DNA of 64,000 nt from a virus. The notes under the pieces are model-generated. The model was not told the origin of the DNA. It ran no database searches and was given only the letters and a program-made list of their open reading frames with translations. Where the stretch lies: the IMG/VR virus record IMGVR_UViG_3300017917_005384, positions 91,190-155,189 of that record. One strand, written 5' to 3'. Shown piece after piece: positions 1 to 64,000 of this stretch (positions are counted from its first letter, which is position 1; each line of letters starts with the position of its first letter). Both the position numbers and the translations under genes were made by a program.

Positions 1-1
1 T

Positions 2-1690
2 CGTTTAGAAGTACCTAAAAACCCTGCTAATATAGTTTTAGGAGCATCAGATAACGCATTAGCAGTAGGAACAAATGGTTTATTAGAACCAACTCGCATT
101 TATAATCTAGGAATTAATACAATTGCCCAGATACCAGTAAATGCTTTTGGAGGCCATTTTAATAGACATGGTATATTGCCTGTTCAAACCGATGCTAGTA
201 AATACGAAGCTGTAGTTACTGCTAATAATAATGTATTAGGATCTTCTGAATTTAACAGACTAGTAAGTTTAGCTAATAAATTTAAATTAGGAGATAGAAC
301 TCCTAATTCGACTACTAATAGACAAGCAATAAGTATATTTAATACATTAAGCCAAGCCGCCAGTATTATTACAGGGATTTCTACTCCACCATTAGGAATC
401 AGTCCTCAAGATCTTATTATTGATGATTATGTTGCTGGTCCTGGATCAACATATGGAATTGGTCGCACCACAATTAATAGAATTTCTAATACTGAGGATG
501 GATATAAAATAGGTTTATCTCTTGATCAAAGTAAACAATATGCTGGTAAAACCAGAAATCAAACAACAAGTGCCCCTGAACTAGTAGATTTTTCTAAAGA
601 TAAAAATACAGGAAATAATGCTATATCTGCATACCCCATAATATCTCAAATAGAAGCAAGTATTATAAATAAAGCTATAAATCAATCTGTAGTAAATTAC
701 AGCAACATTAATTCAAAAACATATGCTGAGTTACAAAAACAAATAGAACAACAACAGCAATTAAAAAATGATAGTAAACTTTCTGGATCTATATATTATA
801 ACCAATTTGGAATTTATAATGTTACTGGATCTAATCCTAATGGCTCAACTAACGGTAGTTATTCTTCTATAGGTATAGAAAAAATAGGTTATAAAAATTC
901 TTATGGTGACGTTGTAATTATTAATAAATCTAATTGGAAAGATGCTTCTCGTGAAGTAAGAGTAGGAAGTGGAAGACAAGACCGAATTAACTTAACTCCT
1001 TTATTTAATGCAGATGAAGGAAAAGATAGTCTAAACGTAAAAATAGGTAAAGACAATTACAATATAAATGACCTAGTTAAATTTAGAATACAAGCCATAA
1101 ACACAAACAACCCCAGCAAAGGTGTATATATGGTATTTAGAGCATACCTTACAGACTTATCAGATGATGTACAAGCCAACTGGAATGATATAAAATATGC
1201 TGGAAGAGGTGATAAATTTTATATATATGATGGGTTTAGTAGGAAAATGTCAATCGGATTTAAAGTAGCAGCATTATCTTCTAAAGAAATGCAACCTATG
1301 TATCAGAAACTAAATTATTTGATGAGTAATCTAATGCCTGATTATGGTGAAGGTAAGGTAATGAGAGGCCCCTTAGTAAGAATGACTGTAGGTAATTACA
1401 TTGATAGTCAATTAGGTGTTTTAAATTCATTAACATATAAAATATCTAATGATACACCTTGGGAAATAGCATTAAATGAACCTACAGTACAAGGAGGAAT
1501 AAGAGAAATGGTTTTACCTCACATAATTGAAGTATCATTAGGATTTACTCCTATTGGTTCTCAAACATGGAATCAAAACGAATTACCTAGAAAGGCTAAT
1601 AATGTAACAAATATAGCTCAAAATTATAATGGAAAAAATGAATCTTCTAATTACATTAGACCAGATGATGTAATAGAAGAAGGAGTTTAA
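2..1690 (+). CDS. tail/baseplate structural protein, 5'-truncated by the window edge
   Basis: The reading frame is open from the first bases of the window, so the start lies outside and at least 562 residues are visible. A TTG at 176 could be mistaken for the start, but the upstream frame has no stop and reads as continuous protein. The N-terminal half is rich in Asn, Ser and Gly. The C-terminal third is ordered, with FYIYDGFSRKMS, a long helix-like stretch around PMYQKLNYLMSNL and a DTPWEIALNEP segment. It is followed closely by LysM-wedge and hub genes, which points to a tail or baseplate role. The exact T4 counterpart is not recognised. Confidence 0.6.
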   Translation, partial: RLEVPKNPANIVLGASDNALAVGTNGLLEPTRIYNLGINTIAQIPVNAFGGHFNRHGILPVQTDASKYEAVVTANNNVLGSSEFNRLVSLANKFKLGDRTPNSTTNRQAISIFNTLSQAASIITGISTPPLGISPQDLIIDDYVAGPGSTYGIGRTTINRISNTEDGYKIGLSLDQSKQYAGKTRNQTTSAPELVDFSKDKNTGNNAISAYPIISQIEASIINKAINQSVVNYSNINSKTYAELQKQIEQQQQLKNDSKLSGSIYYNQFGIYNVTGSNPNGSTNGSYSSIGIEKIGYKNSYGDVVIINKSNWKDASREVRVGSGRQDRINLTPLFNADEGKDSLNVKIGKDNYNINDLVKFRIQAINTNNPSKGVYMVFRAYLTDLSDDVQANWNDIKYAGRGDKFYIYDGFSRKMSIGFKVAALSSKEMQPMYQKLNYLMSNLMPDYGEGKVMRGPLVRMTVGNYIDSQLGVLNSLTYKISNDTPWEIALNEPTVQGGIREMVLPHIIEVSLGFTPIGSQTWNQNELPRKANNVTNIAQNYNGKNESSNYIRPDDVIEEGV

Positions 1691-1699
1691 TAAGTAATT

Positions 1700-2008
1700 A
1701 TGGCATCAAGATACGATAACGGAACAATACTAACTACTACACAGAGTAGACCATATTATAAAGGTAAACAATATCCTAATATACCTTTATCTGAAACAGA
1801 TGTATATGTTATTACAACTGTTGGAGATAGACTTGATTTATTAGCATATTCTTATTATAATGATGTAAACCTATGGTGGATAATAGCAGCAGCAAACAAC
1901 AATATAACTAAAGGTTCTATGTTTCCTATACCTGGTACTCAATTAAGAATACCAGCAAATGCTGCTAATGTAATTAATTTATTTAATCAATTTAATCAAG
2001 CTAGATAA
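1700..2008 (+). CDS. LysM-domain baseplate wedge protein (gp53-like)
   Basis: This 102-residue protein is largely a single LysM-like module. It has DRLDLLAYSYYNDVNLWWII (about residues 43-62), then AAANN and PGTQLRIPAN, matching the usual order of a LysM repeat: an initial helix after GD, an aromatic W-x-I-A-x-x-N core and a closing hydrophobic strand. T4 gp53 and many small phage baseplate proteins use LysM folds to lock wedges together. It sits 9 nt after the previous tail gene and 5 nt before the hub gene, consistent with one late transcription unit. The fold call is solid; the wedge role is inferred from position. Confidence 0.7.
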   Translation: MASRYDNGTILTTTQSRPYYKGKQYPNIPLSETDVYVITTVGDRLDLLAYSYYNDVNLWWIIAAANNNITKGSMFPIPGTQLRIPANAANVINLFNQFNQAR

Positions 2009-2013
2009 ATGTT

Positions 2014-5000
2014 ATGTCAATTTTTAAAGATACATTTCACCCAAGTATAAAAGATCAATTAAAGGTTCGTCAAGACGCAATGACAAACCGTACTTCTCAA
2101 AATCTTCAATATTTAAATTCTCGTAATGCTTGGATTAGAATATCCTCAGCAGTTAACGTGTATAAAAAAGGTATTCCTATTACATCTGCTTCCTTAGTTG
2201 ATCCGGCAAGTTATGATAATACCTTAGCTAAACAGTACATCTTACAAGGAGGAACTTTATATAATGGTAATTTAAGATCAGGATTAACACCTGGCTATAC
2301 TCAAGGAGGAGCATACAGTATTTCAGGATCATTAGGTGAACCTTATCGTTTAGGTATTAGACCAATGCCTGGTATAACATCAGTAGATGTTAAATCTAAA
2401 AGTGCATACGGTTCATTAAGAGAGGCAACTGTGAATTTCCAATGTTGGGATATTAAACAACTAGAAGATTTAGAGTTACTTTATATGAGACCTGGTTATA
2501 CTGTATTGTTAGAGTGGGGATGGTCTCCATATTTAAATAATAAAAATGAATATATAACTTCTGTTGATTACACTGACATTATTGATAAAACATGGGATAA
2601 AGAAGAATTATTTAAACGCCAGTATGCTAGATCAACAGATGGAGTTTATTATAAAGATGATGGAACACAAATATCAGTAACTGGATATCAAGGTAATTCC
2701 GAATCAATGTTTGGTTATGTTAAAAATTATAGTTGGAAAGCTAGAATGGATGGTGGATATGATTGTACTGTAAATATAATTTCGATAGGTGAAGTTATAG
2801 AATCATTAAAAGTAAATTATTCTCCTTTAAATACTAAACTCCCCATAACAACTAAAGGATTATTATCTCCTAATATAGGAATAGATGCTACTGGCATGAC
2901 TGAACTATCTAGTTCATATTCGCAAAATATATTAGCAGGTATATTTTATGAATTAAGAGAAATAGTACGTAAAAAAGCAGGAGGATTTGGTGCTGATTCA
3001 TTAGGAGCAGCAGCAACTATTGCTACAACTCCAATAGCAGGTACTCTTGGGGGTGTTATTGCTGGAGCAATAACAGCCACTAATACTGAACAAGGTGCAG
3101 AAGACGTTAATGGAACAAGTTATTTATTTTATGATAATCAATATAAATTTTATTATGATGTATATCGTAGAACATTAAATATAGCTGGAGGAGAACACCC
3201 AACAAGCAGAACAAACAAAATAGGAGAATCAGATGAACAGATATACATTACATTAGAAACATTAACTAATATACTTAACAATTACGTTCTATTACAAGAC
3301 ACCACTAATAAAAAACCATTTGCTTCTATTTCAGTATTAGAACCACAAATTGGTCCTCCAATACAACCCGATCCTATATCAGGTTCAGGTTATTTATTAG
3401 CTCTTGCTCATCCATTAGAAATATCAGTAGATCCTACAGTATGTCTTATCAAAAATAGATTATGGATAGATGGACTTAATATACAATTGGACCGGGATAT
3501 TGATGCTAATAGTGGTCTTCCTGTAGCTCCTCCTAGATATGGTACAGCAACAATTGATAGAAAATGGTGGGAAGATATAGCTAAATTAGTAAACGATGCT
3601 AATAATGGAAATGAACAACCCTTAATTAAAAAAGTAAGAGAAACCGTAGGAACTGGAGATCAAGCTATTGAAAATTTAAAAGAAATCCAAAGGTGGTTTA
3701 CAGTTAATGAAGGTAAAATAAGAAATATCCCTGTAATAAAAGATAGAATATCAATTAATAATACAATAATTGGTAATACAACAATTGGTAGTTATGAACA
3801 TTTTTACGATCTTTTAAATGAAGGATTAACACAAAGTACTATTAATGATATTTTAGGAATAAGAAGACCTAATGAAGATGATCCCAAATATAGTGCTGCA
3901 ACTAAAAACCCATATTCACTTGATGTAGAAAGACTAGAAGAAGCAAAACAAAAATTAAAAGAATATAAAGAAAAAGGAAGTCAAGGAAGTAAATATTTAG
4001 ATAATTTAACTCGTCCTTATTTTATAGATAACGGTGATTATACTAAAGAATTAGGTATTATAGGTAACATTTATGTTAATATAAACATGTTATATAATTT
4101 AAGTGTTGATAAAACCTTAGCTTCACAAGATAAAAAAGAAAAAAATGAAATCAACTTATATGATTTCTTAAAAAACATTCTATCTAAAATATCCACATCA
4201 ATAGGAAACGTAAATAATTTTGATATTCATGTTGACCCTAATGGAAGCACAGCAAGAATTATTGATGTTAATTATGTAGACAAAATGTCTTCAGATCAAG
4301 CCTACGATAATGCTGTTGAATTACAAGTCCATAATTTAAATTCAATTGTAAGATCATATTCATTAGAATCAAAAATATTCCCTGAACAAGCAACACAGGT
4401 TGCCATAGGTGCTCAAGTTGGTGGAGGAGCATTAGGAATTGATAGCACAACATTAGTAGACTACAATAGACTTATACGCGACAGGATAATACCAATAAAA
4501 AACGCTCCTACAGACCCTACAGAATCAGAAAATAAAACTACTTTAAGTACATTAACTAATGCTTTGAGTACATTAATTCCCTTCTTTGATGAATCTATAC
4601 CTGGAAGTGCTTTGGGGGTAAACCTAACTGATGGAACATATAATGTAGATGAAACCGGAAAATATACTGGAGCATTAAGAGATATTATACAATTCTTTAC
4701 TAGTATAAGTAAATCTAAAATTAGAGGAAAAGCCATAATTCCTACAACATTATCTCTTGAAATGGATGGTATTGGAGGAATAATAATAGGAAATATATTC
4801 AAAATTAATACAGACATATTGCCTAGAGGATATAAAGATATAGATGGGGTTAGATTAGGTTATGTAGTAACAGGAATAGGACATTCTTTAAATAATAATG
4901 ATTGGGTAACAAAACTAGATTCTCAATTTATTTTATTAGATGAACCTATACAAGGAAAAACAATTAATTTTGGTAAAGATCTAATTTTAAATGTCACACC

Positions 5001-5529
5001 AGGAACAGGTGGAGAATTAACAGTCAATAATGTTGTAAGAGCATATAGTGGGAATTATAACACTAATTTTGTATCTGATAACTTAACTGCTAAAAAAGCA
5101 GCTGAAACTTATATAGGTAGAGTATTATCTGATCAAGAATGGAATGAATTAGTAGCAGCAACATTTGCTGAAGCAAGTGCTAACCAAGAAGAAAGAGCAC
5201 ATGTTATGGGAGTAATATTAAATAGAGCTCGCATACGAAAGAAAACTATTAGTTTCATACTTAGAGAACGTAATCAGTTTCAAGCTGTTACTGGTACTTC
5301 TAACAATGGAAGATCTCCAAGTTTAAATTATGTAAATGGCCCTGATAAAAAATCAGCAAATTCTATTTACACTGCTACTATTAATATATTAAATAGAGTC
5401 CCTAAAAACTATACAAAATTTACTTCTAATAACCCAAAAGCTTATAAAGAACCAGGTACTAATATAGGTTACTTAGATGAACTTAAAAAAACAGGTAAAG
5501 TAATAGGACAAACTATATTTTCAAGTTAA
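2014..5529 (+). CDS. giant baseplate hub protein with C-terminal SleB-type cell-wall hydrolase
   Basis: A 1171-residue structural protein. The first ~1000 residues are mainly beta-rich, with GSLREATVNFQCWD and VLLEWGWSPY segments and a small Gly/Ala-rich stretch near residues 325-355. The last ~150 residues match the Hydrolase_2/SleB cell-wall hydrolase family: the putative catalytic Glu lies in TFAEASANQEERAHVMGV (E1053), followed by the conserved VILNRAR and NQFQAVTG motifs. Such domains cleave peptidoglycan and, on a baseplate hub, would act as the tail-associated lysin during DNA entry, analogous in role to T4 gp5 lysozyme. The hub assignment rests on size and neighbours. Confidence 0.72.
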   Translation: MSIFKDTFHPSIKDQLKVRQDAMTNRTSQNLQYLNSRNAWIRISSAVNVYKKGIPITSASLVDPASYDNTLAKQYILQGGTLYNGNLRSGLTPGYTQGGAYSISGSLGEPYRLGIRPMPGITSVDVKSKSAYGSLREATVNFQCWDIKQLEDLELLYMRPGYTVLLEWGWSPYLNNKNEYITSVDYTDIIDKTWDKEELFKRQYARSTDGVYYKDDGTQISVTGYQGNSESMFGYVKNYSWKARMDGGYDCTVNIISIGEVIESLKVNYSPLNTKLPITTKGLLSPNIGIDATGMTELSSSYSQNILAGIFYELREIVRKKAGGFGADSLGAAATIATTPIAGTLGGVIAGAITATNTEQGAEDVNGTSYLFYDNQYKFYYDVYRRTLNIAGGEHPTSRTNKIGESDEQIYITLETLTNILNNYVLLQDTTNKKPFASISVLEPQIGPPIQPDPISGSGYLLALAHPLEISVDPTVCLIKNRLWIDGLNIQLDRDIDANSGLPVAPPRYGTATIDRKWWEDIAKLVNDANNGNEQPLIKKVRETVGTGDQAIENLKEIQRWFTVNEGKIRNIPVIKDRISINNTIIGNTTIGSYEHFYDLLNEGLTQSTINDILGIRRPNEDDPKYSAATKNPYSLDVERLEEAKQKLKEYKEKGSQGSKYLDNLTRPYFIDNGDYTKELGIIGNIYVNINMLYNLSVDKTLASQDKKEKNEINLYDFLKNILSKISTSIGNVNNFDIHVDPNGSTARIIDVNYVDKMSSDQAYDNAVELQVHNLNSIVRSYSLESKIFPEQATQVAIGAQVGGGALGIDSTTLVDYNRLIRDRIIPIKNAPTDPTESENKTTLSTLTNALSTLIPFFDESIPGSALGVNLTDGTYNVDETGKYTGALRDIIQFFTSISKSKIRGKAIIPTTLSLEMDGIGGIIIGNIFKINTDILPRGYKDIDGVRLGYVVTGIGHSLNNNDWVTKLDSQFILLDEPIQGKTINFGKDLILNVTPGTGGELTVNNVVRAYSGNYNTNFVSDNLTAKKAAETYIGRVLSDQEWNELVAATFAEASANQEERAHVMGVILNRARIRKKTISFILRERNQFQAVTGTSNNGRSPSLNYVNGPDKKSANSIYTATINILNRVPKNYTKFTSNNPKAYKEPGTNIGYLDELKKTGKVIGQTIFSS

Positions 5530-5540
5530 TATATATTAAT

Positions 5541-6041
5541 ATGGGATTAAGAATACCACAAAACCAAATAATAAAGAGCCAATATACTGCGGGAGGAGAG
5601 TATATGTTTGCTAATACCCAAAATGAATATCAAGGATACTATTATGAACTTAATGGGAAAAAATTTGCCGGTAAAGAATTTAACATTAATAACCCTGAAA
5701 TAATAAGAATAAACCCTAATAATTATAATAAACTATTAGGAAATGCATCTACTTATGTATATGGAACATTATCTAGAATAAAAATATCAGGTACTGATAG
5801 AATATTTTCTCTTCCTGTTAATAATTCTAATGCAACTTTAAACACTAAAGTTGATTTTTATTGTTGTAAAATAAATCAAAATCCCCTTATTATAAAAGCA
5901 ATAAATGAAGAAACTTACATTTCACTTCAAAAAAACACACTATATAAAACAACATATGTAGGAACCTATAATAATATATATCAATCACTAGAAGATGCAG
6001 AAAAACAAATTCCAGGCATGATATCTTTTCTAAGTTTATAG
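5541..6041 (+). CDS. uncharacterised protein at the end of the tail module
   Basis: A 166-residue protein with no family that I recognise. It is rich in Asn, Tyr and Ile, lacks a signal peptide or membrane segment, and has a beta-strand-like pattern, for example YVYGTLSRIKISG near residues 74-86. It follows the hub gene by 11 nt and is the last gene before the promoter-like motif ahead of the PolA-like gene, so it is probably a minor structural or tail-assembly protein. Its TAG stop is embedded in that motif. Confidence 0.5.
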   Translation: MGLRIPQNQIIKSQYTAGGEYMFANTQNEYQGYYYELNGKKFAGKEFNINNPEIIRINPNNYNKLLGNASTYVYGTLSRIKISGTDRIFSLPVNNSNATLNTKVDFYCCKINQNPLIIKAINEETYISLQKNTLYKTTYVGTYNNIYQSLEDAEKQIPGMISFLSL

Positions 6042-6065
6042 GTCAAAATATTTTTATTATATTTA
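6042..6065 (+). promoter_or_regulatory. candidate phage promoter (GTCAAAA-N9-TATATTTA)
   Basis: GTCAAAA (6042-6048) is separated by 9 nt from TATATTTA (6058-6065), 20 nt before the ATG of the PolA-like gene. The same two-box arrangement recurs at about a dozen positions in this window. Confidence 0.55.
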
Positions 6066-6085
6066 TCTTATAAAGGTTATAAAAT

Positions 6086-7387
6086 ATGTTTTATGTAATT
6101 GAAAAACAAGAACAGTTATCACAACTGGGTTCTTTTAAGGATTGTTTTATTCGTTTTATTTCTCAAAATAATAATTTTCACCCTTATTTAAGTTTTCTTA
6201 GTTTAATTTATATTCGTGATTTAAATGATCATAAAGGATACATTCTGTGTTTAGATCACAATGAATCATTTTCATTAGATAAACAACAAGTATTTGATTG
6301 GATTAATAACAACACAGATAAACTGTGGGTGTTAAATAAAAAAGAAGCCATGTATTGGTTTTCTAATGAAAATAAATTATATGATATTAATTTTATTGAA
6401 CAACCCAATTTAAATGAAGCTTTAGATATACCTGCTATATCATTTTATTATAAACATCATATTAACAATCCAATAGTAAATAAACTAATTCCAATTAGTA
6501 AACATTATGAAGAAAGCGAAAACATATTTAACATTGTATTACCCATAATACAAAAGTACCGAGCAAATAACGTTATTTATGCATTTAATAACGGTCCTTT
6601 AACACGAGTTTTCCACGCAATTGAATCAAATGGTATTAAAGTAGACAAACAATGTTTTATTGATTGTTATGCTAATGAAATAAGATATCCTGAATTTAAT
6701 CTTAAAAAAGGTAAAATATATAGTCAATATAATTTATACAACATAACTGGTAGACCTTCAAATACTTACAATAGCATTAATTTTGCAGCATTGAATAAGA
6801 ATAATGGTGAAAGATTATGCTATAGACCAAATAATGAATCTTTCATAGAAATAGATATCCAGGGTTATCATCCCCGATTAATTGGTGAATTAGTTAATTT
6901 TAATTTTCCTAAAGATATAAATTGTTATGAATATTTAGGTAAATTATTAAATGTATCGCAACAAGAAGCTAAAGAATTAACTTTTAAACAACTATATGGT
7001 GGTGTTTGGAATGAATATAAAAATAAACCGTTTTTCAGAGATGTAGCAATGTATGTTGATGATTTATGGGATACTTTTCAACATCAAGGTTATATTGATA
7101 CACAAAATAGACATTTTAAATGTTCTGAATTGCATGATATGACACCTGCTAAATTGTTAAATTATGTTATTCAAAGTTATGAAACTTCAAAAAATATTAT
7201 AATAATTGATAAAATATTGGATTTATTAAAAAATAAACAAACAAAATTAATATTATATACGTACGATGCATTTCTGTTTGATTATGCTAATAAAGATAAA
7301 AATATACTACATCAAATACAAAACATCATACATTACCCAGTAAATATTAAACAAGGTACATCTTATCATGGTTTGAAAAAAATTTAA
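6086..7387 (+). CDS. divergent family A DNA polymerase-like protein (palm/fingers region)
   Basis: A 433-residue protein whose C-terminal half resembles the polymerase domain of DNA polymerase I. The segment YNITGRPSN matches the conserved TGRlSS region. FIEIDIQGYHPRL is at the motif A position, with the metal-binding Asp kept but the family QIELR changed to GYHPR. KELTFKQLYGG keeps the K-x3-F-x3-YG spacing of motif B. TYDAFLFDY stands where motif C has VHDE, with the Asp kept and His and Glu lost. The N-terminal ~180 residues are unrecognised and no 3'-5' exonuclease motifs are visible. The genome also has a family B replicase, so this one may do repair, priming or a specialised synthesis, or have lost activity. 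It starts a unit that leads into ssDNA-binding protein and recombinase. Confidence 0.65.
   Translation: MFYVIEKQEQLSQLGSFKDCFIRFISQNNNFHPYLSFLSLIYIRDLNDHKGYILCLDHNESFSLDKQQVFDWINNNTDKLWVLNKKEAMYWFSNENKLYDINFIEQPNLNEALDIPAISFYYKHHINNPIVNKLIPISKHYEESENIFNIVLPIIQKYRANNVIYAFNNGPLTRVFHAIESNGIKVDKQCFIDCYANEIRYPEFNLKKGKIYSQYNLYNITGRPSNTYNSINFAALNKNNGERLCYRPNNESFIEIDIQGYHPRLIGELVNFNFPKDINCYEYLGKLLNVSQQEAKELTFKQLYGGVWNEYKNKPFFRDVAMYVDDLWDTFQHQGYIDTQNRHFKCSELHDMTPAKLLNYVIQSYETSKNIIIIDKILDLLKNKQTKLILYTYDAFLFDYANKDKNILHQIQNIIHYPVNIKQGTSYHGLKKI
6108..6134 (+). other. hairpin inside the 5' coding region of the PolA-like gene
   Basis: AAGAACAGTT (6108-6117) pairs with AACT-GG-GTTCTT (6123-6134), giving 10 bp with a GG bulge and a 5-nt loop. 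It begins 22 nt after the start codon. Similar hairpins occur early in the FEN, helicase and clamp-loader genes. Confidence 0.5.
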
Positions 7388-7393
7388 ATATTT

Positions 7394-7816
7394 ATGGCTG
7401 AACTACTAAATGACTTTTTAGACTTGAACAAACTATTTGCTACATTTACATCTCCTACTATGTTAGAAGAAACAGTAGTAGCCATTAATCGTAAATATTC
7501 AATATTATTCAATAAGATATTTATATTAGAATCACCACAAAGTGATGAACTAATATGCACCTATAATATTGACACAGGTAATATGGTTGCATCTCCTATG
7601 GCTAATACTATATTATTACATCGTAAAAAAGACAGTAACACATTGTATACTATTAATGCATTAAACACATTAATTAAATCATTAAATAATGGTGTGTTAA
7701 ATAAAAATTATATAGTAAACTGGAATGATTATAAAAATTGTATATTATTAACCAGTGGTCCTGAGTTGCGCCGTTTGGATACAGCAATACATAAAATTAT
7801 AGACTTTTCAAGATAA
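7394..7816 (+). CDS. uncharacterised protein
   Basis: A 140-residue soluble protein with an alternating hydrophobic pattern and no catalytic motif or membrane segment that I can identify. It lies 6 nt after the PolA-like gene and upstream of the ssDNA-binding protein gene, so it probably belongs to the replication transcription unit. An accessory role in replication is only inferred from that position. Confidence 0.5.
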   Translation: MAELLNDFLDLNKLFATFTSPTMLEETVVAINRKYSILFNKIFILESPQSDELICTYNIDTGNMVASPMANTILLHRKKDSNTLYTINALNTLIKSLNNGVLNKNYIVNWNDYKNCILLTSGPELRRLDTAIHKIIDFSR

Positions 7817-7846
7817 CTTAAAATAAGTTTTGCTTCTCAAGAAAAG

Positions 7847-7890
7847 AATCATAGATTCACAATTATTATTATAATCATAGATTAACAATT
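7847..7890 (+). repeat. tandem 18-bp repeat upstream of the ssDNA-binding protein gene
   Basis: Two copies of AATCATAGATTnACAATT (7847-7864 and 7873-7890) differ at one base and start 26 bp apart. They end 15 nt before the ATG of the gp32-like gene. In T4, gp32 represses its own translation by binding its leader RNA, so this repeat is a candidate operator; that link is inference. Confidence 0.5.
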
Positions 7891-7905
7891 TAAAACTCAA
7901 TTATT

Positions 7906-8721
7906 ATGGATCTTTCATTGATCAAACAGAAACTGGCTATGAGCCAAAACAAAGGTGTTAAACGCGAAAAAGTAGATTACTCTAAAATTTTCTGGAAACC
8001 TAAACCTGGAAAATACCAAATTCGCATTCTTCCTTCAAAATTCGACAAAGCAAACCCATTCCGTGAAGTTTATTTCCATTACGGTTTCTCTAAGGGCCCA
8101 ATTCTTGCTCTTACTAACTGGAATGAAAAAGACCCAATTGTAGAGTTTGCAAAAAATCTTCGTAAATCTTCAGATAAAGAAGATTGGCAGTTAGCTAAAA
8201 AAATTGAACCTAAACTTCGCTATTTTGTTCCTGTATTAGTACGTGGTGAAGAATCACAAGGTGCTCGTTTATGGGAATTTGGTAAGCTAATTTATGAACA
8301 ATTGTTAGGTATTGCTGCTGATGAAGATTATGGTGACTTTACAGACATTACTGATGGTCGTGATTTTACAATCGATGCTGTTGAAGATACAGTAGCAGGT
8401 AGAAAAGGAATCAAATGTAATATTCGTATTAAACCAAAAACATCCCCTGTTTCCGAAGATGCTAGTTTAGTAACTAAAGCTCTAGAAGAACAACCCGACA
8501 TTCTTACTATTAATAAACATTATTCATTTGATGAATTAAAAGATTTATTAGATAAGTGGTTAAATCCTGAAGATGATACTGAAGAACCAATTGCATCTAA
8601 AGATGAAGATGAAGAAGATGATTTCTTAGCTGACATCAATAAACCAGTAAAACAAACTTATAAACTTGATACATCTGCAGCTAAAACATCTGATGCTGAT
8701 AAGTTTGATGATTTATTCTAA
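7906..8721 (+). CDS. single-stranded DNA-binding protein (T4 gp32-like)
   Basis: A 271-residue protein with the gp32 layout. It has a basic N-terminus, a core beginning WKPKPGKYQIRILPS typical of phage gp32 OB-fold proteins, and a strongly acidic C-terminal third (EDDTEEPIASKDEDEEDD) ending in FDDLF. The acidic tail of gp32 recruits polymerase, helicase loader and recombinase and regulates DNA affinity. The four-residue zinc-binding set of T4 gp32 is not obvious. It lies next to the recombinase gene, as expected for a recombination-dependent replication module, and has a repeat-containing leader. Confidence 0.85.
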   Translation: MDLSLIKQKLAMSQNKGVKREKVDYSKIFWKPKPGKYQIRILPSKFDKANPFREVYFHYGFSKGPILALTNWNEKDPIVEFAKNLRKSSDKEDWQLAKKIEPKLRYFVPVLVRGEESQGARLWEFGKLIYEQLLGIAADEDYGDFTDITDGRDFTIDAVEDTVAGRKGIKCNIRIKPKTSPVSEDASLVTKALEEQPDILTINKHYSFDELKDLLDKWLNPEDDTEEPIASKDEDEEDDFLADINKPVKQTYKLDTSAAKTSDADKFDDLF

Positions 8722-8737
8722 TAAATAAAATTAGTTT

Positions 8738-9841
8738 ATGGCGAAAAAAAATTCACTTAGTGAGGTAGTAAGTTCCTCATTAAAAGGGGGATTTGATTTA
8801 GATAAGTTTAAAAAATCTAAATTTCTAGATCAATCTTCTAAATTTAAAAAACAACGTTGGTTACCATTTTCACCAGCAATGCGCGATGCTCTTTCTATTC
8901 CTGGTGTTCCTCTAGGACATGTATTTGTAGCTCGTGGTGGTTCTGATACAGGTAAAACTACATTATTGATTGAAACAGCAGTAGAAGCCCAGAAAATGGG
9001 CATTCTACCTGTATTCATTATCACTGAAATGAAATGGGACTTTGCTCATGCTCAGAAAATGGGTTTTCAATGCGATGCAGTTCCAGATGAAAATACAGGA
9101 GAAGTAGTAAATTATACTGGTTTCTTCATTTATGCTGATAGAAGCAGTCTAAATACAATTGAAGATGTATCTGCGTTCATTGCTGATTTATTAAGCGAAC
9201 AGAAAGCTGGTAAACTTCCTTTTGACTTATTGTTCCTTTGGGATTCTATTGGTTCTATACCATGTGAAATGAGTGTAAAACAAGGAAATAATAACCCAAT
9301 GTGGAATGCTGGAGCAATGGCAACCCAATTTGGTAACTTTATCAATCAACAATTTCCTCTATCACGTAAAGAAACATCACCTTACACTAATACATTGTTT
9401 GTAATTAACAAAACCGGTGTACAACCAGCATTAACTCCTATGAGTCAACCTCGTATGACTAATAAAGGTGGTAATACTATGTATTGGGATGCTACAATAG
9501 TAGCTACATTTGGTAATGTAACTAATAGTGGTACTAGTAAAATTAGTGTACAACATAAGGGTAAAAAGGTTGAATTTGCTAAACGCACTAAGATTGCCAT
9601 TGATAAAATACATGCCGATTATGGTATTGCTACTACATCAACAGTAATTGTTACACCTCATGGTTTCATTCCAGATACACCTGAAGCTATTAAAGAGTAC
9701 AAGAAGAAATATGCTCATGAATGGTTTAATGAACAAGTAGATGTAGCTGACTTAGTACAAATTGAAGACAATTCAGAATGGGAAGAAAGTAGTAAAATAT
9801 CACCAATAGTAGAAATCGATAATGAAGGAAATGAAGAATAA
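8738..9841 (+). CDS. uvsX: UvsX/RecA-type recombinase
   Basis: A 367-residue RecA-family ATPase. Walker A is GGSDTGKT (about residues 67-74), with the usual proline/serine replaced by DT. Walker B is FDLLFLWDSIGSIP near residue 165. The stretch NKTGVQPALTPMSQPRMTNK contains the L2-type DNA-binding loop region and GGNTMYWDA follows. Length and position next to gp32 fit T4 UvsX, which forms the presynaptic filament for strand exchange and recombination-dependent replication. The acidic C-terminus is also typical. The following nuclease gene overlaps its end by 20 nt. Confidence 0.88.
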   Translation: MAKKNSLSEVVSSSLKGGFDLDKFKKSKFLDQSSKFKKQRWLPFSPAMRDALSIPGVPLGHVFVARGGSDTGKTTLLIETAVEAQKMGILPVFIITEMKWDFAHAQKMGFQCDAVPDENTGEVVNYTGFFIYADRSSLNTIEDVSAFIADLLSEQKAGKLPFDLLFLWDSIGSIPCEMSVKQGNNNPMWNAGAMATQFGNFINQQFPLSRKETSPYTNTLFVINKTGVQPALTPMSQPRMTNKGGNTMYWDATIVATFGNVTNSGTSKISVQHKGKKVEFAKRTKIAIDKIHADYGIATTSTVIVTPHGFIPDTPEAIKEYKKKYAHEWFNEQVDVADLVQIEDNSEWEESSKISPIVEIDNEGNEE

Positions 9842-10856
9842 ATACGCCTATCTATTATCTAAAGTCAACAATGATCAGCGTGGAGTCTTAGACTCCATTC
9901 TGATCATTGACGGCTTAAATACATTTTTAAGGAGTTTCACAATGATTAATCATATTAATCCTGATGGAGCTCATATAGGTGGACTTACTGGTTTCCTTAA
10001 ATCAGTTGGATATGCTATTAAAATGATAGAACCAACTAAAGTAGTTATTGTATTTGATGGAGCAGGAGGATCAAACGCTAAGCGAAATTTATATCCTGAA
10101 TATAAAGCAAATAGAAATAAAAGTCGTATGACTAACTATTCTATATTCAGCTCTAAAGATGAAGAAAACGAATCCATCAACAACCAAATGGCAAGGCTAA
10201 TTCAATATCTTCAATGTATGCCCGTATCAATGATATGCGTAGATGGAATTGAAGCTGATGATGTTATAGGTTATCTAACAAATAAGTTAGAAAATTTTAA
10301 GACTACTAAGAAAGTCACTATAATGTCTGCAGACAAGGATTTCCTTCAGTTAGTATCTGATAAAGTTCAAGTATATTCTCCTGTCAAAAAGAAAATATAC
10401 ACACCAAATGATGTACTAAATGAATTCGGAGTAAGCAGCAATAATTTTATTATATATAAAACATTAATGGGGGACAGTTCAGATAATTTGCCTGGAGTAA
10501 ACGGTTTAGGGCCTAAAAAACTACTCAAATTATTCCCAACATTATCAACAAACACTCCTATAAGCTTATCCGATATAATTGCAAAATCAGAAAATAAAAA
10601 ATCAGAACATGATTTATATGCTCGCATAATTGAAAGAAAACAGCAATTAATAATTAATGATAAATTAATGAATTTAAAAAATATGCCTCTATCTGATGAG
10701 AATATGGAACAAATTCAAAATGGTTTTAAAAATAGTTATGAGTTGAATTCATATGTGTTTATGCAAATGTATATCAATGACCATTTAGGTGAATCCATAC
10801 CTAACACACCAACATGGATAAATCAAGTTTTTGGACCTTTAAGTACTTTTAAGTAA
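9822..10856 (+). CDS. RNase H / flap endonuclease (5'-3' exonuclease family)
   Basis: A 344-residue FEN-family nuclease. Conserved acidic motifs appear in order: ILIIDGLNTF, VVIVFDGAGG, GIEADDVIGYL, MSADKDFLQL and GDSSDNLPGVNGLGPKK, the last being the helix-hairpin-helix DNA-binding motif. T4 RNase H of this family removes RNA primers and flaps from Okazaki fragments. The start chosen overlaps the recombinase gene by 20 nt; a second ATG at 9831 is possible. A long hairpin lies within codons 17-30. It precedes the helicase gene by 22 nt. Confidence 0.88.
   Translation: MKEMKNKYAYLLSKVNNDQRGVLDSILIIDGLNTFLRSFTMINHINPDGAHIGGLTGFLKSVGYAIKMIEPTKVVIVFDGAGGSNAKRNLYPEYKANRNKSRMTNYSIFSSKDEENESINNQMARLIQYLQCMPVSMICVDGIEADDVIGYLTNKLENFKTTKKVTIMSADKDFLQLVSDKVQVYSPVKKKIYTPNDVLNEFGVSSNNFIIYKTLMGDSSDNLPGVNGLGPKKLLKLFPTLSTNTPISLSDIIAKSENKKSEHDLYARIIERKQQLIINDKLMNLKNMPLSDENMEQIQNGFKNSYELNSYVFMQMYINDHLGESIPNTPTWINQVFGPLSTFK
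9869..9909 (+). other. 41-nt near-perfect hairpin in the 5' coding region of the FEN gene
   Basis: CAATGATCAG (9869-9878) pairs with CTGATCATTG (9900-9909) and GGAGTC (9882-9887) pairs with GACTCC (9891-9896), with a symmetrical 3x3 internal loop and a TTA loop. Sixteen base pairs inside a coding sequence is unlikely by chance and suggests an RNA regulatory or processing element, or a protein-binding site on DNA. Confidence 0.6.
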
Positions 10857-10867
10857 ATTTATAAAAA

Positions 10868-10881
10868 AGGAGGATAAATTG
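10868..10881 (+). promoter_or_regulatory. strong Shine-Dalgarno with TTG start for the helicase
   Basis: AGGAGG at 10868-10873 lies 5 nt before a TTG start codon at 10879. Nearly all other genes in the window lack a Shine-Dalgarno sequence, so this site decides the start and marks unusual translational control. Confidence 0.65.
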
Positions 10882-12267
10882 ACTACTCTCTCAAAACTAA
10901 ACGCATACGGCAATGCGTTTCAGGTTAAGGTATTAGGAGCATTATTAACACAACGTGAATTTCTTCTTAATATAGTAGATTCATTAGATAGTGAATACTT
11001 TGAATCTAGTGCTCATAAATGGGTAGTAGACTATATCATAAAATATTTCACTCAGTATCATACCTACCCTACTATTGAAACATTATCTATTGAAATTAAA
11101 AAAATTGAAAATGAAGTATTAAAAATATCTCTTACTGATGCTCTTCGTGAAGCATATAAGACTGCAGATGCAAGTGATCTAGAATGGGTTGAAAGAGAAT
11201 TTAGTGATTTCTGTCGTAACCAACAGATGAAAAAAGCCATTATGACTTCAGTTGATCTACTTAATGTAGGTGATTATGATGGTATCCGTTCATTGATTAA
11301 TGATGCAATGAAAGCAGGTGAAGATAAAAATGTTGGTTTAGATTATAACGTAGATATCGAAACAAGATACCGTGATGATGATCGTCGTACTATTCCATTT
11401 CCTTGGAAAACATTTAATGATCTTACACAAGGGGGATATGGTAAAGGTGATTTAGTATTATTGTTTGGAAATCCTGGCGGTGGTAAATCATGGGGAGTAA
11501 TGGCTATGGGAGCATATGCTGCTGCTCTAGGATATAATGTAGTACATTACACATTAGAACTAGCAGAAGGATATGTAGGTAAACGATATGATGCTATTTT
11601 CTCAGGAATAGATGTTGATAAATTAAAAGACCATCGTATTGAAGTAGAAGAAGCAGTTGCTAAAATAAAAGGTAAAATTGTAATTAAAGAATATCCTCCA
11701 AAACGAGCATCTTTAGATACAATCGAATCTCATTTACAACAATTACAACATCAAAATGAATTCAAACCAGATTTAATTATAATTGATTATTTAGATCTAT
11801 TACGTACTAAAGGTAGAAAAGAACGTAAAGATGAAATTGATGATGTTTACACTGATGCTAAGGGATTAGCTAAAGAATTAGGTATTCCTATTGTTTCTCC
11901 TTCACAAGCTAATAGAACAGGTGCTGATGAAGATATTTTACAAGCTAAAAATGCAGCTGGTTCATATGATAAAATTATGATTGGTGATATCATTATATCA
12001 TTAGCTCGTGGACGTAAAGATAAAGTAAATGGAACGGGCAATTGGCATTTTATTAAAAACAGATATGGAGCTGATGGGCTAACATTTGGTTCTAAAATCA
12101 ACACAGCAAACGGATATATAGACATATATGAACAACCATTAGATGATGAAGCATTTGAAACCTCTACAAAAGGTAAAAATAAAAAAATAAATGACTACTC
12201 AGAAATAGGAGTAGAAGATAAATATATTCTTAGAAACAAATTTGCAAAATTTGAAGAGGGATCGTAA
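10879..12267 (+). CDS. replicative DNA helicase (DnaB/gp41-like)
   Basis: A 462-residue DnaB-family helicase. The N-terminal ~150 residues are helical, as in the primase/loader-interacting domain. The RecA-like motor has Walker A GNPGGGKSW (near residue 200), the switch segment HYTLELAEGYVGKRYDA, Walker B DLIIIDYLDLL and the SPSQANRTG sensor motif. The protein is predicted to unwind DNA 5'-3' on the lagging strand. Translation starts at TTG, chosen because of the adjacent AGGAGG and because no upstream ATG fits. The first 40 nt contain an 8-bp hairpin. No primase gene is recognised in this window. Confidence 0.88.
   Translation: MTTLSKLNAYGNAFQVKVLGALLTQREFLLNIVDSLDSEYFESSAHKWVVDYIIKYFTQYHTYPTIETLSIEIKKIENEVLKISLTDALREAYKTADASDLEWVEREFSDFCRNQQMKKAIMTSVDLLNVGDYDGIRSLINDAMKAGEDKNVGLDYNVDIETRYRDDDRRTIPFPWKTFNDLTQGGYGKGDLVLLFGNPGGGKSWGVMAMGAYAAALGYNVVHYTLELAEGYVGKRYDAIFSGIDVDKLKDHRIEVEEAVAKIKGKIVIKEYPPKRASLDTIESHLQQLQHQNEFKPDLIIIDYLDLLRTKGRKERKDEIDDVYTDAKGLAKELGIPIVSPSQANRTGADEDILQAKNAAGSYDKIMIGDIIISLARGRKDKVNGTGNWHFIKNRYGADGLTFGSKINTANGYIDIYEQPLDDEAFETSTKGKNKKINDYSEIGVEDKYILRNKFAKFEEGS
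10899..10920 (+). other. hairpin in the 5' coding region of the helicase gene
   Basis: AAACGCAT (10899-10906) and ATGCGTTT (10913-10920) form a perfect 8-bp stem with a 6-nt loop, 20 nt downstream of the TTG start. Confidence 0.5.
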
Positions 12268-12280
12268 ATTTCACCATATT

Positions 12281-12288
12281 TATAAATA
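12281..12288 (+). promoter_or_regulatory. candidate T4-late-type promoter box TATAAATA
   Basis: An exact match to the T4 late promoter consensus TATAAATA lies in the intergenic gap 17 nt before the ATG at 12305. Such an octamer is not rare in AT-rich DNA, so support is modest. Confidence 0.35.
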
Positions 12289-12304
12289 CAAAAATAAATA
12301 AATT

Positions 12305-12835
12305 ATGAAGTCTCTATCTATGTTGGCAGTGCCTATTTATCAAAAATTAGCACAAGGGTATCCTAACCTAGCTGAACGTAGAGAAGCTACTAAACAATAT
12401 TTGTTAAAAGAAATAACACACTGGGGTATAAAGGAACTAGAGCAAAATAACAGTTATTTCTTTAAACCTATTGAATTTGAAAAAACAGAAAATAGTAAAC
12501 CATTTCAAGTTAGGTTACTATTAGAAGATAATGGATTTCATAGTTTGAAATTTGGTGATTTGAATGCTCAAACAGATAAAGAAAGATTTGAATGGGATGA
12601 AAATGATCCTTTCAAATTAAATAAAGCCTTGTTCTTATATGATGTTATAAATAAAAAAATTATTCCATTATTACAGAAAAATAAAATAAAGGGAATACAA
12701 TTTGAACCATATGATGGAGATGGATTAGAAAGTGAAAGACTAAGCTATTTCAATAATATGTACAATAAATTAGGAAAAGATTTTACTTGGTATCAAAAAG
12801 AAAACACATTTTATATAACAAAAAAAAACAAATAA
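12305..12835 (+). CDS. uncharacterised protein
   Basis: A 176-residue soluble protein, mixed helix and strand, with no membrane segment. The C-terminal part (GIQFEPYDGDG followed by ERLSYFNNMYNKLG) recalls phage proteins with acetyltransferase-like tails, but no CoA-binding motif can be pointed to. It sits between the helicase and thioredoxin genes, 3 nt before the latter, and has its own candidate late promoter box. Confidence 0.5.
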   Translation: MKSLSMLAVPIYQKLAQGYPNLAERREATKQYLLKEITHWGIKELEQNNSYFFKPIEFEKTENSKPFQVRLLLEDNGFHSLKFGDLNAQTDKERFEWDENDPFKLNKALFLYDVINKKIIPLLQKNKIKGIQFEPYDGDGLESERLSYFNNMYNKLGKDFTWYQKENTFYITKKNK

Positions 12836-12838
12836 ATA

Positions 12839-13111
12839 ATGTTGACAATAAAACGTTACACAGCCGCGTGGTGCCAACCTTGTAAGCAATTAGCACCTAT
12901 TTTTGAAGAGTTAAAGAATGAATTAAATAATGAAATTGATAAAATTACTTTTGAAGTTATAGATGTTGATATTAATAGAGAATCAGCATTAGAAAAAGGA
13001 ATAACCTCTGTTCCTACTGTTATTTTGGAAAAAAACGGAACTCAAGTGTATCGTTTTAGTGGAGTATTACCTAAATCTACTATAGCCGGTATTATTAAGA
13101 ATCATTTGTAA
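12839..13111 (+). CDS. thioredoxin
   Basis: A 90-residue thioredoxin-fold protein with the redox motif WCQPC near residues 11-15, the cis-proline segment ITSVPTVIL and the C-terminal GVLPKSTIAGII helix. It is close to the minimal length for the fold. The next gene encodes a B12-dependent ribonucleotide reductase, which needs a dithiol reductant, so this is very likely its electron donor. Alternatively it could regulate host redox enzymes. Confidence 0.87.
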   Translation: MLTIKRYTAAWCQPCKQLAPIFEELKNELNNEIDKITFEVIDVDINRESALEKGITSVPTVILEKNGTQVYRFSGVLPKSTIAGIIKNHL

Positions 13112-13200
13112 ATTAATTAAAATAAAACTTAAACGATTTGATTTTAAAGATCGAATGACATAACCATCTTTTTACAAATATAACTAAAAAATAAATAAAT

Positions 13201-15051
13201 ATGGATGTAACACAAGAGATTTTATCGGAAATTACTACTTATATGAAATATTCTAAGTATGTACCCGATTTGAAGAGAAGAGAAACATGGTATGAGTTAG
13301 TAACTCGAAACAAAGAAATGCACCTAGAAAAATTCCCACAATTAAAAAATGAAATCGAGGAAGCTTATAAATTGGTATATGATAAAAAAGTTCTACCATC
13401 GATGCGTTCATTACAATTCGCAGGTAAACCCATTGAACTTAATAATGCTCGTATATTTAATTGTTCTTTTTTGCCTATTGATGATTGGCGTTCATTCTCA
13501 GAAATAATGTTTTTATTACTTTCAGGATGTGGAGTAGGCTATTCAATACAAAACCATCATATTGAAAAACTTCCTGAAATTAAAATTCCTACAAAAACAA
13601 AACGTTATTTAGTAGGGGACAGTATTGAAGGATGGGCAGATGCTGTTAGGATGCTCTGTAAAGCTTATTTTCAAGGTACTCCTTTACCTCTATTTGATTT
13701 TAGAGATATTCGCCCTAAAGGTGCTCAATTAATTACAGTAGGTGGTAAAGCTCCTGGTCCTGAACCTCTTAAAGAATGTTTGTTTAACCTTCAAAAAATA
13801 TTTGATCGTAAAAAAACAGGCGATAAATTAAGTTCACTAGAAGCACATGATATGGCTTGTTATATTGCTGATGCTGTATTAAGTGGTGGTATTCGTCGAG
13901 CTGCTCTAATTGCTTTATTTGATGTAGATGATGAAGAAATGCTAACATGTAAATTTGGCAATTGGTGGGAACAAAATCCTCAACGTGGGCGTGCTAACAA
14001 CTCAGCAGTAGTATTGCGCCACAAAATTAATGAAGAAGAATTCTTCAAACTATGGAAAAAAATTGAACTAAGCAATTCAGGAGAACCAGGTATTTACTTT
14101 TCAAATGATAAAGACTGGGGAACTAACCCATGCTGTGAAATTGCTTTACGTCCATATCAGTTTTGTAATTTATGTGAAGTAAATGTTTCAAATATTGAAT
14201 CACAAGAAGATTTAAATGAAAGAGTACGTGTAGGTGCTTTTATTGGTACTTTACAAGCAGCATATACTGATTTTCATTATCTAAGAGATATTTGGAAAAA
14301 AACAACCGAAAAAGATGCTTTATTGGGTGTTGGTATGACCGGTATTGGTAGTGGTGTTATTTTAAAATATGATTTGAAAAAAGCAGCCGAATTAGCTAAA
14401 GAAGAAAATGCTCGTGTTGCTGAAATTATTGGTATTAATAAAGCAGCTCGCGTAACAACAGTTAAACCAAGTGGAACTAGCTCATTAGTGTTAGGTACTA
14501 GCTCTGGCATACATAGTTGGCATAATGATTATTATATTCGTAGAATCAGAGTAGGTAAAAATGAAACCATTTATACTTACCTATCAATCCACCACCCAGA
14601 ATTGGTTGAAGATGATTTCTTTAAACCAACAATCCAAGCAGTAATTTCAGTACCACAAAAAGCACCTGAAAATTCTATTTTAAGAAACGAAGATGTAATT
14701 GATATGCTTGAACGTGTTAGAAAGTTTAATGTAGAATGGGTTAAAAAAGGACACCGTAAAGGAGCCAATACTAATAACGTATCCGCTACAGTATCTATTA
14801 AAGAAAATGAATGGGAAAAAGTAGGTAAGTGGATGTGGGAAAATAAAGAAACATTTAATGGACTATCAGTACTACCTTATTTTGGAGGTTCGTATACTCA
14901 AGCACCATTTGAAGATATTACTAAAGAACAATTTGAAGAAATGGTAAAACACCTCCATCAAGTTGACTTAAGTAAAGTAGTTGAATTTGATGATAATACA
15001 GCATTGATGGATCAAGCCGCATGTGCTGGAGGTGCGTGTGAAATAGTGTAA
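13201..15051 (+). CDS. nrdJ: adenosylcobalamin-dependent ribonucleoside-triphosphate reductase (class II)
   Basis: A 616-residue monomeric-type class II reductase that would make deoxynucleotides from ribonucleotides using a B12-derived radical. Visible signatures are FNCSF (C88, a redox Cys), NPCCEIALRP (C311, the thiyl radical position), FCNLCEVN (C322/C325) and the C-terminal C-x4-C pair (C608/C613) that shuttles electrons from thioredoxin. KPSGTSSLVLGTSSG near residue 422 is the phosphate-binding region. It is shorter than the Lactobacillus enzyme. No iron-dependent R2 partner is present, as expected for class II. Activity would depend on host cobalamin. No cobalamin riboswitch is apparent in the 89-nt leader. 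Confidence 0.87.
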   Translation: MDVTQEILSEITTYMKYSKYVPDLKRRETWYELVTRNKEMHLEKFPQLKNEIEEAYKLVYDKKVLPSMRSLQFAGKPIELNNARIFNCSFLPIDDWRSFSEIMFLLLSGCGVGYSIQNHHIEKLPEIKIPTKTKRYLVGDSIEGWADAVRMLCKAYFQGTPLPLFDFRDIRPKGAQLITVGGKAPGPEPLKECLFNLQKIFDRKKTGDKLSSLEAHDMACYIADAVLSGGIRRAALIALFDVDDEEMLTCKFGNWWEQNPQRGRANNSAVVLRHKINEEEFFKLWKKIELSNSGEPGIYFSNDKDWGTNPCCEIALRPYQFCNLCEVNVSNIESQEDLNERVRVGAFIGTLQAAYTDFHYLRDIWKKTTEKDALLGVGMTGIGSGVILKYDLKKAAELAKEENARVAEIIGINKAARVTTVKPSGTSSLVLGTSSGIHSWHNDYYIRRIRVGKNETIYTYLSIHHPELVEDDFFKPTIQAVISVPQKAPENSILRNEDVIDMLERVRKFNVEWVKKGHRKGANTNNVSATVSIKENEWEKVGKWMWENKETFNGLSVLPYFGGSYTQAPFEDITKEQFEEMVKHLHQVDLSKVVEFDDNTALMDQAACAGGACEIV

Positions 15052-15062
15052 TATTTATTGAT

Positions 15063-15704
15063 ATGATAAAACTAATAGATATATTAAATGAAGCTATAAA
15101 TAAAGATATTGTTTATATCTACAGAAGTCAAAAAAGTTTACCCGATATTGAAGCCAATGGTATAAAAATGTCAGATAAAAATAAACAAAATTCTGAAGAT
15201 TATAATATTCCTGATTATGGGTATACTTATTATACCTCTACTAGTAAAAATTCTAACTGGATTGATAGAAATCCATATGGAAATGCTGATAATCCGTATA
15301 CTGTAAGAGTATCTATAGACTTAAATAAAATAAAAAACGATAAAAATTATAGTTTTAAAGATTTAAATGATGTAGAAGGATGGAACTACCCAGAGTATCA
15401 AGAAGTAAGAATATATTCTAATACAAAAGATAGAATACCCCCAGAATATATTAGTTCTATTGATATTCTTAGAAGAAAATCGGGAGATGAATATGGATGG
15501 GATTTTATTGGTAAACTTGACCTAGAACCAGAAGTAAAAGCATACATTGATAATACTTTTAAAGAAAACCCAGACTTAGATGAAGATTCGTTCCCATACG
15601 ATGAAATGTATGATTATTTTACAGAATTTTGGAATCATGAAGATGAGTCTTATGATGATGTTTCTCGAGAAGTTATAGATTATATAAGATCTAAAGTTAG
15701 TTAA
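15063..15704 (+). CDS. uncharacterised protein with ADP-ribosyltransferase-like features
   Basis: A 213-residue protein. The N-terminus MIKLIDILNEA is nearly identical to that of the protein at 26614, although the rest differs. The segments IVYIYRSQ, IEANGIKMS, YYTSTSKN and YQEVRIYS resemble, in order, the R, G, STS and Q/E-x-E regions of mono-ADP-ribosyltransferases, but the first Q/E of the final motif is Tyr, so activity is doubtful. The C-terminal 60 residues are strongly acidic. T4-like phages package ADP-ribosyltransferases with the DNA, and the shared N-terminus could be a packaging signal. All of this is inference from short motifs. Confidence 0.4.
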   Translation: MIKLIDILNEAINKDIVYIYRSQKSLPDIEANGIKMSDKNKQNSEDYNIPDYGYTYYTSTSKNSNWIDRNPYGNADNPYTVRVSIDLNKIKNDKNYSFKDLNDVEGWNYPEYQEVRIYSNTKDRIPPEYISSIDILRRKSGDEYGWDFIGKLDLEPEVKAYIDNTFKENPDLDEDSFPYDEMYDYFTEFWNHEDESYDDVSREVIDYIRSKVS

Positions 15705-16060
15705 TGAGTAAATTAATAGAAAATATTCATTATGTAATTGAAAAGAATAGGGCGGTATTTACTGCCCTATATCTTATTCAACAAGGAAAATGTTGTGGTA
15801 ACGGTTGTAGAAATTGTCCTTATGATCCTAAACACCAAAAAGAAAATGTGGTGTTGGCAAAAAAAATTCTTAATTTTGAAATTATGAGATTAGAAGAAAT
15901 ACAAAAACAACTTGAACAGATTCAATCAGTAAATTTTGAATCTACTCCTCCAGAACAATTAGAAAAAATAATTGAACAATTAGTATCAATGGTTGATACT
16001 GGAGAAGAATTATTAAATAATGAAATACAAAAAATCAATACAGATGAACCAGACAATTGA
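15704..16060 (+). CDS. DUF5522-like cysteine-rich protein
   Basis: A 118-residue protein whose N-terminal half carries CCGNGCRNCPYDP, the hallmark CCG-x-GC-x-x-CPY cluster of the DUF5522 group. The clustered cysteines could bind a metal or Fe-S centre. The C-terminal half is a coiled-coil-like helix rich in Glu and Gln. Start and previous stop overlap (TAATG), indicating translational coupling with the gene before it. Confidence 0.6.
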   Translation: MSKLIENIHYVIEKNRAVFTALYLIQQGKCCGNGCRNCPYDPKHQKENVVLAKKILNFEIMRLEEIQKQLEQIQSVNFESTPPEQLEKIIEQLVSMVDTGEELLNNEIQKINTDEPDN

Positions 16061-16253
16061 AGATGTTTTAATGGTAGTAGGATTATTAATACTAGCATGT
16101 TTATTATTTGGAGGCCCACTAATGTTATTATGGAATTGGCTTATGCCTGAAATATTTGGTTTGCCTTATATTACATTTTGGCAAGCATTTGGATTACAAC
16201 TTATGTCTGTTTTACTATTTAAATCATCTAATGCTAAATTAAAAAAAGATTAA
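16044..16253 (+). CDS. small two-helix membrane protein
   Basis: About 69 residues if translation starts at the ATG at 16044, which overlaps the preceding gene by 17 nt; an earlier ATG at 16020 is less likely because it would add a charged extension. Two hydrophobic stretches are visible (VLMVVGLLILACLLFGG and ITFWQAFGLQLMSVLLF) followed by a basic tail. The topology would suit a holin-like or membrane-modifying role, but no family is recognised. Confidence 0.55.
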   Translation: MNQTIEDVLMVVGLLILACLLFGGPLMLLWNWLMPEIFGLPYITFWQAFGLQLMSVLLFKSSNAKLKKD

Positions 16254-16254
16254 A

Positions 16255-16938
16255 ATGAAAAAAGGTTATATTTTAGCAGTAATTATTCTACTCTTAGTAT
16301 TTACTGGTTGTAAAAAAATTCTTCAACTTAGAGATGATCCGTATCCTTTTGAAAATGGCAAACGATCAAAGCTAGTCATGTTGTATCCTAAAGATACTAG
16401 AGGATATTATTTAGTTCCATTAGATACAACAACCAATTCAAATTCATATAGCATCTATGTTGAAGCAACTAAATTAATTCCTTTCTATTGGTATAATGGA
16501 GTATCAGTAATGAGTGTTAAATTTGATTGTAATTCACACTGGGTATTAGGAACAACATCAGGAGATTTAGCTGTTACATTACCATTATATAATCCGTTTA
16601 CTAGTTTATATAGTAATCCTTATTTTAACACTCCGTTACCTGTTAGAGATACAGTTATAGTATTAAACCATTATAGAAATAGTATTGTGCCTGTAGTACA
16701 AGAATCAAATATATATTTAAAAGAATACTTTGCTGGTAATATGTATCAACCTGCTGATGAGTATCAACCTGAAGCAGGAATGTATTGGGGTAAACGTATT
16801 ATAGGTCCTATTCCAAAGTATTTTAAAGATGATACAATAACAGTATACTCTAAAATATTTTGGGATGCGGGAAATTATACTTATCTTCACCCAAATGAAA
16901 CAACAAAAATTGATAGTGTAAAAATAATCTTTAAATAA
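16255..16938 (+). CDS. phage-encoded lipoprotein
   Basis: A 227-residue protein with a classic lipoprotein signal: a basic MKKG start, a hydrophobic core and the lipobox FTGC (Cys20), followed by KK. In Bacteroidota an LES-type charge pattern after the Cys directs surface export; here it is KKILQ, which gives no clear export signal. The mature part looks beta-rich and has no known family. Phage lipoproteins often mask receptors to exclude superinfecting phages, a plausible but unproven role. It is 1 nt after the membrane protein gene and 5 nt before queD. Confidence 0.65.
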   Translation: MKKGYILAVIILLLVFTGCKKILQLRDDPYPFENGKRSKLVMLYPKDTRGYYLVPLDTTTNSNSYSIYVEATKLIPFYWYNGVSVMSVKFDCNSHWVLGTTSGDLAVTLPLYNPFTSLYSNPYFNTPLPVRDTVIVLNHYRNSIVPVVQESNIYLKEYFAGNMYQPADEYQPEAGMYWGKRIIGPIPKYFKDDTITVYSKIFWDAGNYTYLHPNETTKIDSVKIIFK

Positions 16939-16943
16939 AGTAT

Positions 16944-17408
16944 ATGAGTAAATTTCAATCAACAAAAGTATTTGATGGGTACAGTACAGTATTTCGTCAA
17001 TGGAAAGCAGAAGGTACACATTGTAAATACCTTCATGGCTATGGAGTGTCGTTTAAAGTATGGTTTGAAGGTGAATTAGATGAGAAAAATTGGGTTTGGG
17101 ATTTTGGAGGAGCGAAACGTGCTAAAGGTAAAATTGATGATATGAACCCTAAAGAATGGATGGATTACATGTTTGACCATACTATGATTATTTCTGAAGA
17201 TGATCCTTTCATTAATGCTTTTAAAGAAATGGATAAAGCAGGTGTGGCACAAATCCGTATTTTACCGGCAGTAGGTGCAGAGCAATTTGCTAAGTTTATT
17301 TTTGAAAAATTAAATACATTTATTCAAGAAGAAACAAATAATCGAGTTAAAGTAGTTAGAGTAGAATTTATGGAACACAATAAAAATACAGCTATTTATG
17401 AAGGTTAG
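16944..17408 (+). CDS. queD: QueD-like 6-carboxy-tetrahydropterin synthase (altered zinc site)
   Basis: A 154-residue member of the 6-pyruvoyl-tetrahydropterin synthase family. In preQ0 synthesis QueD converts dihydroneopterin triphosphate to carboxy-tetrahydropterin. THCKYLHGYG matches the C-x3-HGH region with the catalytic Cys retained but the second His replaced by Tyr; the upstream zinc His of the AAH motif is also absent (VFRQWKAEG). FDHTM supplies the Asp-His pair and VRVEFMEH the conserved Glu. Only one canonical zinc His remains, although the His before the catalytic Cys might substitute. It overlaps the DpdA-like gene by 11 nt. Confidence 0.78.
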   Translation: MSKFQSTKVFDGYSTVFRQWKAEGTHCKYLHGYGVSFKVWFEGELDEKNWVWDFGGAKRAKGKIDDMNPKEWMDYMFDHTMIISEDDPFINAFKEMDKAGVAQIRILPAVGAEQFAKFIFEKLNTFIQEETNNRVKVVRVEFMEHNKNTAIYEG

Positions 17409-18183
17409 TCATGAACTCCCTCTTTCATTGATGCATTATAGTTATGAATTTAATGACTATGAATATTGTTTACCAATATTTTTAGATAAATATGAACAAT
17501 ATCGTTTGTTCTTTCAACGAGCTAGATTAGACAAGAGATTCATAATTATGGATAATTCTCTCTTTGAAGGTTATACCCATACAGTAGAAGATTTATTTGA
17601 CAAAATATACTTAATTCATCCTAGCATATTCATTGTACCTGATGAATGGAATAATTCAGCTGCTACTCTTAAAAATGCTAAACATTGGATGATAAATTAC
17701 AAACAACATCTGCCTAAAGAAACAGAATTAATGGCAGTATGTCAAGGTAATACCATGGGTGAATTGATCACAACATACCAAACATTAGTAGATTTAGGTT
17801 ACAAACATATTGCTTTCAACCATGCTAGCGCAGCATATACTAACTATTATCCTAATCATAGTAAATTATATGCTCAAATGTATGGTAGAATTGAATTAAT
17901 CAGACAATTAGTTGAAACTAATACTGTTAGAAAAGATATATGGCATCATATGTTAGGAGCAAGTGATTGGCGTGAATTTCAAGCATATACTGAATTCGAT
18001 TGGGTTAAATCGATTGATACATCTGCTCCTATAATTAATGGGGCTTTAGGTGTAAAACTTAACCATGATGAACCATATGTTAAACCAGAAGCTAAATTAG
18101 AAAGCATTATGGAAGTAGATCTTACAGATAAAATGGATATTATACAACATAATGTAGAATTATTTAGAAAAAGTATTAAATAA
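17398..18183 (+). CDS. dpdA: DpdA-like DNA transglycosylase (TGT superfamily)
   Basis: A 261-residue TIM-barrel-like protein resembling phage relatives of tRNA-guanine transglycosylase. Features fitting the family are IIMDNSLFEG (D52), FIVPDEW (D82) and the strand MAVCQG with the QG pair, followed by YKHIAFNH. No C-terminal zinc-binding Cys set of bacterial TGT is seen, as is usual for phage DpdA. DpdA enzymes exchange guanine in DNA for a 7-deazaguanine base. The gene sits inside the queD-queC-queE-folE region, which strongly supports this role. Which of the two Asp residues is the nucleophile cannot be decided here. Confidence 0.68.
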   Translation: MKVSHELPLSLMHYSYEFNDYEYCLPIFLDKYEQYRLFFQRARLDKRFIIMDNSLFEGYTHTVEDLFDKIYLIHPSIFIVPDEWNNSAATLKNAKHWMINYKQHLPKETELMAVCQGNTMGELITTYQTLVDLGYKHIAFNHASAAYTNYYPNHSKLYAQMYGRIELIRQLVETNTVRKDIWHHMLGASDWREFQAYTEFDWVKSIDTSAPIINGALGVKLNHDEPYVKPEAKLESIMEVDLTDKMDIIQHNVELFRKSIK

Positions 18184-18190
18184 TATTAGT

Positions 18191-18310
18191 ATGAGTAAAT
18201 ACGAACAATTAATTAAAGAAAAAGAAGAAAAAAAACGTTTACAAGAATTAGCAAATGCAAAAGATGAACAAAAAGAAATAAGATCTGATATAAAAGGAAT
18301 GATAGACTAA
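18191..18310 (+). CDS. small charged coiled-coil protein
   Basis: A 39-residue ORF just after the DpdA-like gene. It is almost entirely Lys, Glu, Arg and Gln with heptad-like spacing, ending DIKGMID. The start context (TAGTATGAG) resembles neighbouring genes. Function unknown. From 18311 to 18383 no convincing gene is seen. Confidence 0.45.
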   Translation: MSKYEQLIKEKEEKKRLQELANAKDEQKEIRSDIKGMID

Positions 18311-18383
18311 CTAGCTCAAAACTTTAAAAAAATTACAAATGAGTTATCAAAAAGAAGAAATGTATGAAACTTCATTTTGATAA

Positions 18384-18407
18384 GGCAAAATATCTTTAAT
18401 ATATTTA
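18384..18407 (+). promoter_or_regulatory. candidate phage promoter (GGCAAAA-N9-TATATTTA)
   Basis: GGCAAAA (18384-18390) and TATATTTA (18400-18407) with the standard 9-nt spacer lie 20 nt before the gene that leads into queC. Confidence 0.6.
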
Positions 18408-18427
18408 TATAAATTAAAATAAAAATT

Positions 18428-18709
18428 ATGTTATCGCTTTATGATTATCTAGGTCAAGCCGCTGGTAAGGAATTAGGACAACAAGTAGCAGAATATGCTA
18501 AAATTAGAAAAACAAAATGCAGTATGCGTTATGTTTCTAATCCTAAATATAAAGGAAATGTAATATTATACACTAAAGAATTCTTGGATGAGTATTTCGA
18601 AGTAAAAAAACTATTTACAAAACCATATAATATTGACTATACTGAAATTAATACTCAGTTAATGGAAGATAGTATTAAACAACAACAAAATGAATTAGAA
18701 AATGCATAA
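18428..18709 (+). CDS. uncharacterised protein preceding queC
   Basis: A 93-residue soluble protein (MLSLYDYLGQAAGKELG at the start). No known family; there is a basic central part and a Gln/Glu-rich C-terminal helix. It overlaps queC by 8 nt and has its own promoter-like motif, so it is co-expressed with the deazaguanine genes and might be an accessory to that pathway. Confidence 0.55.
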   Translation: MLSLYDYLGQAAGKELGQQVAEYAKIRKTKCSMRYVSNPKYKGNVILYTKEFLDEYFEVKKLFTKPYNIDYTEINTQLMEDSIKQQQNELENA

Positions 18710-19553
18710 TAAAAAACAAGCAGTACTTAGTCTTTCTGGTGGTATGGATTCAAGTACTTTACTACTCCATCTACTTGCTAATGGTTATGAAGTTACAGCA
18801 TTATCATTTGATTATGGGCAAAAACATAAAGTTGAACTAGAACGAGCAAAAGATCTAGTAATGTATCTTAACCAACAATCAGGACCTAATGCCCTTATTA
18901 AACCTATAACTCACCAAATAATTAAAATTGATGGTTTACAACAATTACTTAATTCAGCATTAGTTGAAGGTGGTAAAGATGTTCCTGAAGGACATTACGA
19001 ACAAAATAATATGAAAGAAACTGTTGTTCCTAATCGTAATAAGATTTTTAGTTCTATTATTCAAGCAGTAGCATTATCAATTGCTACTAAAGATGAAAAA
19101 CAAGAAGTAGATATTGCGTTAGGTATTCATGCTGGTGACCATGCAATTTATCCTGACTGTAGACAAGAATTTAGAGATGCTGATATGGAAGCATTTAGAA
19201 TTGGTAACTGGGATTCTGAACTAATTAAATTCTATACTCCTTATTTACATGCTGATAAATTTGGTATTTTAGAAGATGGTTTAAAAGCATGTGAGAAATT
19301 AAATTTAGACTTTAATGAAGTATATAAACGTACTAATACATCTTATAAGCCAATTCAATTACAAGTAGGAAATTATTTAAATAATCTACAATGGTTTTCT
19401 GATTATAAATCAGCAGCATCAGTAGAACGTATTGAAGCATTTATTAAACTAGGACGTCCTGATCCTGTAGCATACGCTGATGAAACAGGACCTGTGAGTT
19501 GGGAAGTAGCTAAAGCACACGTAGAAAAAGTTTTAGCTGAACATCAAAAGTAA
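18702..19553 (+). CDS. queC: QueC-like 7-cyano-7-deazaguanine (preQ0) synthase lacking the zinc cysteines
   Basis: A 283-residue PP-loop ATPase of the QueC family, which converts 7-carboxy-7-deazaguanine to preQ0 with ATP and ammonia. The PP-loop SGGMDSS (12-18), the strand SFDYGQKH, VVPNRNK and GIHAGDHAIYPDCRQEF are all conserved. The C-terminal zinc site is not: the TCY motif is TSY here (S214) and the CxxCxxC stretch is replaced by KSAASVERIEAF, so all four ligands are gone. The following GRPDPVAY matches the end of QueC. It probably ends a unit, since a new promoter motif lies 4 nt downstream of its stop. Confidence 0.82.
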   Translation: MHNKKQAVLSLSGGMDSSTLLLHLLANGYEVTALSFDYGQKHKVELERAKDLVMYLNQQSGPNALIKPITHQIIKIDGLQQLLNSALVEGGKDVPEGHYEQNNMKETVVPNRNKIFSSIIQAVALSIATKDEKQEVDIALGIHAGDHAIYPDCRQEFRDADMEAFRIGNWDSELIKFYTPYLHADKFGILEDGLKACEKLNLDFNEVYKRTNTSYKPIQLQVGNYLNNLQWFSDYKSAASVERIEAFIKLGRPDPVAYADETGPVSWEVAKAHVEKVLAEHQK

Positions 19554-19556
19554 GAA

Positions 19557-19580
19557 GGCAAAATAAAGATATTATCTTTA
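19557..19580 (+). promoter_or_regulatory. candidate phage promoter (GGCAAAA-N9-TATCTTTA)
   Basis: GGCAAAA at 19557-19563 and TATCTTTA at 19573-19580 keep the 9-nt spacing and precede the small HTH-like gene by 25 nt. Confidence 0.55.
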
Positions 19581-19605
19581 AGTAAACAAAAAACAATATA
19601 TAGTT

Positions 19606-19842
19606 ATGAGTTATCAAACAAACGTTCGTGCAAATTACATGAACAAGACAGCAAAATTGGCATTTTACAATGCTCGCAAGCGTGAAGGTGATACTGCTCG
19701 CCTTGCAGAAGAAACAGGTTACACCACCCGTTTTATTAATTATGTGAAGCGTGGTGAACGTAGTGTAAATGATACTGTTGCTAATGCAATGTATAATCTC
19801 GCTCGTCGCCGCACTAAAATGAACAAATTAGCTAATGCCTAA
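19606..19842 (+). CDS. small helix-turn-helix-like DNA-binding protein
   Basis: A 78-residue basic protein. DTARLAEETGYTTRFINYVKRG (residues 29-50) has the pattern of a helix-turn-helix: a first helix, a GYT turn and a recognition helix. Arg codons are CGT and CGC rather than the AGA common in neighbours, hinting at high expression. It is a monocistronic unit with its own promoter motif upstream and a strong terminator immediately after, which is the architecture of a highly expressed regulator or nucleoid-like protein. Confidence 0.6.
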   Translation: MSYQTNVRANYMNKTAKLAFYNARKREGDTARLAEETGYTTRFINYVKRGERSVNDTVANAMYNLARRRTKMNKLANA

Positions 19843-19849
19843 TTTATTG

Positions 19850-19880
19850 ACATCCCCCGAAAGGGGGATGTTTTACTTTT
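19850..19880 (+). terminator. Rho-independent terminator
   Basis: CATCCCCC (19851-19858) and GGGGGATG (19863-19870) form an 8-bp GC-rich stem with a GAAA loop, extended by an A-T pair and followed by a T-rich tract. It closes the unit of the HTH-like gene. Confidence 0.85.
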
Positions 19881-19893
19881 TAAAACTAAAAAC

Positions 19894-20118
19894 ATGAAGT
19901 GTATTAAAAATATAAAAACTGGAGAAATTGTTAGGGTTGAAGATAAATTGGCTCACCAAACTGTAGGTATTACTTGGCAATATATTTCTAAATCTGAATG
20001 GAAAGCAGCCACTAGAGTAGTAACTGAAAAACAAGAAGTAGAAGCTGAAAAGAAAGAAAAAACTGTGAGTGAAAAGGCTGTTAAACGTTCTAAACTTAAA
20101 TCAAAACAAAGAAAATAA
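19894..20118 (+). CDS. small basic protein of unknown function
   Basis: A 74-residue protein. The first 50 residues (KNIKTGEIVRVEDKLA) look like a small beta domain of the kind seen in short phage proteins. The C-terminal 25 residues are highly charged, with Lys/Glu alternation and a basic end. The ClpP-like gene starts 1 nt after its stop. Confidence 0.5.
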   Translation: MKCIKNIKTGEIVRVEDKLAHQTVGITWQYISKSEWKAATRVVTEKQEVEAEKKEKTVSEKAVKRSKLKSKQRK

Positions 20119-20119
20119 T

Positions 20120-20683
20120 ATGATTCAGTTACCTATAGCTAAAGAAAGAAACTTATACTTAGCTAAACAAGTCGATCAAGCATCCATTAATGAAATCAGT
20201 AAGGAGATTATTGATATAAATCAAAACGATGATTATTTAGGAAAACTAGCTGAACTTCACGGAATGAAATATACGCCGAAACCGATTAAACTCTATATCG
20301 ATTCATACGGTGGTTATGTATATCAGTGCTTAGGACTGTTAGGGATTATTGATAAGTCGGTAGTACCCGTTCATACGATCGTAACAGGTGCTGCTATGAG
20401 CTGTGGATTTCTTATAGCAATTACCGGGCATAGACGTTTTGCATATGACAATGCAACACACATGTATCACCAAGTTAGTTCTGTTATGTGGGGTAAGTTA
20501 AAAGATATGGAAGAAGATCTTGAAGAAACCAAACGCCTACAGTCTCTAATTGAAGAACATACTTTATCCCGTACTAAGATGACTAGAGAAATGCTTGAAA
20601 AAAATTATAAGAGTAAGAAAGATTGGTTTATTAATACCAAGCAAGCTTTGAAACTAGGTATTATAGATGAAATTATAAAATAA
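20120..20683 (+). CDS. ClpP-like serine protease (first paralogue)
   Basis: A 187-residue ClpP-family protein, starting at the ATG at 20120 rather than at an in-frame ATG 51 nt upstream inside the previous gene. The catalytic triad is intact: Ser94 in TGAAMSCGFL, His117 in HMYHQV and Asp168 in KKDWF. LYIDSYGGYV is the oxyanion-hole glycine strand. ClpP forms double-ring barrels fed by ATPases such as ClpX; no ClpX/ClpA gene is visible, so it would have to use host unfoldases. Similarity to prohead proteases is weaker. It lies between deazaguanine genes and 5 nt before queE. Confidence 0.82.
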   Translation: MIQLPIAKERNLYLAKQVDQASINEISKEIIDINQNDDYLGKLAELHGMKYTPKPIKLYIDSYGGYVYQCLGLLGIIDKSVVPVHTIVTGAAMSCGFLIAITGHRRFAYDNATHMYHQVSSVMWGKLKDMEEDLEETKRLQSLIEEHTLSRTKMTREMLEKNYKSKKDWFINTKQALKLGIIDEIIK

Positions 20684-20688
20684 ATAAT

Positions 20689-21570
20689 ATGAGTAAAATA
20701 GATCCAAACAAGTTATTAATTAGTAGTGATTTCTACAGCATCCAAGGTGAAGGAAAAAGTAGTGGTATTCCATCATACTTTGTACGCCTTGGCATCTGCA
20801 ATCTTACTTGCGGTATGAGTAGAGTATTTGCTAATAAATTAGCTAAAGAACAAACATTAGAAGACGGGGAAATATTTGTAGGTGATTTACATGCTGAAGG
20901 TAAAGCAACTTGGACTTGTGATTCTACAAGTCAGTGGTTATGGAGAGGTGAAGATAAAGAGTTTCAATATTTGATTGATCGTTGGAAAGAACAAGGTATC
21001 TATGAAGATATTAGAGATGGTATAATCCATATCATTTGGACTGGTGGTGAACCTACAATTAAAGGACACCAGGAAGCAATTGTGAATTTCCATAAGTATT
21101 GGAAGTCAGTAGATCCAGAAATTGATTTATATGATTTTGATGATCCTGAATATAATCCATTAAATGCTCATGGAATGTTTTATAATGAAATAGAAACTAA
21201 TGGTACTGTTCATATTGAGGATAGTTTATTTTTATTGTTAAATCAAATTAACTGCTCACCAAAGCTATCCAACTCAGGTATGACTGAAAAACAACGTATT
21301 GTACCTGCTGCTATTAAGCGCATTATGGAACATAGTAATTACCAATTCAAATTTGTTATCAGTACAGAAGATGATGTTAAAGAATTATTCCGTGACTTTG
21401 TAGAACCATTTAATATCCCACTCAAAAACGTTGTTTGCATGCCAGGATTAGATGATGTAGCTAATTTTGAAGAACGTACTCAATTCTGTCTTGAAATGGG
21501 GAAGAAATATAAGTTTAGGGCCCTTACACGGCTGCACATAGCAGCGTGGAATAAAACATTAAACGTATAA
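20689..21570 (+). CDS. queE: QueE-like 7-carboxy-7-deazaguanine synthase with split cysteine motif
   Basis: A 293-residue radical-SAM enzyme of the QueE family, which rearranges carboxy-tetrahydropterin to 7-carboxy-7-deazaguanine. The N-terminus DFYSIQGEGKSSGIPSYFVR is the QueE substrate/SAM signature, and TGGEPT (GGE motif) is intact. The 4Fe-4S motif is normally C-x3-C-x2-C; here it is C37-NLT-C41, then 35 residues, then TWTC77DST, so an insertion of about 33 residues separates the second and third Cys. Variant spacings are known in some QueE proteins. ETNGT and the C-terminal region also match. Confidence 0.83.
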   Translation: MSKIDPNKLLISSDFYSIQGEGKSSGIPSYFVRLGICNLTCGMSRVFANKLAKEQTLEDGEIFVGDLHAEGKATWTCDSTSQWLWRGEDKEFQYLIDRWKEQGIYEDIRDGIIHIIWTGGEPTIKGHQEAIVNFHKYWKSVDPEIDLYDFDDPEYNPLNAHGMFYNEIETNGTVHIEDSLFLLLNQINCSPKLSNSGMTEKQRIVPAAIKRIMEHSNYQFKFVISTEDDVKELFRDFVEPFNIPLKNVVCMPGLDDVANFEERTQFCLEMGKKYKFRALTRLHIAAWNKTLNV

Positions 21571-21766
21571 GTTATGAGTAAAGAAGAAAAAGAAGAAATA
21601 CTAAGAATATCTAAACATTTACAAGAACTAAAAGATTGGTTAGATGACCAACCTGGACATCCTACTCATTTAAGTAACTTACCAACTTGGTTTTGGGAAA
21701 CATGGGGTGAATGTATTGAAGACTTAAAATACTTAACTAAATAAAACATTAAATGTATAAGTTATG
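21551..21766 (+). repeat. 26-bp direct repeat spanning two start-codon leaders
   Basis: 21551-21576 and 21741-21766 are identical except for one C/T difference; each ends in AAGTTATG, the start codon of a small ORF. The first copy overlaps the end of queE. It suggests a local duplication of a translation leader. Confidence 0.6.
21574..21744 (+). CDS. small acidic protein
   Basis: A 56-residue ORF after queE. It has a charged N-terminal helix (SKEEKEEILRISKHLQELKD) and a Trp-rich C-terminal part (LPTWFWETWGECIEDL). Unknown family. The start sits in the typical AAGTTATG context. Confidence 0.5.
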   Translation: MSKEEKEEILRISKHLQELKDWLDDQPGHPTHLSNLPTWFWETWGECIEDLKYLTK

Positions 21767-21826
21767 GCTGAAATATGGTATAGAATAGTTTACATTCCCT
21801 TTATATATAAATTAATAAAGCATTAA
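21764..21826 (+). CDS. possible 20-residue peptide
   Basis: A very short ORF (MAEIWYRIVYIPFIYKLIKH) that starts in the duplicated AAGTTATG leader. It is hydrophobic and aromatic. It could be a real micropeptide or a by-product of the leader duplication; support is weak. Confidence 0.25.
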   Translation: MAEIWYRIVYIPFIYKLIKH

Positions 21827-21837
21827 TTATATAGAAT

Positions 21838-22017
21838 ATGTTAGATCTTTTAGAAAAACGTATTATTAAAATACTTAAAAACAATAAAGTAAGTAATAAC
21901 CACATAGAGATGTATATAGATGATATCTTTTCATTTAATAATAAAGAACTATATGAACAAGTAGACGACGAAGATATCGTATATGGATTTAATAAATGGT
22001 TAGGAGAGCAAAAATAA
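21838..22017 (+). CDS. small protein of unknown function upstream of folE
   Basis: A 59-residue soluble protein with a basic first helix (LLEKRIIKILKNNK) and an acidic second half (QVDDEDIVYGF). No family recognised. Its 3' end overlaps the promoter-like motif for folE. Confidence 0.5.
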   Translation: MLDLLEKRIIKILKNNKVSNNHIEMYIDDIFSFNNKELYEQVDDEDIVYGFNKWLGEQK

Positions 22018-22031
22018 AAATCGTATATTTA
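22007..22031 (+). promoter_or_regulatory. candidate phage promoter (AGCAAAA-N10-TATATTTA)
   Basis: AGCAAAA overlaps the end of the preceding small gene and TATATTTA lies at 22024-22031, only 4 nt before the folE ATG. The spacer is one base longer than usual. Confidence 0.4.
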
Positions 22032-22035
22032 AAAT

Positions 22036-22761
22036 ATGGAAAATAAACGTAGAAAAATAACAAATGCTGAAACACTAGAAACAGCACAACCTGGATTTGC
22101 AAATGGAATTTCAATCCAGCTCCAAACATTACTAAATAATGGAGAACACCGTTCATTAAATCATCAGGAAAAACTAATGATTATTGAAAATGCTGAGAAA
22201 GCATATGGTGATTTCCTTACAGCATTGGGTGTTGATTGGCGAAATGATCCCAACAGTATGGAAACACCTCGTCGTGTAGCTAAGGCCTATGTTTTAGATT
22301 TATGGAAAGGAAGATATGAACTACCAAGTGATATTACAGCATTTCCATCTGATGGTTATAAGGGAATTGTATTAGAAAGAGATATTCCTATTGTTAGTAT
22401 GTGTTCACATCACCATCAATCTATTTTAGGTAAAACACATATTGCTTATATACCTGGTGAAGATGGTAAAGTAGTAGGTTTAAGTAAATTAAATCGTATT
22501 GTAGAACACTTTGCTCGTAGAGGTGCTATCCAAGAACAACTTACAGTTGCTATTCATAATGCTATTCAAGCTGTAGCTGAAACTGAAAATGTAATGGTAG
22601 TAGTACATTCATACCATAACTGTGTATCATGTAGAGGTGTAAAACACTTTGGTGCTAGTATGGTAACAAGTGAAGTATCAGGTGTATTTGCTGATCATAC
22701 TAAAACAGCTAAAATGGAAGTAATTGAAATGTTAAAATTAAATATGGAGGGATATAAATAA
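22036..22761 (+). CDS. folE: GTP cyclohydrolase I
   Basis: A 241-residue type I FolE, which opens GTP to dihydroneopterin triphosphate, the first step to both folate and 7-deazaguanines. Signatures: SMCSHHHQSILGKTHIAYIP (zinc Cys and His), VVGLSKLNRIVEHFARRG, IQEQLT and HNCVSCRGVKH with the second zinc Cys. Unlike the other deazaguanine enzymes here, its metal ligands are intact. Near-invariant CEHH is CSHH. It overlaps the dCTP deaminase gene by 1 nt (TAATG), so the two are translationally coupled. Confidence 0.9.
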   Translation: MENKRRKITNAETLETAQPGFANGISIQLQTLLNNGEHRSLNHQEKLMIIENAEKAYGDFLTALGVDWRNDPNSMETPRRVAKAYVLDLWKGRYELPSDITAFPSDGYKGIVLERDIPIVSMCSHHHQSILGKTHIAYIPGEDGKVVGLSKLNRIVEHFARRGAIQEQLTVAIHNAIQAVAETENVMVVVHSYHNCVSCRGVKHFGASMVTSEVSGVFADHTKTAKMEVIEMLKLNMEGYK

Positions 22762-23279
22762 TGTTAAACGCACAACAAATTTTAGATGAAGGACTTTTAT
22801 TACTAGAACACACCCAAGGCAAACCAGCTCAAGTAGGCTATGATCTTAGTATTAAACAAGTGAATATCGTAGGTGGTAAAAAGAATATGGCTGGGTTTCG
22901 TATTGGTAAAGTATTAAAAGATAAGACTGAATTGACTAATTATGACCCTTATGGTTTAATGAATTTAGATGGAGTCAATGGTTGGTTACTTTATGAAGGA
23001 GTATACGATATTACTTTTAATGAAGGATGTAAAATCCCTAATAATAGAGTAGCTTTTATTAAACAACGATCTTCCCTATATCGTAATGGCGCCATCATTA
23101 ATAGTCCAGTATTTGATCCTGGTTTTGAAACTCAATTTATGGGAACCTTAATGTATATTCATTGTCCTATCTTTATTGAAGAAAATGCTCGAGTAGCTCA
23201 AATTTATTTTCACGAATGTCAATCAGCAGAAATGTATAATGGACAGTGGCAAAATGATAAACAACGATCATCATTGTAA
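22761..23279 (+). CDS. dcd: dCTP deaminase / dUTPase family protein
   Basis: A 172-residue trimeric dUTPase-fold protein. QRSSLYRNGAIIN and SPVFDPGFETQF correspond to the RSSLAR and IDPGF motifs of dCTP deaminase. This would feed dUMP to the thymidylate synthase encoded at 61753. A pure dUTPase role cannot be excluded because the motif order is shared. It is the last gene of the folE unit and is followed by a terminator-like hairpin. Confidence 0.78.
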   Translation: MLNAQQILDEGLLLLEHTQGKPAQVGYDLSIKQVNIVGGKKNMAGFRIGKVLKDKTELTNYDPYGLMNLDGVNGWLLYEGVYDITFNEGCKIPNNRVAFIKQRSSLYRNGAIINSPVFDPGFETQFMGTLMYIHCPIFIEENARVAQIYFHECQSAEMYNGQWQNDKQRSSL

Positions 23280-23295
23280 AATTTGATATAAACTA

Positions 23296-23318
23296 ATGCC
23301 CCTCATTGTGAGGGGCAT
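23296..23318 (+). terminator. terminator-like hairpin
   Basis: ATGCCCCTCA (23296-23305) and TGAGGGGCAT (23309-23318) form a perfect 10-bp stem with a 3-nt loop, followed by a short, weak T stretch (ATTTAT). It ends the folE-dcd unit. An ATG within it is in frame with the next gene but is unlikely to be used. Confidence 0.7.
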
Positions 23319-23322
23319 ATTT

Positions 23323-23955
23323 ATGTATATGCCAATAACACTATTGAATACAAACGGAACAGGTAAAGTTACTTTAATAAATAATAATAATATAGGAAAT
23401 ATTATATTAAATGTAGCAAGCAGTGTTACTTCTAGTTCTGAATTTTATTCTAATTTTGAATCTTATATCATAAATGGTGTAAGGCAAGCAACTACATATG
23501 ACTTAGTTAGAACTAATATATCAACAAATAGAAGATTAGTTGTAGCTGAAACGATAACTATAACTGGATTTAAATTTATAAGAATACCTCCTGATAACTG
23601 GTCATCCATATCAGGATATACTGTTACTGGAACTTTATCTATAGTGTCAGGGACGGGAGCTACAATTGATGGTGGAGTTTCAAGTAAAAGTTTTAATACA
23701 AAATCAACAATAGCTACTCCCTCCGTATCTGCACAAAGAGCAAATAATACATCACAGTATGATATATATGATGTAAGGCCAGTTAATAATACTACTACAA
23801 CATTAACAGCCGGGCAATATACTATTACGTTATTTGGAACAGGAGCTAATATGGACATAGCTACTTTAACAAATTCTTTATTTCCTATTGATACAACTAA
23901 AAAAATATACCCTGCAAGTAATGTTTCAACTCATTTTGCCATGCAAGTTTTTTAA
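23323..23955 (+). CDS. uncharacterised beta-rich, probably structural protein
   Basis: About 210 residues from the ATG at 23323 (another at 23329). Low in charge and rich in Thr, Ser, Asn, Val and Ile, with repeated short strands such as GYTVTGTLSIVSGTGATIDGG, the texture of phage fibre or decoration proteins. No signal peptide. It sits alone between a terminator and the polymerase promoter motif. Composition is similar to the protein at 30649. Confidence 0.5.
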   Translation: MYMPITLLNTNGTGKVTLINNNNIGNIILNVASSVTSSSEFYSNFESYIINGVRQATTYDLVRTNISTNRRLVVAETITITGFKFIRIPPDNWSSISGYTVTGTLSIVSGTGATIDGGVSSKSFNTKSTIATPSVSAQRANNTSQYDIYDVRPVNNTTTTLTAGQYTITLFGTGANMDIATLTNSLFPIDTTKKIYPASNVSTHFAMQVF

Positions 23956-23964
23956 TTTGATTTT

Positions 23965-23987
23965 GTCAAAACAATTTAATATATTAA
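23965..23987 (+). promoter_or_regulatory. candidate phage promoter (GTCAAAA-N8-TATATTAA)
   Basis: GTCAAAA at 23965-23971 and TATATTAA at 23980-23987 precede the DNA polymerase ATG by 7 nt. The spacer is one base shorter and the second box has one substitution. Confidence 0.45.
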
Positions 23988-23994
23988 AAAAGTT

Positions 23995-26571
23995 ATGTAC
24001 CAAGCAATTTATTATGATCGCTCTACTTATACTTATCATCTTCGTGATGATGAAAAAGGTTGGTTAGACTTTAAATACACTCCAGAATTATATCAAATAG
24101 TACCTAATGGTCCTTTAGAAACATTAGATGGTAAACGTGCTATTCCCGTTGAAAAATATAATTGGAAAGATACTTCATTATATGAACAAGATGTAGATAA
24201 ATGTACTCGCGTATTAATTGACCTATATAAAGATGGTGATGATACTCCCAAACATCATAATATAGTTTATTTCGATATTGAGTGTGAAATTGGTGGAACA
24301 CTAACTACTGAATACATTAAGTCAGCTCCTATGAAAATGACTTCAGTAGCAGTGTATGATAATACAACTCAAAAATATTACTGTTTAATTCTAGATGAAA
24401 AACAACAAATTAAACCAGTAAATGGAGATAAGGAAATTAGACCATATAAGACAGAAGCGGAAATGCTATCTGCTTTTCTTGATTTATGGGAAGAATTAGA
24501 CCCAACTATCATTACAGGATGGAATAGTGGGTTCTTCGATATACCTTACATGTATTATAGATTATGTAATGTGTTAGGTAGAACACAAGCAGAACGTTTA
24601 TCTCCTCTTCGTAAATTTAATTTTACCGAATGGGATCAATCACAACCAATAGAAATAGGTGGTATAAATCATTTAGATTACATGTTGCTGTTTAAGAAAT
24701 ATGTAATGAAACAAGAACCATCTTACCGTTTAGGTGATATCGGTGAAAAATATGTTAAGTTAGGTAAGATAGAATATGATGGTTCGTTAGATACATTATT
24801 TAAAAACGATATAAAAACGTTTATAGAATATAACTTGCGAGATGTAGAAATTATTATTGAGTTAGAAAAGAAACTAAAATTTATTGATCTAACAGTTGCT
24901 ATTTGTCACTTATGTCATGTGCCTTATGAACAAATATACCAATCAACTGTATTGAATGATGGAGCTATATTAACATATCTTAAACGCCAAAATATAGTTT
25001 CACCTAATAAACCAACCACTTATAACCCAGCCTTAAAAGAACGTACAGAAAATGATTATGCTGGAGGTTATCTTAAAGATCCAATACCGGGGCTATATCA
25101 ATGGGTTATTGATTTAGATTTTACTTCACTATATCCTTCAATTATACGTTCACTCAATATTGGTATTGAAACCTTTATAGGTAGAGTAGTTAATAACGGT
25201 AAATATGATAATCAGTGGACATATAATGAAATGAAAAATATGGATCCAAATGATTTAGTAACAATTGAAAAATTAAATGAAGATTATACTACATCTAGAA
25301 CACAAGTACATATTGGTAAATTAGTTAAATTAATTGAAAATAATAATTGGATTACTGCAGCATCTGGTGCTATATTTCGAACAGATAAATCATCTGTAGT
25401 ATGTGAAGTATTAACTGATTGGTTTAATAAACGTGTTGAATATAAAAGTCTAATGAAAAAAGCATATAAAGCTGGTGATAAAGTTAAAGGCGAATTTTAT
25501 GATAGACGACAACATGCGTATAAAATTAAATTAAATGACGTTTATGGTTGCTATGCTATTAATGGTTGGAGATATACAGACGGTCATAAAATAATATCAT
25601 CTGCTATTACACTTACGGGCCAACGTTTGCTACAAGAAAGTATAGCTAATATGAATAAACATATAAACAAATTATTAAACACTAAAGATAAAGACTACAT
25701 TATCACATCAGATACTGATTCATTGTTCATTCAAGTAAAAGACATATTAATAGCTAGAGGAGTTGATTTAACTAATAAAAAAGAATGCGTTAAAACAACA
25801 CTAGAAATAGCATCAGAATTACAAAAAGTAGCTAATGAATTTATAGGTCAATTTGCAATGAATTCACTTCATATTCCTCATAATCGTCAACATTATTTTG
25901 AATTAAAACAAGAAGTAGTAATTGAAAGAAGTTACCATTCAGGTAAACGTCGATATGCTATGATGATTGTGAATAAAGAAGGAGTTGATACTGAAGAGAT
26001 GATTATGATGGGATTAGATTTGATGAAATCAAATATGCCCCCTTTGTATAAAAACTTTGGACAAAATCTATTAGTAGAAATAATGTCCGGTAAATCTAAA
26101 GCAGAAATTGATAAACAAATAATAGATTTTAAATTATTATTAAATAATATAGATTGGACAGAATTAGCCAAACCAACAGGAGTTAAACAAATAAATTCAT
26201 ACATTGCTAAACGCCCAGCACCTGGTGAAATATTTAGTGAATTTAAATTAAAAGCACCAGTCAATACTAAAGCAGCAGTATATTATAATGATTTACTCAA
26301 ATTTAAAAAACTTGATAAAAAATATTCAATGTTTACAGAAGGTAGTAAAATGAAATATGTTTCATTAAAGCCTAATCCTTACAACATTGACGTATTAGGA
26401 TTTACAGGGTACGAAGACCCAGAGTATATTAAAGAATTTATTGAAAAATATATAGATAGAGACGAAGCCTTTAATTCAATATTGCTAAATAAATTACAAG
26501 GTATGTATGAAGATATAGGATGGGAATTTCCAGTATTGAATGCAAAAATAAACAAATTTTTTCGGTTTTGA
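23995..26571 (+). CDS. family B DNA polymerase (replicase, gp43-like)
   Basis: An 858-residue family B polymerase. The 3'-5' proofreading exonuclease shows Exo I VYFDIECE (D94, E96), Exo II GWNSGFFDIPY and Exo III YNLRDVEII. Polymerase motifs are DLDFTSLYPSI (motif A, D375), KIKLNDVYG (motif B, K510-G518) and TSDTDSLF (motif C, D573/D575). All catalytic carboxylates are present, so it should be the main replicase, working with the clamp and loader encoded just downstream as in T4. It has its own promoter-like motif. No intein or intron is seen. Confidence 0.93.
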   Translation: MYQAIYYDRSTYTYHLRDDEKGWLDFKYTPELYQIVPNGPLETLDGKRAIPVEKYNWKDTSLYEQDVDKCTRVLIDLYKDGDDTPKHHNIVYFDIECEIGGTLTTEYIKSAPMKMTSVAVYDNTTQKYYCLILDEKQQIKPVNGDKEIRPYKTEAEMLSAFLDLWEELDPTIITGWNSGFFDIPYMYYRLCNVLGRTQAERLSPLRKFNFTEWDQSQPIEIGGINHLDYMLLFKKYVMKQEPSYRLGDIGEKYVKLGKIEYDGSLDTLFKNDIKTFIEYNLRDVEIIIELEKKLKFIDLTVAICHLCHVPYEQIYQSTVLNDGAILTYLKRQNIVSPNKPTTYNPALKERTENDYAGGYLKDPIPGLYQWVIDLDFTSLYPSIIRSLNIGIETFIGRVVNNGKYDNQWTYNEMKNMDPNDLVTIEKLNEDYTTSRTQVHIGKLVKLIENNNWITAASGAIFRTDKSSVVCEVLTDWFNKRVEYKSLMKKAYKAGDKVKGEFYDRRQHAYKIKLNDVYGCYAINGWRYTDGHKIISSAITLTGQRLLQESIANMNKHINKLLNTKDKDYIITSDTDSLFIQVKDILIARGVDLTNKKECVKTTLEIASELQKVANEFIGQFAMNSLHIPHNRQHYFELKQEVVIERSYHSGKRRYAMMIVNKEGVDTEEMIMMGLDLMKSNMPPLYKNFGQNLLVEIMSGKSKAEIDKQIIDFKLLLNNIDWTELAKPTGVKQINSYIAKRPAPGEIFSEFKLKAPVNTKAAVYYNDLLKFKKLDKKYSMFTEGSKMKYVSLKPNPYNIDVLGFTGYEDPEYIKEFIEKYIDRDEAFNSILLNKLQGMYEDIGWEFPVLNAKINKFFRF

Positions 26572-26613
26572 TGGTTATTTAATATATGGCGAGAAAAATA
26601 AATATTTATAACC

Positions 26614-27159
26614 ATGATTAAATTAATAGATATACTAAAAGAAAATAAAAGAAACATTTATTTAACAATGTATGCTCTTTTTACTGAAAAAAACGGCAGT
26701 TGGAAAACAGAAAATGATTGGTCTTTTAACCCCACATTTAAAACACAAGGTTTAATAGCAACATATGGAAAAGGAGCTAATGGGCAAAGTTGGGGTAAAC
26801 CATCAATTTTATGTACAGAATATAATGGAGAAAATCCATTTGAAGGATCACATTCTGGTTGGAAATATGCTATTATTTTTAAAAAAAATATTGATGAAAT
26901 TTATATAGATGATGAAATTTTTTATTATGGAGATTATCCTTCTGAAGAACAAGAGAAAGAAGCAATAGAATATATATATAAAACAACAGATAATAAACAA
27001 GATGTTTCTTTAGGTGTATTACATACTAAATTTGGATCTATTATAATTCAAGATAATTTTCCACAAGGAAATTATGTTTTAAATATAAAACCTAATGAGA
27101 TAATCAAAATTGTTAAAGGAGAAGGAAATATAAAAATAAAGTTTGGTAAGTCAAATTAA
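26614..27159 (+). CDS. uncharacterised protein with shared MIKLIDIL N-terminus
   Basis: A 181-residue protein beginning MIKLIDILKEN, matching 9 of the first 9 residues of the protein at 15063, after which the two are unrelated. The body has Trp/Gly-rich segments (SWGKPSILCTEYNGENPF) and an acidic centre. No enzyme motif recognised. It lies between the polymerase and clamp genes. Confidence 0.5.
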   Translation: MIKLIDILKENKRNIYLTMYALFTEKNGSWKTENDWSFNPTFKTQGLIATYGKGANGQSWGKPSILCTEYNGENPFEGSHSGWKYAIIFKKNIDEIYIDDEIFYYGDYPSEEQEKEAIEYIYKTTDNKQDVSLGVLHTKFGSIIIQDNFPQGNYVLNIKPNEIIKIVKGEGNIKIKFGKSN

Positions 27160-27177
27160 AAAAATTAAATTTAAGTT

Positions 27178-27903
27178 ATGAAAAAATTATATTTCAAAGA
27201 CGTTATTGAAAAATACCATCTTGGTGGTTTAGTAGAGCGTGTTAAAATCAATATTGTTGATAAAACACTTATTACTAAATTTATTTCAAGTCAAAAAAAT
27301 CTAGTAGGTGTACTTGAAGCTCCTAATATTGAATTAGATGATTGTGAATTTGGTATATATGATACAACTCAACTTCTTAAATTAATTAATATTACTGATA
27401 ATTTCTTAATATTGGGAATTGAAAAACGAGGTAATATAGCTAACAAACTTACTATCGCAGATAATGAATATAATTTAGAATACGCTTTAGCAGACATAAT
27501 GCTAACACCAGCAGTACCAAATATCGATGAACCAAACTATCAAATGGTTGCTAATATCAGCTCAGAATTTATTAATAAATTTCTCAAAGCAGGTAAAGCA
27601 CTAGGTACTGATGTATTTACTATTGAACAATCTCGTGATGTAGATGATAATCAAGCTATTAAATTTACATTAGGTGGTACTGAAGGGCATACAAATAAAA
27701 TTAACTTTACATTACAAACAACATTATCTAGCATTCCCGGCCATGTTGTTAAATTTCCATTACAAGAATTTAGTGAAATATTAGCAGCTAATAAAACATT
27801 TAAATCAGGAATGTTAAGTGTTAATGAAGAAGGGTTACTTAAAATCGACTTTGAAAATGAAGAAGGTGTTAAAGTAACATATTTATTAGTAGGTAAAGAA
27901 TAA
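27178..27903 (+). CDS. DNA polymerase sliding clamp (gp45-like)
   Basis: A 241-residue protein of T4 gp45 size and pattern: two similar halves with MANxS and FSEILAANKTF-type strand-helix segments and mixed basic residues on the predicted inner helices. As a trimeric ring it would tether the family B polymerase and, in T4, also activate late transcription. It lies 18 nt after the preceding gene and shares the locus with the clamp-loader genes. Identification is by overall pattern rather than a single motif. Confidence 0.78.
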   Translation: MKKLYFKDVIEKYHLGGLVERVKINIVDKTLITKFISSQKNLVGVLEAPNIELDDCEFGIYDTTQLLKLINITDNFLILGIEKRGNIANKLTIADNEYNLEYALADIMLTPAVPNIDEPNYQMVANISSEFINKFLKAGKALGTDVFTIEQSRDVDDNQAIKFTLGGTEGHTNKINFTLQTTLSSIPGHVVKFPLQEFSEILAANKTFKSGMLSVNEEGLLKIDFENEEGVKVTYLLVGKE

Positions 27904-27946
27904 AATATAAGGTACGACAGGCCTAGTTATATTAAATTAATTAACC

Positions 27947-27985
27947 GCTCACCTTAGGGGAGCATAAAAAAACAGGAGGTTTAAA
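27947..27985 (+). promoter_or_regulatory. structured leader with strong Shine-Dalgarno before Hsp20
   Basis: GCTCACC (27947-27953) pairs with GGGGAGC (27957-27963) with one mismatch, and AGGAGGT (27974-27980) lies 5 nt before the ATG. A strong Shine-Dalgarno is rare in this genome. A thermosensing role is conceivable but the pairing does not clearly cover the ribosome site. Confidence 0.5.
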
Positions 27986-28399
27986 ATGACACTTACAACA
28001 CCGTGGACATATAGTCACGATCCATTTGACATCGTTTGGAAAAATTTCTTTGACACTAATTCAAGTTTCAACACAATTCAACACAAAATCAACTACCCAG
28101 TTGATATCTATGAAATAGAAAACGGGTTACGATTTGAACTTGCAGTAGTAGGTCTTGATAAAGAAGACATACAGATTCTAGTAGAATCAAATATATTAAG
28201 AGTAACACATGATCGAAAAGAAGAACAAGAACGTACCTATCTTCAAAAAGGTATTGCTCGTCGTTCATTTGATTTAGCTTGGAAAGTAGCAGCTAAATTT
28301 GATTTAACTAAGCTAGAAGCTAAGTTAGATAAAGGACTGCTTATTATTGATATTCCTTATTCTGAATCAAAAGCACCAAAGCAAATTAAAATCAAATAA
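27986..28399 (+). CDS. small heat-shock protein (Hsp20 / alpha-crystallin)
   Basis: A 137-residue Hsp20. The alpha-crystallin domain runs from NYPVDIYEIENGLRFELAVVGL through ILRVTHDRKEE to GLLIIDIPY, with the conserved A-x-x-x-n-G-L-L motif (AKLDKGLLII). A C-terminal basic IKIK end resembles the I-x-I anchor. It would hold aggregation-prone proteins for the GroEL/GroES pair encoded just downstream. It has a strong Shine-Dalgarno and is flanked by an inverted repeat, suggesting separate regulation or acquisition as a cassette. Confidence 0.92.
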   Translation: MTLTTPWTYSHDPFDIVWKNFFDTNSSFNTIQHKINYPVDIYEIENGLRFELAVVGLDKEDIQILVESNILRVTHDRKEEQERTYLQKGIARRSFDLAWKVAAKFDLTKLEAKLDKGLLIIDIPYSESKAPKQIKIK

Positions 28400-28445
28400 T
28401 AGATTTTGAAATCTTAAAAGCCTGTCGTATCTTATTATTATTGTT

Positions 28446-28643
28446 ATGAAAGAAACATTAGTTATTAAGCAAGAAGTTAAATGGGGAAGAAATGCTTACT
28501 TAAAGATAGAAGACGATAGAGTCATATTTGATACATCAGATGGAGAATATGGTCCTGTTGTATTTCACTTAGAAATATTAGATGAAGCACTTTTAACTCA
28601 TAAAACAAAATGCATTCAAAGTATCTTAGACAAAAATATTTAG
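28446..28643 (+). CDS. small uncharacterised protein
   Basis: A 65-residue protein with a beta-rich N-terminal part (LKIEDDRVIFDTSDGEYGPVVFHL) and an amphipathic C-terminal helix. No known family. It lies between hsp20 and groES, 20 nt before the latter. Confidence 0.5.
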   Translation: MKETLVIKQEVKWGRNAYLKIEDDRVIFDTSDGEYGPVVFHLEILDEALLTHKTKCIQSILDKNI

Positions 28644-28663
28644 AACATTTAAAAACATTTTAT

Positions 28664-28954
28664 ATGAATATTAAACCGTTACATAACCATGTTGTTATTA
28701 AACAACAAGATGAAACAGAAACAATGTATGGAAACATTATCATACCAGATGCTGGTAAAGAAAAACCTCTTATGGGTGAAGTAGTAGCAACAGGTCCTGG
28801 ATTGATTAATATTAATGGAGTTTTGATTCCTAATGAAGTACCAGTAGGTGCAGTTGTAGTATTTCCTGCATTTGGTGGACAACGCGTTACAATTAAAGGT
28901 GAAGAATATATTGTAATGAAAGAACAAGATTTACTAGCCATAATTGAAGAATAA
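28664..28954 (+). CDS. groES: GroES co-chaperonin
   Basis: A 96-residue Cpn10. The start at 28664 (MNIKPLHNHVVIK) gives the normal length and aligns with the family N-terminus; an upstream in-frame ATG would overlap the preceding gene. The mobile-loop region is ETMYGNIIIPDAGKEKP, followed by GEVVATGPG and VGAVVVFPAFGGQRVTIKGEEY. It caps GroEL, encoded 32 nt downstream. The loop retains the hydrophobic III-type triplet needed to bind GroEL. Confidence 0.93.
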   Translation: MNIKPLHNHVVIKQQDETETMYGNIIIPDAGKEKPLMGEVVATGPGLININGVLIPNEVPVGAVVVFPAFGGQRVTIKGEEYIVMKEQDLLAIIEE

Positions 28955-28986
28955 ATTTTAAAAAAATTTCAGAATAATAATAAACT

Positions 28987-30618
28987 ATGAGTAAAATAAT
29001 TAAATTTGATCGTGAAGCTAAAGAAAAACTTCAAGCCGGTATTGACAAAGTCAATAAAGCAGTTTCAGTAACAATGGGTCCATTTGGACGTAACGTGCTA
29101 ATTGAAAAAGAATATGGGCAAGTATCTAGTACTAAAGATGGTGTTAGTGTAGCCAAAACAATTGTATTAGAAGACCCAATTGAGAATATGGCAGCTACTG
29201 TTATTAAGCAAGCTGCTCAAAAAACTGTTGATGCTGCGGGTGATGGCACTACTACTTCAACTGTATTAGCATATGCTATCGCTTCTCAAGCATTACAAGC
29301 TACTGCTTATGCCTCAACTAATGCTACTCAAGTAAAACGTGGTATTGAAGAAGCTGTTAAAACAGTAGTTGCTGAACTAAAAGCAATGTCTACTCCTATT
29401 ACTGATGAAAAGCAGATTAAACAAATTGCTACTTTATCTGCTAATGGAGATGAAGAAATTGGCAATTTAGTAGCCACAGCTATTGATAAAGTAGGAAGAG
29501 ACGGAGTAGTTACAGTTGAAGAATCTCGTACAGGTGAAACATCACTTGAAATAGTAGAAGGTATGCAATTTGATCGTGGTTATAAGTCACCTTATATGGT
29601 AACTGATAATAACACAATGCAAGCTGTATTAAATGATCCTTTATTGTTGATTGTTGATGGTAAAATTACAACCGTAAAGGATTTACTTCCTATTCTTGAA
29701 TCAGTATCTCAACAAAACAAATCTTTATTCATTGTAGCTGAAGATATTGACGGTGAAGCGCTTGCTACACTTGTTGTAAATAAAATGAGAGGTATTTTAA
29801 AAGTAGCTGCTGTTAAAGCTCCTGATTTCGGAGAACGTAGAACACTTATCCTTGAAGATATTGCTACGCTTACTGGAGGTACAGTAGTATCAAATCAAAA
29901 AGGTATGCGTTTAGATAAATTCAACAAAGATTGGTTTGGTGAAGCGCGTACTATTACTGTAGGTAAAGAAACAACTACAATTGTTGATGGTAAAGGAGAT
30001 GTTGATAAAATTGAAGCACGCATTGTAGAATTAAAAGCACAAATTGATGCTTCTACTTCACCTTATGAAATTGAAAAACTGCAAGAACGTTTATCTAAGA
30101 TGATTGGTGGTGTAGCTATCATCAATGTAGGTGGTGGTACTGAAATTGAAATGAAAGAAAAGAAAGATCGTCTTGATGATGCTTTACAAGCAACTAAAGC
30201 CGCTCTTGATGAAGGTATTTTACCTGGTGCTGGTGTAGCATTATTAAAAGCAAGAAATGCATTCCATGTGGGTGATCTTGATGGTAAAGATGATTTTAGT
30301 AAAGGAAAACAAATTGTATATCATGCTTGTAAAGCCCCATTTGATCAAATATTAAATAATGCCGGAGTTGACGCTACTAGATTTTACATGACATTAAATT
30401 CTTCTAATACACCTAATCTAGTACCTAACATTACAGAAAATGAATTAACAGACGCTTATGATTCAGGTATTATTGACCCAACTAAAGTAGTACGTTCAGC
30501 ACTTGAAAATGCAGCGGCGGCCGCTGTAACATTACTCATGACAGAATGTGTAATTCATGATAAACCAACAGATAAGAAAAAAGATAATCCTATGGATATG
30601 ATGGAAGGAATGATGTAA
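28987..30618 (+). CDS. groEL: GroEL chaperonin
   Basis: A 543-residue Cpn60 of full length. GPFGRNVLIEKEYG, the ATP-binding AAGDGTTTSTVLA and KVGRDGVVTVEE are conserved, and the C-terminus MDMMEGMM is a methionine-rich tail like the GGM tail of cellular GroEL. Internal spacing around the apical domain is normal. A phage copy with its own GroES could fold large phage capsid or tail proteins or replace host chaperonin under stress. The small protein that follows (30649) and the clamp loader are read in the same direction. Confidence 0.96.
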   Translation: MSKIIKFDREAKEKLQAGIDKVNKAVSVTMGPFGRNVLIEKEYGQVSSTKDGVSVAKTIVLEDPIENMAATVIKQAAQKTVDAAGDGTTTSTVLAYAIASQALQATAYASTNATQVKRGIEEAVKTVVAELKAMSTPITDEKQIKQIATLSANGDEEIGNLVATAIDKVGRDGVVTVEESRTGETSLEIVEGMQFDRGYKSPYMVTDNNTMQAVLNDPLLLIVDGKITTVKDLLPILESVSQQNKSLFIVAEDIDGEALATLVVNKMRGILKVAAVKAPDFGERRTLILEDIATLTGGTVVSNQKGMRLDKFNKDWFGEARTITVGKETTTIVDGKGDVDKIEARIVELKAQIDASTSPYEIEKLQERLSKMIGGVAIINVGGGTEIEMKEKKDRLDDALQATKAALDEGILPGAGVALLKARNAFHVGDLDGKDDFSKGKQIVYHACKAPFDQILNNAGVDATRFYMTLNSSNTPNLVPNITENELTDAYDSGIIDPTKVVRSALENAAAAAVTLLMTECVIHDKPTDKKKDNPMDMMEGMM

Positions 30619-30648
30619 TAAATATTTATCAATACAAATAATAACTAA

Positions 30649-31005
30649 ATGGCAACATATACCCCATCGCAGCTACAAGGATTAGGTTCACTTGGAGAAA
30701 ATATAAATAGCGGTGTTACTAAAACATTTACTTTTAATAATAACGCTCCTACAACAAATTATTTTACTCTTGAAACTATACCTAACGCTAGTGGATTTTA
30801 TGTTAGTGGCTCAACGCCACGAAACATAGAAGGTAGTTGGATAGTATCCGCTTCTATGCTTCCAGGATTCATAACATCTTCTTATGTAGCATCTGTTGTA
30901 GTTCCTCCTGGTAACTCATCATTAACTTTTACTCCTACAAATAATGTAGTTGGTGCTACATATTATTTAAAAGGAACAGGAAATTTAACTTTAACGATAT
31001 CTTAA
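30649..31005 (+). CDS. uncharacterised beta-rich protein
   Basis: A 118-residue protein with few charges, rich in Thr, Ser, Asn and Val. Strands such as YLKGTGNLTLTIS at the end recall tail-fibre or decoration proteins. Starts MATYTPSQLQGLG. No family assigned. It lies between groEL and the clamp loader, next to a promoter-like motif. Confidence 0.45.
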   Translation: MATYTPSQLQGLGSLGENINSGVTKTFTFNNNAPTTNYFTLETIPNASGFYVSGSTPRNIEGSWIVSASMLPGFITSSYVASVVVPPGNSSLTFTPTNNVVGATYYLKGTGNLTLTIS

Positions 31006-31014
31006 ATTTGGATT

Positions 31015-31038
31015 GTCAAAAAAGTTATTTTAAATTTA
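31015..31038 (+). promoter_or_regulatory. candidate phage promoter (GTCAAAA-N9-TAAATTTA)
   Basis: GTCAAAA (31015-31021) and TAAATTTA (31031-31038) with a 9-nt spacer sit 4 nt before the clamp-loader ATG. Confidence 0.5.
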
Positions 31039-31042
31039 AGTT

Positions 31043-31975
31043 ATGAAAAAGCAACACACACTCTGGATTGAAAAATATCGTAGCCAAACTTTAGAACAAT
31101 ACATCGGAAACGATGCGGTTAAAAACCGCATCTCCGATTGTATTGTTAAAAATGACATACCACATTTTATATTTAGTGGAACAGCAGGAACAGGTAAAAC
31201 AACTTTAGCTAAACTAATAGTTAATAATATTAAATGTGATTATCTTTACCTTAATGCTTCTGATGAGAATGGCATTGATATGATTCGAGAAAAAGTAAAA
31301 GGATTTGCATCTTCTGCTACATTTAATCCTATTAAAGTAGTAATATTAGATGAAGCTGATTTTCTTACTCAGCCTGCTCAGGCCGCTCTTCGCAACATTA
31401 TTGAAGAATATTCAGCTACTACACGTTTTGTTTTAACATGTAACTATGTTGAGCGTTTAATTGAACCACTTACTTCACGTTGTGAAACTCATATTTTAAA
31501 ACCACCATCAATGCCTGATGTAGCAAGACATATTTGTACAAATATATTAGATGTTGAAGGTGTAAAATATGATATTAAAAACATAGCGTTATTAATTAAA
31601 GAATATTATCCTGATATTCGATCAATCATTAAATATCTTCAAGCAGGAGTTAAAGATGGTGAGTTTAAATGGATTGAACTTGACACTAATTGGTTTGTTA
31701 AAATTATTGAAGTATTAAAAAAACCAACTAAAAACAGTTGGGTAGAAATGCGACAAATAATTGCTGATGCTCAAGTAGATGACTATCAACCTCTAATAGA
31801 ATACTTATTTGAAAATGTAGATAAATATGGCAAAGGAAATGAAGCAGAAATAATTATAGAATTAGATGAAGCTCAATATCGTTCTCGAGTAGTACCTGAT
31901 AAAGAAATTAATATATCTTCTCTATTAGTTAAAATTCTACGAATATTAGAAAACAAAACATTAATAAAAGGATAA
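31043..31975 (+). CDS. clamp loader large subunit (gp44-like, RFC/DnaX AAA+)
   Basis: A 310-residue AAA+ ATPase. WIEKYRSQTLEQYIG is the RFC box, GTAGTGKTT Walker A (residues 46-54), VVILDEADFLT Walker B and PLTSRCE the SRC trans-acting arginine motif. It matches T4 gp44 in size and would open the gp45-like ring with the gp62-like partner. A 15-bp hairpin lies 60 nt into the coding sequence. A zinc-ribbon protein gene follows after 6 nt. Confidence 0.9.
   Translation: MKKQHTLWIEKYRSQTLEQYIGNDAVKNRISDCIVKNDIPHFIFSGTAGTGKTTLAKLIVNNIKCDYLYLNASDENGIDMIREKVKGFASSATFNPIKVVILDEADFLTQPAQAALRNIIEEYSATTRFVLTCNYVERLIEPLTSRCETHILKPPSMPDVARHICTNILDVEGVKYDIKNIALLIKEYYPDIRSIIKYLQAGVKDGEFKWIELDTNWFVKIIEVLKKPTKNSWVEMRQIIADAQVDDYQPLIEYLFENVDKYGKGNEAEIIIELDEAQYRSRVVPDKEINISSLLVKILRILENKTLIKG
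31103..31138 (+). other. hairpin in the 5' coding region of the clamp-loader gene
   Basis: ATCGGA-AAC-GATGCGGTT (31103-31120) pairs with AACCGCATC-TCCGAT (31124-31138), giving 15 bp with a 3-nt bulge and an AAA loop. Confidence 0.55.
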
Positions 31976-31981
31976 AATAAT

Positions 31982-32218
31982 ATGAGCCAAGAACAAATGA
32001 ATCTAAACATTAGTTTAGATAAAACAATTGAATTAAAATGTGACGAATGTGGTAATTCTGCTTTTCAAGAAGTAGTATTACTTCGTAAAGCATCTCGCTT
32101 TATTACAGGTACATCTCAAGATGCTATGATTCCTATTCCTGTATTTGCATGTAGTAAGTGTGGGCATGTAAATGAAGAATTTCTTCCTATGCAACTTAGA
32201 AATAACAGTAATGCTTAA
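31982..32218 (+). CDS. zinc-ribbon protein
   Basis: A 78-residue protein with two CxxC knuckles: CDECG (near residue 21) and CSKCG (near residue 58), separated by a basic, hydrophobic segment. This is the layout of a zinc ribbon used in nucleic-acid or RNA-polymerase binding. Lying between the two clamp-loader subunit genes suggests a replication or late-transcription accessory role, not demonstrated. Confidence 0.65.
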   Translation: MSQEQMNLNISLDKTIELKCDECGNSAFQEVVLLRKASRFITGTSQDAMIPIPVFACSKCGHVNEEFLPMQLRNNSNA

Positions 32219-32240
32219 AACAATTAAAAAAATACTTAAA

Positions 32241-32483
32241 ATGGCAACTAAACAAGAACTAGAACAGCAACTAGCAGAAGCTGTAGCAACTGCTCAAAGA
32301 TTAAATGATGAACTTAAATTAACAAGAGCAGAAAACAATCATTTAAAGGAAGAAAACAATTCATTAAATAATAATCTAATTGAGGCTATCGAACGAGTAA
32401 GATATTTAGATGGCCAAATAAGAATGTTAGAATCACAAAGAACAGCATCAACTAAATATTCTGATAAAGATAAAAACTATTAA
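32241..32483 (+). CDS. coiled-coil protein
   Basis: About 80 residues from the ATG at 32241 (MATKQELEQQ); an in-frame ATG at 32211 would overlap the previous gene. Nearly the whole sequence is a heptad-repeat coiled coil with Glu, Leu and Asn. The stop overlaps the start of the gp62-like gene by 1 nt. Function unknown. Confidence 0.55.
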   Translation: MATKQELEQQLAEAVATAQRLNDELKLTRAENNHLKEENNSLNNNLIEAIERVRYLDGQIRMLESQRTASTKYSDKDKNY

Positions 32484-32857
32484 TGTCAAATATATTTGAT
32501 CATCTTAAAAACATCACAGTAACAAAGGGACCATACTTAGGTGATGAAGGTTGGAATAATCGAATGATTAATCGTTATTTAAGTATGGATCCTGAATATT
32601 GTGAAGTAGTTAACTATATTCAAAAAAATACTTGGCAAATGAAGGGAGAACATTTATATAATTTATATAAAGATCTCATTCCTCAACAATATAAATTTTT
32701 AAAATATATTAAAGCATCTAAAAAATTAGACTATAAAAAAGAAGAAATAGATGCTATTAAAAAATATTTTGAAATATCTGAAAAACAAGCCAAGGAATAT
32801 ATGAATCTTCTTCCTAAAGAAGAAATAGAAAATATAACATCTCAAATCATTGGGTAA
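32483..32857 (+). CDS. clamp loader small subunit (gp62-like)
   Basis: A 124-residue protein starting MSNIFDHLKNIT. The WNNRMINRYLSMDPEY segment matches the conserved N-terminal motif of phage T4 gp62-type loader subunits, followed by helices rich in Lys and Glu. In T4, gp62 joins four gp44 subunits to load the clamp. Shorter than T4 gp62. Location next to the gp44-like gene supports the call. Confidence 0.72.
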   Translation: MSNIFDHLKNITVTKGPYLGDEGWNNRMINRYLSMDPEYCEVVNYIQKNTWQMKGEHLYNLYKDLIPQQYKFLKYIKASKKLDYKKEEIDAIKKYFEISEKQAKEYMNLLPKEEIENITSQIIG

Positions 32858-32868
32858 CATTGGCAAAT

Positions 32869-33105
32869 ATGATAAAAACCAACAATACACATAAATTAGA
32901 CTCAGTAGTAACATCAATTATAGACCAATTTGTTGAACGTTCTAAAAAAGGTAAAGCTAAGTATGGTGTTGATTTAGATCGTACTGATTTAACTTTACTA
33001 GAATGGATTGAACATGCTAAACAAGAGCATATGGATGCTATTCTATATTTAGAAAAAATAAAACAAGAATATACAACAAGTGGCAACCAAGAAGAAGTTA
33101 TCTGA
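32869..33105 (+). CDS. small helical protein, possibly MazG-like
   Basis: About 78 residues from the ATG at 32869 (a TTG at 32860 would add three). The pattern KGKAKYGVDLDR, then LLEWIEHAKQEHMDAILYLE, resembles small phage proteins with an all-alpha NTP-pyrophosphatase (MazG-type) E-x-x-D helix, but only one acidic helix is clear. It overlaps the following nuclease gene by 26 nt. Confidence 0.45.
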   Translation: MIKTNNTHKLDSVVTSIIDQFVERSKKGKAKYGVDLDRTDLTLLEWIEHAKQEHMDAILYLEKIKQEYTTSGNQEEVI

Positions 33106-34021
33106 AATTGAATTAAAGATAAAAAAACATACTTTACCTGAAATAAACTATTCATTTCAACGTACTGTATCTTATTCTCAATATTCAATATATTCTACAT
33201 GTCCTCATCAATGGTATTTAACCTATGTAGAAAATAAATCACCATATCAAGCTTCTATTCATACTGTATTTGGTACAGCATTTCATGAAACTCTTCAGCA
33301 GTATATTGAAGTAATGTATAACCAAAGTGGAGCAGCAGCCGATAGGCTAGATTTAGAAAATATATTTACAGAGAGATTTAGAGAAACATACAAAACAGAA
33401 TACGAAAAAACAAAACAACATTTTAGCAATGCCACAGAAATGAGAGAATTTTATGATGATGGTGTTGCTATTTTAAAATGGATTAAATCTAAAAGAAATA
33501 GATTATTTACAATTCGTAAAGTAAAGTTATTAGGTATTGAGTTACCTTTACTAATAGGGTTAACTAAAAATATATACTTAAAAGGATACATTGATTTTAT
33601 TTTATATGATACTGAATTAGATAAAGTTTATATTTATGACATCAAAACCTCAACAAGGGGGTGGAGCGAAAGAGAAAAGAAGGACGATACTAAACTCTCT
33701 CAAATCCTCCTTTATAAAGAATACTTTGCAAAACAATTCGGATTTGATGTTGATCGAATCGAAGTTGAATTCTTTATTGTCAGACGAAAAATTTGGGAAG
33801 AAGCTGAATATCCAATTCCCCGGGTTCAATCCTTCAAGCCCGCTAGTGGAAAATCCAAAAGAAAACAAGCCGTAGATAATTTTACTAACTTTATACAAGA
33901 TTGTTTTGATGAAGTTGGTAAACCTAAAATAAAATCATATATTAAAAATGTAGGTGAAGCTAGCTGTAAATGGTGTCCATACGCTGACAAACCTGATCTT
34001 TGCAATAAAAAAATTAATTAA
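33080..34021 (+). CDS. PD-(D/E)XK nuclease with Fe-S-type cysteines (RecB/Cas4-like)
   Basis: A 313-residue nuclease. The active site is GYIDFIL followed by VYIYDIKTS (the D...D-x-K core), with a RecB-type Q in LSQILLYKEYF. One Cys near the N-terminus (STCPHQWYL) plus CKWCPYADKPDLC at the C-terminus make the four-Cys set that binds an Fe-S cluster in AddB, Cas4 and related exonucleases. The start is a GTG at 33080, overlapping the preceding gene. It may process DNA ends for recombination or packaging, or degrade host DNA. Confidence 0.8.
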   Translation: MATKKKLSEIELKIKKHTLPEINYSFQRTVSYSQYSIYSTCPHQWYLTYVENKSPYQASIHTVFGTAFHETLQQYIEVMYNQSGAAADRLDLENIFTERFRETYKTEYEKTKQHFSNATEMREFYDDGVAILKWIKSKRNRLFTIRKVKLLGIELPLLIGLTKNIYLKGYIDFILYDTELDKVYIYDIKTSTRGWSEREKKDDTKLSQILLYKEYFAKQFGFDVDRIEVEFFIVRRKIWEEAEYPIPRVQSFKPASGKSKRKQAVDNFTNFIQDCFDEVGKPKIKSYIKNVGEASCKWCPYADKPDLCNKKIN

Positions 34022-34022
34022 A

Positions 34023-35027
34023 ATGATTAATTACGCTCATGTAATTGTTGATCTTCAAGCAGGAGATACTGGTAAAGGTAAAGTAGCTCATTCCTTATTG
34101 AAAACAAATCAATATACCCATGTTATTAGATATAACGGTGGTGGTAATGCTGGTCATACTGTTTACCACAATGGTAAAAAAGTAGTAACACATTTTGTTC
34201 CTATGGGGGTATTATATAATGTTAAATCCATTATAGGACCAGGATGTGTAGTTGATCCTGTTAAATTAAAACAAGAAATTAAAGAATTAGAATCTTTAGG
34301 ATTTAATATCAAAGAAAATCTTTTTATTGATAAAAGAACCCACATTATCACAGAAGAATATAAAATTGAAGATTCACAAGATACTACTATTGGTACTACA
34401 AAAACAGGTAATGGTCCCACATACAGGAACAAATATAATAGAACAGGAATTAGAGCAGAAAATTGTGAAGAATTAAAAGAATTAATTATCGACATATATG
34501 AAGAACTTCATGGTTTAGATCAAACTAGAATATTATTCGAAGGTGCTCAAGGATTTGAATTAGATGTTGATTGGGGTGATTACCCATATGTTACTTCTTC
34601 TCATTGTACTGTAGGTAGCGCCATTATGAATGGTGTACCTCCTCAGAAAATTTTAAAAATATATGGTACAGCAAAAGCGTATAAAACATATGTAGGTAAT
34701 AAAAAATTTGAAATACCTTCAGAAATTTTTAGTAAAATGAGAGAAATAGGTCAAGAATATGGAGCAACAACTGGTAGGCCAAGACAAATTGGTTGGATGA
34801 ACATTAATGATATGATACGAGCAATCAACATTAATGGAGTTACTGATTTGATTATAAATAAGCTAGATATATTAGAGCAAATTAACAGATTTAACATTAT
34901 TAATAACAATAATATTATTACATTTAATAATGCAGATGATTTTAAAAAATACATAAATAATATTATTATTAGCCATTGTGAAACAGTAAAAGAAATTAAA
35001 TTTAGCAGCAGTGCTTATGAAATATAA
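34023..35027 (+). CDS. purA: compact adenylosuccinate synthetase-like enzyme (PurA/PurZ family)
   Basis: A 334-residue protein, about 100 residues shorter than bacterial PurA and close in size to archaeal PurA and phage PurZ. The GTP-binding loop LQAGDTGKGK keeps the catalytic Asp15 of PurA (GDEGKGK) but has Thr16 where PurA has Glu and PurZ has the ST of GSTGKG. GNAGHT carries catalytic His45. EGAQGFELDVDWGDYPYVTS and YGTAKAYKTYVG look PurZ-like in places, but GATTGRPRQIGW is PurA-like. It could make adenylosuccinate from IMP or the 2-amino analogue from dGMP. It overlaps PurB by 11 nt, so the product is probably passed on. Confidence 0.78.
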   Translation: MINYAHVIVDLQAGDTGKGKVAHSLLKTNQYTHVIRYNGGGNAGHTVYHNGKKVVTHFVPMGVLYNVKSIIGPGCVVDPVKLKQEIKELESLGFNIKENLFIDKRTHIITEEYKIEDSQDTTIGTTKTGNGPTYRNKYNRTGIRAENCEELKELIIDIYEELHGLDQTRILFEGAQGFELDVDWGDYPYVTSSHCTVGSAIMNGVPPQKILKIYGTAKAYKTYVGNKKFEIPSEIFSKMREIGQEYGATTGRPRQIGWMNINDMIRAININGVTDLIINKLDILEQINRFNIINNNNIITFNNADDFKKYINNIIISHCETVKEIKFSSSAYEI

Positions 35028-36342
35028 TATAAAAAATATTTCACCAATTGATGGACGATATTCAAATCAAATAAGTCATTTAAGTGAATATTTTTCAGAA
35101 TACGCTTTAATAAAAGAAAGAGTTAAGATTGAAATCCTTTATATTAAGCAACTTTCAGAATGGGGAATATGTACAATACCTTCAATTAATTTGTTAGACA
35201 GTATTTATTTAAACTTTAATGAAAATGAAGCTAATATTATAAAAGAAATTGAAAATAAAACTAATCACGACATTAAAGCAATTGAATATTATATAAAGCG
35301 CAAAATGAAATATCTTAGCCTTTCAGATTATACGCAGTGGATTCATTTTGGATTAACATCACAAGATATAAATAACACAGCAGTACCTTGTCTTTGGCTA
35401 AGATTTATTACTGATTTATATATCCCAACTTTACAAACACTCATAGTAAAATTAAAAACATTAGCATACACTTGGTGGAAAGTTCCTATGCTATCCAGAA
35501 CACATGGGCAGCCCGCTTCACCTACTACAATGGGTAAGGAGATTATGGTGTTTGTAGAAAGGTTAGAGAATCAAATTATTCTTTTAAACAATATACCTCA
35601 TACAGGTAAGTTTGGCGGGGCAGTTGGTAATTTTAACGCACATTACATTGCATTCCCTAAAATTAATTGGAACCATTTCGCAGATGAATTTTTAAAGCAA
35701 AAATTAAGTCTTAAACGCCAACAATATACAACACAAATTGAACATTATGACAACTTATCGGCAAGTTTTGATACGTTAAAAAGAATAAATACAATTCTTT
35801 TAGATTTATCAAAGGACATGTGGCAATATATTAGTTATGGTTACTTTAAATTAGAAACAAAAGAAGATGAGATTGGAAGTAGTGTAATGCCTCATAAGGT
35901 AAATCCAATTAACTTTGAAAACGCTGAAGGTAATTTAGGAATTGCAAATGCAAATTTTGAATTTTTATCATCAAAATTGCCTGTTTCGAGATTACAACGA
36001 GATTTATCGGATTCTACTGCAATAAGAAACATTGGAGTTCCAATCGCACATACTTTTATCGCATTAAATTCAATAAATACAGGACTTAAACGACTTGTAA
36101 TAGATAAACATGTTATGTCTTCTGAATTAGAAAATAATTGGTGTGTTATTACTGAAGCAATACAGACGATATTAAGAAGAGAAGGTCATGCCGATTCTTA
36201 TGAAATTGTAAAATCTTTTAGTAAAAGTTTTGTAAATAAAGAAAAAATACGTAAATTTATATCAGAGTTAGATATAAAAGATTCTGTAAAGACAGAATTA
36301 TTAAATATAGTACCTCAAACCTATTTAGGAACATTGTTGTAG
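35017..36342 (+). CDS. purB: adenylosuccinate lyase
   Basis: A 441-residue lyase of the fumarase/aspartase superfamily; it splits adenylosuccinate to AMP and fumarate, and could also act on the 2-amino-deoxy analogue. The N-terminus ISPIDGRYSNQ and the signature GSSVMPHKVNPINFEN (G287 onward) match the E. coli-type enzyme, and HDIKAIEYYIK and TQWIHFGLTSQDI are conserved. I choose the ATG at 35017, which aligns with the family start; ATG at 35011 is possible. Phages rarely carry PurB, and here it follows the PurA-like gene directly. Confidence 0.92.
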   Translation: MKYNIKNISPIDGRYSNQISHLSEYFSEYALIKERVKIEILYIKQLSEWGICTIPSINLLDSIYLNFNENEANIIKEIENKTNHDIKAIEYYIKRKMKYLSLSDYTQWIHFGLTSQDINNTAVPCLWLRFITDLYIPTLQTLIVKLKTLAYTWWKVPMLSRTHGQPASPTTMGKEIMVFVERLENQIILLNNIPHTGKFGGAVGNFNAHYIAFPKINWNHFADEFLKQKLSLKRQQYTTQIEHYDNLSASFDTLKRINTILLDLSKDMWQYISYGYFKLETKEDEIGSSVMPHKVNPINFENAEGNLGIANANFEFLSSKLPVSRLQRDLSDSTAIRNIGVPIAHTFIALNSINTGLKRLVIDKHVMSSELENNWCVITEAIQTILRREGHADSYEIVKSFSKSFVNKEKIRKFISELDIKDSVKTELLNIVPQTYLGTLL

Positions 36343-36390
36343 GTTTTATATTTTTGTATATATTTATGGAAGGATATATTATTACCTATA

Positions 36391-36398
36391 TATAAATA
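36391..36398 (+). promoter_or_regulatory. candidate T4-late-type promoter box TATAAATA
   Basis: Exact TATAAATA in the gap before the GIY-YIG gene, 3 nt upstream of its ATG, which would leave almost no leader. The surrounding sequence is a simple AT run, so the match may be chance. Confidence 0.25.
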
Positions 36399-36401
36399 TA
36401 T

Positions 36402-37016
36402 ATGATACAACGAGACACAGATATAAGATATTGCGGAATATATAAAATTACTAATCCAAATGGTAAAATATATATTGGTAAATCTAAAGACATTGAATAT
36501 AGATTTATACAATATTATTTATTAGATAAAAGAGTAATTGGAATAAAGTTATTTAATTCACTTCAAAAATATGGTTGGGATAATCATATATTTGAAATAA
36601 TTGAAGAATGTGATAAAACTCAATTAAATGAGCGAGAAATATATTGGATTCAACAATGTGGTTCTGTTGAAAACGGATTAAATCTAAAATATGGTGGTGA
36701 TGGTGGAGATTGGTCTGATGAATTAAAACAAAAGGCTTCTATAAATAGGATAGGAAAATCTTCTCCATTAAAAGGAAAACCTCGTTCATTTAAAGGAAGA
36801 ATATCTCCTAATAAAGGAAAAAAAAGAAGTGAAGAAAGTAAAAAACTTACTAGTTTAAAATTAAAAAATAAACCCCAAAATGGAAAACACATAGTTAATT
36901 ATATTACCAACCAAAAATGGATAAGTGCTTCAGAAGCAGGAAGGTATTATAATGTGTCTTCTGTTACTATCCATAATTGGGTTAAAAAAGATAAAAATAA
37001 TCTAAAATATAATTAA
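36402..37016 (+). CDS. GIY-YIG homing endonuclease with NUMOD3 repeats
   Basis: A 204-residue protein. The GIY-YIG nuclease domain has GIYKITNPNGKIYIGKS (first 25 residues), an Arg in DIEYRF and the catalytic Glu in NEREIYWI. Two NUMOD3-like DNA-binding motifs follow (SPLKGKPRSFKG and SPNKGKKRSEES), then a C-terminal helix-turn-helix (SEAGRYYNVSSVTIHNW). This is the usual build of free-standing phage homing endonucleases, which spread by cutting sister genomes. It sits between purB and a disrupted small-gene region. Confidence 0.88.
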   Translation: MIQRDTDIRYCGIYKITNPNGKIYIGKSKDIEYRFIQYYLLDKRVIGIKLFNSLQKYGWDNHIFEIIEECDKTQLNEREIYWIQQCGSVENGLNLKYGGDGGDWSDELKQKASINRIGKSSPLKGKPRSFKGRISPNKGKKRSEESKKLTSLKLKNKPQNGKHIVNYITNQKWISASEAGRYYNVSSVTIHNWVKKDKNNLKYN

Positions 37017-37018
37017 TT

Positions 37019-37213
37019 ATGAACAAAAAAATGACATTAACAAGTGTAAAACTCCCAGATGAATTATGGGAAGAATTTCGTATAAGTTGTGTAAAACATA
37101 AATTTTCATTACAAAAATTAACAGAACGTTCAATGTTTTTATATTTAACAAATGAAGATTATAGAAAACAATTACATAATCAATTAGACACCCAGTTTAC
37201 AGGGAGTATATGA
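37019..37213 (+). CDS. ribbon-helix-helix-like small protein
   Basis: A 64-residue protein. TLTSVKLPDELWEEFRISC has the pattern of an RHH strand and first helix, and KLTERSMFLYL the second. It follows the homing endonuclease by 2 nt and could be a repressor. Beyond its stop, the reading frame shifted by +1 stays open and protein-like for about 45 codons, so it may have been longer once. Confidence 0.5.
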   Translation: MNKKMTLTSVKLPDELWEEFRISCVKHKFSLQKLTERSMFLYLTNEDYRKQLHNQLDTQFTGSI

Positions 37214-37226
37214 AGTTATTAAAACT

Positions 37227-37325
37227 GTGTTATATAAAGACCCGAATTATAAAGAAAAAGGATTTTATACATTAAATTATATTCCACCACGTGCAATTAA
37301 AAAAGTAAAAGATACAAATTTATAA
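37227..37325 (+). pseudogene. possible gene remnant or +1-frame continuation
   Basis: From about 37190 the frame +1 relative to the RHH-like gene is open and reads YEVIKTVLYKDPNYKEKGFY then LNYIPPRAIKK, which looks like real protein sequence. A GTG at 37227 could start a 32-residue peptide, but no ATG is available. It may be the C-terminal end of a gene broken near the homing endonuclease, or a programmed frameshift product. Confidence 0.35.
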
Positions 37326-37330
37326 ACTAT

Positions 37331-38791
37331 ATGAAAAAAGAAGGTTATATCCCTCAAGCACAACGTAAAAAAATTCTATTATTATGTGATGATATTAGAA
37401 TGACAAGTGGTATTTCCACAATGGCTCGTGAAATAGTAGTAGGAACAGCACATCACTACAACTGGGTTAATGTTGGTGGTGCTATTAATCATCCTGATCA
37501 AGGTAAACGTTTTGATTTAAATGATGATACTAATAAACACGCAGGTATTGATGATGCTAATGTTATACTATATCCTATTAATGGATATGGTGATCCAATG
37601 TTTTTAAAGCAAATGATTGCTCTTGAAAAACCAGATGCGTTAATGATGTTTACTGATCCTCGTTATTGGGTTTGGTTATTTCAAATGGAACATGAAATTA
37701 GAAAAAACATTCCTATTATTTATCTTAACATATGGGATGACTTACCTTACCCAATGTATAATAAATCATTTTACGAATCATGCGATGCACTGTTAGCTAT
37801 CAGTAAACAAACAGAAAATATTAACCATGTAGTATTAGGCCCAGAACTATCTGCTGAAAAAGTAATTAAATATGTTCCACATGGTATTAATGAAAATATA
37901 TTTTTTCCTATTACTGAAGAACACCCCGAATGGTTAGCATTACAGGATTTTAAAAAGCAATTATTTAAAGGAAAAGAATATAATTTTGTTCTACATTACA
38001 ATGCTAGAAATATTCGTCGTAAATGTGTTCCTGATTTGATGCTAGCATGGAAAATATTTATGGATTCTTTGTCTGAAAATGAAAAAGCAAAATGTGCTTT
38101 TGTATTACATACTCAAGTAGCAGATGAAAATGGAACTGATCTTCAAGCAGTAAAAGAAATGTTATTTGGAAATTATGAATATAATATCATATTTGACCAA
38201 GGACGTTATCCAGCAAACGTAATGAATTTACTTTATAATGCTACTGATGTTACAGCATTGATTAGTTCAAATGAAGGTTGGGGATTATCACTTACTGAAG
38301 CAATGATGTGTGGTAAACCAATTATTGCTACTGTAACTGGAGGTATGCAAGATCAAATGCGTTTTGAAGATGAAAATGGGGATTGGATTAAATTTACTGA
38401 AGAATTTGGTTCTAATCATTTTGGAAAATACAAAAAACATGGTGTTTGGGCCTATCCCGTATTTCCTTCAAATCATAGTATTGTAGGTTCTATCCCAACA
38501 CCTTATATTTTTGATGATAGAGCTGAGCCACATGATATAGCTACTCAAATTAAAATAGCTTGGACTGAAAAAATTATGAATAAACAGATGTTCATTGAAA
38601 AAGGCAAAGCTGCTCGCGCTTGGGTTACATCAGACGAATCAATGATGTCAGCACGTTTAATGTGTAAAAATGTAATTGATGGTATAGATGAAACTTTGGA
38701 AAAATGGACTCCTCGTCATAGATTTGAACTCATTCAAGTAGAAACCCCTAAACAACCTAAACATTTCGTTCGTCATATAGTATCTAAATAA
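37331..38791 (+). CDS. glycosyltransferase, GT4-like (GT-B fold)
   Basis: A 486-residue glycosyltransferase. The N-terminal Rossmann half starts KILLLCDDIRMTSGISTMA; the C-terminal half has SSNEGWGLSLTEAMMCGKP, with the E-x7-E motif that binds the nucleotide-sugar phosphate. FNARNIRRKCV-like and HGINENIF segments fit the GT4 layout. It opens the glycan island, with several sugar enzymes following. The acceptor is not predictable: LPS, a phage protein or DNA are all possible. Confidence 0.8.
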   Translation: MKKEGYIPQAQRKKILLLCDDIRMTSGISTMAREIVVGTAHHYNWVNVGGAINHPDQGKRFDLNDDTNKHAGIDDANVILYPINGYGDPMFLKQMIALEKPDALMMFTDPRYWVWLFQMEHEIRKNIPIIYLNIWDDLPYPMYNKSFYESCDALLAISKQTENINHVVLGPELSAEKVIKYVPHGINENIFFPITEEHPEWLALQDFKKQLFKGKEYNFVLHYNARNIRRKCVPDLMLAWKIFMDSLSENEKAKCAFVLHTQVADENGTDLQAVKEMLFGNYEYNIIFDQGRYPANVMNLLYNATDVTALISSNEGWGLSLTEAMMCGKPIIATVTGGMQDQMRFEDENGDWIKFTEEFGSNHFGKYKKHGVWAYPVFPSNHSIVGSIPTPYIFDDRAEPHDIATQIKIAWTEKIMNKQMFIEKGKAARAWVTSDESMMSARLMCKNVIDGIDETLEKWTPRHRFELIQVETPKQPKHFVRHIVSK

Positions 38792-38794
38792 GTT

Positions 38795-39409
38795 ATGAAT
38801 AAACAAAGACTACAATATTTAGCAAACATATATCCTAAACCAGGAATAAATGATTTTGGATATATAATTGAACTAAAAAGAGAACAACTTATAGATACAA
38901 TAGAAAAACCAAAAATCCCCCAAATTAAACTACTTAGAGAATACACTGAAAAGACAAGAAAATATATGGGGGTTGAACCGATAATAAGTGAATCAAATCC
39001 AAACAATGCTTATCCTATTAAAATAATATATAAAGATAACAATCAAATTACCTGGTCATGTAAATATAAAGATGATCATGAAATGAGAATGGTTCTTAGA
39101 TTAGTATCTAATAAGACATATGAGTTCCTATTTATGTTTGAAGAAAGTAAAACATATTCAAGTCAAGAATATAAACCTGAAGGAAAAAATTATATAGATA
39201 CTTTGGATAAGTGTATAAAAGATTATGTATTACCTTTTATAGATAAAGAACCCATAGGAACCTTTTTATATTTTAATTGTTATGATGAAGATGGTAAAGG
39301 ATATATTAGAAGAAGAACATTTATGAACCTAATTAATAAATACGTTGATAAAAATCATTATATAATAGAAGAAGATAATTTAGATATTAACATACAAAAA
39401 ATAAAATAA
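38795..39409 (+). CDS. uncharacterised protein in the glycan island
   Basis: A 204-residue soluble protein, Lys/Glu rich with a FMFEESKTYSSQEYKP segment. No glycosyltransferase motif is recognisable. It lies 3 nt after one GT4 gene and 5 nt before another, so it may be an accessory of the pair. Confidence 0.5.
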   Translation: MNKQRLQYLANIYPKPGINDFGYIIELKREQLIDTIEKPKIPQIKLLREYTEKTRKYMGVEPIISESNPNNAYPIKIIYKDNNQITWSCKYKDDHEMRMVLRLVSNKTYEFLFMFEESKTYSSQEYKPEGKNYIDTLDKCIKDYVLPFIDKEPIGTFLYFNCYDEDGKGYIRRRTFMNLINKYVDKNHYIIEEDNLDINIQKIK

Positions 39410-39414
39410 GTTAT

Positions 39415-40719
39415 ATGAAACAATTAGTAGTAATAAGCGCACCTATTGATACATACAGCGGATATGGTGCCCGCTCAAGAGATATTGTAAAAGCACTTTT
39501 AAAAGCAGATAAATATGATATTAAAATTATCTCTCAAAGATGGGGCAGTACACCATTTGGGTTTTTACAAAAAGATAATCCTGAACATAAACAAATTTTA
39601 GATTGCATTCTTCAAGTACCTCAACTACCTCGCCAACCAGATTGCTGGATTCAAATTACAGTACCAAATGAATTCCAACCTGTAGGAAAATACAATATAG
39701 GAATTACAGCAGGTATTGAAACTACAGTATGTGCTCCTCAATGGATTGATGGTATTAATAAAATGGATTTAACATTAGTATCATCGGAACATGCTAAAAG
39801 AGTATTTCAAGAGTCTGCCTTTGAACAACGTGATCAACAAACAGGACAAGTAATTAGACACATCAAACTTGAAAAACCAGTAGAAGTATTATTTGAAGGT
39901 GTTGATACTAACATTTATCAAAAGATAGATGCTATTAATGAAAGTGAAGTGTGGGATGTATTAGATACTATTGATGAAGAATTTAATTTTCTTTATGTTG
40001 GCCACTGGTTGCAAGGTGAATTAGGACAAGATAGAAAAGATACAGGTATGTTAGTTAAAACTTTCCTTGAAACATTTAAAGGTAAAGGTAAAAAACCTGG
40101 CCTTATTATGAAAACATCTTCTGCTACTTATTCAATTATGGATAGGGAAGAAATATTAGATAAAATTAATAAGATTCGTACTATTGTGGGAGATGATGGT
40201 ACATTACCTAATATTTACTTATTACATGGTGAATTAACTGATCATGAAGTAAATGAATTATATAATCATCCTAAAGTAAAAGCACATGTATCATTTACTA
40301 AAGGTGAAGGTTATGGTCGCCCATTAATTGAAGCTTCAATTAGCCAAAAACCAGTAATTGCATCTAATTGGAGTGGACATGTTGATTTCTTAGATCCTGA
40401 AATGTCAGTATTATTACCAGGAAATGTAGGACAAATTCACCCATCTGCTGTGGTACAAGATATGCTTATTCCTGAATCAGGATGGTTTACAGTTGATTAT
40501 AAAGTAGCTTCTGAGACTTTAGAGGATGTTTATAAAAACTATAAAAAATATGTTGATAAGGCAAAAAGACAAGCGTATCGTTCACGTACTGAGTTTAATT
40601 TAGACAAAATGGCTGAAAAATTAAATAATATCCTTGAAGAAAAAGTACCTAAACAAGTAGCACTTAAACTTCCTCAACTAAAGAAAATTGAACTTCCCAA
40701 ACTCAAAAAAGTAGAATAA
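39415..40719 (+). CDS. glycosyltransferase, GT4-like
   Basis: A 434-residue GT-B glycosyltransferase. N-terminal YSGYGARSRDIVKALLKA is the glycine-rich acceptor-side loop, and C-terminal TKGEGYGRPLIEASISQKPV contains the E-x7-E donor motif. The end is a repeated basic/Leu tail (LPQLKKIELPKLKK). It is paired with the GT4 gene two positions upstream. Confidence 0.82.
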   Translation: MKQLVVISAPIDTYSGYGARSRDIVKALLKADKYDIKIISQRWGSTPFGFLQKDNPEHKQILDCILQVPQLPRQPDCWIQITVPNEFQPVGKYNIGITAGIETTVCAPQWIDGINKMDLTLVSSEHAKRVFQESAFEQRDQQTGQVIRHIKLEKPVEVLFEGVDTNIYQKIDAINESEVWDVLDTIDEEFNFLYVGHWLQGELGQDRKDTGMLVKTFLETFKGKGKKPGLIMKTSSATYSIMDREEILDKINKIRTIVGDDGTLPNIYLLHGELTDHEVNELYNHPKVKAHVSFTKGEGYGRPLIEASISQKPVIASNWSGHVDFLDPEMSVLLPGNVGQIHPSAVVQDMLIPESGWFTVDYKVASETLEDVYKNYKKYVDKAKRQAYRSRTEFNLDKMAEKLNNILEEKVPKQVALKLPQLKKIELPKLKKVE

Positions 40720-40771
40720 ATGAATAATACCGGTGCTGTAATTTATACATTTCAAAATAACACATTAAATT

Positions 40772-41164
40772 ATGAAAGAATCACTTATCATATGCCCACG
40801 ATGCGGAAGTAACGCGTGTCATGAAGCATCAAATGAAAAATTTACTATGTGGAGTTGTTTCGGATGTGGGTTTACATCCAACTCTACAATGACAGATGAA
40901 CATATTTCTCAAGTAGAAGAAACATTACCTGAATTATATAAAGCATTAAAATTTAAAGACGAAAAAGGATATCATTGGTATCCCTTAGCTTTAACATTTG
41001 ATGATAAATCCATGGTATTTGCTGAAGGCACCTCTACATTAGACTGGAAATGGTCAGCTATACAATCTAAAAATGAAAAACCAGATATGACTACTAAAAA
41101 AGAATTTGAAGAACGTGACTTTATGGAAGCACTTGATTATGTAGGATACTTTAACCAAAAATAA
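40772..41164 (+). CDS. zinc-ribbon protein of unknown function
   Basis: A 130-residue protein with an N-terminal zinc ribbon (CPRCGSNAC ... CFGCG) and a C-terminal part containing several Trp and Lys (YHWYPLALTF, LDWKWSAI). No catalytic motif. It lies at the start of the second half of the glycan island. A 30-codon ORF from 40720 overlaps it in another frame and is not called. Confidence 0.6.
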   Translation: MKESLIICPRCGSNACHEASNEKFTMWSCFGCGFTSNSTMTDEHISQVEETLPELYKALKFKDEKGYHWYPLALTFDDKSMVFAEGTSTLDWKWSAIQSKNEKPDMTTKKEFEERDFMEALDYVGYFNQK

Positions 41165-41168
41165 ATTT

Positions 41169-41795
41169 ATGTCAACTATTAGTTTTGCAATAACTGCATA
41201 TAATGAACACAATGAATTAGAACGTTTGTTGAATCAAATATTCAAAATTATTAAACCTGAAGATGAAATAGTACTTCAACTAGATACTAAAGCAACTGAT
41301 GAAGTAAAAAATATAGCTAATAAACATAATGTTAATACTCCTTTTGAATATCATAGAATAATTAAATCATTAGATGGTGATTTTGCATCATTTAAAAATA
41401 ATCTTAAACAACATTGTACAAGAGATTGGATTATATTTCTAGATGCAGACGAATATTTAAGTGATGGTTTAAAAAATAATCTCCATGAAATGCTCAAAAT
41501 AAATAAAGGTTTAGTTGATGTTATTGCTTTACCTCGTATTAATACTGTTGAAGGCTTAACTCGTGATCATATTGACAAATGGAAATGGTTTGTTGATGAA
41601 AATAATTGGATTAACTATCCTGACTATCAACTCCGTATCTGTGCTAACAAACCAGAAATAAATTGGATTAATAAAGTACATGAGCGTTTATCTGGTTGGA
41701 AAACAATTGCTAACTTACCCCAAGGATATGATTTGATACATCCTAAAACAATTGAACGCCAAGAAAAACAAAATCAATTTTACAACACATTATGA
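41169..41795 (+). CDS. glycosyltransferase family 2-like
   Basis: A 208-residue GT-A protein. It starts with ISFAITAYNEHNELERLL, the family 2 N-terminal strand, and has DWIIFLDADEYL with the DxD-type metal motif. VHERLSGW near residue 183 is the C-terminal acceptor region of small GT2 enzymes. It overlaps the following epimerase gene by 4 nt. Confidence 0.82.
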   Translation: MSTISFAITAYNEHNELERLLNQIFKIIKPEDEIVLQLDTKATDEVKNIANKHNVNTPFEYHRIIKSLDGDFASFKNNLKQHCTRDWIIFLDADEYLSDGLKNNLHEMLKINKGLVDVIALPRINTVEGLTRDHIDKWKWFVDENNWINYPDYQLRICANKPEINWINKVHERLSGWKTIANLPQGYDLIHPKTIERQEKQNQFYNTL

Positions 41796-42829
41796 AAATA
41801 TTAGTTACAGGAGCGGGTGGATTAATAGGTTCTGAAGCAGTGGATCATTATTGTTACCAAGGACATAGTGTATACGGAATTGAAAATAACCAACGTCAAA
41901 TATTCTTTGGGGAAAAAGGTAGTACGTTGTCTCGTCTTTCTCAATTAAAAGAAAAACATAATAACTTTACTAATTTTGAAATAGATATTAGAGACAAAGA
42001 AGTATTATTGTCTTTATTTAAACATATAAAGTTTGACGTAATAATTCACACTGCTGCTCAACCATCACATGATAAAGCAGCCTCTATTCCCTTTGCTGAT
42101 TTTGAAACAAATGCTAACGGTACTTTGCATTTGTTAGAAGCAGTTAGACAAACAAATAAGGATTGCATATTTGTTCATATGTCTACAAATAAAGTATATG
42201 GTGATAAACCAAATACATTAAATTTGATTGAACTAAATACTAGATATGAATATGCTGATCCTGAATATAAAGAAGGAATCAATGAGTTATTTTCAATTGA
42301 TCAATCCAAACATTCTTTATTCGGCGCAAGCAAAGTAGCAGCAGACATAATGGTTCAGGAGTATGGACGTTATTTTAATATTCCAACTTGTATTTTGAGA
42401 GGAGGATGTTTAACTGGAGAAAACCATAGTGGAGTAGAATTACATGGTTTTTTAAATTATCTTGTAAAATGTAATATCCAAGAAATACAATATAATGTGT
42501 TTGGATACAAAGGCAAACAAGTAAGAGATAATATTCACTCATCAGATGTTGTACAATTTATAGATTTATTTATTGCTAATCCACGTGTTGCTGAAGTATA
42601 TAATATAGGTGGAGGTAAAGATAATTCATGTTCTATTCTAGAAGCATTTACTTTAGTAGAACAAATATCAGGTAAAAAAATGATCTATGAATATATAGAT
42701 GAAAATAGAATAGGAGATCATATCTGTTATTATAGTGATTTATCTAAAATAAAAACTCATTATCCTCAATTTGGAATTACTAAAAATCTTAATTATATTA
42801 TAGAAAACATTTATTTAAAATTAAAATGA
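41792..42829 (+). CDS. NAD-dependent epimerase, CDP-paratose/tyvelose epimerase-like
   Basis: A 345-residue extended SDR. The NAD loop is GAGGLIGSEA, the catalytic Tyr-Lys environment is near SLFGASKVAAD, and HTAAQPSHDKAAS, MSTNKVYGDKPN and LTGENHSGVELHGFL are close matches to CDP-paratose 2-epimerase (RfbE-type) proteins. The usual YxxxK reads FGASK here, with Phe in place of the catalytic Tyr, which may mean altered activity. It implies synthesis of an unusual sugar nucleotide. Overlaps the methyltransferase gene by 4 nt. Confidence 0.78.
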   Translation: MKILVTGAGGLIGSEAVDHYCYQGHSVYGIENNQRQIFFGEKGSTLSRLSQLKEKHNNFTNFEIDIRDKEVLLSLFKHIKFDVIIHTAAQPSHDKAASIPFADFETNANGTLHLLEAVRQTNKDCIFVHMSTNKVYGDKPNTLNLIELNTRYEYADPEYKEGINELFSIDQSKHSLFGASKVAADIMVQEYGRYFNIPTCILRGGCLTGENHSGVELHGFLNYLVKCNIQEIQYNVFGYKGKQVRDNIHSSDVVQFIDLFIANPRVAEVYNIGGGKDNSCSILEAFTLVEQISGKKMIYEYIDENRIGDHICYYSDLSKIKTHYPQFGITKNLNYIIENIYLKLK

Positions 42830-43353
42830 GTAAAAGATACTTACATGTAGGATGTGGAAATGTTATTTTACCCCGCCCCTTTGAAAATCTAGACACCAGA
42901 CCATTGGAAGGAGTAGATCATGTGTCGGAAGCATTTCCTCTTCCCTTTAACGACAATACATTTGATTTATTATATTCTTCTCATGTTCTAGAACATTTTG
43001 AAAAAGCTAAAACACAAGAAATAGTAAATGAATGGGTCCGCGTTATAAAACCTGGAGGTATTATTCGCTTATCAGTTCCTTCTTTAGAAAATCTTATTAA
43101 GATTTATCAAGTATCTGGTGATATAGAGTATATTATAGGTCCGTTAATGGGCGGTCAAACGTACCTTCAAAATTTCCATTATAATATGTTCGATAAGAAA
43201 AAACTAACAGAATATTTAGAAAACGCTGGTTGTGAAGCTGTTCATCCTTGGGATTATAGAAGAACATCACATAGTAAATTTTTTGATTTTTCACAAGCAA
43301 CTACTTGGGAAATTCCTATTAGTTTAAATTTAGAAGCTAGAAAATCATTGTGA
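42826..43353 (+). CDS. SAM-dependent methyltransferase (class I)
   Basis: A 175-residue methyltransferase. YLHVGCGN is motif I for SAM binding, FDLLYSSHVLEHF motif II and RVIKPGGIIRLSVPS motif III. The size and context fit a sugar or polysaccharide methyltransferase. Overlaps the preceding epimerase and the following glycosyltransferase by a few bases. Confidence 0.78.
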   Translation: MSKRYLHVGCGNVILPRPFENLDTRPLEGVDHVSEAFPLPFNDNTFDLLYSSHVLEHFEKAKTQEIVNEWVRVIKPGGIIRLSVPSLENLIKIYQVSGDIEYIIGPLMGGQTYLQNFHYNMFDKKKLTEYLENAGCEAVHPWDYRRTSHSKFFDFSQATTWEIPISLNLEARKSL

Positions 43354-44165
43354 TGAAAGTATTTGCTAAATTCTACGAATCAAAACAATTTATTGATATA
43401 GCTAATGAATTAAAATCAATAAAATGGTCATTATTTGTAGATGATATACCTACTTCTCAAGAAGACCTATCAGAACTAAATGTATTAGTATTATTAGAAC
43501 CAAATGAATATTTCAAATTACATGATTGGGCTATACAAAATAAACACTTATTTTCCTTAATATTAACATGGAGTGATAAAGTATTAAATAATTGTGAAAA
43601 CGCAGTATTTTTACCTTTCGGAACTACTTGGCTTAATAAAGAACAATATACTAGAAAATATGAAAAGAAGTTTCAAGTATCTCATGTTAGAGGACCCTTA
43701 TTAAAAACCCAAGGACATGCTCTAAGATTTGAATACCATGACAGAACCCCAGAATTAAAAATTTCTCATAAATCTTGGTTAACAGCAGGTATAAGAGAAA
43801 AAATAGAAACCTGTGCTGAGGCAAAAACGGAATTATTTGGAGATGCTCAGTTCGGAGTGGTAATTGAAAATACCAGCCATAGAGGGTATTTTACTGAAAA
43901 AATAATGGAAATGTTTTTATTAAAAACAATTCCAGTATATTGGGGTTGTTCAAATATAGGAGATTTTTTTAATATAGAAGGGATTATTACATTCAATAAT
44001 GTTGATGATTTAATATTCATTTTAAATAATTTAGATGAAAATTATTATAGTTCAAAAATAAAAGTTATTGAAGAAAATTATAATGTAGCTATGAATTATT
44101 TAAGTGTTGAACATAATATTATAAATAAAGTAACAGAAATATTTAAATATAATAATTTAATATGA
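43353..44165 (+). CDS. glycosyltransferase family 10 (fucosyltransferase-like)
   Basis: A 270-residue protein from the ATG at 43353. The C-terminal signature FGVVIENTSHRGYFTEKIMEMFLL and TIPVYWGCSNIGDFF is the GT10 donor-binding motif (FxxxxENS...YxTEK...PVxxG). No membrane anchor is seen, unlike eukaryotic relatives. It would transfer fucose or a similar deoxysugar. Nested in the translationally coupled glycan genes. Confidence 0.76.
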   Translation: MKVFAKFYESKQFIDIANELKSIKWSLFVDDIPTSQEDLSELNVLVLLEPNEYFKLHDWAIQNKHLFSLILTWSDKVLNNCENAVFLPFGTTWLNKEQYTRKYEKKFQVSHVRGPLLKTQGHALRFEYHDRTPELKISHKSWLTAGIREKIETCAEAKTELFGDAQFGVVIENTSHRGYFTEKIMEMFLLKTIPVYWGCSNIGDFFNIEGIITFNNVDDLIFILNNLDENYYSSKIKVIEENYNVAMNYLSVEHNIINKVTEIFKYNNLI

Positions 44166-44713
44166 AACATTTTTATCAAGAACTAGGAGAAAACTGGTTT
44201 ACATATCCTGGATTGTATTCAATGGTAGTAGAGAAATTTCCTACTAATTCTCATTTTGTTGAAGTAGGAGTATGGAAAGGAATGAGTGCAGCTTATATGG
44301 CAGTTGAAATAATCAATTCAGGAAAAAATATTAAGTTTGATTGTGTAGATAACTGGGAATATATAGAAGAACAAAAGGAAATTCCAGAACATATGTTTGA
44401 AGGGCTATATGAAACTTTCTTAAAAAATATAGACCCAGTAAAGCATATAATAACACCTGTAAGAGAACTATCATGGGAAGGTGCTAAACATTATAAGGAC
44501 AATTCATTAGATTTTATTTTTATTGATGCCGCTCATGATTATGAAAGCGTAAAAAAAGATATTAATGCTTGGTTTCCTAAATTAAAAAAAGAAGGAATTA
44601 TTGCCGGACATGATTATACGTGGTGTGATGATGTGAAGAGAGCAGTTAACGAATTTTTTGAAGGTAAGTCTATTTATGAAAATGAAGGATGTTGGATATA
44701 TCCAAATGAATAG
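44162..44713 (+). CDS. SAM-dependent methyltransferase (Methyltransf_24-like)
   Basis: A 183-residue class I methyltransferase. FVEVGVWKGMSAAYMAVE is the SAM motif I and DFIFIDAAHDYESVKKDI the family-specific metal/SAM motif. This group methylates sugars, often in glycan clusters. Overlaps the GT10 gene by 4 nt. Confidence 0.75.
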   Translation: MKHFYQELGENWFTYPGLYSMVVEKFPTNSHFVEVGVWKGMSAAYMAVEIINSGKNIKFDCVDNWEYIEEQKEIPEHMFEGLYETFLKNIDPVKHIITPVRELSWEGAKHYKDNSLDFIFIDAAHDYESVKKDINAWFPKLKKEGIIAGHDYTWCDDVKRAVNEFFEGKSIYENEGCWIYPNE

Positions 44714-44716
44714 TAT

Positions 44717-45583
44717 ATGATTCAAATAGCAATACATGCATTGCCTCAAGAAATAGATAGATTAGAAGAAATTCTAATTCAACTAAAAAATAATTCTAAC
44801 CATTTATTTTTAGAAAATAATATTATAGTTGATGTTATATTAAACCTTAATTTAGTTGAATGGAATAAATCTATCATACCAAAATCTTTTTTTATTAATA
44901 AATTTTACAATTTAGAAAAACTAACTCAGACATGGGCTAAAACTAAATTTGAAATTAATGAAGATGGTATAATACAAGGATGTGTTTCACATCGTAGAAA
45001 AATAACTAATGAAACACAAGCGGATGCTGTACTATTACTTGATACAGATATAATATTTAGTCCAACTTTATTATTTCATTTATTTTGTTCGATTGATGTT
45101 TTAAAAAATATTACTCCATATTACATATTAACCCCACAAATAACCCCAATGTGGGATAATAGTTGGGATGTAATAGTTAATGATCATTTTAAAAATGATG
45201 GTATTTACTTTCAAAATAGAGATTCATACAAGTATGCTCAATGTTTAGGAGAAGTTAATTTAAAACCAATTAATCATTTTAAATTTGGAGGAGGATGGGC
45301 TACGTTAATTAGTACCCCATTACTTAAACATATTGGGATACCTGAATCTTTAGGACACTATGGTTTAGAAGACACATATATTATGTTATGCTCTCAAATA
45401 ATGAAGCAAAAAGGAATGAATGTTACTCAATTTGTTCTTGAAAATGAAGTAATTTCTGAAGACCATTTATTTAGATTTAATCCATATAAAGATTACATAT
45501 CAGTAATAGATAAAAGAGAAGAATTTAAACAAATAGCTCATAATAATTTTCAAAACGAAATAGATAAATTTAAGAAAAAATGA
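44717..45583 (+). CDS. probable glycosyltransferase (GT-A-like)
   Basis: A 288-residue protein. VLLLDTDIIFSPTLLFHL resembles a DxD motif at the end of the GT-A nucleotide-binding domain, and FGGGWATLISTPLLKHIG precedes GLEDTYIMLC, which looks like an acceptor-site acidic motif. The N-terminal 80 residues do not match a known family closely, so the subfamily is not assigned. Confidence 0.6.
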   Translation: MIQIAIHALPQEIDRLEEILIQLKNNSNHLFLENNIIVDVILNLNLVEWNKSIIPKSFFINKFYNLEKLTQTWAKTKFEINEDGIIQGCVSHRRKITNETQADAVLLLDTDIIFSPTLLFHLFCSIDVLKNITPYYILTPQITPMWDNSWDVIVNDHFKNDGIYFQNRDSYKYAQCLGEVNLKPINHFKFGGGWATLISTPLLKHIGIPESLGHYGLEDTYIMLCSQIMKQKGMNVTQFVLENEVISEDHLFRFNPYKDYISVIDKREEFKQIAHNNFQNEIDKFKKK

Positions 45584-46467
45584 AATATAATAGACCATTA
45601 GTATTTGGAGCAGCCGGAATGTTAGGAACTACACTTAAAAATGTAGCAGATGAAGTTAAATTTATTTTAACAGACAAAGATACAAGTACAGGATTAGAAT
45701 TTTGTGATATACGAGATTTAACCTTAACTACTAATATAGTAAACAAATACAATCCTGATATAATTCTTAACTTTGCCGCTTTAGTTGATCTTGAATATTG
45801 CGAAACTGAAAAAGATGATTGTTATTTAACTAATACTATAGCAGCTATACATCTATTTAATTTAGCCAAAGACAAAAATGTCCCTTATGTATTCATAAGT
45901 ACTGCTGGTATATTCGGAAATGATAAAGAATTCTATACAGAAGATGACCAACCTAAACCACTAAGTGCTTACGGTAAAAGCAAATATTACACTGAACAGT
46001 TACTTAAAAACCAAGGATATGAAAAATACTGGATTTTCAGAGCAGGATGGATGATGGGAGGGGGACCAGAAGTTGATAAAAAATTTGTAAATAAAATTAT
46101 GAAGCAAATTAAAGCAGGATCAACAGAATTAAATGTTGTAGATGACAAACTAGGAGTACCCACCTATACTAAAGATTTTGCAAAATCTATTTTGAAACAT
46201 ATAGAAACGGATTTACCTTTTGGGCTATATAATATGGTTAGTCAAGGAGAAGCAAGTAGATACGATACTGCTGTAGAAATAAATAACTATCTTGGGCTTA
46301 ATTTAAAAATAAATAAAGTAGATAGTAATTTCTTTAAGGAAGAATATTTTGCTCAAAGACCCTTTTCTGAAAAATTAATTAATAAAGCATTAATAGATTT
46401 AAATAGAAACTATATGAGAGATTGGAAAGTATGTTTACATGAATATTTAGATGAATTTTATAAATAA
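45580..46467 (+). CDS. RmlD-like NAD(P)-dependent sugar reductase
   Basis: A 295-residue SDR. LVFGAAGMLGTTL is the dinucleotide loop; AALVDLEYCE, FISTAGIFG and YGKSKYYTEQLL (the Y-x3-K pair) match dTDP-4-dehydrorhamnose reductase (RmlD) proteins, and LGVPTYTKDFAKSIL matches their conserved C-terminal motif. It reduces a 4-keto-6-deoxy sugar nucleotide or a related one. Overlaps neighbouring genes in the glycan operon. Confidence 0.8.
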   Translation: MKYNRPLVFGAAGMLGTTLKNVADEVKFILTDKDTSTGLEFCDIRDLTLTTNIVNKYNPDIILNFAALVDLEYCETEKDDCYLTNTIAAIHLFNLAKDKNVPYVFISTAGIFGNDKEFYTEDDQPKPLSAYGKSKYYTEQLLKNQGYEKYWIFRAGWMMGGGPEVDKKFVNKIMKQIKAGSTELNVVDDKLGVPTYTKDFAKSILKHIETDLPFGLYNMVSQGEASRYDTAVEINNYLGLNLKINKVDSNFFKEEYFAQRPFSEKLINKALIDLNRNYMRDWKVCLHEYLDEFYK

Positions 46468-46474
46468 TACATAT

Positions 46475-47113
46475 ATGAAAAACGTATACGATATTACAGC
46501 AGAATTTGAAAAGCGCCTAGCAGAATACACAGGAGCTCCTTATGTAGTTACTCTTGACAATCAAAGCAATGGATTATTTTTAGCTTTAATGTATGAAAAT
46601 GTCAAAGGAATAGAAATTGAAATTCCCTCTCGAACATATCCTTCAGTACCTTGTGAAATAATTCACGCCGGTGCTAAAGTTAAGTTTAAAGAAGTAAAAG
46701 GTAAAACAATTAAAGGAGCATATCAATTATCTCCTACTAATGTTTGGGACAGTGCTTTACGTTTTACAGCAGACATGTATGTGCCTGGAACTCATATGTG
46801 TATTTCATTTACTGGCCCTTATAAGCATTTTAAATTATCCAAAGGTGGAGCTATATTGACTGATAACTATGATGCATATCTGTGGTTTAAACGGGCCAGA
46901 TATAGTGGACGTCGTGAATGTTCATACCATGAAGATCATTTTGATATGTTAGGGTGGAACTTCTATATGATGCCTGAATTAGCAGCTAGAGGATTATTGT
47001 TAATGAATCAGTTTTATAATGGAGAAGGTAAACCAAAACATAATGATGATTTAGAACTACCATATCCGGATTTGTCTAAATTTGAAATATACACAAAAGC
47101 AAATAGAGAATAG
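46475..47113 (+). CDS. DegT/DnrJ-type aminotransferase, shortened
   Basis: About 212 residues from the ATG at 46475; an in-frame ATG at 46451 would overlap the previous gene. The sequence matches the N-terminal large domain of PLP sugar aminotransferases: FEKRLAEYTGAPYVVTLDNQ, IPSRTYPSVPCEI and FTGPYKHFKLSKGG, where the PLP lysine is expected. The C-terminal small domain is missing, since family members run to about 370 residues. It could be a pseudo-enzyme or pair with another subunit. TAG stop overlaps the promoter motif that follows. Confidence 0.62.
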   Translation: MKNVYDITAEFEKRLAEYTGAPYVVTLDNQSNGLFLALMYENVKGIEIEIPSRTYPSVPCEIIHAGAKVKFKEVKGKTIKGAYQLSPTNVWDSALRFTADMYVPGTHMCISFTGPYKHFKLSKGGAILTDNYDAYLWFKRARYSGRRECSYHEDHFDMLGWNFYMMPELAARGLLLMNQFYNGEGKPKHNDDLELPYPDLSKFEIYTKANRE

Positions 47114-47136
47114 GCAAAATAGATTTGCTATATTTA
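47113..47136 (+). promoter_or_regulatory. candidate phage promoter (GGCAAAA-N9-TATATTTA)
   Basis: GGCAAAA (47113-47119) and TATATTTA (47129-47136) with the standard 9-nt spacer precede the ATP-grasp gene by 6 nt, and the first G belongs to the stop codon of the DegT gene. It divides the glycan island into two transcription units. Confidence 0.6.
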
Positions 47137-47142
47137 AAAAAT

Positions 47143-48393
47143 ATGAAAAAAATATTAATTCTGGGAGCTAACCCAGAAACTATACCTCTTATAAAAACAG
47201 CGAAATCTATGGGGTTGTATACTATAGTTACAGACCCCGATCCAAAGGCTCCTGCAAAAATTGAAGCGGACAGAGGAATCAATATTAATGGAATGGATGT
47301 AGAGGCGTTAGTGGATTTCAGTAGACAAGAAAAAATAGATGGTATTTTGGTTGGTGTAGCAGATAGATTAATTGAACCCTATCAAAAAGTATGTGAAATT
47401 CTTAATTTACCATGCTATGGCAATAAACATCAATGTGAAGTCCTCACAAATAAAGGAAAATTTAATGATCTATGTAAAAAATATAATATTTCAACTATTC
47501 CTTCATTTTCTCTTTATAAAAAAGATATTAATGTAAATCTAGAAAATGTAATATATCCTGTTTTTATAAAACCCGTTGATAGAAATTCTGGAAAAGGAAT
47601 GTCTATAGCGTATAATGAAACAGAATTAAGAGAAGGAATTGAGAAAGCTTTCAATAACACAAATGGTGATTATATCTTATTAGAAAGATATATGACATGT
47701 GAGGATATTTTGGTAAGTTACACTATTGTAGATGGTGAACCTATATTATCCGCCATAGCAGATAGATATACTTGTAAAGAACAAAATAAAACAAGTCAAG
47801 TATGTTTAGGAGCAGTTTATCCTTCAAATCTATTAAACGTTTATATGGATAAAGAGCATTCTAAAATGGTTAGAATGTTAAAAGGTATAGGTTTAAAAAA
47901 TGCTATTCTTACAATATCGGCTTTTGTTGAAAATGATAATTTTTATTATTATGATCCTGGATTTAGACTTCAAGGTGAAGCTCCTAATCTCCATATGGAA
48001 AACATAAATAAATTTGATCAAAAGAAGTTTTTAATAGATATAGCTTTAAACAATAATTTAGTTGGTAAAAACGAAATAACTAAAGCTGATTTTCAAAATA
48101 AATATGCTGCTACTATTTGGGTTCTTCTAAAAAAAGGTACAATACATCAAATAACTGGGTTTGAAAAAATAGAAAAAGATCCTTCTGTGTTTCATATATC
48201 AAGACGTCTATTTGAAGGTGATATAGTTAATGAAGAAATGACAGGTACTGAAAGTCAAGTTATGGCTAGAATTTATATATGTTGTTCAACAAAGCAAAAA
48301 TTAAAAGATAAAATACTAGAAATTCAAAATACAATACAGGTATTTGATAGTGAAGGTAACAATCAACTTTTTAATAAGTTTATTTTGAAATAA
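47143..48393 (+). CDS. ATP-grasp enzyme
   Basis: A 416-residue ATP-grasp protein from the ATG at 47143. KKILILGANPETIPLIKTAKS is the N-terminal pre-ATP-grasp fold, VFIKPVDRNSGKGMSIA the ATP loop, and YYDPGFRLQGEAP carries the metal-binding region. It resembles carbamoyl-phosphate synthase-like ligases of surface-polysaccharide clusters, which make amide or ester bonds on glycans. The substrate is unknown. Confidence 0.72.
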   Translation: MKKILILGANPETIPLIKTAKSMGLYTIVTDPDPKAPAKIEADRGININGMDVEALVDFSRQEKIDGILVGVADRLIEPYQKVCEILNLPCYGNKHQCEVLTNKGKFNDLCKKYNISTIPSFSLYKKDINVNLENVIYPVFIKPVDRNSGKGMSIAYNETELREGIEKAFNNTNGDYILLERYMTCEDILVSYTIVDGEPILSAIADRYTCKEQNKTSQVCLGAVYPSNLLNVYMDKEHSKMVRMLKGIGLKNAILTISAFVENDNFYYYDPGFRLQGEAPNLHMENINKFDQKKFLIDIALNNNLVGKNEITKADFQNKYAATIWVLLKKGTIHQITGFEKIEKDPSVFHISRRLFEGDIVNEEMTGTESQVMARIYICCSTKQKLKDKILEIQNTIQVFDSEGNNQLFNKFILK

Positions 48394-48404
48394 AATATCT
48401 AAAT

Positions 48405-49163
48405 ATGAATAAAGAAACATTTGTTATAGCCGGAGGCACTAGAGGAGTAGCTAAACAAGTAGTAATTGAACTTGTTAAAATGGGAAATAATGTTGTTTTT
48501 GGTGATCTTGGTGACAACGGTAATGAAAAGGAATTTATAACTGAACTAAAAGAATATAAAGGTAATGCTTATTTTATTTTAACAGATGTAACAAAAATAA
48601 CTGACTGTGAGCGTTTATTTAGAATTGCTTATGAAATATTTGGTCGCATTGATGGATTTTTTAGCTATGCCGGAATTACACCTGCTCAATCTTTATTAGA
48701 ATGTACTGAAGATGTACATGATGATATATTTAATGTAAATGTGAAAGGAGCATTATTTTGTTCTAAATATGCTGTAAAATATATGAAAGAAAATAATGGT
48801 GGATCAATAGTATTTACTGGTTCTCCACACTCGTGGGCAGGGGAATTTGATAGAGTTTCTTATGCTTGCTCAAAAGGAGCCATTGTTACTTTAGCAAATC
48901 ATATAGCTAAAAATTATGGTAAACATAATATACGATCCAATTACATAACAATGGGTTGGACACCCACAGAAGGAGAATTATCTTTAAGAGAAAGCCAAGG
49001 AATGTCTAAAGAAGAATTAAAAAAATATGCCTCAGAATTTATCCCTATGGGGCGCATGAATGAATATGATGATATTGTTCCTGCAATAATCTATTTATTA
49101 TCTAACAAATCAAAAATGGTATCTGGATCTAATATTAGAATTACAGGTGGTTGGTTTATGTAA
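48405..49163 (+). CDS. short-chain dehydrogenase/reductase
   Basis: A 252-residue SDR. AGGTRGVAKQVVIEL is the dinucleotide-binding TGxxxGxG-type loop and FTGSPHSWAGEFDRVSYACSKG contains the catalytic Ser and the Y-x3-K pair (YACSK). The N-x-x-G type stretch FSYAGITPAQ is also present. The substrate is probably a sugar or polyol in this cluster. Confidence 0.85.
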   Translation: MNKETFVIAGGTRGVAKQVVIELVKMGNNVVFGDLGDNGNEKEFITELKEYKGNAYFILTDVTKITDCERLFRIAYEIFGRIDGFFSYAGITPAQSLLECTEDVHDDIFNVNVKGALFCSKYAVKYMKENNGGSIVFTGSPHSWAGEFDRVSYACSKGAIVTLANHIAKNYGKHNIRSNYITMGWTPTEGELSLRESQGMSKEELKKYASEFIPMGRMNEYDDIVPAIIYLLSNKSKMVSGSNIRITGGWFM

Positions 49164-49173
49164 TTAAAAAGTT

Positions 49174-50382
49174 ATGAGTAATCCTTTAGTAAGTATAATA
49201 ATTCCTATATATAATAGTGAAGCATTCCTGGATAAATGTATCCAAAGTGCAAGAAATCAATCATATAAAAATTTAGAAATTATTCTTGTTAATGATGGTT
49301 CAACAGATACTTGTAAAGACATATGTGGGAGATATGCTTCTATTGATAGTAGAATTAAACCTATTCATAAAACTAATGGAGGATTAGTAAGTTCTAGAAA
49401 AGCAGGACTTAAAGCATCAACAGGAGAATATGTTTTATACATTGATGGTGATGATTGGATTGAATCAGACACTATAGAACATTATGTATATCATGCTTTA
49501 AAATATAATGCTGATGTTGTTGTAGCTTCTCATATAGTAAACCTAGAAGGAAGAAAAGACATTTTGTCTAACCACATCTCTTCAGGAATTTATAATAAGG
49601 GTGAACTCAAATCGATAGTCTATCCTAAAATGTTATATACAGGAAAATTTTCTCAATTTGGGATATTTTCATATTCGTGGGGAAAATTATATAAAAAAGA
49701 AATATTATTAGAAAATCAATTAAACGTTGCTGAAGATATAACTATTGGAGAGGACGCTTTATGTTTATATCCAACATTATTAGATGCTAATACTTTAGTT
49801 GTTTTAGAACAACCTTATTATCATTATAGACAAAGAGCAAATTCATTAATCAAAACTTTAAGAACAATTGAATTACCTAAAATGCAAAAAGTCTATAATA
49901 ACCTTAAAAATATATTTTCAAATAAAGGTGTTCTAGACATAATGTTGCCTCAACTTCAATACTACATTTTAAGTTTATTAATAATCAATACAGAAGGTCC
50001 TAATCCAAACGATACAACAACATTATATCCTTTTAATAATATTAGTCTTGAAAAGGACATAGTCATATATGGTGGAGGCACATTTGGGCAACATTTATAT
50101 AAAAAAATATTAAAAAATAATAAATATGCCCTTCAAGCATGGGTAGATGAAAAACATAAACATTATTCTAAATTAAATCTACCAGTAACAGGTTTTAATA
50201 ATATTAAATCTATTAAATACGATGCTATTTTAATAGCATTAATTGATGAGGATAACTCTAATATAGCTTTTTCTAAATTAATAGAGAATGGAGCCGACAA
50301 AGAAAAAATAATTCAACTTCCCTACTATAACCAAAAAGAAAATATACAAAATCTTTTATTAGAATATAAAATCAATTTATAA
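49174..50382 (+). CDS. glycosyltransferase family 2 with C-terminal nucleotide-binding domain
   Basis: A 402-residue protein. The first ~250 residues are GT2: VSIIIPIYNSEAFLDKCIQSA, LVNDGSTDTCKD and YVLYIDGDDWI with the DxD motif. The last ~120 residues form a separate Rossmann-like unit starting VIYGGGTFGQHLYKKI, similar to domains fused to transferases and polysaccharide enzymes. The fusion suggests that sugar transfer is combined with binding of NAD or a related nucleotide. Confidence 0.82.
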   Translation: MSNPLVSIIIPIYNSEAFLDKCIQSARNQSYKNLEIILVNDGSTDTCKDICGRYASIDSRIKPIHKTNGGLVSSRKAGLKASTGEYVLYIDGDDWIESDTIEHYVYHALKYNADVVVASHIVNLEGRKDILSNHISSGIYNKGELKSIVYPKMLYTGKFSQFGIFSYSWGKLYKKEILLENQLNVAEDITIGEDALCLYPTLLDANTLVVLEQPYYHYRQRANSLIKTLRTIELPKMQKVYNNLKNIFSNKGVLDIMLPQLQYYILSLLIINTEGPNPNDTTTLYPFNNISLEKDIVIYGGGTFGQHLYKKILKNNKYALQAWVDEKHKHYSKLNLPVTGFNNIKSIKYDAILIALIDEDNSNIAFSKLIENGADKEKIIQLPYYNQKENIQNLLLEYKINL

Positions 50383-50383
50383 T

Positions 50384-51202
50384 ATGGAATTAATCTTCTA
50401 TGCTGGATCAAGTCTATTAGAAGGGCCCATTTGGGATCCAAATAACAAATTAATATATTGCGTATCAATAGAACAAGGAATAATCTATCAGATTAATCCT
50501 AATTCAGGAAGAGTGCAATCTTATATTACTGATGGGAGTGTAGGATGTGTAGCTCTAATGGAAAATGGAAATCTTATATCTGCAGAAAAGGGAGGCATAT
50601 ATATTATTAACCCGGAAACAAGAGAAAAAACATATTTAACTCAACTTGAATCAGATAATAATTTACGATATAATGATGGAAAATTAGACCCAGTAGGTAG
50701 ATTTATTGTGGGAACTAAAAGTGAAAAAGATTATTTTATTGAAGAAACCGTTGTAAAAGGTAAATTATTTTCATATCATGATGGAGTTTACAAAGTATTA
50801 CTAAATGATCTACTAATATCAAATGGAATTGGGTTTTCTCATGACAAAGAAAAAATGTATTTTATAGATAGCCCTACAAAGAAAGTAAATCAATATAAGT
50901 ACGATATAAACACAGGAGAAATAACATTTGAAAAACATATTATTGAAATTGACGGCAATGGTATCCCAGATGGAATGTGTGTTGATTTAGATGGAAATAT
51001 ATGGGTAGCAGAATGGGAAGGAGGGAGAGTTCGTAAGTGGGATGTTAATACTGGAAAGGTATTAGATGAAATAATAGTACCTTGCCCAAGAGTAACTTCA
51101 TGCTGTTTAGGTGGAGAGGACTTTAAAGAGTTGTATATTACAACAGCTAAAGATAACAGCAATAATCTTGGAGGTGCATTGTTCAGAAAAAAACTAAATT
51201 AA
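50384..51202 (+). CDS. SMP-30/gluconolactonase-like beta-propeller protein
   Basis: A 272-residue six-bladed propeller of the SMP-30/gluconolactonase group. LLEGPIWDPNN, DGKLDPVGRFIVGTK, SNGIGFSHDKEKMYFID and IPDGMCVDLDGNIWVAEWEG are characteristic blade motifs with the metal-binding Glu, Asn and Asp residues. It would hydrolyse a sugar lactone. It starts 2 nt after the previous stop. Lactonases are uncommon in phages. Confidence 0.8.
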   Translation: MELIFYAGSSLLEGPIWDPNNKLIYCVSIEQGIIYQINPNSGRVQSYITDGSVGCVALMENGNLISAEKGGIYIINPETREKTYLTQLESDNNLRYNDGKLDPVGRFIVGTKSEKDYFIEETVVKGKLFSYHDGVYKVLLNDLLISNGIGFSHDKEKMYFIDSPTKKVNQYKYDINTGEITFEKHIIEIDGNGIPDGMCVDLDGNIWVAEWEGGRVRKWDVNTGKVLDEIIVPCPRVTSCCLGGEDFKELYITTAKDNSNNLGGALFRKKLN

Positions 51203-51205
51203 AAT

Positions 51206-51787
51206 ATGATTATCCCTTCTAAATTTGATAATGATACTTTTTCTCTCACTCGAGAACATCTTAATTTGTTCATTAACCGAGTAGCAAAAGAGTATGGGAG
51301 TGTAAATAAGAAATTACTTGAAATAGGACCTCAAGATAGATCCGAAGTTAGAGTAGCATTCAATATGTGTAATATTGAAACTCTAGATTTAGTACCTGAT
51401 TATAATCCTGATATTGTAGGTGATATTACAAAATACAACTCTCATATACAAGATTCAACCTATGACATTATAACATGCTTAGAAATACTTGAACATACTA
51501 TCAACCCGTTTTCAGCTATTGAAGAGCTTAGACGTATAACAACAGATGGTGGATTAATATTGTTTTCAGCTCCATTAAATTGGAGAATACACGGTCCTGT
51601 TCCGGATTGTTGGAGATTTACTGAGTTTGGATGGAAAATACTATTAAAAGATTTTGATATTCTTGAAATAGATAAGTTAGAAACACCAGATAGAAATCTA
51701 TTTCCGATTAAATACAATATATTAGCAAAATGCAATAAATCAAAAAATATAGATGTTTATTCTATGAAATTTGAACCTCTAAAATAA
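51206..51787 (+). CDS. SAM-dependent methyltransferase
   Basis: A 193-residue class I methyltransferase. KLLEIGPQDRSEV is motif I (less glycine-rich than usual), DIITCLEILEHTINP motif II and ITTDGGLILFSAPLNW motif III. It shares the reduced-size layout with the one at 42826 and likely acts on a glycan. Confidence 0.72.
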   Translation: MIIPSKFDNDTFSLTREHLNLFINRVAKEYGSVNKKLLEIGPQDRSEVRVAFNMCNIETLDLVPDYNPDIVGDITKYNSHIQDSTYDIITCLEILEHTINPFSAIEELRRITTDGGLILFSAPLNWRIHGPVPDCWRFTEFGWKILLKDFDILEIDKLETPDRNLFPIKYNILAKCNKSKNIDVYSMKFEPLK

Positions 51788-51793
51788 CAACTT

Positions 51794-52507
51794 ATGAAGT
51801 TACATATATTTTATTGTCACTATAATATAACAGGTACAGACCATAAAGGTAGACCTCGTTGGTTTGATTACGAAAAATGTTTTATTAATCTTTTAAATAC
51901 TATTGAAGGTAAAAATAATATAGAACTCCACGTGATAATGGATGGTACTATTGAAAACAACTGGATAAGCAAATATAAAGATAAATACATTGCTCATGAA
52001 ATTGTTACAACTCATGATATGGATTCTGTAACAAGGGGAGTATATCCTATTATAAGAAAAACAAAATGTAAAGATACAGATCTTGTCTATCTTTTAGAAA
52101 ATGATTATTTACATGTTGATGATTGGGTAGATAAAATTTTTGATATTTTTCAAACATTTGGGGGGTTAAATTATGTATCTTTATACGACCATGGAGATAA
52201 ATACTGGCATCCTAACTATGATGATTTAGTGTCTAAAATATTTGCTTCTAATACACATCATTGGAGAACAATGATATCTACTTGTGGTAGTTATGTTACA
52301 ACTAAAAAAATATTCGATGAAGATTTTGATGATCATACTGGGGTTACAATTCCTATAGGTGATCACCATAAATGGGTATTTTTAAATGAAACTAAAGGTA
52401 GATTTATTTTAACGCCTGTTCCTGGTTTATCTACCCATTGTATGGAAGCTTTCTTATCACCTACTATAGATTGGGAAAAAATAAATAATAAAACAAAAAC
52501 AAATTAA
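51794..52507 (+). CDS. probable glycosyltransferase (GT-A-like)
   Basis: A 237-residue protein. YLLENDYLHVDDWVDKIFDI has an acidic END motif resembling the DxD of GT-A enzymes, and GDHHKWVFLNETKG lies near the expected acceptor site. The N-terminus LHIFYCHYNITG is the first strand of a GT-A domain. Family assignment is uncertain. Confidence 0.55.
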   Translation: MKLHIFYCHYNITGTDHKGRPRWFDYEKCFINLLNTIEGKNNIELHVIMDGTIENNWISKYKDKYIAHEIVTTHDMDSVTRGVYPIIRKTKCKDTDLVYLLENDYLHVDDWVDKIFDIFQTFGGLNYVSLYDHGDKYWHPNYDDLVSKIFASNTHHWRTMISTCGSYVTTKKIFDEDFDDHTGVTIPIGDHHKWVFLNETKGRFILTPVPGLSTHCMEAFLSPTIDWEKINNKTKTN

Positions 52508-52510
52508 AAT

Positions 52511-53305
52511 ATGATATCATTAATTATTCCCACATATAGAAACCCTGAATATTTAGACATCTGCTTAAAATCAGCAATTGATAACCAAGTAAACAAAAAT
52601 GAAATTATCGTTTCTGTTGATGGACATATTGAAGAAAGTCAATATGTTTTAGACAAATATAAAGACAGTATTGTTATTTTAGATTTAGGAGAAAATCAAG
52701 GATTTCAAACTTCCCACAACTTAGCTGTCATGAATGCTAATAATGAAACCATTTGTATAATAAATGATGATAATGTTTTATGTAAAGAGTGGGATGTACT
52801 TATAGAACAAGATTTTGATTTAAATAAAGTAATGACTATAGAACAAATCGAACCTGTTGGGCCTAGCATATTTGGTTTTCATATCAAAGATTTTGGTAAA
52901 ACTCCTAAAGATTTTGATTATGAGGCTTTTATCAAATATGAATTAACTATTAGAGAAAACAAACTAACTAAAGATGGAGGAATATTTCCTTTTGTTATTT
53001 CAAAGAAAAATTACATGATAGTAGGTGGATTTGATACTTTATATCCATCACCATATGTATGTGATTGGGACTTTTTTCTAAAATTAGATCTCAATAATGT
53101 AGAATTTTACAAAACACATAATTTACATCTTTATCATTTTGGTAGCACAGTATTAAAAAAAGGAATCGACAAGGACAAATTTGCCTCTTCTCATAACCCA
53201 GCAGCAGAAACTTTCTATTACAAATGGGGAATGTACCCTCACTTATTTGAAAATAACAGCCATAAACCAAAACAAACAATTATTAAGGGGATAAAATATG
53301 AGTAA
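52511..53305 (+). CDS. glycosyltransferase family 2
   Basis: A 264-residue GT2. ISLIIPTYRNPEYLDICLKSA is the N-terminal signature, TICIINDDNVLC is the metal motif region (NDD), and PSPYVCDWDFFLKL contains the acceptor Asp. Overlaps the following nucleotidyltransferase gene by 8 nt. Confidence 0.85.
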   Translation: MISLIIPTYRNPEYLDICLKSAIDNQVNKNEIIVSVDGHIEESQYVLDKYKDSIVILDLGENQGFQTSHNLAVMNANNETICIINDDNVLCKEWDVLIEQDFDLNKVMTIEQIEPVGPSIFGFHIKDFGKTPKDFDYEAFIKYELTIRENKLTKDGGIFPFVISKKNYMIVGGFDTLYPSPYVCDWDFFLKLDLNNVEFYKTHNLHLYHFGSTVLKKGIDKDKFASSHNPAAETFYYKWGMYPHLFENNSHKPKQTIIKGIKYE

Positions 53306-53924
53306 ATATAAAGCCATAATACCATGTGCTGGCTTTGGAACTAGAATGAAGATGCTCCCTCATCAAGCTAAAGAATTATTACCAGATGAGGATGGTAATC
53401 CAACTATAAATTGGTCTTTAGATATATGCAAAAAATATAATATTGATCCTATAGTAGTTACTAGACCTGAAAAGCAGGAATTTAATAGTTTTTTATCTCA
53501 AAAAGGAATAACTTATGTACTTGATGAAGGAAAATCAGTAGGGACATCTGTACTACAAACAAAAAAATATTGGGGAGATTACAATATAATGTTGCTTCCT
53601 GATACTAGATTTGAATATGATAGTAAATTTTTTATTAATATTTTTAAATCTATGGAAGTAGGTAATGATTCAATGTTTGCTTTATTTAGTGTAGAAGACT
53701 ATTCTAATTGGGGAATAATATGTAATAATACATTTTATGAAAAACCCAAAAGACAATTTGTAAAAGAAGATAACGCTTTTGCTTGGGGAGTAATAGGGTT
53801 TAGAAAAGAATATGGGGAAACTTTATTTAGCAGTTACAATTTAACATCACCCCCTTTACTTTTATCTAACCCAGGATATCTATTTATTGAGAATTTTAGA
53901 GATATTAGTCGAAAATATGTTTAA
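53298..53924 (+). CDS. sugar nucleotidyltransferase-like protein, short form
   Basis: A 208-residue nucleotidyltransferase. AIIPCAGFGTRMKMLPHQAKELLPD is the G-x-G-T-R-x-x-P-x-x-x-K motif of RmlA/GalU enzymes that make NDP-sugars, and MLLPDTRFEYD is the metal-binding D stretch. It is about 80 residues shorter than RmlA, lacking the C-terminal part. It ends the glycan island. Confidence 0.78.
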   Translation: MSKYKAIIPCAGFGTRMKMLPHQAKELLPDEDGNPTINWSLDICKKYNIDPIVVTRPEKQEFNSFLSQKGITYVLDEGKSVGTSVLQTKKYWGDYNIMLLPDTRFEYDSKFFINIFKSMEVGNDSMFALFSVEDYSNWGIICNNTFYEKPKRQFVKEDNAFAWGVIGFRKEYGETLFSSYNLTSPPLLLSNPGYLFIENFRDISRKYV

Positions 53925-53953
53925 ATAAAATATTTATAGGAAACTCCCCATCT

Positions 53954-54496
53954 ATGCCTAAGCAGCATCGTTCTAAATCAGAATCATTAAGTCGAATTAT
54001 AACTCTTGGTGATATAGAAACTGATACAGTAAACGATATTATTCAATTTATACATGAAATAAACGAAGAAGACGCTAAAAAACAAATAACAAACCCAATA
54101 AAACTCATAATCAACTCAGGCGGTGGAGAAGTATACAGTGGACTTGCTTTAATAGATACAATTGATAACTCGCAGATTCCAATCCATACTATTTGTTATG
54201 GACGAGCTATGTCAATGGGGTTAATAGTATTTGCTGCTGGTCATTATAGAACAGCAAGTAAATATGCTACATTTATGTATCATGAAGCAATATATGAAAT
54301 AGAAGGTAAAGTAACATTTCATAAACAAGAATTAGCAGAAGCACAACGTATTGATGAAATATGCAACCAATATTTAATTTCTAAAACTAAATTCACAGAT
54401 AAGTTATTAAAACCATATAGAGATAAACAAACTGAGTGGTATTTTGATGTAAAAACAGCACAAAAATATGGATTAGTTGATGAGGTTATAAAATAA
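53954..54496 (+). CDS. ClpP-like serine protease (second paralogue)
   Basis: A 180-residue ClpP-family protein. INSGGGEVYSG is the oxyanion strand; the nucleophile is Ser87 in YGRAMSMGL and the His is His110 in FMYHEA. The third residue of the triad, Asp in most family members (Asp168 in the paralogue at 20120), aligns with Glu161 (QTEWYF). The final KYGLVDEVI is typical. It may be inactive, altered, or a partner subunit for the first paralogue; two-ClpP heterocomplexes exist in some bacteria. The tmRNA gene is 3.6 kb downstream. Confidence 0.8.
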   Translation: MPKQHRSKSESLSRIITLGDIETDTVNDIIQFIHEINEEDAKKQITNPIKLIINSGGGEVYSGLALIDTIDNSQIPIHTICYGRAMSMGLIVFAAGHYRTASKYATFMYHEAIYEIEGKVTFHKQELAEAQRIDEICNQYLISKTKFTDKLLKPYRDKQTEWYFDVKTAQKYGLVDEVIK

Positions 54497-54523
54497 TTAA
54501 TATTTATATATAAACATATTAAA

Positions 54524-54826
54524 ATGGCAGATATAAAACCGAAATTGCGCGTGGATGTGAATAGTAACCCTACTAAAAAGGGTATTAAAGTGCAATTTGT
54601 ATTACCTCAAGAATTAGAAGGAGATTACAAAACTGAAATGACACAAAAGTTACAAACCAAATTAAACCAAGGTCTAACTCAGTATAATTTAACCGTATCT
54701 CAAGATACAGATGTACCCTATAATAACGTTATTGGGTTCTTAATTCCTATAGCTGATATTAAGTTATTAATTAAGAATGTTTTAAAAGGTGGAAGTGGTG
54801 TTTCTACTTCTGAAGAAACAAAGTAA
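54524..54826 (+). CDS. small uncharacterised protein
   Basis: A 100-residue soluble protein with a KPKLRVDVNSNPTKKGIKVQF N-terminal part that reads like a beta-sheet domain, and a basic/Ser-rich C-terminus. Unknown family. It lies between the second ClpP-like gene and a group of small genes. Confidence 0.5.
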   Translation: MADIKPKLRVDVNSNPTKKGIKVQFVLPQELEGDYKTEMTQKLQTKLNQGLTQYNLTVSQDTDVPYNNVIGFLIPIADIKLLIKNVLKGGSGVSTSEETK

Positions 54827-54843
54827 TAATTAAAAAACTAGTT

Positions 54844-55164
54844 ATGGTTAAAACAAAACGTAGAATGAGAAGAAAAATCCCTATACTTCGTGTTAAAATA
54901 GAACCAGGGGCTCATTATTCTCAACTAACAGAAATTCCAGAAGTAAAACAAGCTGTTATAGAAGAAGCGATATGTGCTATTAAAGACGGAATTACACGTA
55001 ATAAATCTTCTATTTTTCTATTTGAAGTAGCCTACTCAGATTATTATATTGAGTTAGAAAAAACAAAATGGAAATCTACTCTTGAAAAAGTACTTGAGTA
55101 TTATATTGAGAAAGAAGATTATGATAAATGTATTGAAGCAAGAGATTTAATTAATAAATTATGA
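54844..55164 (+). CDS. small helical protein, paralogue of the gene at 57784
   Basis: A 106-residue protein. Its C-terminal 60 residues share a pattern with the protein at 57784: ITRNKSSIFLFEVAYSDYYI and YIEKEDYDKCIEARDLINKL here, versus AKRNKDSIDIFEITFKS and IKMEEYELCSEVKKILDKK there. The last helix (EDYDKCIEARDLI) resembles the UVR motif (EEDYEKAARLRD). It overlaps the next gene by 4 nt. Confidence 0.55.
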   Translation: MVKTKRRMRRKIPILRVKIEPGAHYSQLTEIPEVKQAVIEEAICAIKDGITRNKSSIFLFEVAYSDYYIELEKTKWKSTLEKVLEYYIEKEDYDKCIEARDLINKL

Positions 55165-55595
55165 ATGAAGGAGAAAAGCACGCAGAAGGAATTAAAAGTT
55201 CTATTGACGACATTATAGGTGTTGATACAACACTCAAACTAAAGAGAAAATCAAGTGAAGACATTCAACGAGAAAAATTTGAAACTTTCATTCGTTTGAT
55301 GCAAGAAGTAGAAACACGTAGTATACTAATGGCTGAAGAATTACAACTTGATTTTTCAGCATATGATAAAAAATTTTATTCTGTTATTGACCTAATAATG
55401 GAAATGCATTTTGGAAAAGAAGCAACTGAAATTATACTTTTTTATCTATATGAACAAACAGACCCAGAAGAATCATTTGATAAAATATTAGATGAAAATA
55501 ATAATCCTATTCCATTAAATAATGTTGCTGATTTATGGGAAGTAGTAAAACTACTTCAATCACAGAAAAAGCTTGGTAGGCAAAGAAAAAAGTAG
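55161..55595 (+). CDS. uncharacterised acidic helical protein
   Basis: A 144-residue, Glu-rich helical protein with a basic C-terminal tail (KKLGRQRKK). It begins MNEGEKHAEGIKSSI. No domain recognised. It overlaps the previous gene by 4 nt, and its 3' end overlaps a promoter-like motif for the small lipoprotein gene. Confidence 0.5.
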   Translation: MNEGEKHAEGIKSSIDDIIGVDTTLKLKRKSSEDIQREKFETFIRLMQEVETRSILMAEELQLDFSAYDKKFYSVIDLIMEMHFGKEATEIILFYLYEQTDPEESFDKILDENNNPIPLNNVADLWEVVKLLQSQKKLGRQRKK

Positions 55596-55603
55596 TATAT
55601 TTA
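55579..55603 (+). promoter_or_regulatory. candidate phage promoter (GGCAAAG-N10-TATATTTA)
   Basis: GGCAAAG (55579-55585) and TATATTTA (55596-55603) with a 10-nt spacer precede the small lipoprotein gene by 25 nt and overlap the end of the preceding gene. Confidence 0.45.
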
Positions 55604-55628
55604 ATTTAAATAAAAAAATTACAAAAAC

Positions 55629-55793
55629 ATGAAAAAAATGATCGCCGTTGCCGTAATTGCAACCTTTATTGTAGCTTGTAACAACAATGCTTCAAACACA
55701 CCTGTAACTACTGATTCAATTAATGTTGACAGTATTATGGTAGTTAATGACACAACTGGAGTAGTTGATACTACTGACAGTACTGCTAATTAA
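55629..55793 (+). CDS. small lipoprotein
   Basis: A 54-residue precursor: KKMIAVAVIATFIVAC is a lipoprotein signal peptide ending at lipobox Cys17, followed by a short acidic, Thr/Asn/Ser-rich mature part. It is an isolated unit with a promoter motif and a strong terminator, and some codons (GCC, ATC) are atypical. This resembles an abundant envelope lipoprotein that could modify the host surface. Confidence 0.6.
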   Translation: MKKMIAVAVIATFIVACNNNASNTPVTTDSINVDSIMVVNDTTGVVDTTDSTAN

Positions 55794-55826
55794 TTAGTGG
55801 GGCGTATGCCCCCTAATTTTTATTTT
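55794..55826 (+). terminator. Rho-independent terminator
   Basis: TTAG-T-GGGGC (55794-55803) pairs with GCCCC-CTAA (55808-55816), 9 bp with one bulged T and a GTAT loop, followed by a T-rich tract. It closes the small lipoprotein unit. Confidence 0.8.
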
Positions 55827-55837
55827 ATCTATTTGTT

Positions 55838-56437
55838 ATGCCTGCTCCTAAACCCATTACTAAAGATGATATTTTAAGAGCAATACGATTTACAAAATCT
55901 AATCGTGCTGCTGCTCGTTATCTAGGTTGTAGTTATCAGCATTATAAACCATATGCTAAGTTATTTAAAGTAGACGAATCTGATCCAAACTCACCTACTT
56001 TATTTGATATCCATAAAAATCAATCAGGAAAAGGTATTCCTAAATTTTTACCTAATCGAAGAAAAGAACCAAATGTAAAACTTATATTTGAAACAGGTAC
56101 AGGATATGAATCATTTGCTCCTGAAAAAATTAAATCACGAGGAATAGCAGAAGGTTATTTAAAGGATGAATGCTACATGTGTGGTTTTTGTGAACGTAGG
56201 GTAACTGATTATAAGTCACCATCTTTACTTAATTTTAAAGACGGAAATAAATCTAATTATTTAATTGATAATTTAGAAATACTATGTTATAATTGTTATT
56301 TTTTATATGTAGCTGATCCTCTTACTCCTGATCAGATAAGACATATTGAAGATAACACCACTGTTAAAGCTGCCCCACATAATTGGGATTTAGATGATAA
56401 TCACTTAGAAAACATGAAAGCTTTAGGACTTCTTTAA
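55838..56437 (+). CDS. HTH and degenerate HNH-like zinc protein
   Basis: A 199-residue protein. Residues 10-45 (DDILRAIRFTKSNRAAARYLG and following) look like a helix-turn-helix. CYMCGFC (C112, C115, C118) and LCYNC (C150, C153) form a zinc site with the shape of an HNH nuclease (LNFKDGNKSN, then DNLEILCYNC), but the catalytic His of the D-H pair is Phe133 and the final His is Tyr154. It is likely a DNA-binding protein that has lost nuclease activity. Confidence 0.55.
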   Translation: MPAPKPITKDDILRAIRFTKSNRAAARYLGCSYQHYKPYAKLFKVDESDPNSPTLFDIHKNQSGKGIPKFLPNRRKEPNVKLIFETGTGYESFAPEKIKSRGIAEGYLKDECYMCGFCERRVTDYKSPSLLNFKDGNKSNYLIDNLEILCYNCYFLYVADPLTPDQIRHIEDNTTVKAAPHNWDLDDNHLENMKALGLL

Positions 56438-56441
56438 TTTA

Positions 56442-56464
56442 GGCAAAATCTTTTTTTATATTTA
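56442..56464 (+). promoter_or_regulatory. candidate phage promoter (GGCAAAA-N8-TATATTTA)
   Basis: GGCAAAA (56442-56448) and TATATTTA (56457-56464), spacer 8 nt, precede the gene at 56483. Confidence 0.55.
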
Positions 56465-56482
56465 AATAAATAAATAAGTTAT

Positions 56483-56776
56483 ATGAACGGTTTACACAAT
56501 CAATTTGCAGGGTTTGATATCCCCGATGAAATGAAACAAATGTATCGAGCTGGTTTTCAACCATTTGGACCTAAAAATGTTGCTAAATTAACTTTATTTC
56601 TTCAAGAAAATAAAATTGAAAATTTTAATGAAGTATATGATTATTATGCTTCAATTAAACCACAGCGACAAAAAGGTGAATCAAATGAAGAATTGAAAAA
56701 TCGCTCCAATTTTACCAAAGTAATTCAAAAATACAAACCATATTTTTATAACTATTCAGTATACGAAAATCAATAA
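56483..56776 (+). CDS. small uncharacterised protein
   Basis: A 97-residue protein, mostly helical with Lys/Gln-rich stretches. No known family. It starts 18 nt after the promoter motif and precedes the DUF4494 gene by 2 nt, so the two and the tRNA cluster may form one transcript. Confidence 0.5.
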   Translation: MNGLHNQFAGFDIPDEMKQMYRAGFQPFGPKNVAKLTLFLQENKIENFNEVYDYYASIKPQRQKGESNEELKNRSNFTKVIQKYKPYFYNYSVYENQ

Positions 56777-56778
56777 TT

Positions 56779-56994
56779 ATGGCATCTTATTTTCAAGTAA
56801 AAGTTCAGTTTACTGTTGAAGACAGTAAAGGTAAAGTAAAAAAACAAAATGTACTATATTTAGTAGACGCGCAATCCGTTACAGAAGCTGAAGCTCGCAC
56901 TGTTCAGTTTCTAGAATCACAAGGTGAACGAGAATTTGAAGTAAAAGCAGCTTCTGAATCTCCAATTGCTTATGTTTTAACTACAATGGATTAA
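56779..56994 (+). CDS. DUF4494-like protein
   Basis: A 71-residue protein. The motif YLVDAQSVTEAEARTVQFLE fits the DUF4494 family, small proteins known mainly from Bacteroidota and their phages, whose function is unknown. The closing segment ASESPIAYVLT is also typical. It lies 10 nt upstream of tRNA-Pro. Confidence 0.68.
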   Translation: MASYFQVKVQFTVEDSKGKVKKQNVLYLVDAQSVTEAEARTVQFLESQGEREFEVKAASESPIAYVLTTMD

Positions 56995-57004
56995 AAGCAT
57001 AGTT

Positions 57005-57081
57005 CGGGTTGTTGGGGAGCCCGGTTACCCCGCCTGCTTTGGGAGCAGGAGAACTCGCAGGTTCAAATCCTGCCAACCCGA
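57005..57081 (+). tRNA. tRNA-Pro (anticodon UGG)
   Basis: Acceptor stem CGGGTTG (57005-57011) pairs with CAACCCG (57074-57080), the discriminator base is A and no CCA is encoded. The anticodon stem CCTGC/GCAGG holds loop TTTGGGA with anticodon TGG (57040-57042). The T-arm (GCAGG-TTCAAAT-CCTGC) is intact. It reads CCA and CCN by wobble. Confidence 0.93.
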
Positions 57082-57088
57082 CTAATTA

Positions 57089-57162
57089 GGTCCGGTAGCT
57101 CAGCTGAATAGAGCAGCAGCCTTCTAAGCTGCGGGTCATTGGTTTGAATCCAATCCGGATCA
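57089..57162 (+). tRNA. tRNA-Arg (anticodon UCU)
   Basis: Acceptor GGTCCGG (57089-57095) pairs with CCGGATC (57155-57161) with one G-T wobble. Anticodon loop CTTCTAA carries TCT (57123-57125), which decodes AGA, the dominant Arg codon in these genes. D- and T-arms are normal. Confidence 0.93.
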
Positions 57163-57166
57163 CAAC

Positions 57167-57248
57167 GCCCTGATGGTGGAATTGGTAGTCACGCTAGACT
57201 TAGGATCTAGTATCGAAAGATGTGAGAGTTCGAGTCTCTCTTAGGGCA
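57167..57248 (+). tRNA. tRNA-Leu (anticodon UAG)
   Basis: Acceptor GCCCTGA (57167-57173) pairs with TTAGGGC (57241-57247). Anticodon stem CTAGA/TCTAG encloses loop CTTAGGA with anticodon TAG (57201-57203). A long variable arm follows, as in leucine tRNAs. It reads CTA and related CTN codons. Confidence 0.92.
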
Positions 57249-57278
57249 CGAAATTTTTTTATATGAAACAGTAAACAC

Positions 57279-57770
57279 ATGGAAAAAGTATTCAAAACGT
57301 TGAGTAACAATAAGGAAGTTAATCTTATTGATTATATTAAAGAATATAAAGAAACTTACCCTGATATTGAAATACTTATTGGATGTGATTCTCAAAATAG
57401 AATAACTACTAAAAAAATATTCAAAAAAGAAACAATATATGCTGTAGTAATTGGATTATACCATCCTGGTAAAGGTGCTCATGTGGTATATTCTAAAATT
57501 ATTACTTCAATGGAAAAAGAAAGTATTGTTCGTTTATTAAATGAGGTTTGGTTTTCTGTTGAAACAGCTGAATTGATTAAAAATGAACTTGGAATTAAAG
57601 CTACTTGGATAGATGTTGATATAAATGCCGATGAAAAATATAAATCAAATGCTGCTTTATCATCAGCATTAGGAATTGTTCGCGGTATGGGATATAATGT
57701 TAGATATAAAAATTCAGGAACATACACACTACCTATGGTTACTTATATGTGTGATCATATAGTAAAATAA
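57279..57770 (+). CDS. YkuK/DUF458-like RNase H-fold protein
   Basis: A 163-residue protein. EILIGCDSQNR is the first strand with the acidic residue of the RNase H-like fold, and IDVDINADEKYKSNAALSSALG the second acidic motif typical of the DUF458 (YkuK) family, whose activity is unknown. It is the first protein gene after the tRNA cluster. A role in RNA processing would suit the context, but is inferred. Confidence 0.65.
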   Translation: MEKVFKTLSNNKEVNLIDYIKEYKETYPDIEILIGCDSQNRITTKKIFKKETIYAVVIGLYHPGKGAHVVYSKIITSMEKESIVRLLNEVWFSVETAELIKNELGIKATWIDVDINADEKYKSNAALSSALGIVRGMGYNVRYKNSGTYTLPMVTYMCDHIVK

Positions 57771-57783
57771 AATATTTATAAAC

Positions 57784-58110
57784 ATGGCATGTCATTATTT
57801 ATACTTAAATAATTCAGAAGAATTTTTTAGTTTATTAAAAAATCGTGATCGAGATCTAGTATTAAAAATGGTTAAGTGTGTAATTAGTGCTGCTAAACGA
57901 AATAAAGATAGTATAGATATATTTGAAATAACATTTAAATCATTAGACGAACTAGTATTTACCATTGATAAATCACAATATAAAGAAATGTTAACTAATT
58001 GTATGGAAGATTTAATCAAAATGGAAGAATATGAATTATGTAGTGAAGTAAAAAAAATATTAGATAAAAAAACTCGTAAACCAAGAAAAAAACAAAATAT
58101 GGGGGCGTAG
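57784..58110 (+). CDS. small helical protein overlapping the tmRNA, paralogue of the gene at 54844
   Basis: A 108-residue protein. The middle and C-terminal helices share the pattern of the protein at 54844 (NKDSIDIFEI, then MEEYELCSEVKKIL). The last four codons, ending ATG GGG GCG TAG, run into the tmRNA: its 5' end begins at 58101, so CDS and RNA overlap by 10 nt. The basic tail (KKTRKPRKKQNMGA) could bind nucleic acid. Confidence 0.6.
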   Translation: MACHYLYLNNSEEFFSLLKNRDRDLVLKMVKCVISAAKRNKDSIDIFEITFKSLDELVFTIDKSQYKEMLTNCMEDLIKMEEYELCSEVKKILDKKTRKPRKKQNMGA

Positions 58111-58489
58111 TGGCAATTGATTCGTAATGTGAAAGTAACACTACATGCAGGCGTTTGGTAATGTCGCCTTAGAAAATTACAAACAGTAAATGACGAAATG
58201 TCAACTATGACCTTCGACGACCTTATGGCGTTCGTAGGCGCCGATTACGCTGTAGCAGCCTAATCCGCATCGGGTGTAAGTAACCTAGGAACAGAATACT
58301 ACCGAGTATTTCACAATCTACTCGTTAAATAACGACAGTGAAATAGTTTTCTCTATAGTCATAAAATAGAGTGGTGGAGCTGACCATAACCAGTCATCCC
58401 TTACTGATCAGATTTATCAGATCTAAGCATGTGAAACGTTGGTGTTATTATTCCTTATGAAGACGAGGATTCGACTTCCTCCGCCTCCA
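58101..58489 (+). ncRNA. ssrA: transfer-messenger RNA (tmRNA, ssrA)
   Basis: A one-piece tmRNA of about 389 nt. Its ends form a tRNA-like domain: GGGGGCG (58101-58107) pairs with CGCCTCC (58482-58488), including a G3-U70 wobble that marks alanine tRNA, with discriminator A and no encoded CCA. The T-arm GAGGA-TTCGACT-TCCTC is intact. The internal tag reading frame runs from about 58186 or 58189 to TAA at 58261-58263, ending YAVAA. The resume region reads CAGTA-AAT-GAC-GAA, similar to cellular tmRNAs. A terminator follows directly. tmRNA rescues stalled ribosomes and adds a degradation tag. Confidence 0.93.
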
Positions 58490-58491
58490 CT

Positions 58492-58521
58492 AAAGGCAAC
58501 CTAAATTGGGTTGCCTTTTTT
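58492..58521 (+). terminator. Rho-independent terminator of the tmRNA
   Basis: AAAGGCAACC (58492-58501) pairs with GGTTGCCTTT around a TAAATTG loop and runs directly into a tract of T residues. Confidence 0.9.
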
Positions 58522-58538
58522 CATATATTTATACATAT

Positions 58539-58871
58539 ATGAATAAATTTTGGAAAGATATTTTAGATAGTAGAAAAACTTCCTCTTCTAAGAGGTTAGT
58601 TACATTAATAATATCTCTCCATTTTGTTTTAGCATCATTTGTTATTTTATTTTTAGTACTATACGTCATAATGTATCTACCTAAAGGTAAAGTAGAACCA
58701 GAATTATTAAATGCTTTAAAACAAGTATTAGAATATGATTTTTATATTATATTATCTGGTTTAGGTTTTGTCACTTCAGAAGGTATTGTAAGCATGATAG
58801 TTAATAAAAAAATACCTCCATCCGACCCCTCCTTTCCTGAAAATAATCCTCCTGTTCCTCCTGCTGAGTAA
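58539..58871 (+). CDS. membrane protein with two hydrophobic segments
   Basis: About 110 residues from the ATG at 58539; an upstream in-frame ATG lies within the terminator and is ignored. Segments LVTLIISLHFVLASFVILFL and FYIILSGLGFVTSEGIVSMI are membrane-spanning, and the C-terminus is Pro-rich (PPSDPSFPENNPPVPPAE). The topology fits holin-like proteins but no motif confirms it. Confidence 0.55.
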   Translation: MNKFWKDILDSRKTSSSKRLVTLIISLHFVLASFVILFLVLYVIMYLPKGKVEPELLNALKQVLEYDFYIILSGLGFVTSEGIVSMIVNKKIPPSDPSFPENNPPVPPAE

Positions 58872-58878
58872 TTAAAAA

Positions 58879-58902
58879 GGCAAAATTTTTTACTTATATT
58901 CA
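58879..58902 (+). promoter_or_regulatory. candidate phage promoter (GGCAAAA-N9-TATATTCA)
   Basis: GGCAAAA (58879-58885) and TATATTCA (58895-58902), spacer 9 nt, precede the gene at 58907 by 4 nt. Confidence 0.5.
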
Positions 58903-58906
58903 TTAT

Positions 58907-59446
58907 ATGAATTATAAGTTAATAAAAGTTCCTTATCAAATAAGGTTATTTATTAGTCGAATTAAAAATCTAATTCGTTGGTTTCCTATTATTTGGAAAG
59001 ATAGAGACTGGGATGACCATTATATTTGGGAAATATTAAAATTTAAATTAAAAAATCAGGCACAATATATTGGTTACCACAACAGACATGTGTCTGCTAA
59101 ACGAGACGCTGAAATCATGATGACGTGTGTTTGCTTAATTGATAAAATTCAAAATGAATATTATCAGTCAGAACACATGAATTATCATGAATCAGATTAT
59201 AATTGGGTGGATTGTGATATACCAAATCACAAACAATTAGAAATTGTAGAAAAATCAGAACATTATGATGATTATTTTAAAAAATACCCCCACATTTATA
59301 AGCAAGTAATTAAGGCTGAAAAGTTACCGTTTCAAAAAAATGATAAAGGAGGAATAGCAATTAATATATCTCATATTAATCACAATCGTGCCCGCAAATT
59401 GCTTTTTACATTAATGGAAAGAAATATTGAACGTTGGTGGGATTAA
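58907..59446 (+). CDS. uncharacterised phage protein
   Basis: A 179-residue protein, rich in Trp, His and Tyr, with a basic N-terminus (KNLIRWFPIIWKDRDWDDHY) and a Lys-rich C-terminal half. It is the kind of small protein common in large phages; no domain or activity recognised. No signal peptide. Confidence 0.5.
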   Translation: MNYKLIKVPYQIRLFISRIKNLIRWFPIIWKDRDWDDHYIWEILKFKLKNQAQYIGYHNRHVSAKRDAEIMMTCVCLIDKIQNEYYQSEHMNYHESDYNWVDCDIPNHKQLEIVEKSEHYDDYFKKYPHIYKQVIKAEKLPFQKNDKGGIAINISHINHNRARKLLFTLMERNIERWWD

Positions 59447-59473
59447 TTTACATAACATAAAAAATTTTTAAAA

Positions 59474-59590
59474 ATGAACTTACTAATCTTGTTTCTATTT
59501 TATTTAGTCTTTATCTTTACAGCATCATATTTTATTATTAAAGATGCTAGTGAAGAAGAAGTAGAAGACAATAATATTACAATAATATAA
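59474..59590 (+). CDS. small single-pass membrane peptide
   Basis: A 38-residue ORF: a hydrophobic N-terminal helix (NLLILFLFYLVFIFTASYFI) then an acidic tail (KDASEEEVEDNN). Such membrane peptides in phages often act on the host envelope. It lies 9 nt upstream of the phosphoesterase. Confidence 0.5.
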   Translation: MNLLILFLFYLVFIFTASYFIIKDASEEEVEDNNITII

Positions 59591-59599
59591 AATTATAAT

Positions 59600-60328
59600 A
59601 TGAGAACTATTTTTATTGGCGATATTCATGGTGATAATGTATGGAAACAAATTGTGAATAAAGAACCTCACGATAGAGTTATCTTTATTGGTGATTACTT
59701 TGATTCATTTGACATCAGCACTGACGACCAAGTGAATAACTTTCTTGATATTATGGAGTACAAGAAAACAAGCGGAAAGATTGTTGTTTGTTTAATTGGA
59801 AATCACGACCACCATTATTTTAGTTCTGTTGGTAATACAGGAACATCAGGTTATCAAAAAGTCGGCAATTATGTTATTAATCCTGTCATTGAAGCTCATA
59901 AGGAACATTTGCAAATCGCATATAAGTTTGACAATATCCTTTGTACACATGCTGGTGTTACTAAAACATTTATAAATTCAATATTTGGTAATGATGGGTG
60001 GTCATTGGATACGGTTGATGAAGATTTGAATGAATTGTTCAAATACAAACCACTATCGTTTTGTTTCGATAGTGTCAACTCAGGTATTTATTCAGACCCA
60101 TATGGGGATGATATTCATCAATCCCCTATTTGGGTTCGACCTAAATCATTACAAAAAGATGGACTTGATAAAAAAGAAATAATTCAGGTTGTGGGACATA
60201 CTCAACAAAATCAAATTGATATTAAAGGGAAGTCTACAGGTGGAAGATATTTTTACATTGACACTTTACGTACTAGTGGTGAATATCTTATTTATGAAAA
60301 TGGTACATTTAGTGTAGAAAAAATTTAA
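59600..60328 (+). CDS. calcineurin-like metallophosphoesterase (phosphatase)
   Basis: A 242-residue metallophosphoesterase. Signature motifs occur in order: GDIHGD, GDYFDS, IGNHDHH, ILCTHAGV and VGHTQ, giving all dinuclear-metal ligands (Asp, His, Asp, Asn, His, His). This matches the serine/threonine protein phosphatase type found in lambda-like and T4-like phages. It may alter host or phage phosphoproteins. Confidence 0.9.
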   Translation: MRTIFIGDIHGDNVWKQIVNKEPHDRVIFIGDYFDSFDISTDDQVNNFLDIMEYKKTSGKIVVCLIGNHDHHYFSSVGNTGTSGYQKVGNYVINPVIEAHKEHLQIAYKFDNILCTHAGVTKTFINSIFGNDGWSLDTVDEDLNELFKYKPLSFCFDSVNSGIYSDPYGDDIHQSPIWVRPKSLQKDGLDKKEIIQVVGHTQQNQIDIKGKSTGGRYFYIDTLRTSGEYLIYENGTFSVEKI

Positions 60329-60330
60329 TT

Positions 60331-60534
60331 ATGAAAGGTAAAGGAAAACATAAACAAAAAGAATTTATAGTCATGAATTCTAATTTAGAATATTTTTGTG
60401 GTTTAGCATATGGTGGGCAACTAGTATGGTGTAGTGATTACAATGAAGCTAAGCCCTTAAATGATGAACGTAAATTTCAAACTTTACAATATTTGTGCTA
60501 TGGCGAAGAACTTTTATTAGATTATATTAATTAA
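60331..60534 (+). CDS. small uncharacterised protein
   Basis: A 67-residue protein with a basic start (MKGKGKHKQKEF) and a mixed C-terminal part (WCSDYNEAKPLNDERKF). It starts 2 nt after the phosphatase gene. No family. Confidence 0.45.
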   Translation: MKGKGKHKQKEFIVMNSNLEYFCGLAYGGQLVWCSDYNEAKPLNDERKFQTLQYLCYGEELLLDYIN

Positions 60535-60544
60535 AATTTAAACA

Positions 60545-60766
60545 ATGCAACCAGTTTATCCTAAAGACAATGGTTATTTGGAACAAGCCAAAGAAATGTT
60601 CCGTAAAAAAGTATCTAATTGGAATTGGAATGATAGTAATGATAAAGGTAGATCTAATAAAGGACGTAAACCTAAACCATCAACTCGTGTTGAATCACGT
60701 CCTAGAACACAAGGTGAAAGACAGGCATTAGAACAACAAAAACAGTTAAATAAAGTAAAAAAATAA
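60545..60766 (+). CDS. small basic protein
   Basis: A 73-residue protein, highly basic and Ser/Gly/Gln-rich (SNKGRKPKPSTRVESRPRTQ). It is disordered-looking and could bind nucleic acid. Function unknown. Confidence 0.5.
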   Translation: MQPVYPKDNGYLEQAKEMFRKKVSNWNWNDSNDKGRSNKGRKPKPSTRVESRPRTQGERQALEQQKQLNKVKK

Positions 60767-60778
60767 AAATAAATAAAC

Positions 60779-60955
60779 ATGGAGATAAAATTCAAAGTAG
60801 GAGACAAAGCATGGAAACCAAAAGGATATAAATTTCCTTGCACAATTGTATCAGTTTTTACTACTACCAAAGGTGACATTAGAGTAGTTGCTGAAATGGA
60901 TAATTACGGTTTATTGCATATTTTTAATGAGCAGCAACTTGAACTTTGTGACTAG
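60779..60955 (+). CDS. small uncharacterised protein
   Basis: A 58-residue protein, starting KFKVGDKAWKPKGYKFPCTI, which looks like a small beta-barrel fold with an adjacent Gly-Asp-Lys turn. No family. Its stop lies 13 nt before the promoter motif. Confidence 0.5.
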   Translation: MEIKFKVGDKAWKPKGYKFPCTIVSVFTTTKGDIRVVAEMDNYGLLHIFNEQQLELCD

Positions 60956-60968
60956 GCATTTTTTGTAG

Positions 60969-60992
60969 GTCAAAAAAGATAAATTATATTTA
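60969..60992 (+). promoter_or_regulatory. candidate phage promoter (GTCAAAA-N9-TATATTTA)
   Basis: GTCAAAA (60969-60975) and TATATTTA (60985-60992), spacer 9 nt, precede the gene at 61011 by 18 nt. Confidence 0.6.
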
Positions 60993-61010
60993 GTAAAAAT
61001 AAAAATTAAA

Positions 61011-61313
61011 ATGAACTACAAAACGTTTTCCAAAATTGTTTCCATTCTTGAAACAGAACATAATCGGTTGAGTATTTTGTATAAACAAAAAGTCGATCTT
61101 ACTAATTTTGTTGATCCATATCATACTGTTATTACTGAGTTGCTTATTTCTATATATGGTAACGAAGGATATGGTTGGTTTTCTTGGTTTTGCGATGAGA
61201 ATGATTTCGGTAAAGGAAATTTAACAGCATATGATGAGCATAAAAATCGTATTTGCTATGATGTTCGTTCTACTTGGGAATTTTTGGAAGAATATTATAA
61301 ATCTAAAAATTAA
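61011..61313 (+). CDS. uncharacterised protein
   Basis: A 100-residue soluble protein with an aromatic centre (YGWFSWFCDENDFG). It starts 18 nt after a promoter motif and leads a run of small genes up to thymidylate synthase. No family. Confidence 0.5.
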   Translation: MNYKTFSKIVSILETEHNRLSILYKQKVDLTNFVDPYHTVITELLISIYGNEGYGWFSWFCDENDFGKGNLTAYDEHKNRICYDVRSTWEFLEEYYKSKN

Positions 61314-61320
61314 ATAAAAT

Positions 61321-61428
61321 ATGTTCATACCAATAGACTATAAAACAATTGAAACTTACTTTAGAAAAGGACATCCTTTTTTACGATGTGTAAAATACAA
61401 ATATATAAAAAGACAAAATAATAAGTAA
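61321..61428 (+). CDS. small basic peptide
   Basis: A 35-residue ORF (MFIPIDYKTIETYFRKGHPF at the start) with a basic tail, 7 nt after the preceding stop. Protein-like composition but too short to assign. Confidence 0.4.
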   Translation: MFIPIDYKTIETYFRKGHPFLRCVKYKYIKRQNNK

Positions 61429-61445
61429 GTAATAATTGAAAAGTT

Positions 61446-61760
61446 ATGAACAACGAAAAAATAAAACAAGACTTAGTGTCAAGGTTGGAAAAATACCAAT
61501 CCGAAACGTTGACCGAGTCAACACTTCGTAAACTTCGTGAAGATTTACAAAACTTGCTTGACAATCATGTTTCTTCCGACGAAGGTTTGCGGGGTAAACA
61601 GTTCCCAATTGAAATTGAAAATGAATTGGGTAAATGGAGAATAGAGGAAAGCGGAGAAACTTTCTTCTGGCCTAAAAATTCCACAAAATACATTGAAGTT
61701 AACATGACAATTGAATCTTCGGAGGATTTGAGCAATAAAACAATAGAAAGTTATGAATAA
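61446..61760 (+). CDS. uncharacterised protein preceding thyA
   Basis: A 104-residue protein. The N-terminal half is a charged helix (TLRKLREDLQNLLDN) and the C-terminal half is strand-rich and acidic. Codons ACG, TCG, GAC and CGT are more frequent here than in neighbours, as at the start of thyA. It overlaps thyA by 8 nt, so the two are probably coupled and acquired together. Confidence 0.5.
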   Translation: MNNEKIKQDLVSRLEKYQSETLTESTLRKLREDLQNLLDNHVSSDEGLRGKQFPIEIENELGKWRIEESGETFFWPKNSTKYIEVNMTIESSEDLSNKTIESYE

Positions 61761-62769
61761 ATTAGATTTAGATTATCAAGCACTCCTTCAAGATATACTT
61801 GACAACGGAGTCCGTAAAAATGACCGTACTGGGACAGGTACACTATCGGTATTCGGTAGACAAATCCGCCATAAAATGAGTGAGGGATTCCCGCTCCTAA
61901 CAACAAAGAAGATGTACTTTAAAGGTATTGTAACCGAACTCCTTTGGTTCTTACGTGGTGATACCAATATCAAATACCTTGTAGATAATGATTGTCATAT
62001 TTGGAATGGGGATGCGTATAAGAATTGGTCTAAGTATTATACAGAAAAAAATAATGGGATAGAACCATGGCCAATGGATGTTTGGTTAGAAAGGTTCAAA
62101 ACAGATGATGAGTTTGCTAAGAAGTGGGGTGAATTAGGACCAATTTATGGTAAGCAATGGAGAAATTGGAGAAAGGCTAATGGAATTGGTTACAGTGGCG
62201 CAATAACTATGGACGGTACAAGAACAAATAATGAACCGCAAGTTACTTATGGTTCAATAGACCAAATAAAAAACCTAATCAACGATCTTAAAGCAAGCCC
62301 AGACTCAAGACGATTAATGGTTAATGCTTGGAATGTAGGTGAGTTAGACCAAATGGTTCTTCCACCTTGTCACTTCAGTTGGCAGTGTTATTCACATGAA
62401 CAAGATGGAAAACGTTATTTAAGTTTAGCCTGGAGTCAACGTAGTGTAGATTGTGGATTAGGGTTACCATTTAATATTGCTAGCTATGGTTTACTGTTAG
62501 AAATAATTGCAAAAACAGTAGATATGATCCCCTATGAATTAATTGGTAATCTTGGTGATTGTCATATTTACAATAACCACATAGATGGGGTAAAACAACA
62601 ATTAGAAAGAAGTGCATTTAAACTTCCTAAATTAAAACATTTAAGAAGTGATGATAAATATAAGTTACTAGGTGAATTTCCTTCATTGTGGAATGAATTA
62701 AAAATATCTGATTTTGAATTAGAGAATTATCAGTCATACCCCCCAATAAAACTTCCCTTATCAAATTAA
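61753..62769 (+). CDS. thyA: thymidylate synthase (ThyA), enlarged
   Basis: A 338-residue ThyA, which methylates dUMP to dTMP. DRTGTGTLSVFGRQIRH, LLWFLRGDTNI and the active-site LPPCHFSWQCYS (nucleophile C206) are conserved. The residue that distinguishes dUMP from dCMP is Asn241 (FNIASYG), so it is not a dCMP hydroxymethylase. It is about 70 residues longer than bacterial ThyA because of insertions between HIWN and GPIYGKQW and near ITMDGTRTNNEP. With Dcd it would secure the dTTP supply. Confidence 0.93.
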   Translation: MNKLDLDYQALLQDILDNGVRKNDRTGTGTLSVFGRQIRHKMSEGFPLLTTKKMYFKGIVTELLWFLRGDTNIKYLVDNDCHIWNGDAYKNWSKYYTEKNNGIEPWPMDVWLERFKTDDEFAKKWGELGPIYGKQWRNWRKANGIGYSGAITMDGTRTNNEPQVTYGSIDQIKNLINDLKASPDSRRLMVNAWNVGELDQMVLPPCHFSWQCYSHEQDGKRYLSLAWSQRSVDCGLGLPFNIASYGLLLEIIAKTVDMIPYELIGNLGDCHIYNNHIDGVKQQLERSAFKLPKLKHLRSDDKYKLLGEFPSLWNELKISDFELENYQSYPPIKLPLSN

Positions 62770-62774
62770 ATAAT

Positions 62775-63320
62775 ATGACTACATTAGTAATTCATCCTGA
62801 AGATCCAACAACAGATTTTCTTAAACCAATCTATTCAAATATTGAAAATGCTATTGTATTAAGAAAAGACTATACAAAAGATCAAGTCAGACAAATGATT
62901 GAAGATTCAAATCGCATCATTATGCTAGGACATGGATCTCCAGATGGGTTATTTAGTGTGGGTCGTTTTGATGGATGCGTTAATGGATATTTGATTGATG
63001 AAACTATGGTAGCCGCCTTAGGTGGAAAGAAAAACAACATATACATATGGTGTGATGCTAACCAATTTGTTGAAAAATATCATTTAAGAGGATTCTATTC
63101 TGGTATGTTCATTTCAGAATATTATGAAGCTAACTATTACAGAGTATATGCTGATAGAAATAAAAAAGAAATAGAACAATCAAATGCTTTATTTGCTGAA
63201 GTAGTAGGTAAAAATATATTGAGAGAATCTGAAAACTTATATCTTATGGCAAAATCAAATTATTATATTCATAATAGTGAAGTAAGTTTTTATAACAATG
63301 AGAGACTTAGTTGGAGATAA
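62775..63320 (+). CDS. protein with caspase-like His/Cys pair
   Basis: A 181-residue protein of unknown function. RIIMLGHGSPDGLF carries His53 followed by Gly, and NIYIWCDANQF carries Cys93 at the end of a hydrophobic strand, spaced like the His-Gly and Cys dyad of clan CD peptidases (caspases, CHAT domains). SGMFISEYYEANYY follows. Related hypothetical proteins appear to exist in Bacteroidota. Whether it is a protease is not known. It lies between thyA and small genes. Confidence 0.5.
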   Translation: MTTLVIHPEDPTTDFLKPIYSNIENAIVLRKDYTKDQVRQMIEDSNRIIMLGHGSPDGLFSVGRFDGCVNGYLIDETMVAALGGKKNNIYIWCDANQFVEKYHLRGFYSGMFISEYYEANYYRVYADRNKKEIEQSNALFAEVVGKNILRESENLYLMAKSNYYIHNSEVSFYNNERLSWR

Positions 63321-63333
63321 AAAATAAACATAT

Positions 63334-63341
63334 TTATAAAT
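63334..63341 (+). promoter_or_regulatory. candidate T4-late-type promoter box TATAAATA
   Basis: Exact TATAAATA lies 20 nt before the ATG at 63362, in a 41-nt intergenic gap. AT-rich context makes chance matches likely. Confidence 0.35.
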
Positions 63342-63361
63342 AAAGAAACAAAATAAATTTT

Positions 63362-63553
63362 ATGATCCAATCAATGGATGATGCTCAAGATAAAATGTCT
63401 AATAAAGTAGATAAATCATTTAAAAAACAAAAAAAACGAATACCATTAAGTGAAGAAAGTTGGAAAGATCTAACAATTAGAGGAGCATCGTTAGCCGAAC
63501 AATTTGAATGGATTAAAATACAAGAAAAAATTAAAAATAAATTATCAGAATGA
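63362..63553 (+). CDS. small basic helical protein
   Basis: A 63-residue protein with a strongly basic stretch (KSFKKQKKRIP) and a C-terminal amphipathic helix (EQFEWIKIQEKIKNKLSE). No family. It overlaps the next gene by 4 nt. Confidence 0.5.
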   Translation: MIQSMDDAQDKMSNKVDKSFKKQKKRIPLSEESWKDLTIRGASLAEQFEWIKIQEKIKNKLSE

Positions 63554-63717
63554 GTGTACAAACTGAAATGAAAGTTATTGGTGTTTTGCTAGATGAAGCA
63601 ATGAATGAGGGTCTAGAACTAGAAGTTATCTATGCTGCTTTAAAAGCAATGCAAGAAGAACCCACATTAACTCCAACCCAAGCATTCCAGATTGGAATGG
63701 ATGAGTGGGTAAAGTAG
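63550..63717 (+). CDS. small acidic helical protein
   Basis: A 55-residue protein (ELEVIYAALKAMQEEPTLTP motif), Glu- and Leu-rich, helical. Its stop TAG supplies the first G of the next promoter motif. No family. Confidence 0.5.
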   Translation: MSVQTEMKVIGVLLDEAMNEGLELEVIYAALKAMQEEPTLTPTQAFQIGMDEWVK

Positions 63718-63740
63718 GCAAAGTTCCCTTTTTATATTTA
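63717..63740 (+). promoter_or_regulatory. candidate phage promoter (GGCAAAG-N9-TATATTTA)
   Basis: GGCAAAG (63717-63723) and TATATTTA (63733-63740) with 9-nt spacer precede the gene at 63761 by 20 nt and share a base with the previous stop codon. Confidence 0.6.
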
Positions 63741-63760
63741 TAAAAATAATTAGTTATAAA

Positions 63761-64000
63761 ATGAGTAGCATATCAATAGATATTGAATTGGATGATATTT
63801 TATTTGAAATGTCATCTAGACAAAAACAAATGGTTGTTGATGAGTTGTATGATGATGGTTACGTTCCTTCACAATTGGAGAAAAAAATGGTTGTTGGTGA
63901 AGAATTTAACAATGCTTGCCGTAAACTAATTGATAATAGTTGGCGTTTAACTAGAGAAGAAGAAGAATTTATAATTTCTTTGGCAAGAAGAATTTATTAA
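63761..64000 (+). CDS. small uncharacterised protein at the window edge
   Basis: A 79-residue protein whose TAA stop is the last codon of the window, so it is complete. ELDDILFEMSSRQKQMVVDE followed by YDDGYVPSQLEKK is a pattern seen in small phage proteins. The C-terminal helix carries LTREEEEFIISLARRIY. Function unknown. Confidence 0.5.
   Translation: MSSISIDIELDDILFEMSSRQKQMVVDELYDDGYVPSQLEKKMVVGEEFNNACRKLIDNSWRLTREEEEFIISLARRIY

Follow-up and report, generated by a model that had tools for sequence, protein, structure and literature searches.

The window analysed here, a 64,000-nucleotide stretch taken from a virus record of 155,189 bases (positions 91190-155189), carries a genuine, phage-encoded one-piece tmRNA. 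The Rfam tmRNA family RF00023 matches the + strand end to end at 58101-58492, scoring 63.3 bits where the cutoff is 47 (E 2.3e-22), and the match was found at the same place when the whole virus record was scanned. The features considered below are the following.

58101..58489, + strand: phage tmRNA gene, mature RNA without CCA (RF00023; the Rfam match extends to 58492)
58101..58107, + strand: acceptor stem 5' strand GGGGGCG, including G3 of G3-U70 (sequence)
58149..58153, + strand: 5' strand of PK1 stem S1, AGGCG (pairing over 65 relatives)
58158..58162, + strand: 5' strand of PK1 stem S2, GTAAT (support weaker than for S1)
58165..58169, + strand: 3' strand of PK1 stem S1, CGCCT (pairing over relatives)
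58176..58180, + strand: 3' strand of PK1 stem S2, ATTAC (pairing over relatives)
58187..58191, + strand: frame-setting element TAAAT (YA[AG]NN|G in relatives; rule from PMC2481249)
58192..58263, + strand: most probable tag frame, resume codon GAC 58192, DEMSTMTFDDLMAFVGADYAVAA, stop TAA 58261-58263 (element, conservation, ARAGORN in relatives)
58198..58245, + strand: extra module MSTMTFDDLMAFVGAD, codons 3-18 (pN/pS lower than in the other frames)
58482..58489, + strand: acceptor stem 3' strand CGCCTCC (58482-58488) and discriminator A58489 (sequence)
58494..58522, + strand: terminator-like hairpin AAGGCAACC/GGTTGCCTT, then a T run (sequence)
53954..54496, + strand: ClpP-like protein, 180 aa, putative partner (PF00574)
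20069..20683, + strand: second ClpP-like protein, 204 aa, putative partner (PF00574; PDB ClpP matches)

The acceptor stem reads as 7 bp with the alanine G3-U70 pair, and the T-arm is intact in both the sequence and the RF00023 match, so that the GGGGGCG/CGCCTCC stem and T-arm described in an earlier note on this DNA were both seen in their places. CCA is not encoded at the 3' end, where ACTA stands instead, and the terminator-like hairpin follows directly. Upstream, an ORF at 57784-58110 shares 10 nt with the 5' end of the tmRNA, and three tRNA genes lie approximately 1 kb away. The window's copy was not reported by ARAGORN; many of the relatives' tmRNAs were found by the program, most with the same tag reading. 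In addition, GOLLD RNAs were seen near the tRNA arrays of the related phages L005, L006, L008, L010 and L020, and L005 and L006 also gave a group I intron match.

Relatives were collected from IMG/VR contigs, where exact copies of the 24-nt tag core are found in 11 stretches; a degenerate core (roughly MTF[DE]DLM) matches 112 stretches, of which many are tmRNAs bearing the window's tag. The core scan, a tag-blind scan with the 5' end (at least 120 matches) and a third scan gathered at least 121 full-length tmRNA candidates, a few of which are false. Dozens of related phage tmRNAs share the window's tag family, designated G1, whose tags (VELSTW forms among them) are 22-26 aa long. There are at least two more families of long tags: G2, comprising GETFAKLSAIGLIREESVVAA and its kin (20-22 aa), and G3 (25-36 aa). 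One further tag, DANKQARIAEGEAILASIFSSVAVAA, falls outside all three. Because tag or scaffold entered in part into the choice of the scans, these family counts are not frequencies. Short tags also occur among the relatives (AEENNFALAA, GNAEYAMAA and GVNNYALAA), and some relatives' tags end in ATFA or VAVA, not ALAA. In L054, L081, L083 and L084 the tag end is GADEATFA, and the YAVAA end is thus not universal in the window's family. Comparison of L003 7834-8143 and L113 with L004 7834-8220 revealed a 77-nt deletion that removes the tag end (the frame would end FVGRLIK), either a variant or an assembly artefact. A blastn search of isolated phages revealed nothing related to the window's tmRNA; no tmRNA match was obtained in the Flavobacterium phages MaF61 and immuto, and the exact-residue core pattern had no match over genome contigs. 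A tblastn search with the 24-residue tag was uninformative, the same search having also missed the mycobacteriophage tag, which is present in ET08.

Comparison among these relatives reveals the first pseudoknot of a tmRNA. Over the 65 distinct relatives counted, 95.4% of cells in stem S1 of PK1 are base-paired. Sliding the strands by 1-3 nt lowers this to 31-60%, and A-U, G-C, U-A and C-G interchange within the stem as compensatory changes. Since the MAFFT alignment A1 shifts S1 by one column between subgroups, the pairs were counted with explicit anchors. For S2, a helix of at least 5 bp was found in 75% of relatives compared with 52% of shuffles. Further downstream, an RNAalifold consensus over 14 relatives contains 12 pairs with changes on both sides, within consensus stems. 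The earlier note had made its tmRNA reading depend on the pseudoknots of tmRNA models; PK1 is present with covariation, and the downstream consensus stems are candidate parts of PK2-4.

The resume codon, which the earlier note had rightly singled out as the key question, is by comparison most probably GAC at 58192-58194, giving a tag of 23 codons, DEMSTMTFDDLMAFVGADYAVAA. In E. coli, 11 nt, AAAAAAUAGUC, separate PK1 from the resume codon, and A86, 4 nt upstream of that codon, sets the frame with the help of U85 and a purine at 87 (PMC2481249). In the window, the PK1 3' strand ends at 58180 and is followed by 11 nt, AAACAGUAAAU, and then by GAC 58192, a distance equal to that of E. coli; the spacing is 10-12 nt in 46 of the 56 relatives with a clear second stem. 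The upstream element YA[AG]NN|G is kept in 64/64 relatives of the same tag family and a competing site before a G-A codon near the tag end in 45/64, the former figure being somewhat favoured by the search in that the relatives were gathered partly by a script using the element, although it played no part in the pattern scans that located their loci. Among 120 host tmRNAs of Bacteroidota that were picked for a GENNYALAA or GETNYALAA tag, most have the element in the form TAANY|GGC. Resumption at GAC 58192 is therefore favoured because UAAAU|G fits the known element, the spacing is E. coli-like, the upstream site is the better conserved, ARAGORN reads DEMSTMTFDDLMAFVGADYAVAA in the relatives L025, L449 and L458, and the codons evolve as a peptide. 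The earlier proposal of a start at GTA 58186 (25 codons) or AAT 58189 (24 codons) was correct as to the frame, which is open to TAA at 58261 and ends YAVAA, and most probably not as to the codon: AAT and GTA are the -1 and -2 triplets to GAC, and the residues that they encode vary freely among relatives (N/T and V/I/T, respectively).

A downstream resume codon, at GGC 58237 (GADYAVAA, the 8-codon alternative of the earlier note) or at GCC 58240 (ADYAVAA), would yield a tag of ordinary length and leave the upstream codons untranslated. UAGGC|GCC at 58235-58242 also fits the element, and shorter readings were chosen by ARAGORN in the relatives L461, L513 and L501. However, this site is the less conserved of the two, it lies approximately 60 nt from PK1 instead of 10-12, position -4 of GGC 58237 is C rather than A, and the codons upstream of it evolve as a peptide. 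Resumption there appears extremely improbable, and the comparison did not place the resume codon at 58237.

The tag from GAC 58192 bears the signature of selection on a peptide. In a set of 37 different 23-codon tag DNAs, codon positions 1, 2 and 3 have diversities of 0.10, 0.06 and 0.28, and pN/pS comes to 0.21 for the tag frame but to 1.22 and 1.18 for the two others; restricted to the inserted codons 3-18, in 28 tags from full-length genes, it is 0.22 for the tag frame and 1.43 and 1.51 out of frame, all of these ratios being counts over related sequences that give the direction, not an exact significance, with pN lowered because most loci were found by patterns fixing some tag residues. 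The contrast was weaker for the G2 tags (0.63 in frame against 0.79 and 1.24 out of frame). Sequence comparison thus shows that a module of approximately 16 residues is kept by selection as a peptide and so does something as a peptide; selection says no more than this, and the earlier note's suggestion that the long tag may direct substrates to a different protease or mark products for phage use is a hypothesis that goes beyond it. Such conservation bears on the proposal that the tmRNA serves ribosome release and that the tag's sequence does not matter to the phage. In E. coli, a lambda-P22 hybrid phage does need release and neither tag function nor the correct frame (PMC2481249), but the whole tag is conserved here at the peptide level, which makes release as the sole role improbable.

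What the module does was approached through its sequence. An amphipathic helix was rejected as its feature, the hydrophobic moment of ten representative tags being no better than that of shuffles. A single motif common to all long phage tags was likewise not found, as pairwise BLOSUM tests were mostly not significant, with the exception of G3a with G3b and of matches lying mainly in the C-terminal end. With a post hoc profile built from the window's tag family, which serves as a lead only, p was 0.004 for LR756501 (whose tmRNA match is weak), 0.03 for one G2 tag, 0.06 for LR756508 and 0.21 for ET08. That no common motif holds up, and that several unrelated modules serve different phage groups, would suit a spacer, i.e., a long unstructured tail that eases engagement by ClpXP and has no specific partner. 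Yet the module in the window's family is strongly conserved residue by residue, and five residues are already enough for ClpXP degradation of GFP (GFP-yalaa; PMC7652416); a spacer is accordingly a rather unlikely account, if one of some weight.

The likely hosts use a different mark. The host phylum is probably Bacteroidota, as suggested by a DUF4494 protein (56779-56994) that matches only Flavobacterium, Porphyromonas and Parabacteroides phages; an adenylosuccinate lyase-like protein matches a Flavobacterium phage and also phages of other hosts. A tmRNA match at E <= 0.001 was obtained in 99/99 genomes of Bacteroidota, and in 96 of them it was above the curated cutoff. In a sample of 50, the host tags readable by script are 9-10 aa long, and the earlier observation that the window's tag far exceeds those of Bacteroidota is borne out by comparison (23 vs 9-10 aa in the sampled host genomes). 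A tree built from the tmRNAs with the tags removed groups G2 in a single clade and the 17 host tmRNAs in another (100/100 each), but not G1 (5 changes); its long branches leave the deep order unsure. Since it is over twice the length of the likely hosts' tags and its added stretch is conserved at the peptide level in many related viruses, the tag probably gives this virus a mark for unfinished proteins that is different from the one its host uses.

Altogether, we consider it rather likely that this is a working tmRNA of a T4-like phage that uses host SmpB, and whose selected module provides a second contact altering how tagged proteins are captured for destruction. Its G3-U70 pair predicts charging with alanine, and SmpB, presumably supplied by the host, would bring the tmRNA to ribosomes stalled on broken mRNAs; no SmpB gene was found in the virus record, which is possibly incomplete. 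With GAC 58192 then positioned in the A site by the UAAAU element, the ribosome would append Ala-DEMSTMTFDDLMAFVGADYAVAA and terminate at TAA. The Y-A-V-A-A end is ssrA-like and could be gripped by ClpXP-type proteases, presumably leading to degradation; ClpX reads mainly the terminal Ala-Ala and degrades longer-tagged substrates too (PMC7652416). Through the module, a host protease or adaptor would gain a second point of contact, as in the extended Mycoplasma tag, whose recognition by Lon is described by Gur and Sauer (2008) and Ge and Karzai (2009), as relayed in PMC3985003 and PMC11986505. This role is favoured because the module acts as a peptide and the Mycoplasma tag with Lon is the nearest precedent; taken alone, it is a tentative step, somewhat short of an even chance. 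A broader proposal, that phages repeatedly evolved extended tags in which a lineage-specific module hands products to a receptor other than that of the host tag (another protease, an adaptor or a phage factor), is possible, though on the doubtful side.

The receptor might also be encoded by the phage itself, with the long tag feeding proteins to its two ClpP-like proteins. One of their genes lies 3.6 kb upstream of the tmRNA, and a T4-type prohead protease is also present (G000 68892-69323), so the ClpP-like proteins need not be the capsid protease. However, co-occurrence is poor, as ClpP was found in 7/25 related records and several long records with the window's tag are without it; there is no AAA_2 (Clp-type) unfoldase match, and the copy at 53954 seems from the alignment to carry Glu at the place of the catalytic Asp. 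Delivery to phage ClpP is thus very improbable. Elsewhere in the window, a GroEL-like chaperonin is encoded at 28987-30618 (phrog_5725, E 2.4e-152), and QueC-like, QueE-like and GTP cyclohydrolase genes, with one ClpP-like gene among them, occupy 18702-22761, a set that points to 7-deazaguanine DNA modification or to queuosine synthesis.

Neither phage tmRNAs nor single long tags are new. Here, a widespread phage group keeps selected tags of 20-36 residues, while bacterial trans-translation tags are short. According to a 2025 tmRNA database paper, the commonest tag length among 97,179 sequences is 10 aa, and the extremes reported there, with RefSeq viruses included, are very short tags (PMC11915505). 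In the literature searched, which was mostly open-access, no paper describing families of long, conserved phage tags was found. ARAGORN misses or misreads several long-tag genes, and surveys based on it may therefore undercount long tags. Swapping or cutting the tag makes the question of why phages carry tmRNAs directly testable, and long phage tags are natural degrons to try.

Among known systems, the Bacteroidota ssrA (GENNYALAA) has in common with the window's tmRNA the RNA fold, the alanine acceptor, the UAANY|G element and the tag end -AA, but its tags are 9-10 aa rather than 23, and the window's tmRNA lies far from host tmRNAs in the tree. The mycobacteriophage ET08 (Bxz1 type) likewise has a phage tmRNA with a long tag, ATDTDATVTDAEIEAFFAEEAAALV, of 25 aa, read from the sequence at UAAAC|GCA and given identically by ARAGORN, in agreement with the mycobacteriophage precedent cited in the earlier note; however, its tag ends ALV, its host is actinobacterial, and similarity to the window's tag is not significant (p 0.11 as a pair, 0.21 with the profile). 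The huge phages LR756508 (36 aa) and LR756504 (24 aa) have similarly long tags, both at UAANY|G elements, with unrelated tag sequences, and LR756501 has perhaps a 33-aa tag on a weak RNA match. Tags are 9-10 aa in the huge phages LR756511 and LR756500, 11 aa in Streptomyces phage Jay2Jay, and 13 aa in Bacillus phage G if the first fitting element is used. A second RF00023 match stands beside the full tmRNA in LR756508 (414804-414915, L694; 112 nt) and in LR756511 (2250-2386, L713; 137 nt), and these short matches resemble the tRNA-like-domain-only tmRNA of phage DS6A. Finally, the Mycoplasma tag, found in cells without ClpXP (PMC3985003), is also extended, with more than one contact region; it ends AFA in place of ALAA, whereas the window's tag ends AVAA.
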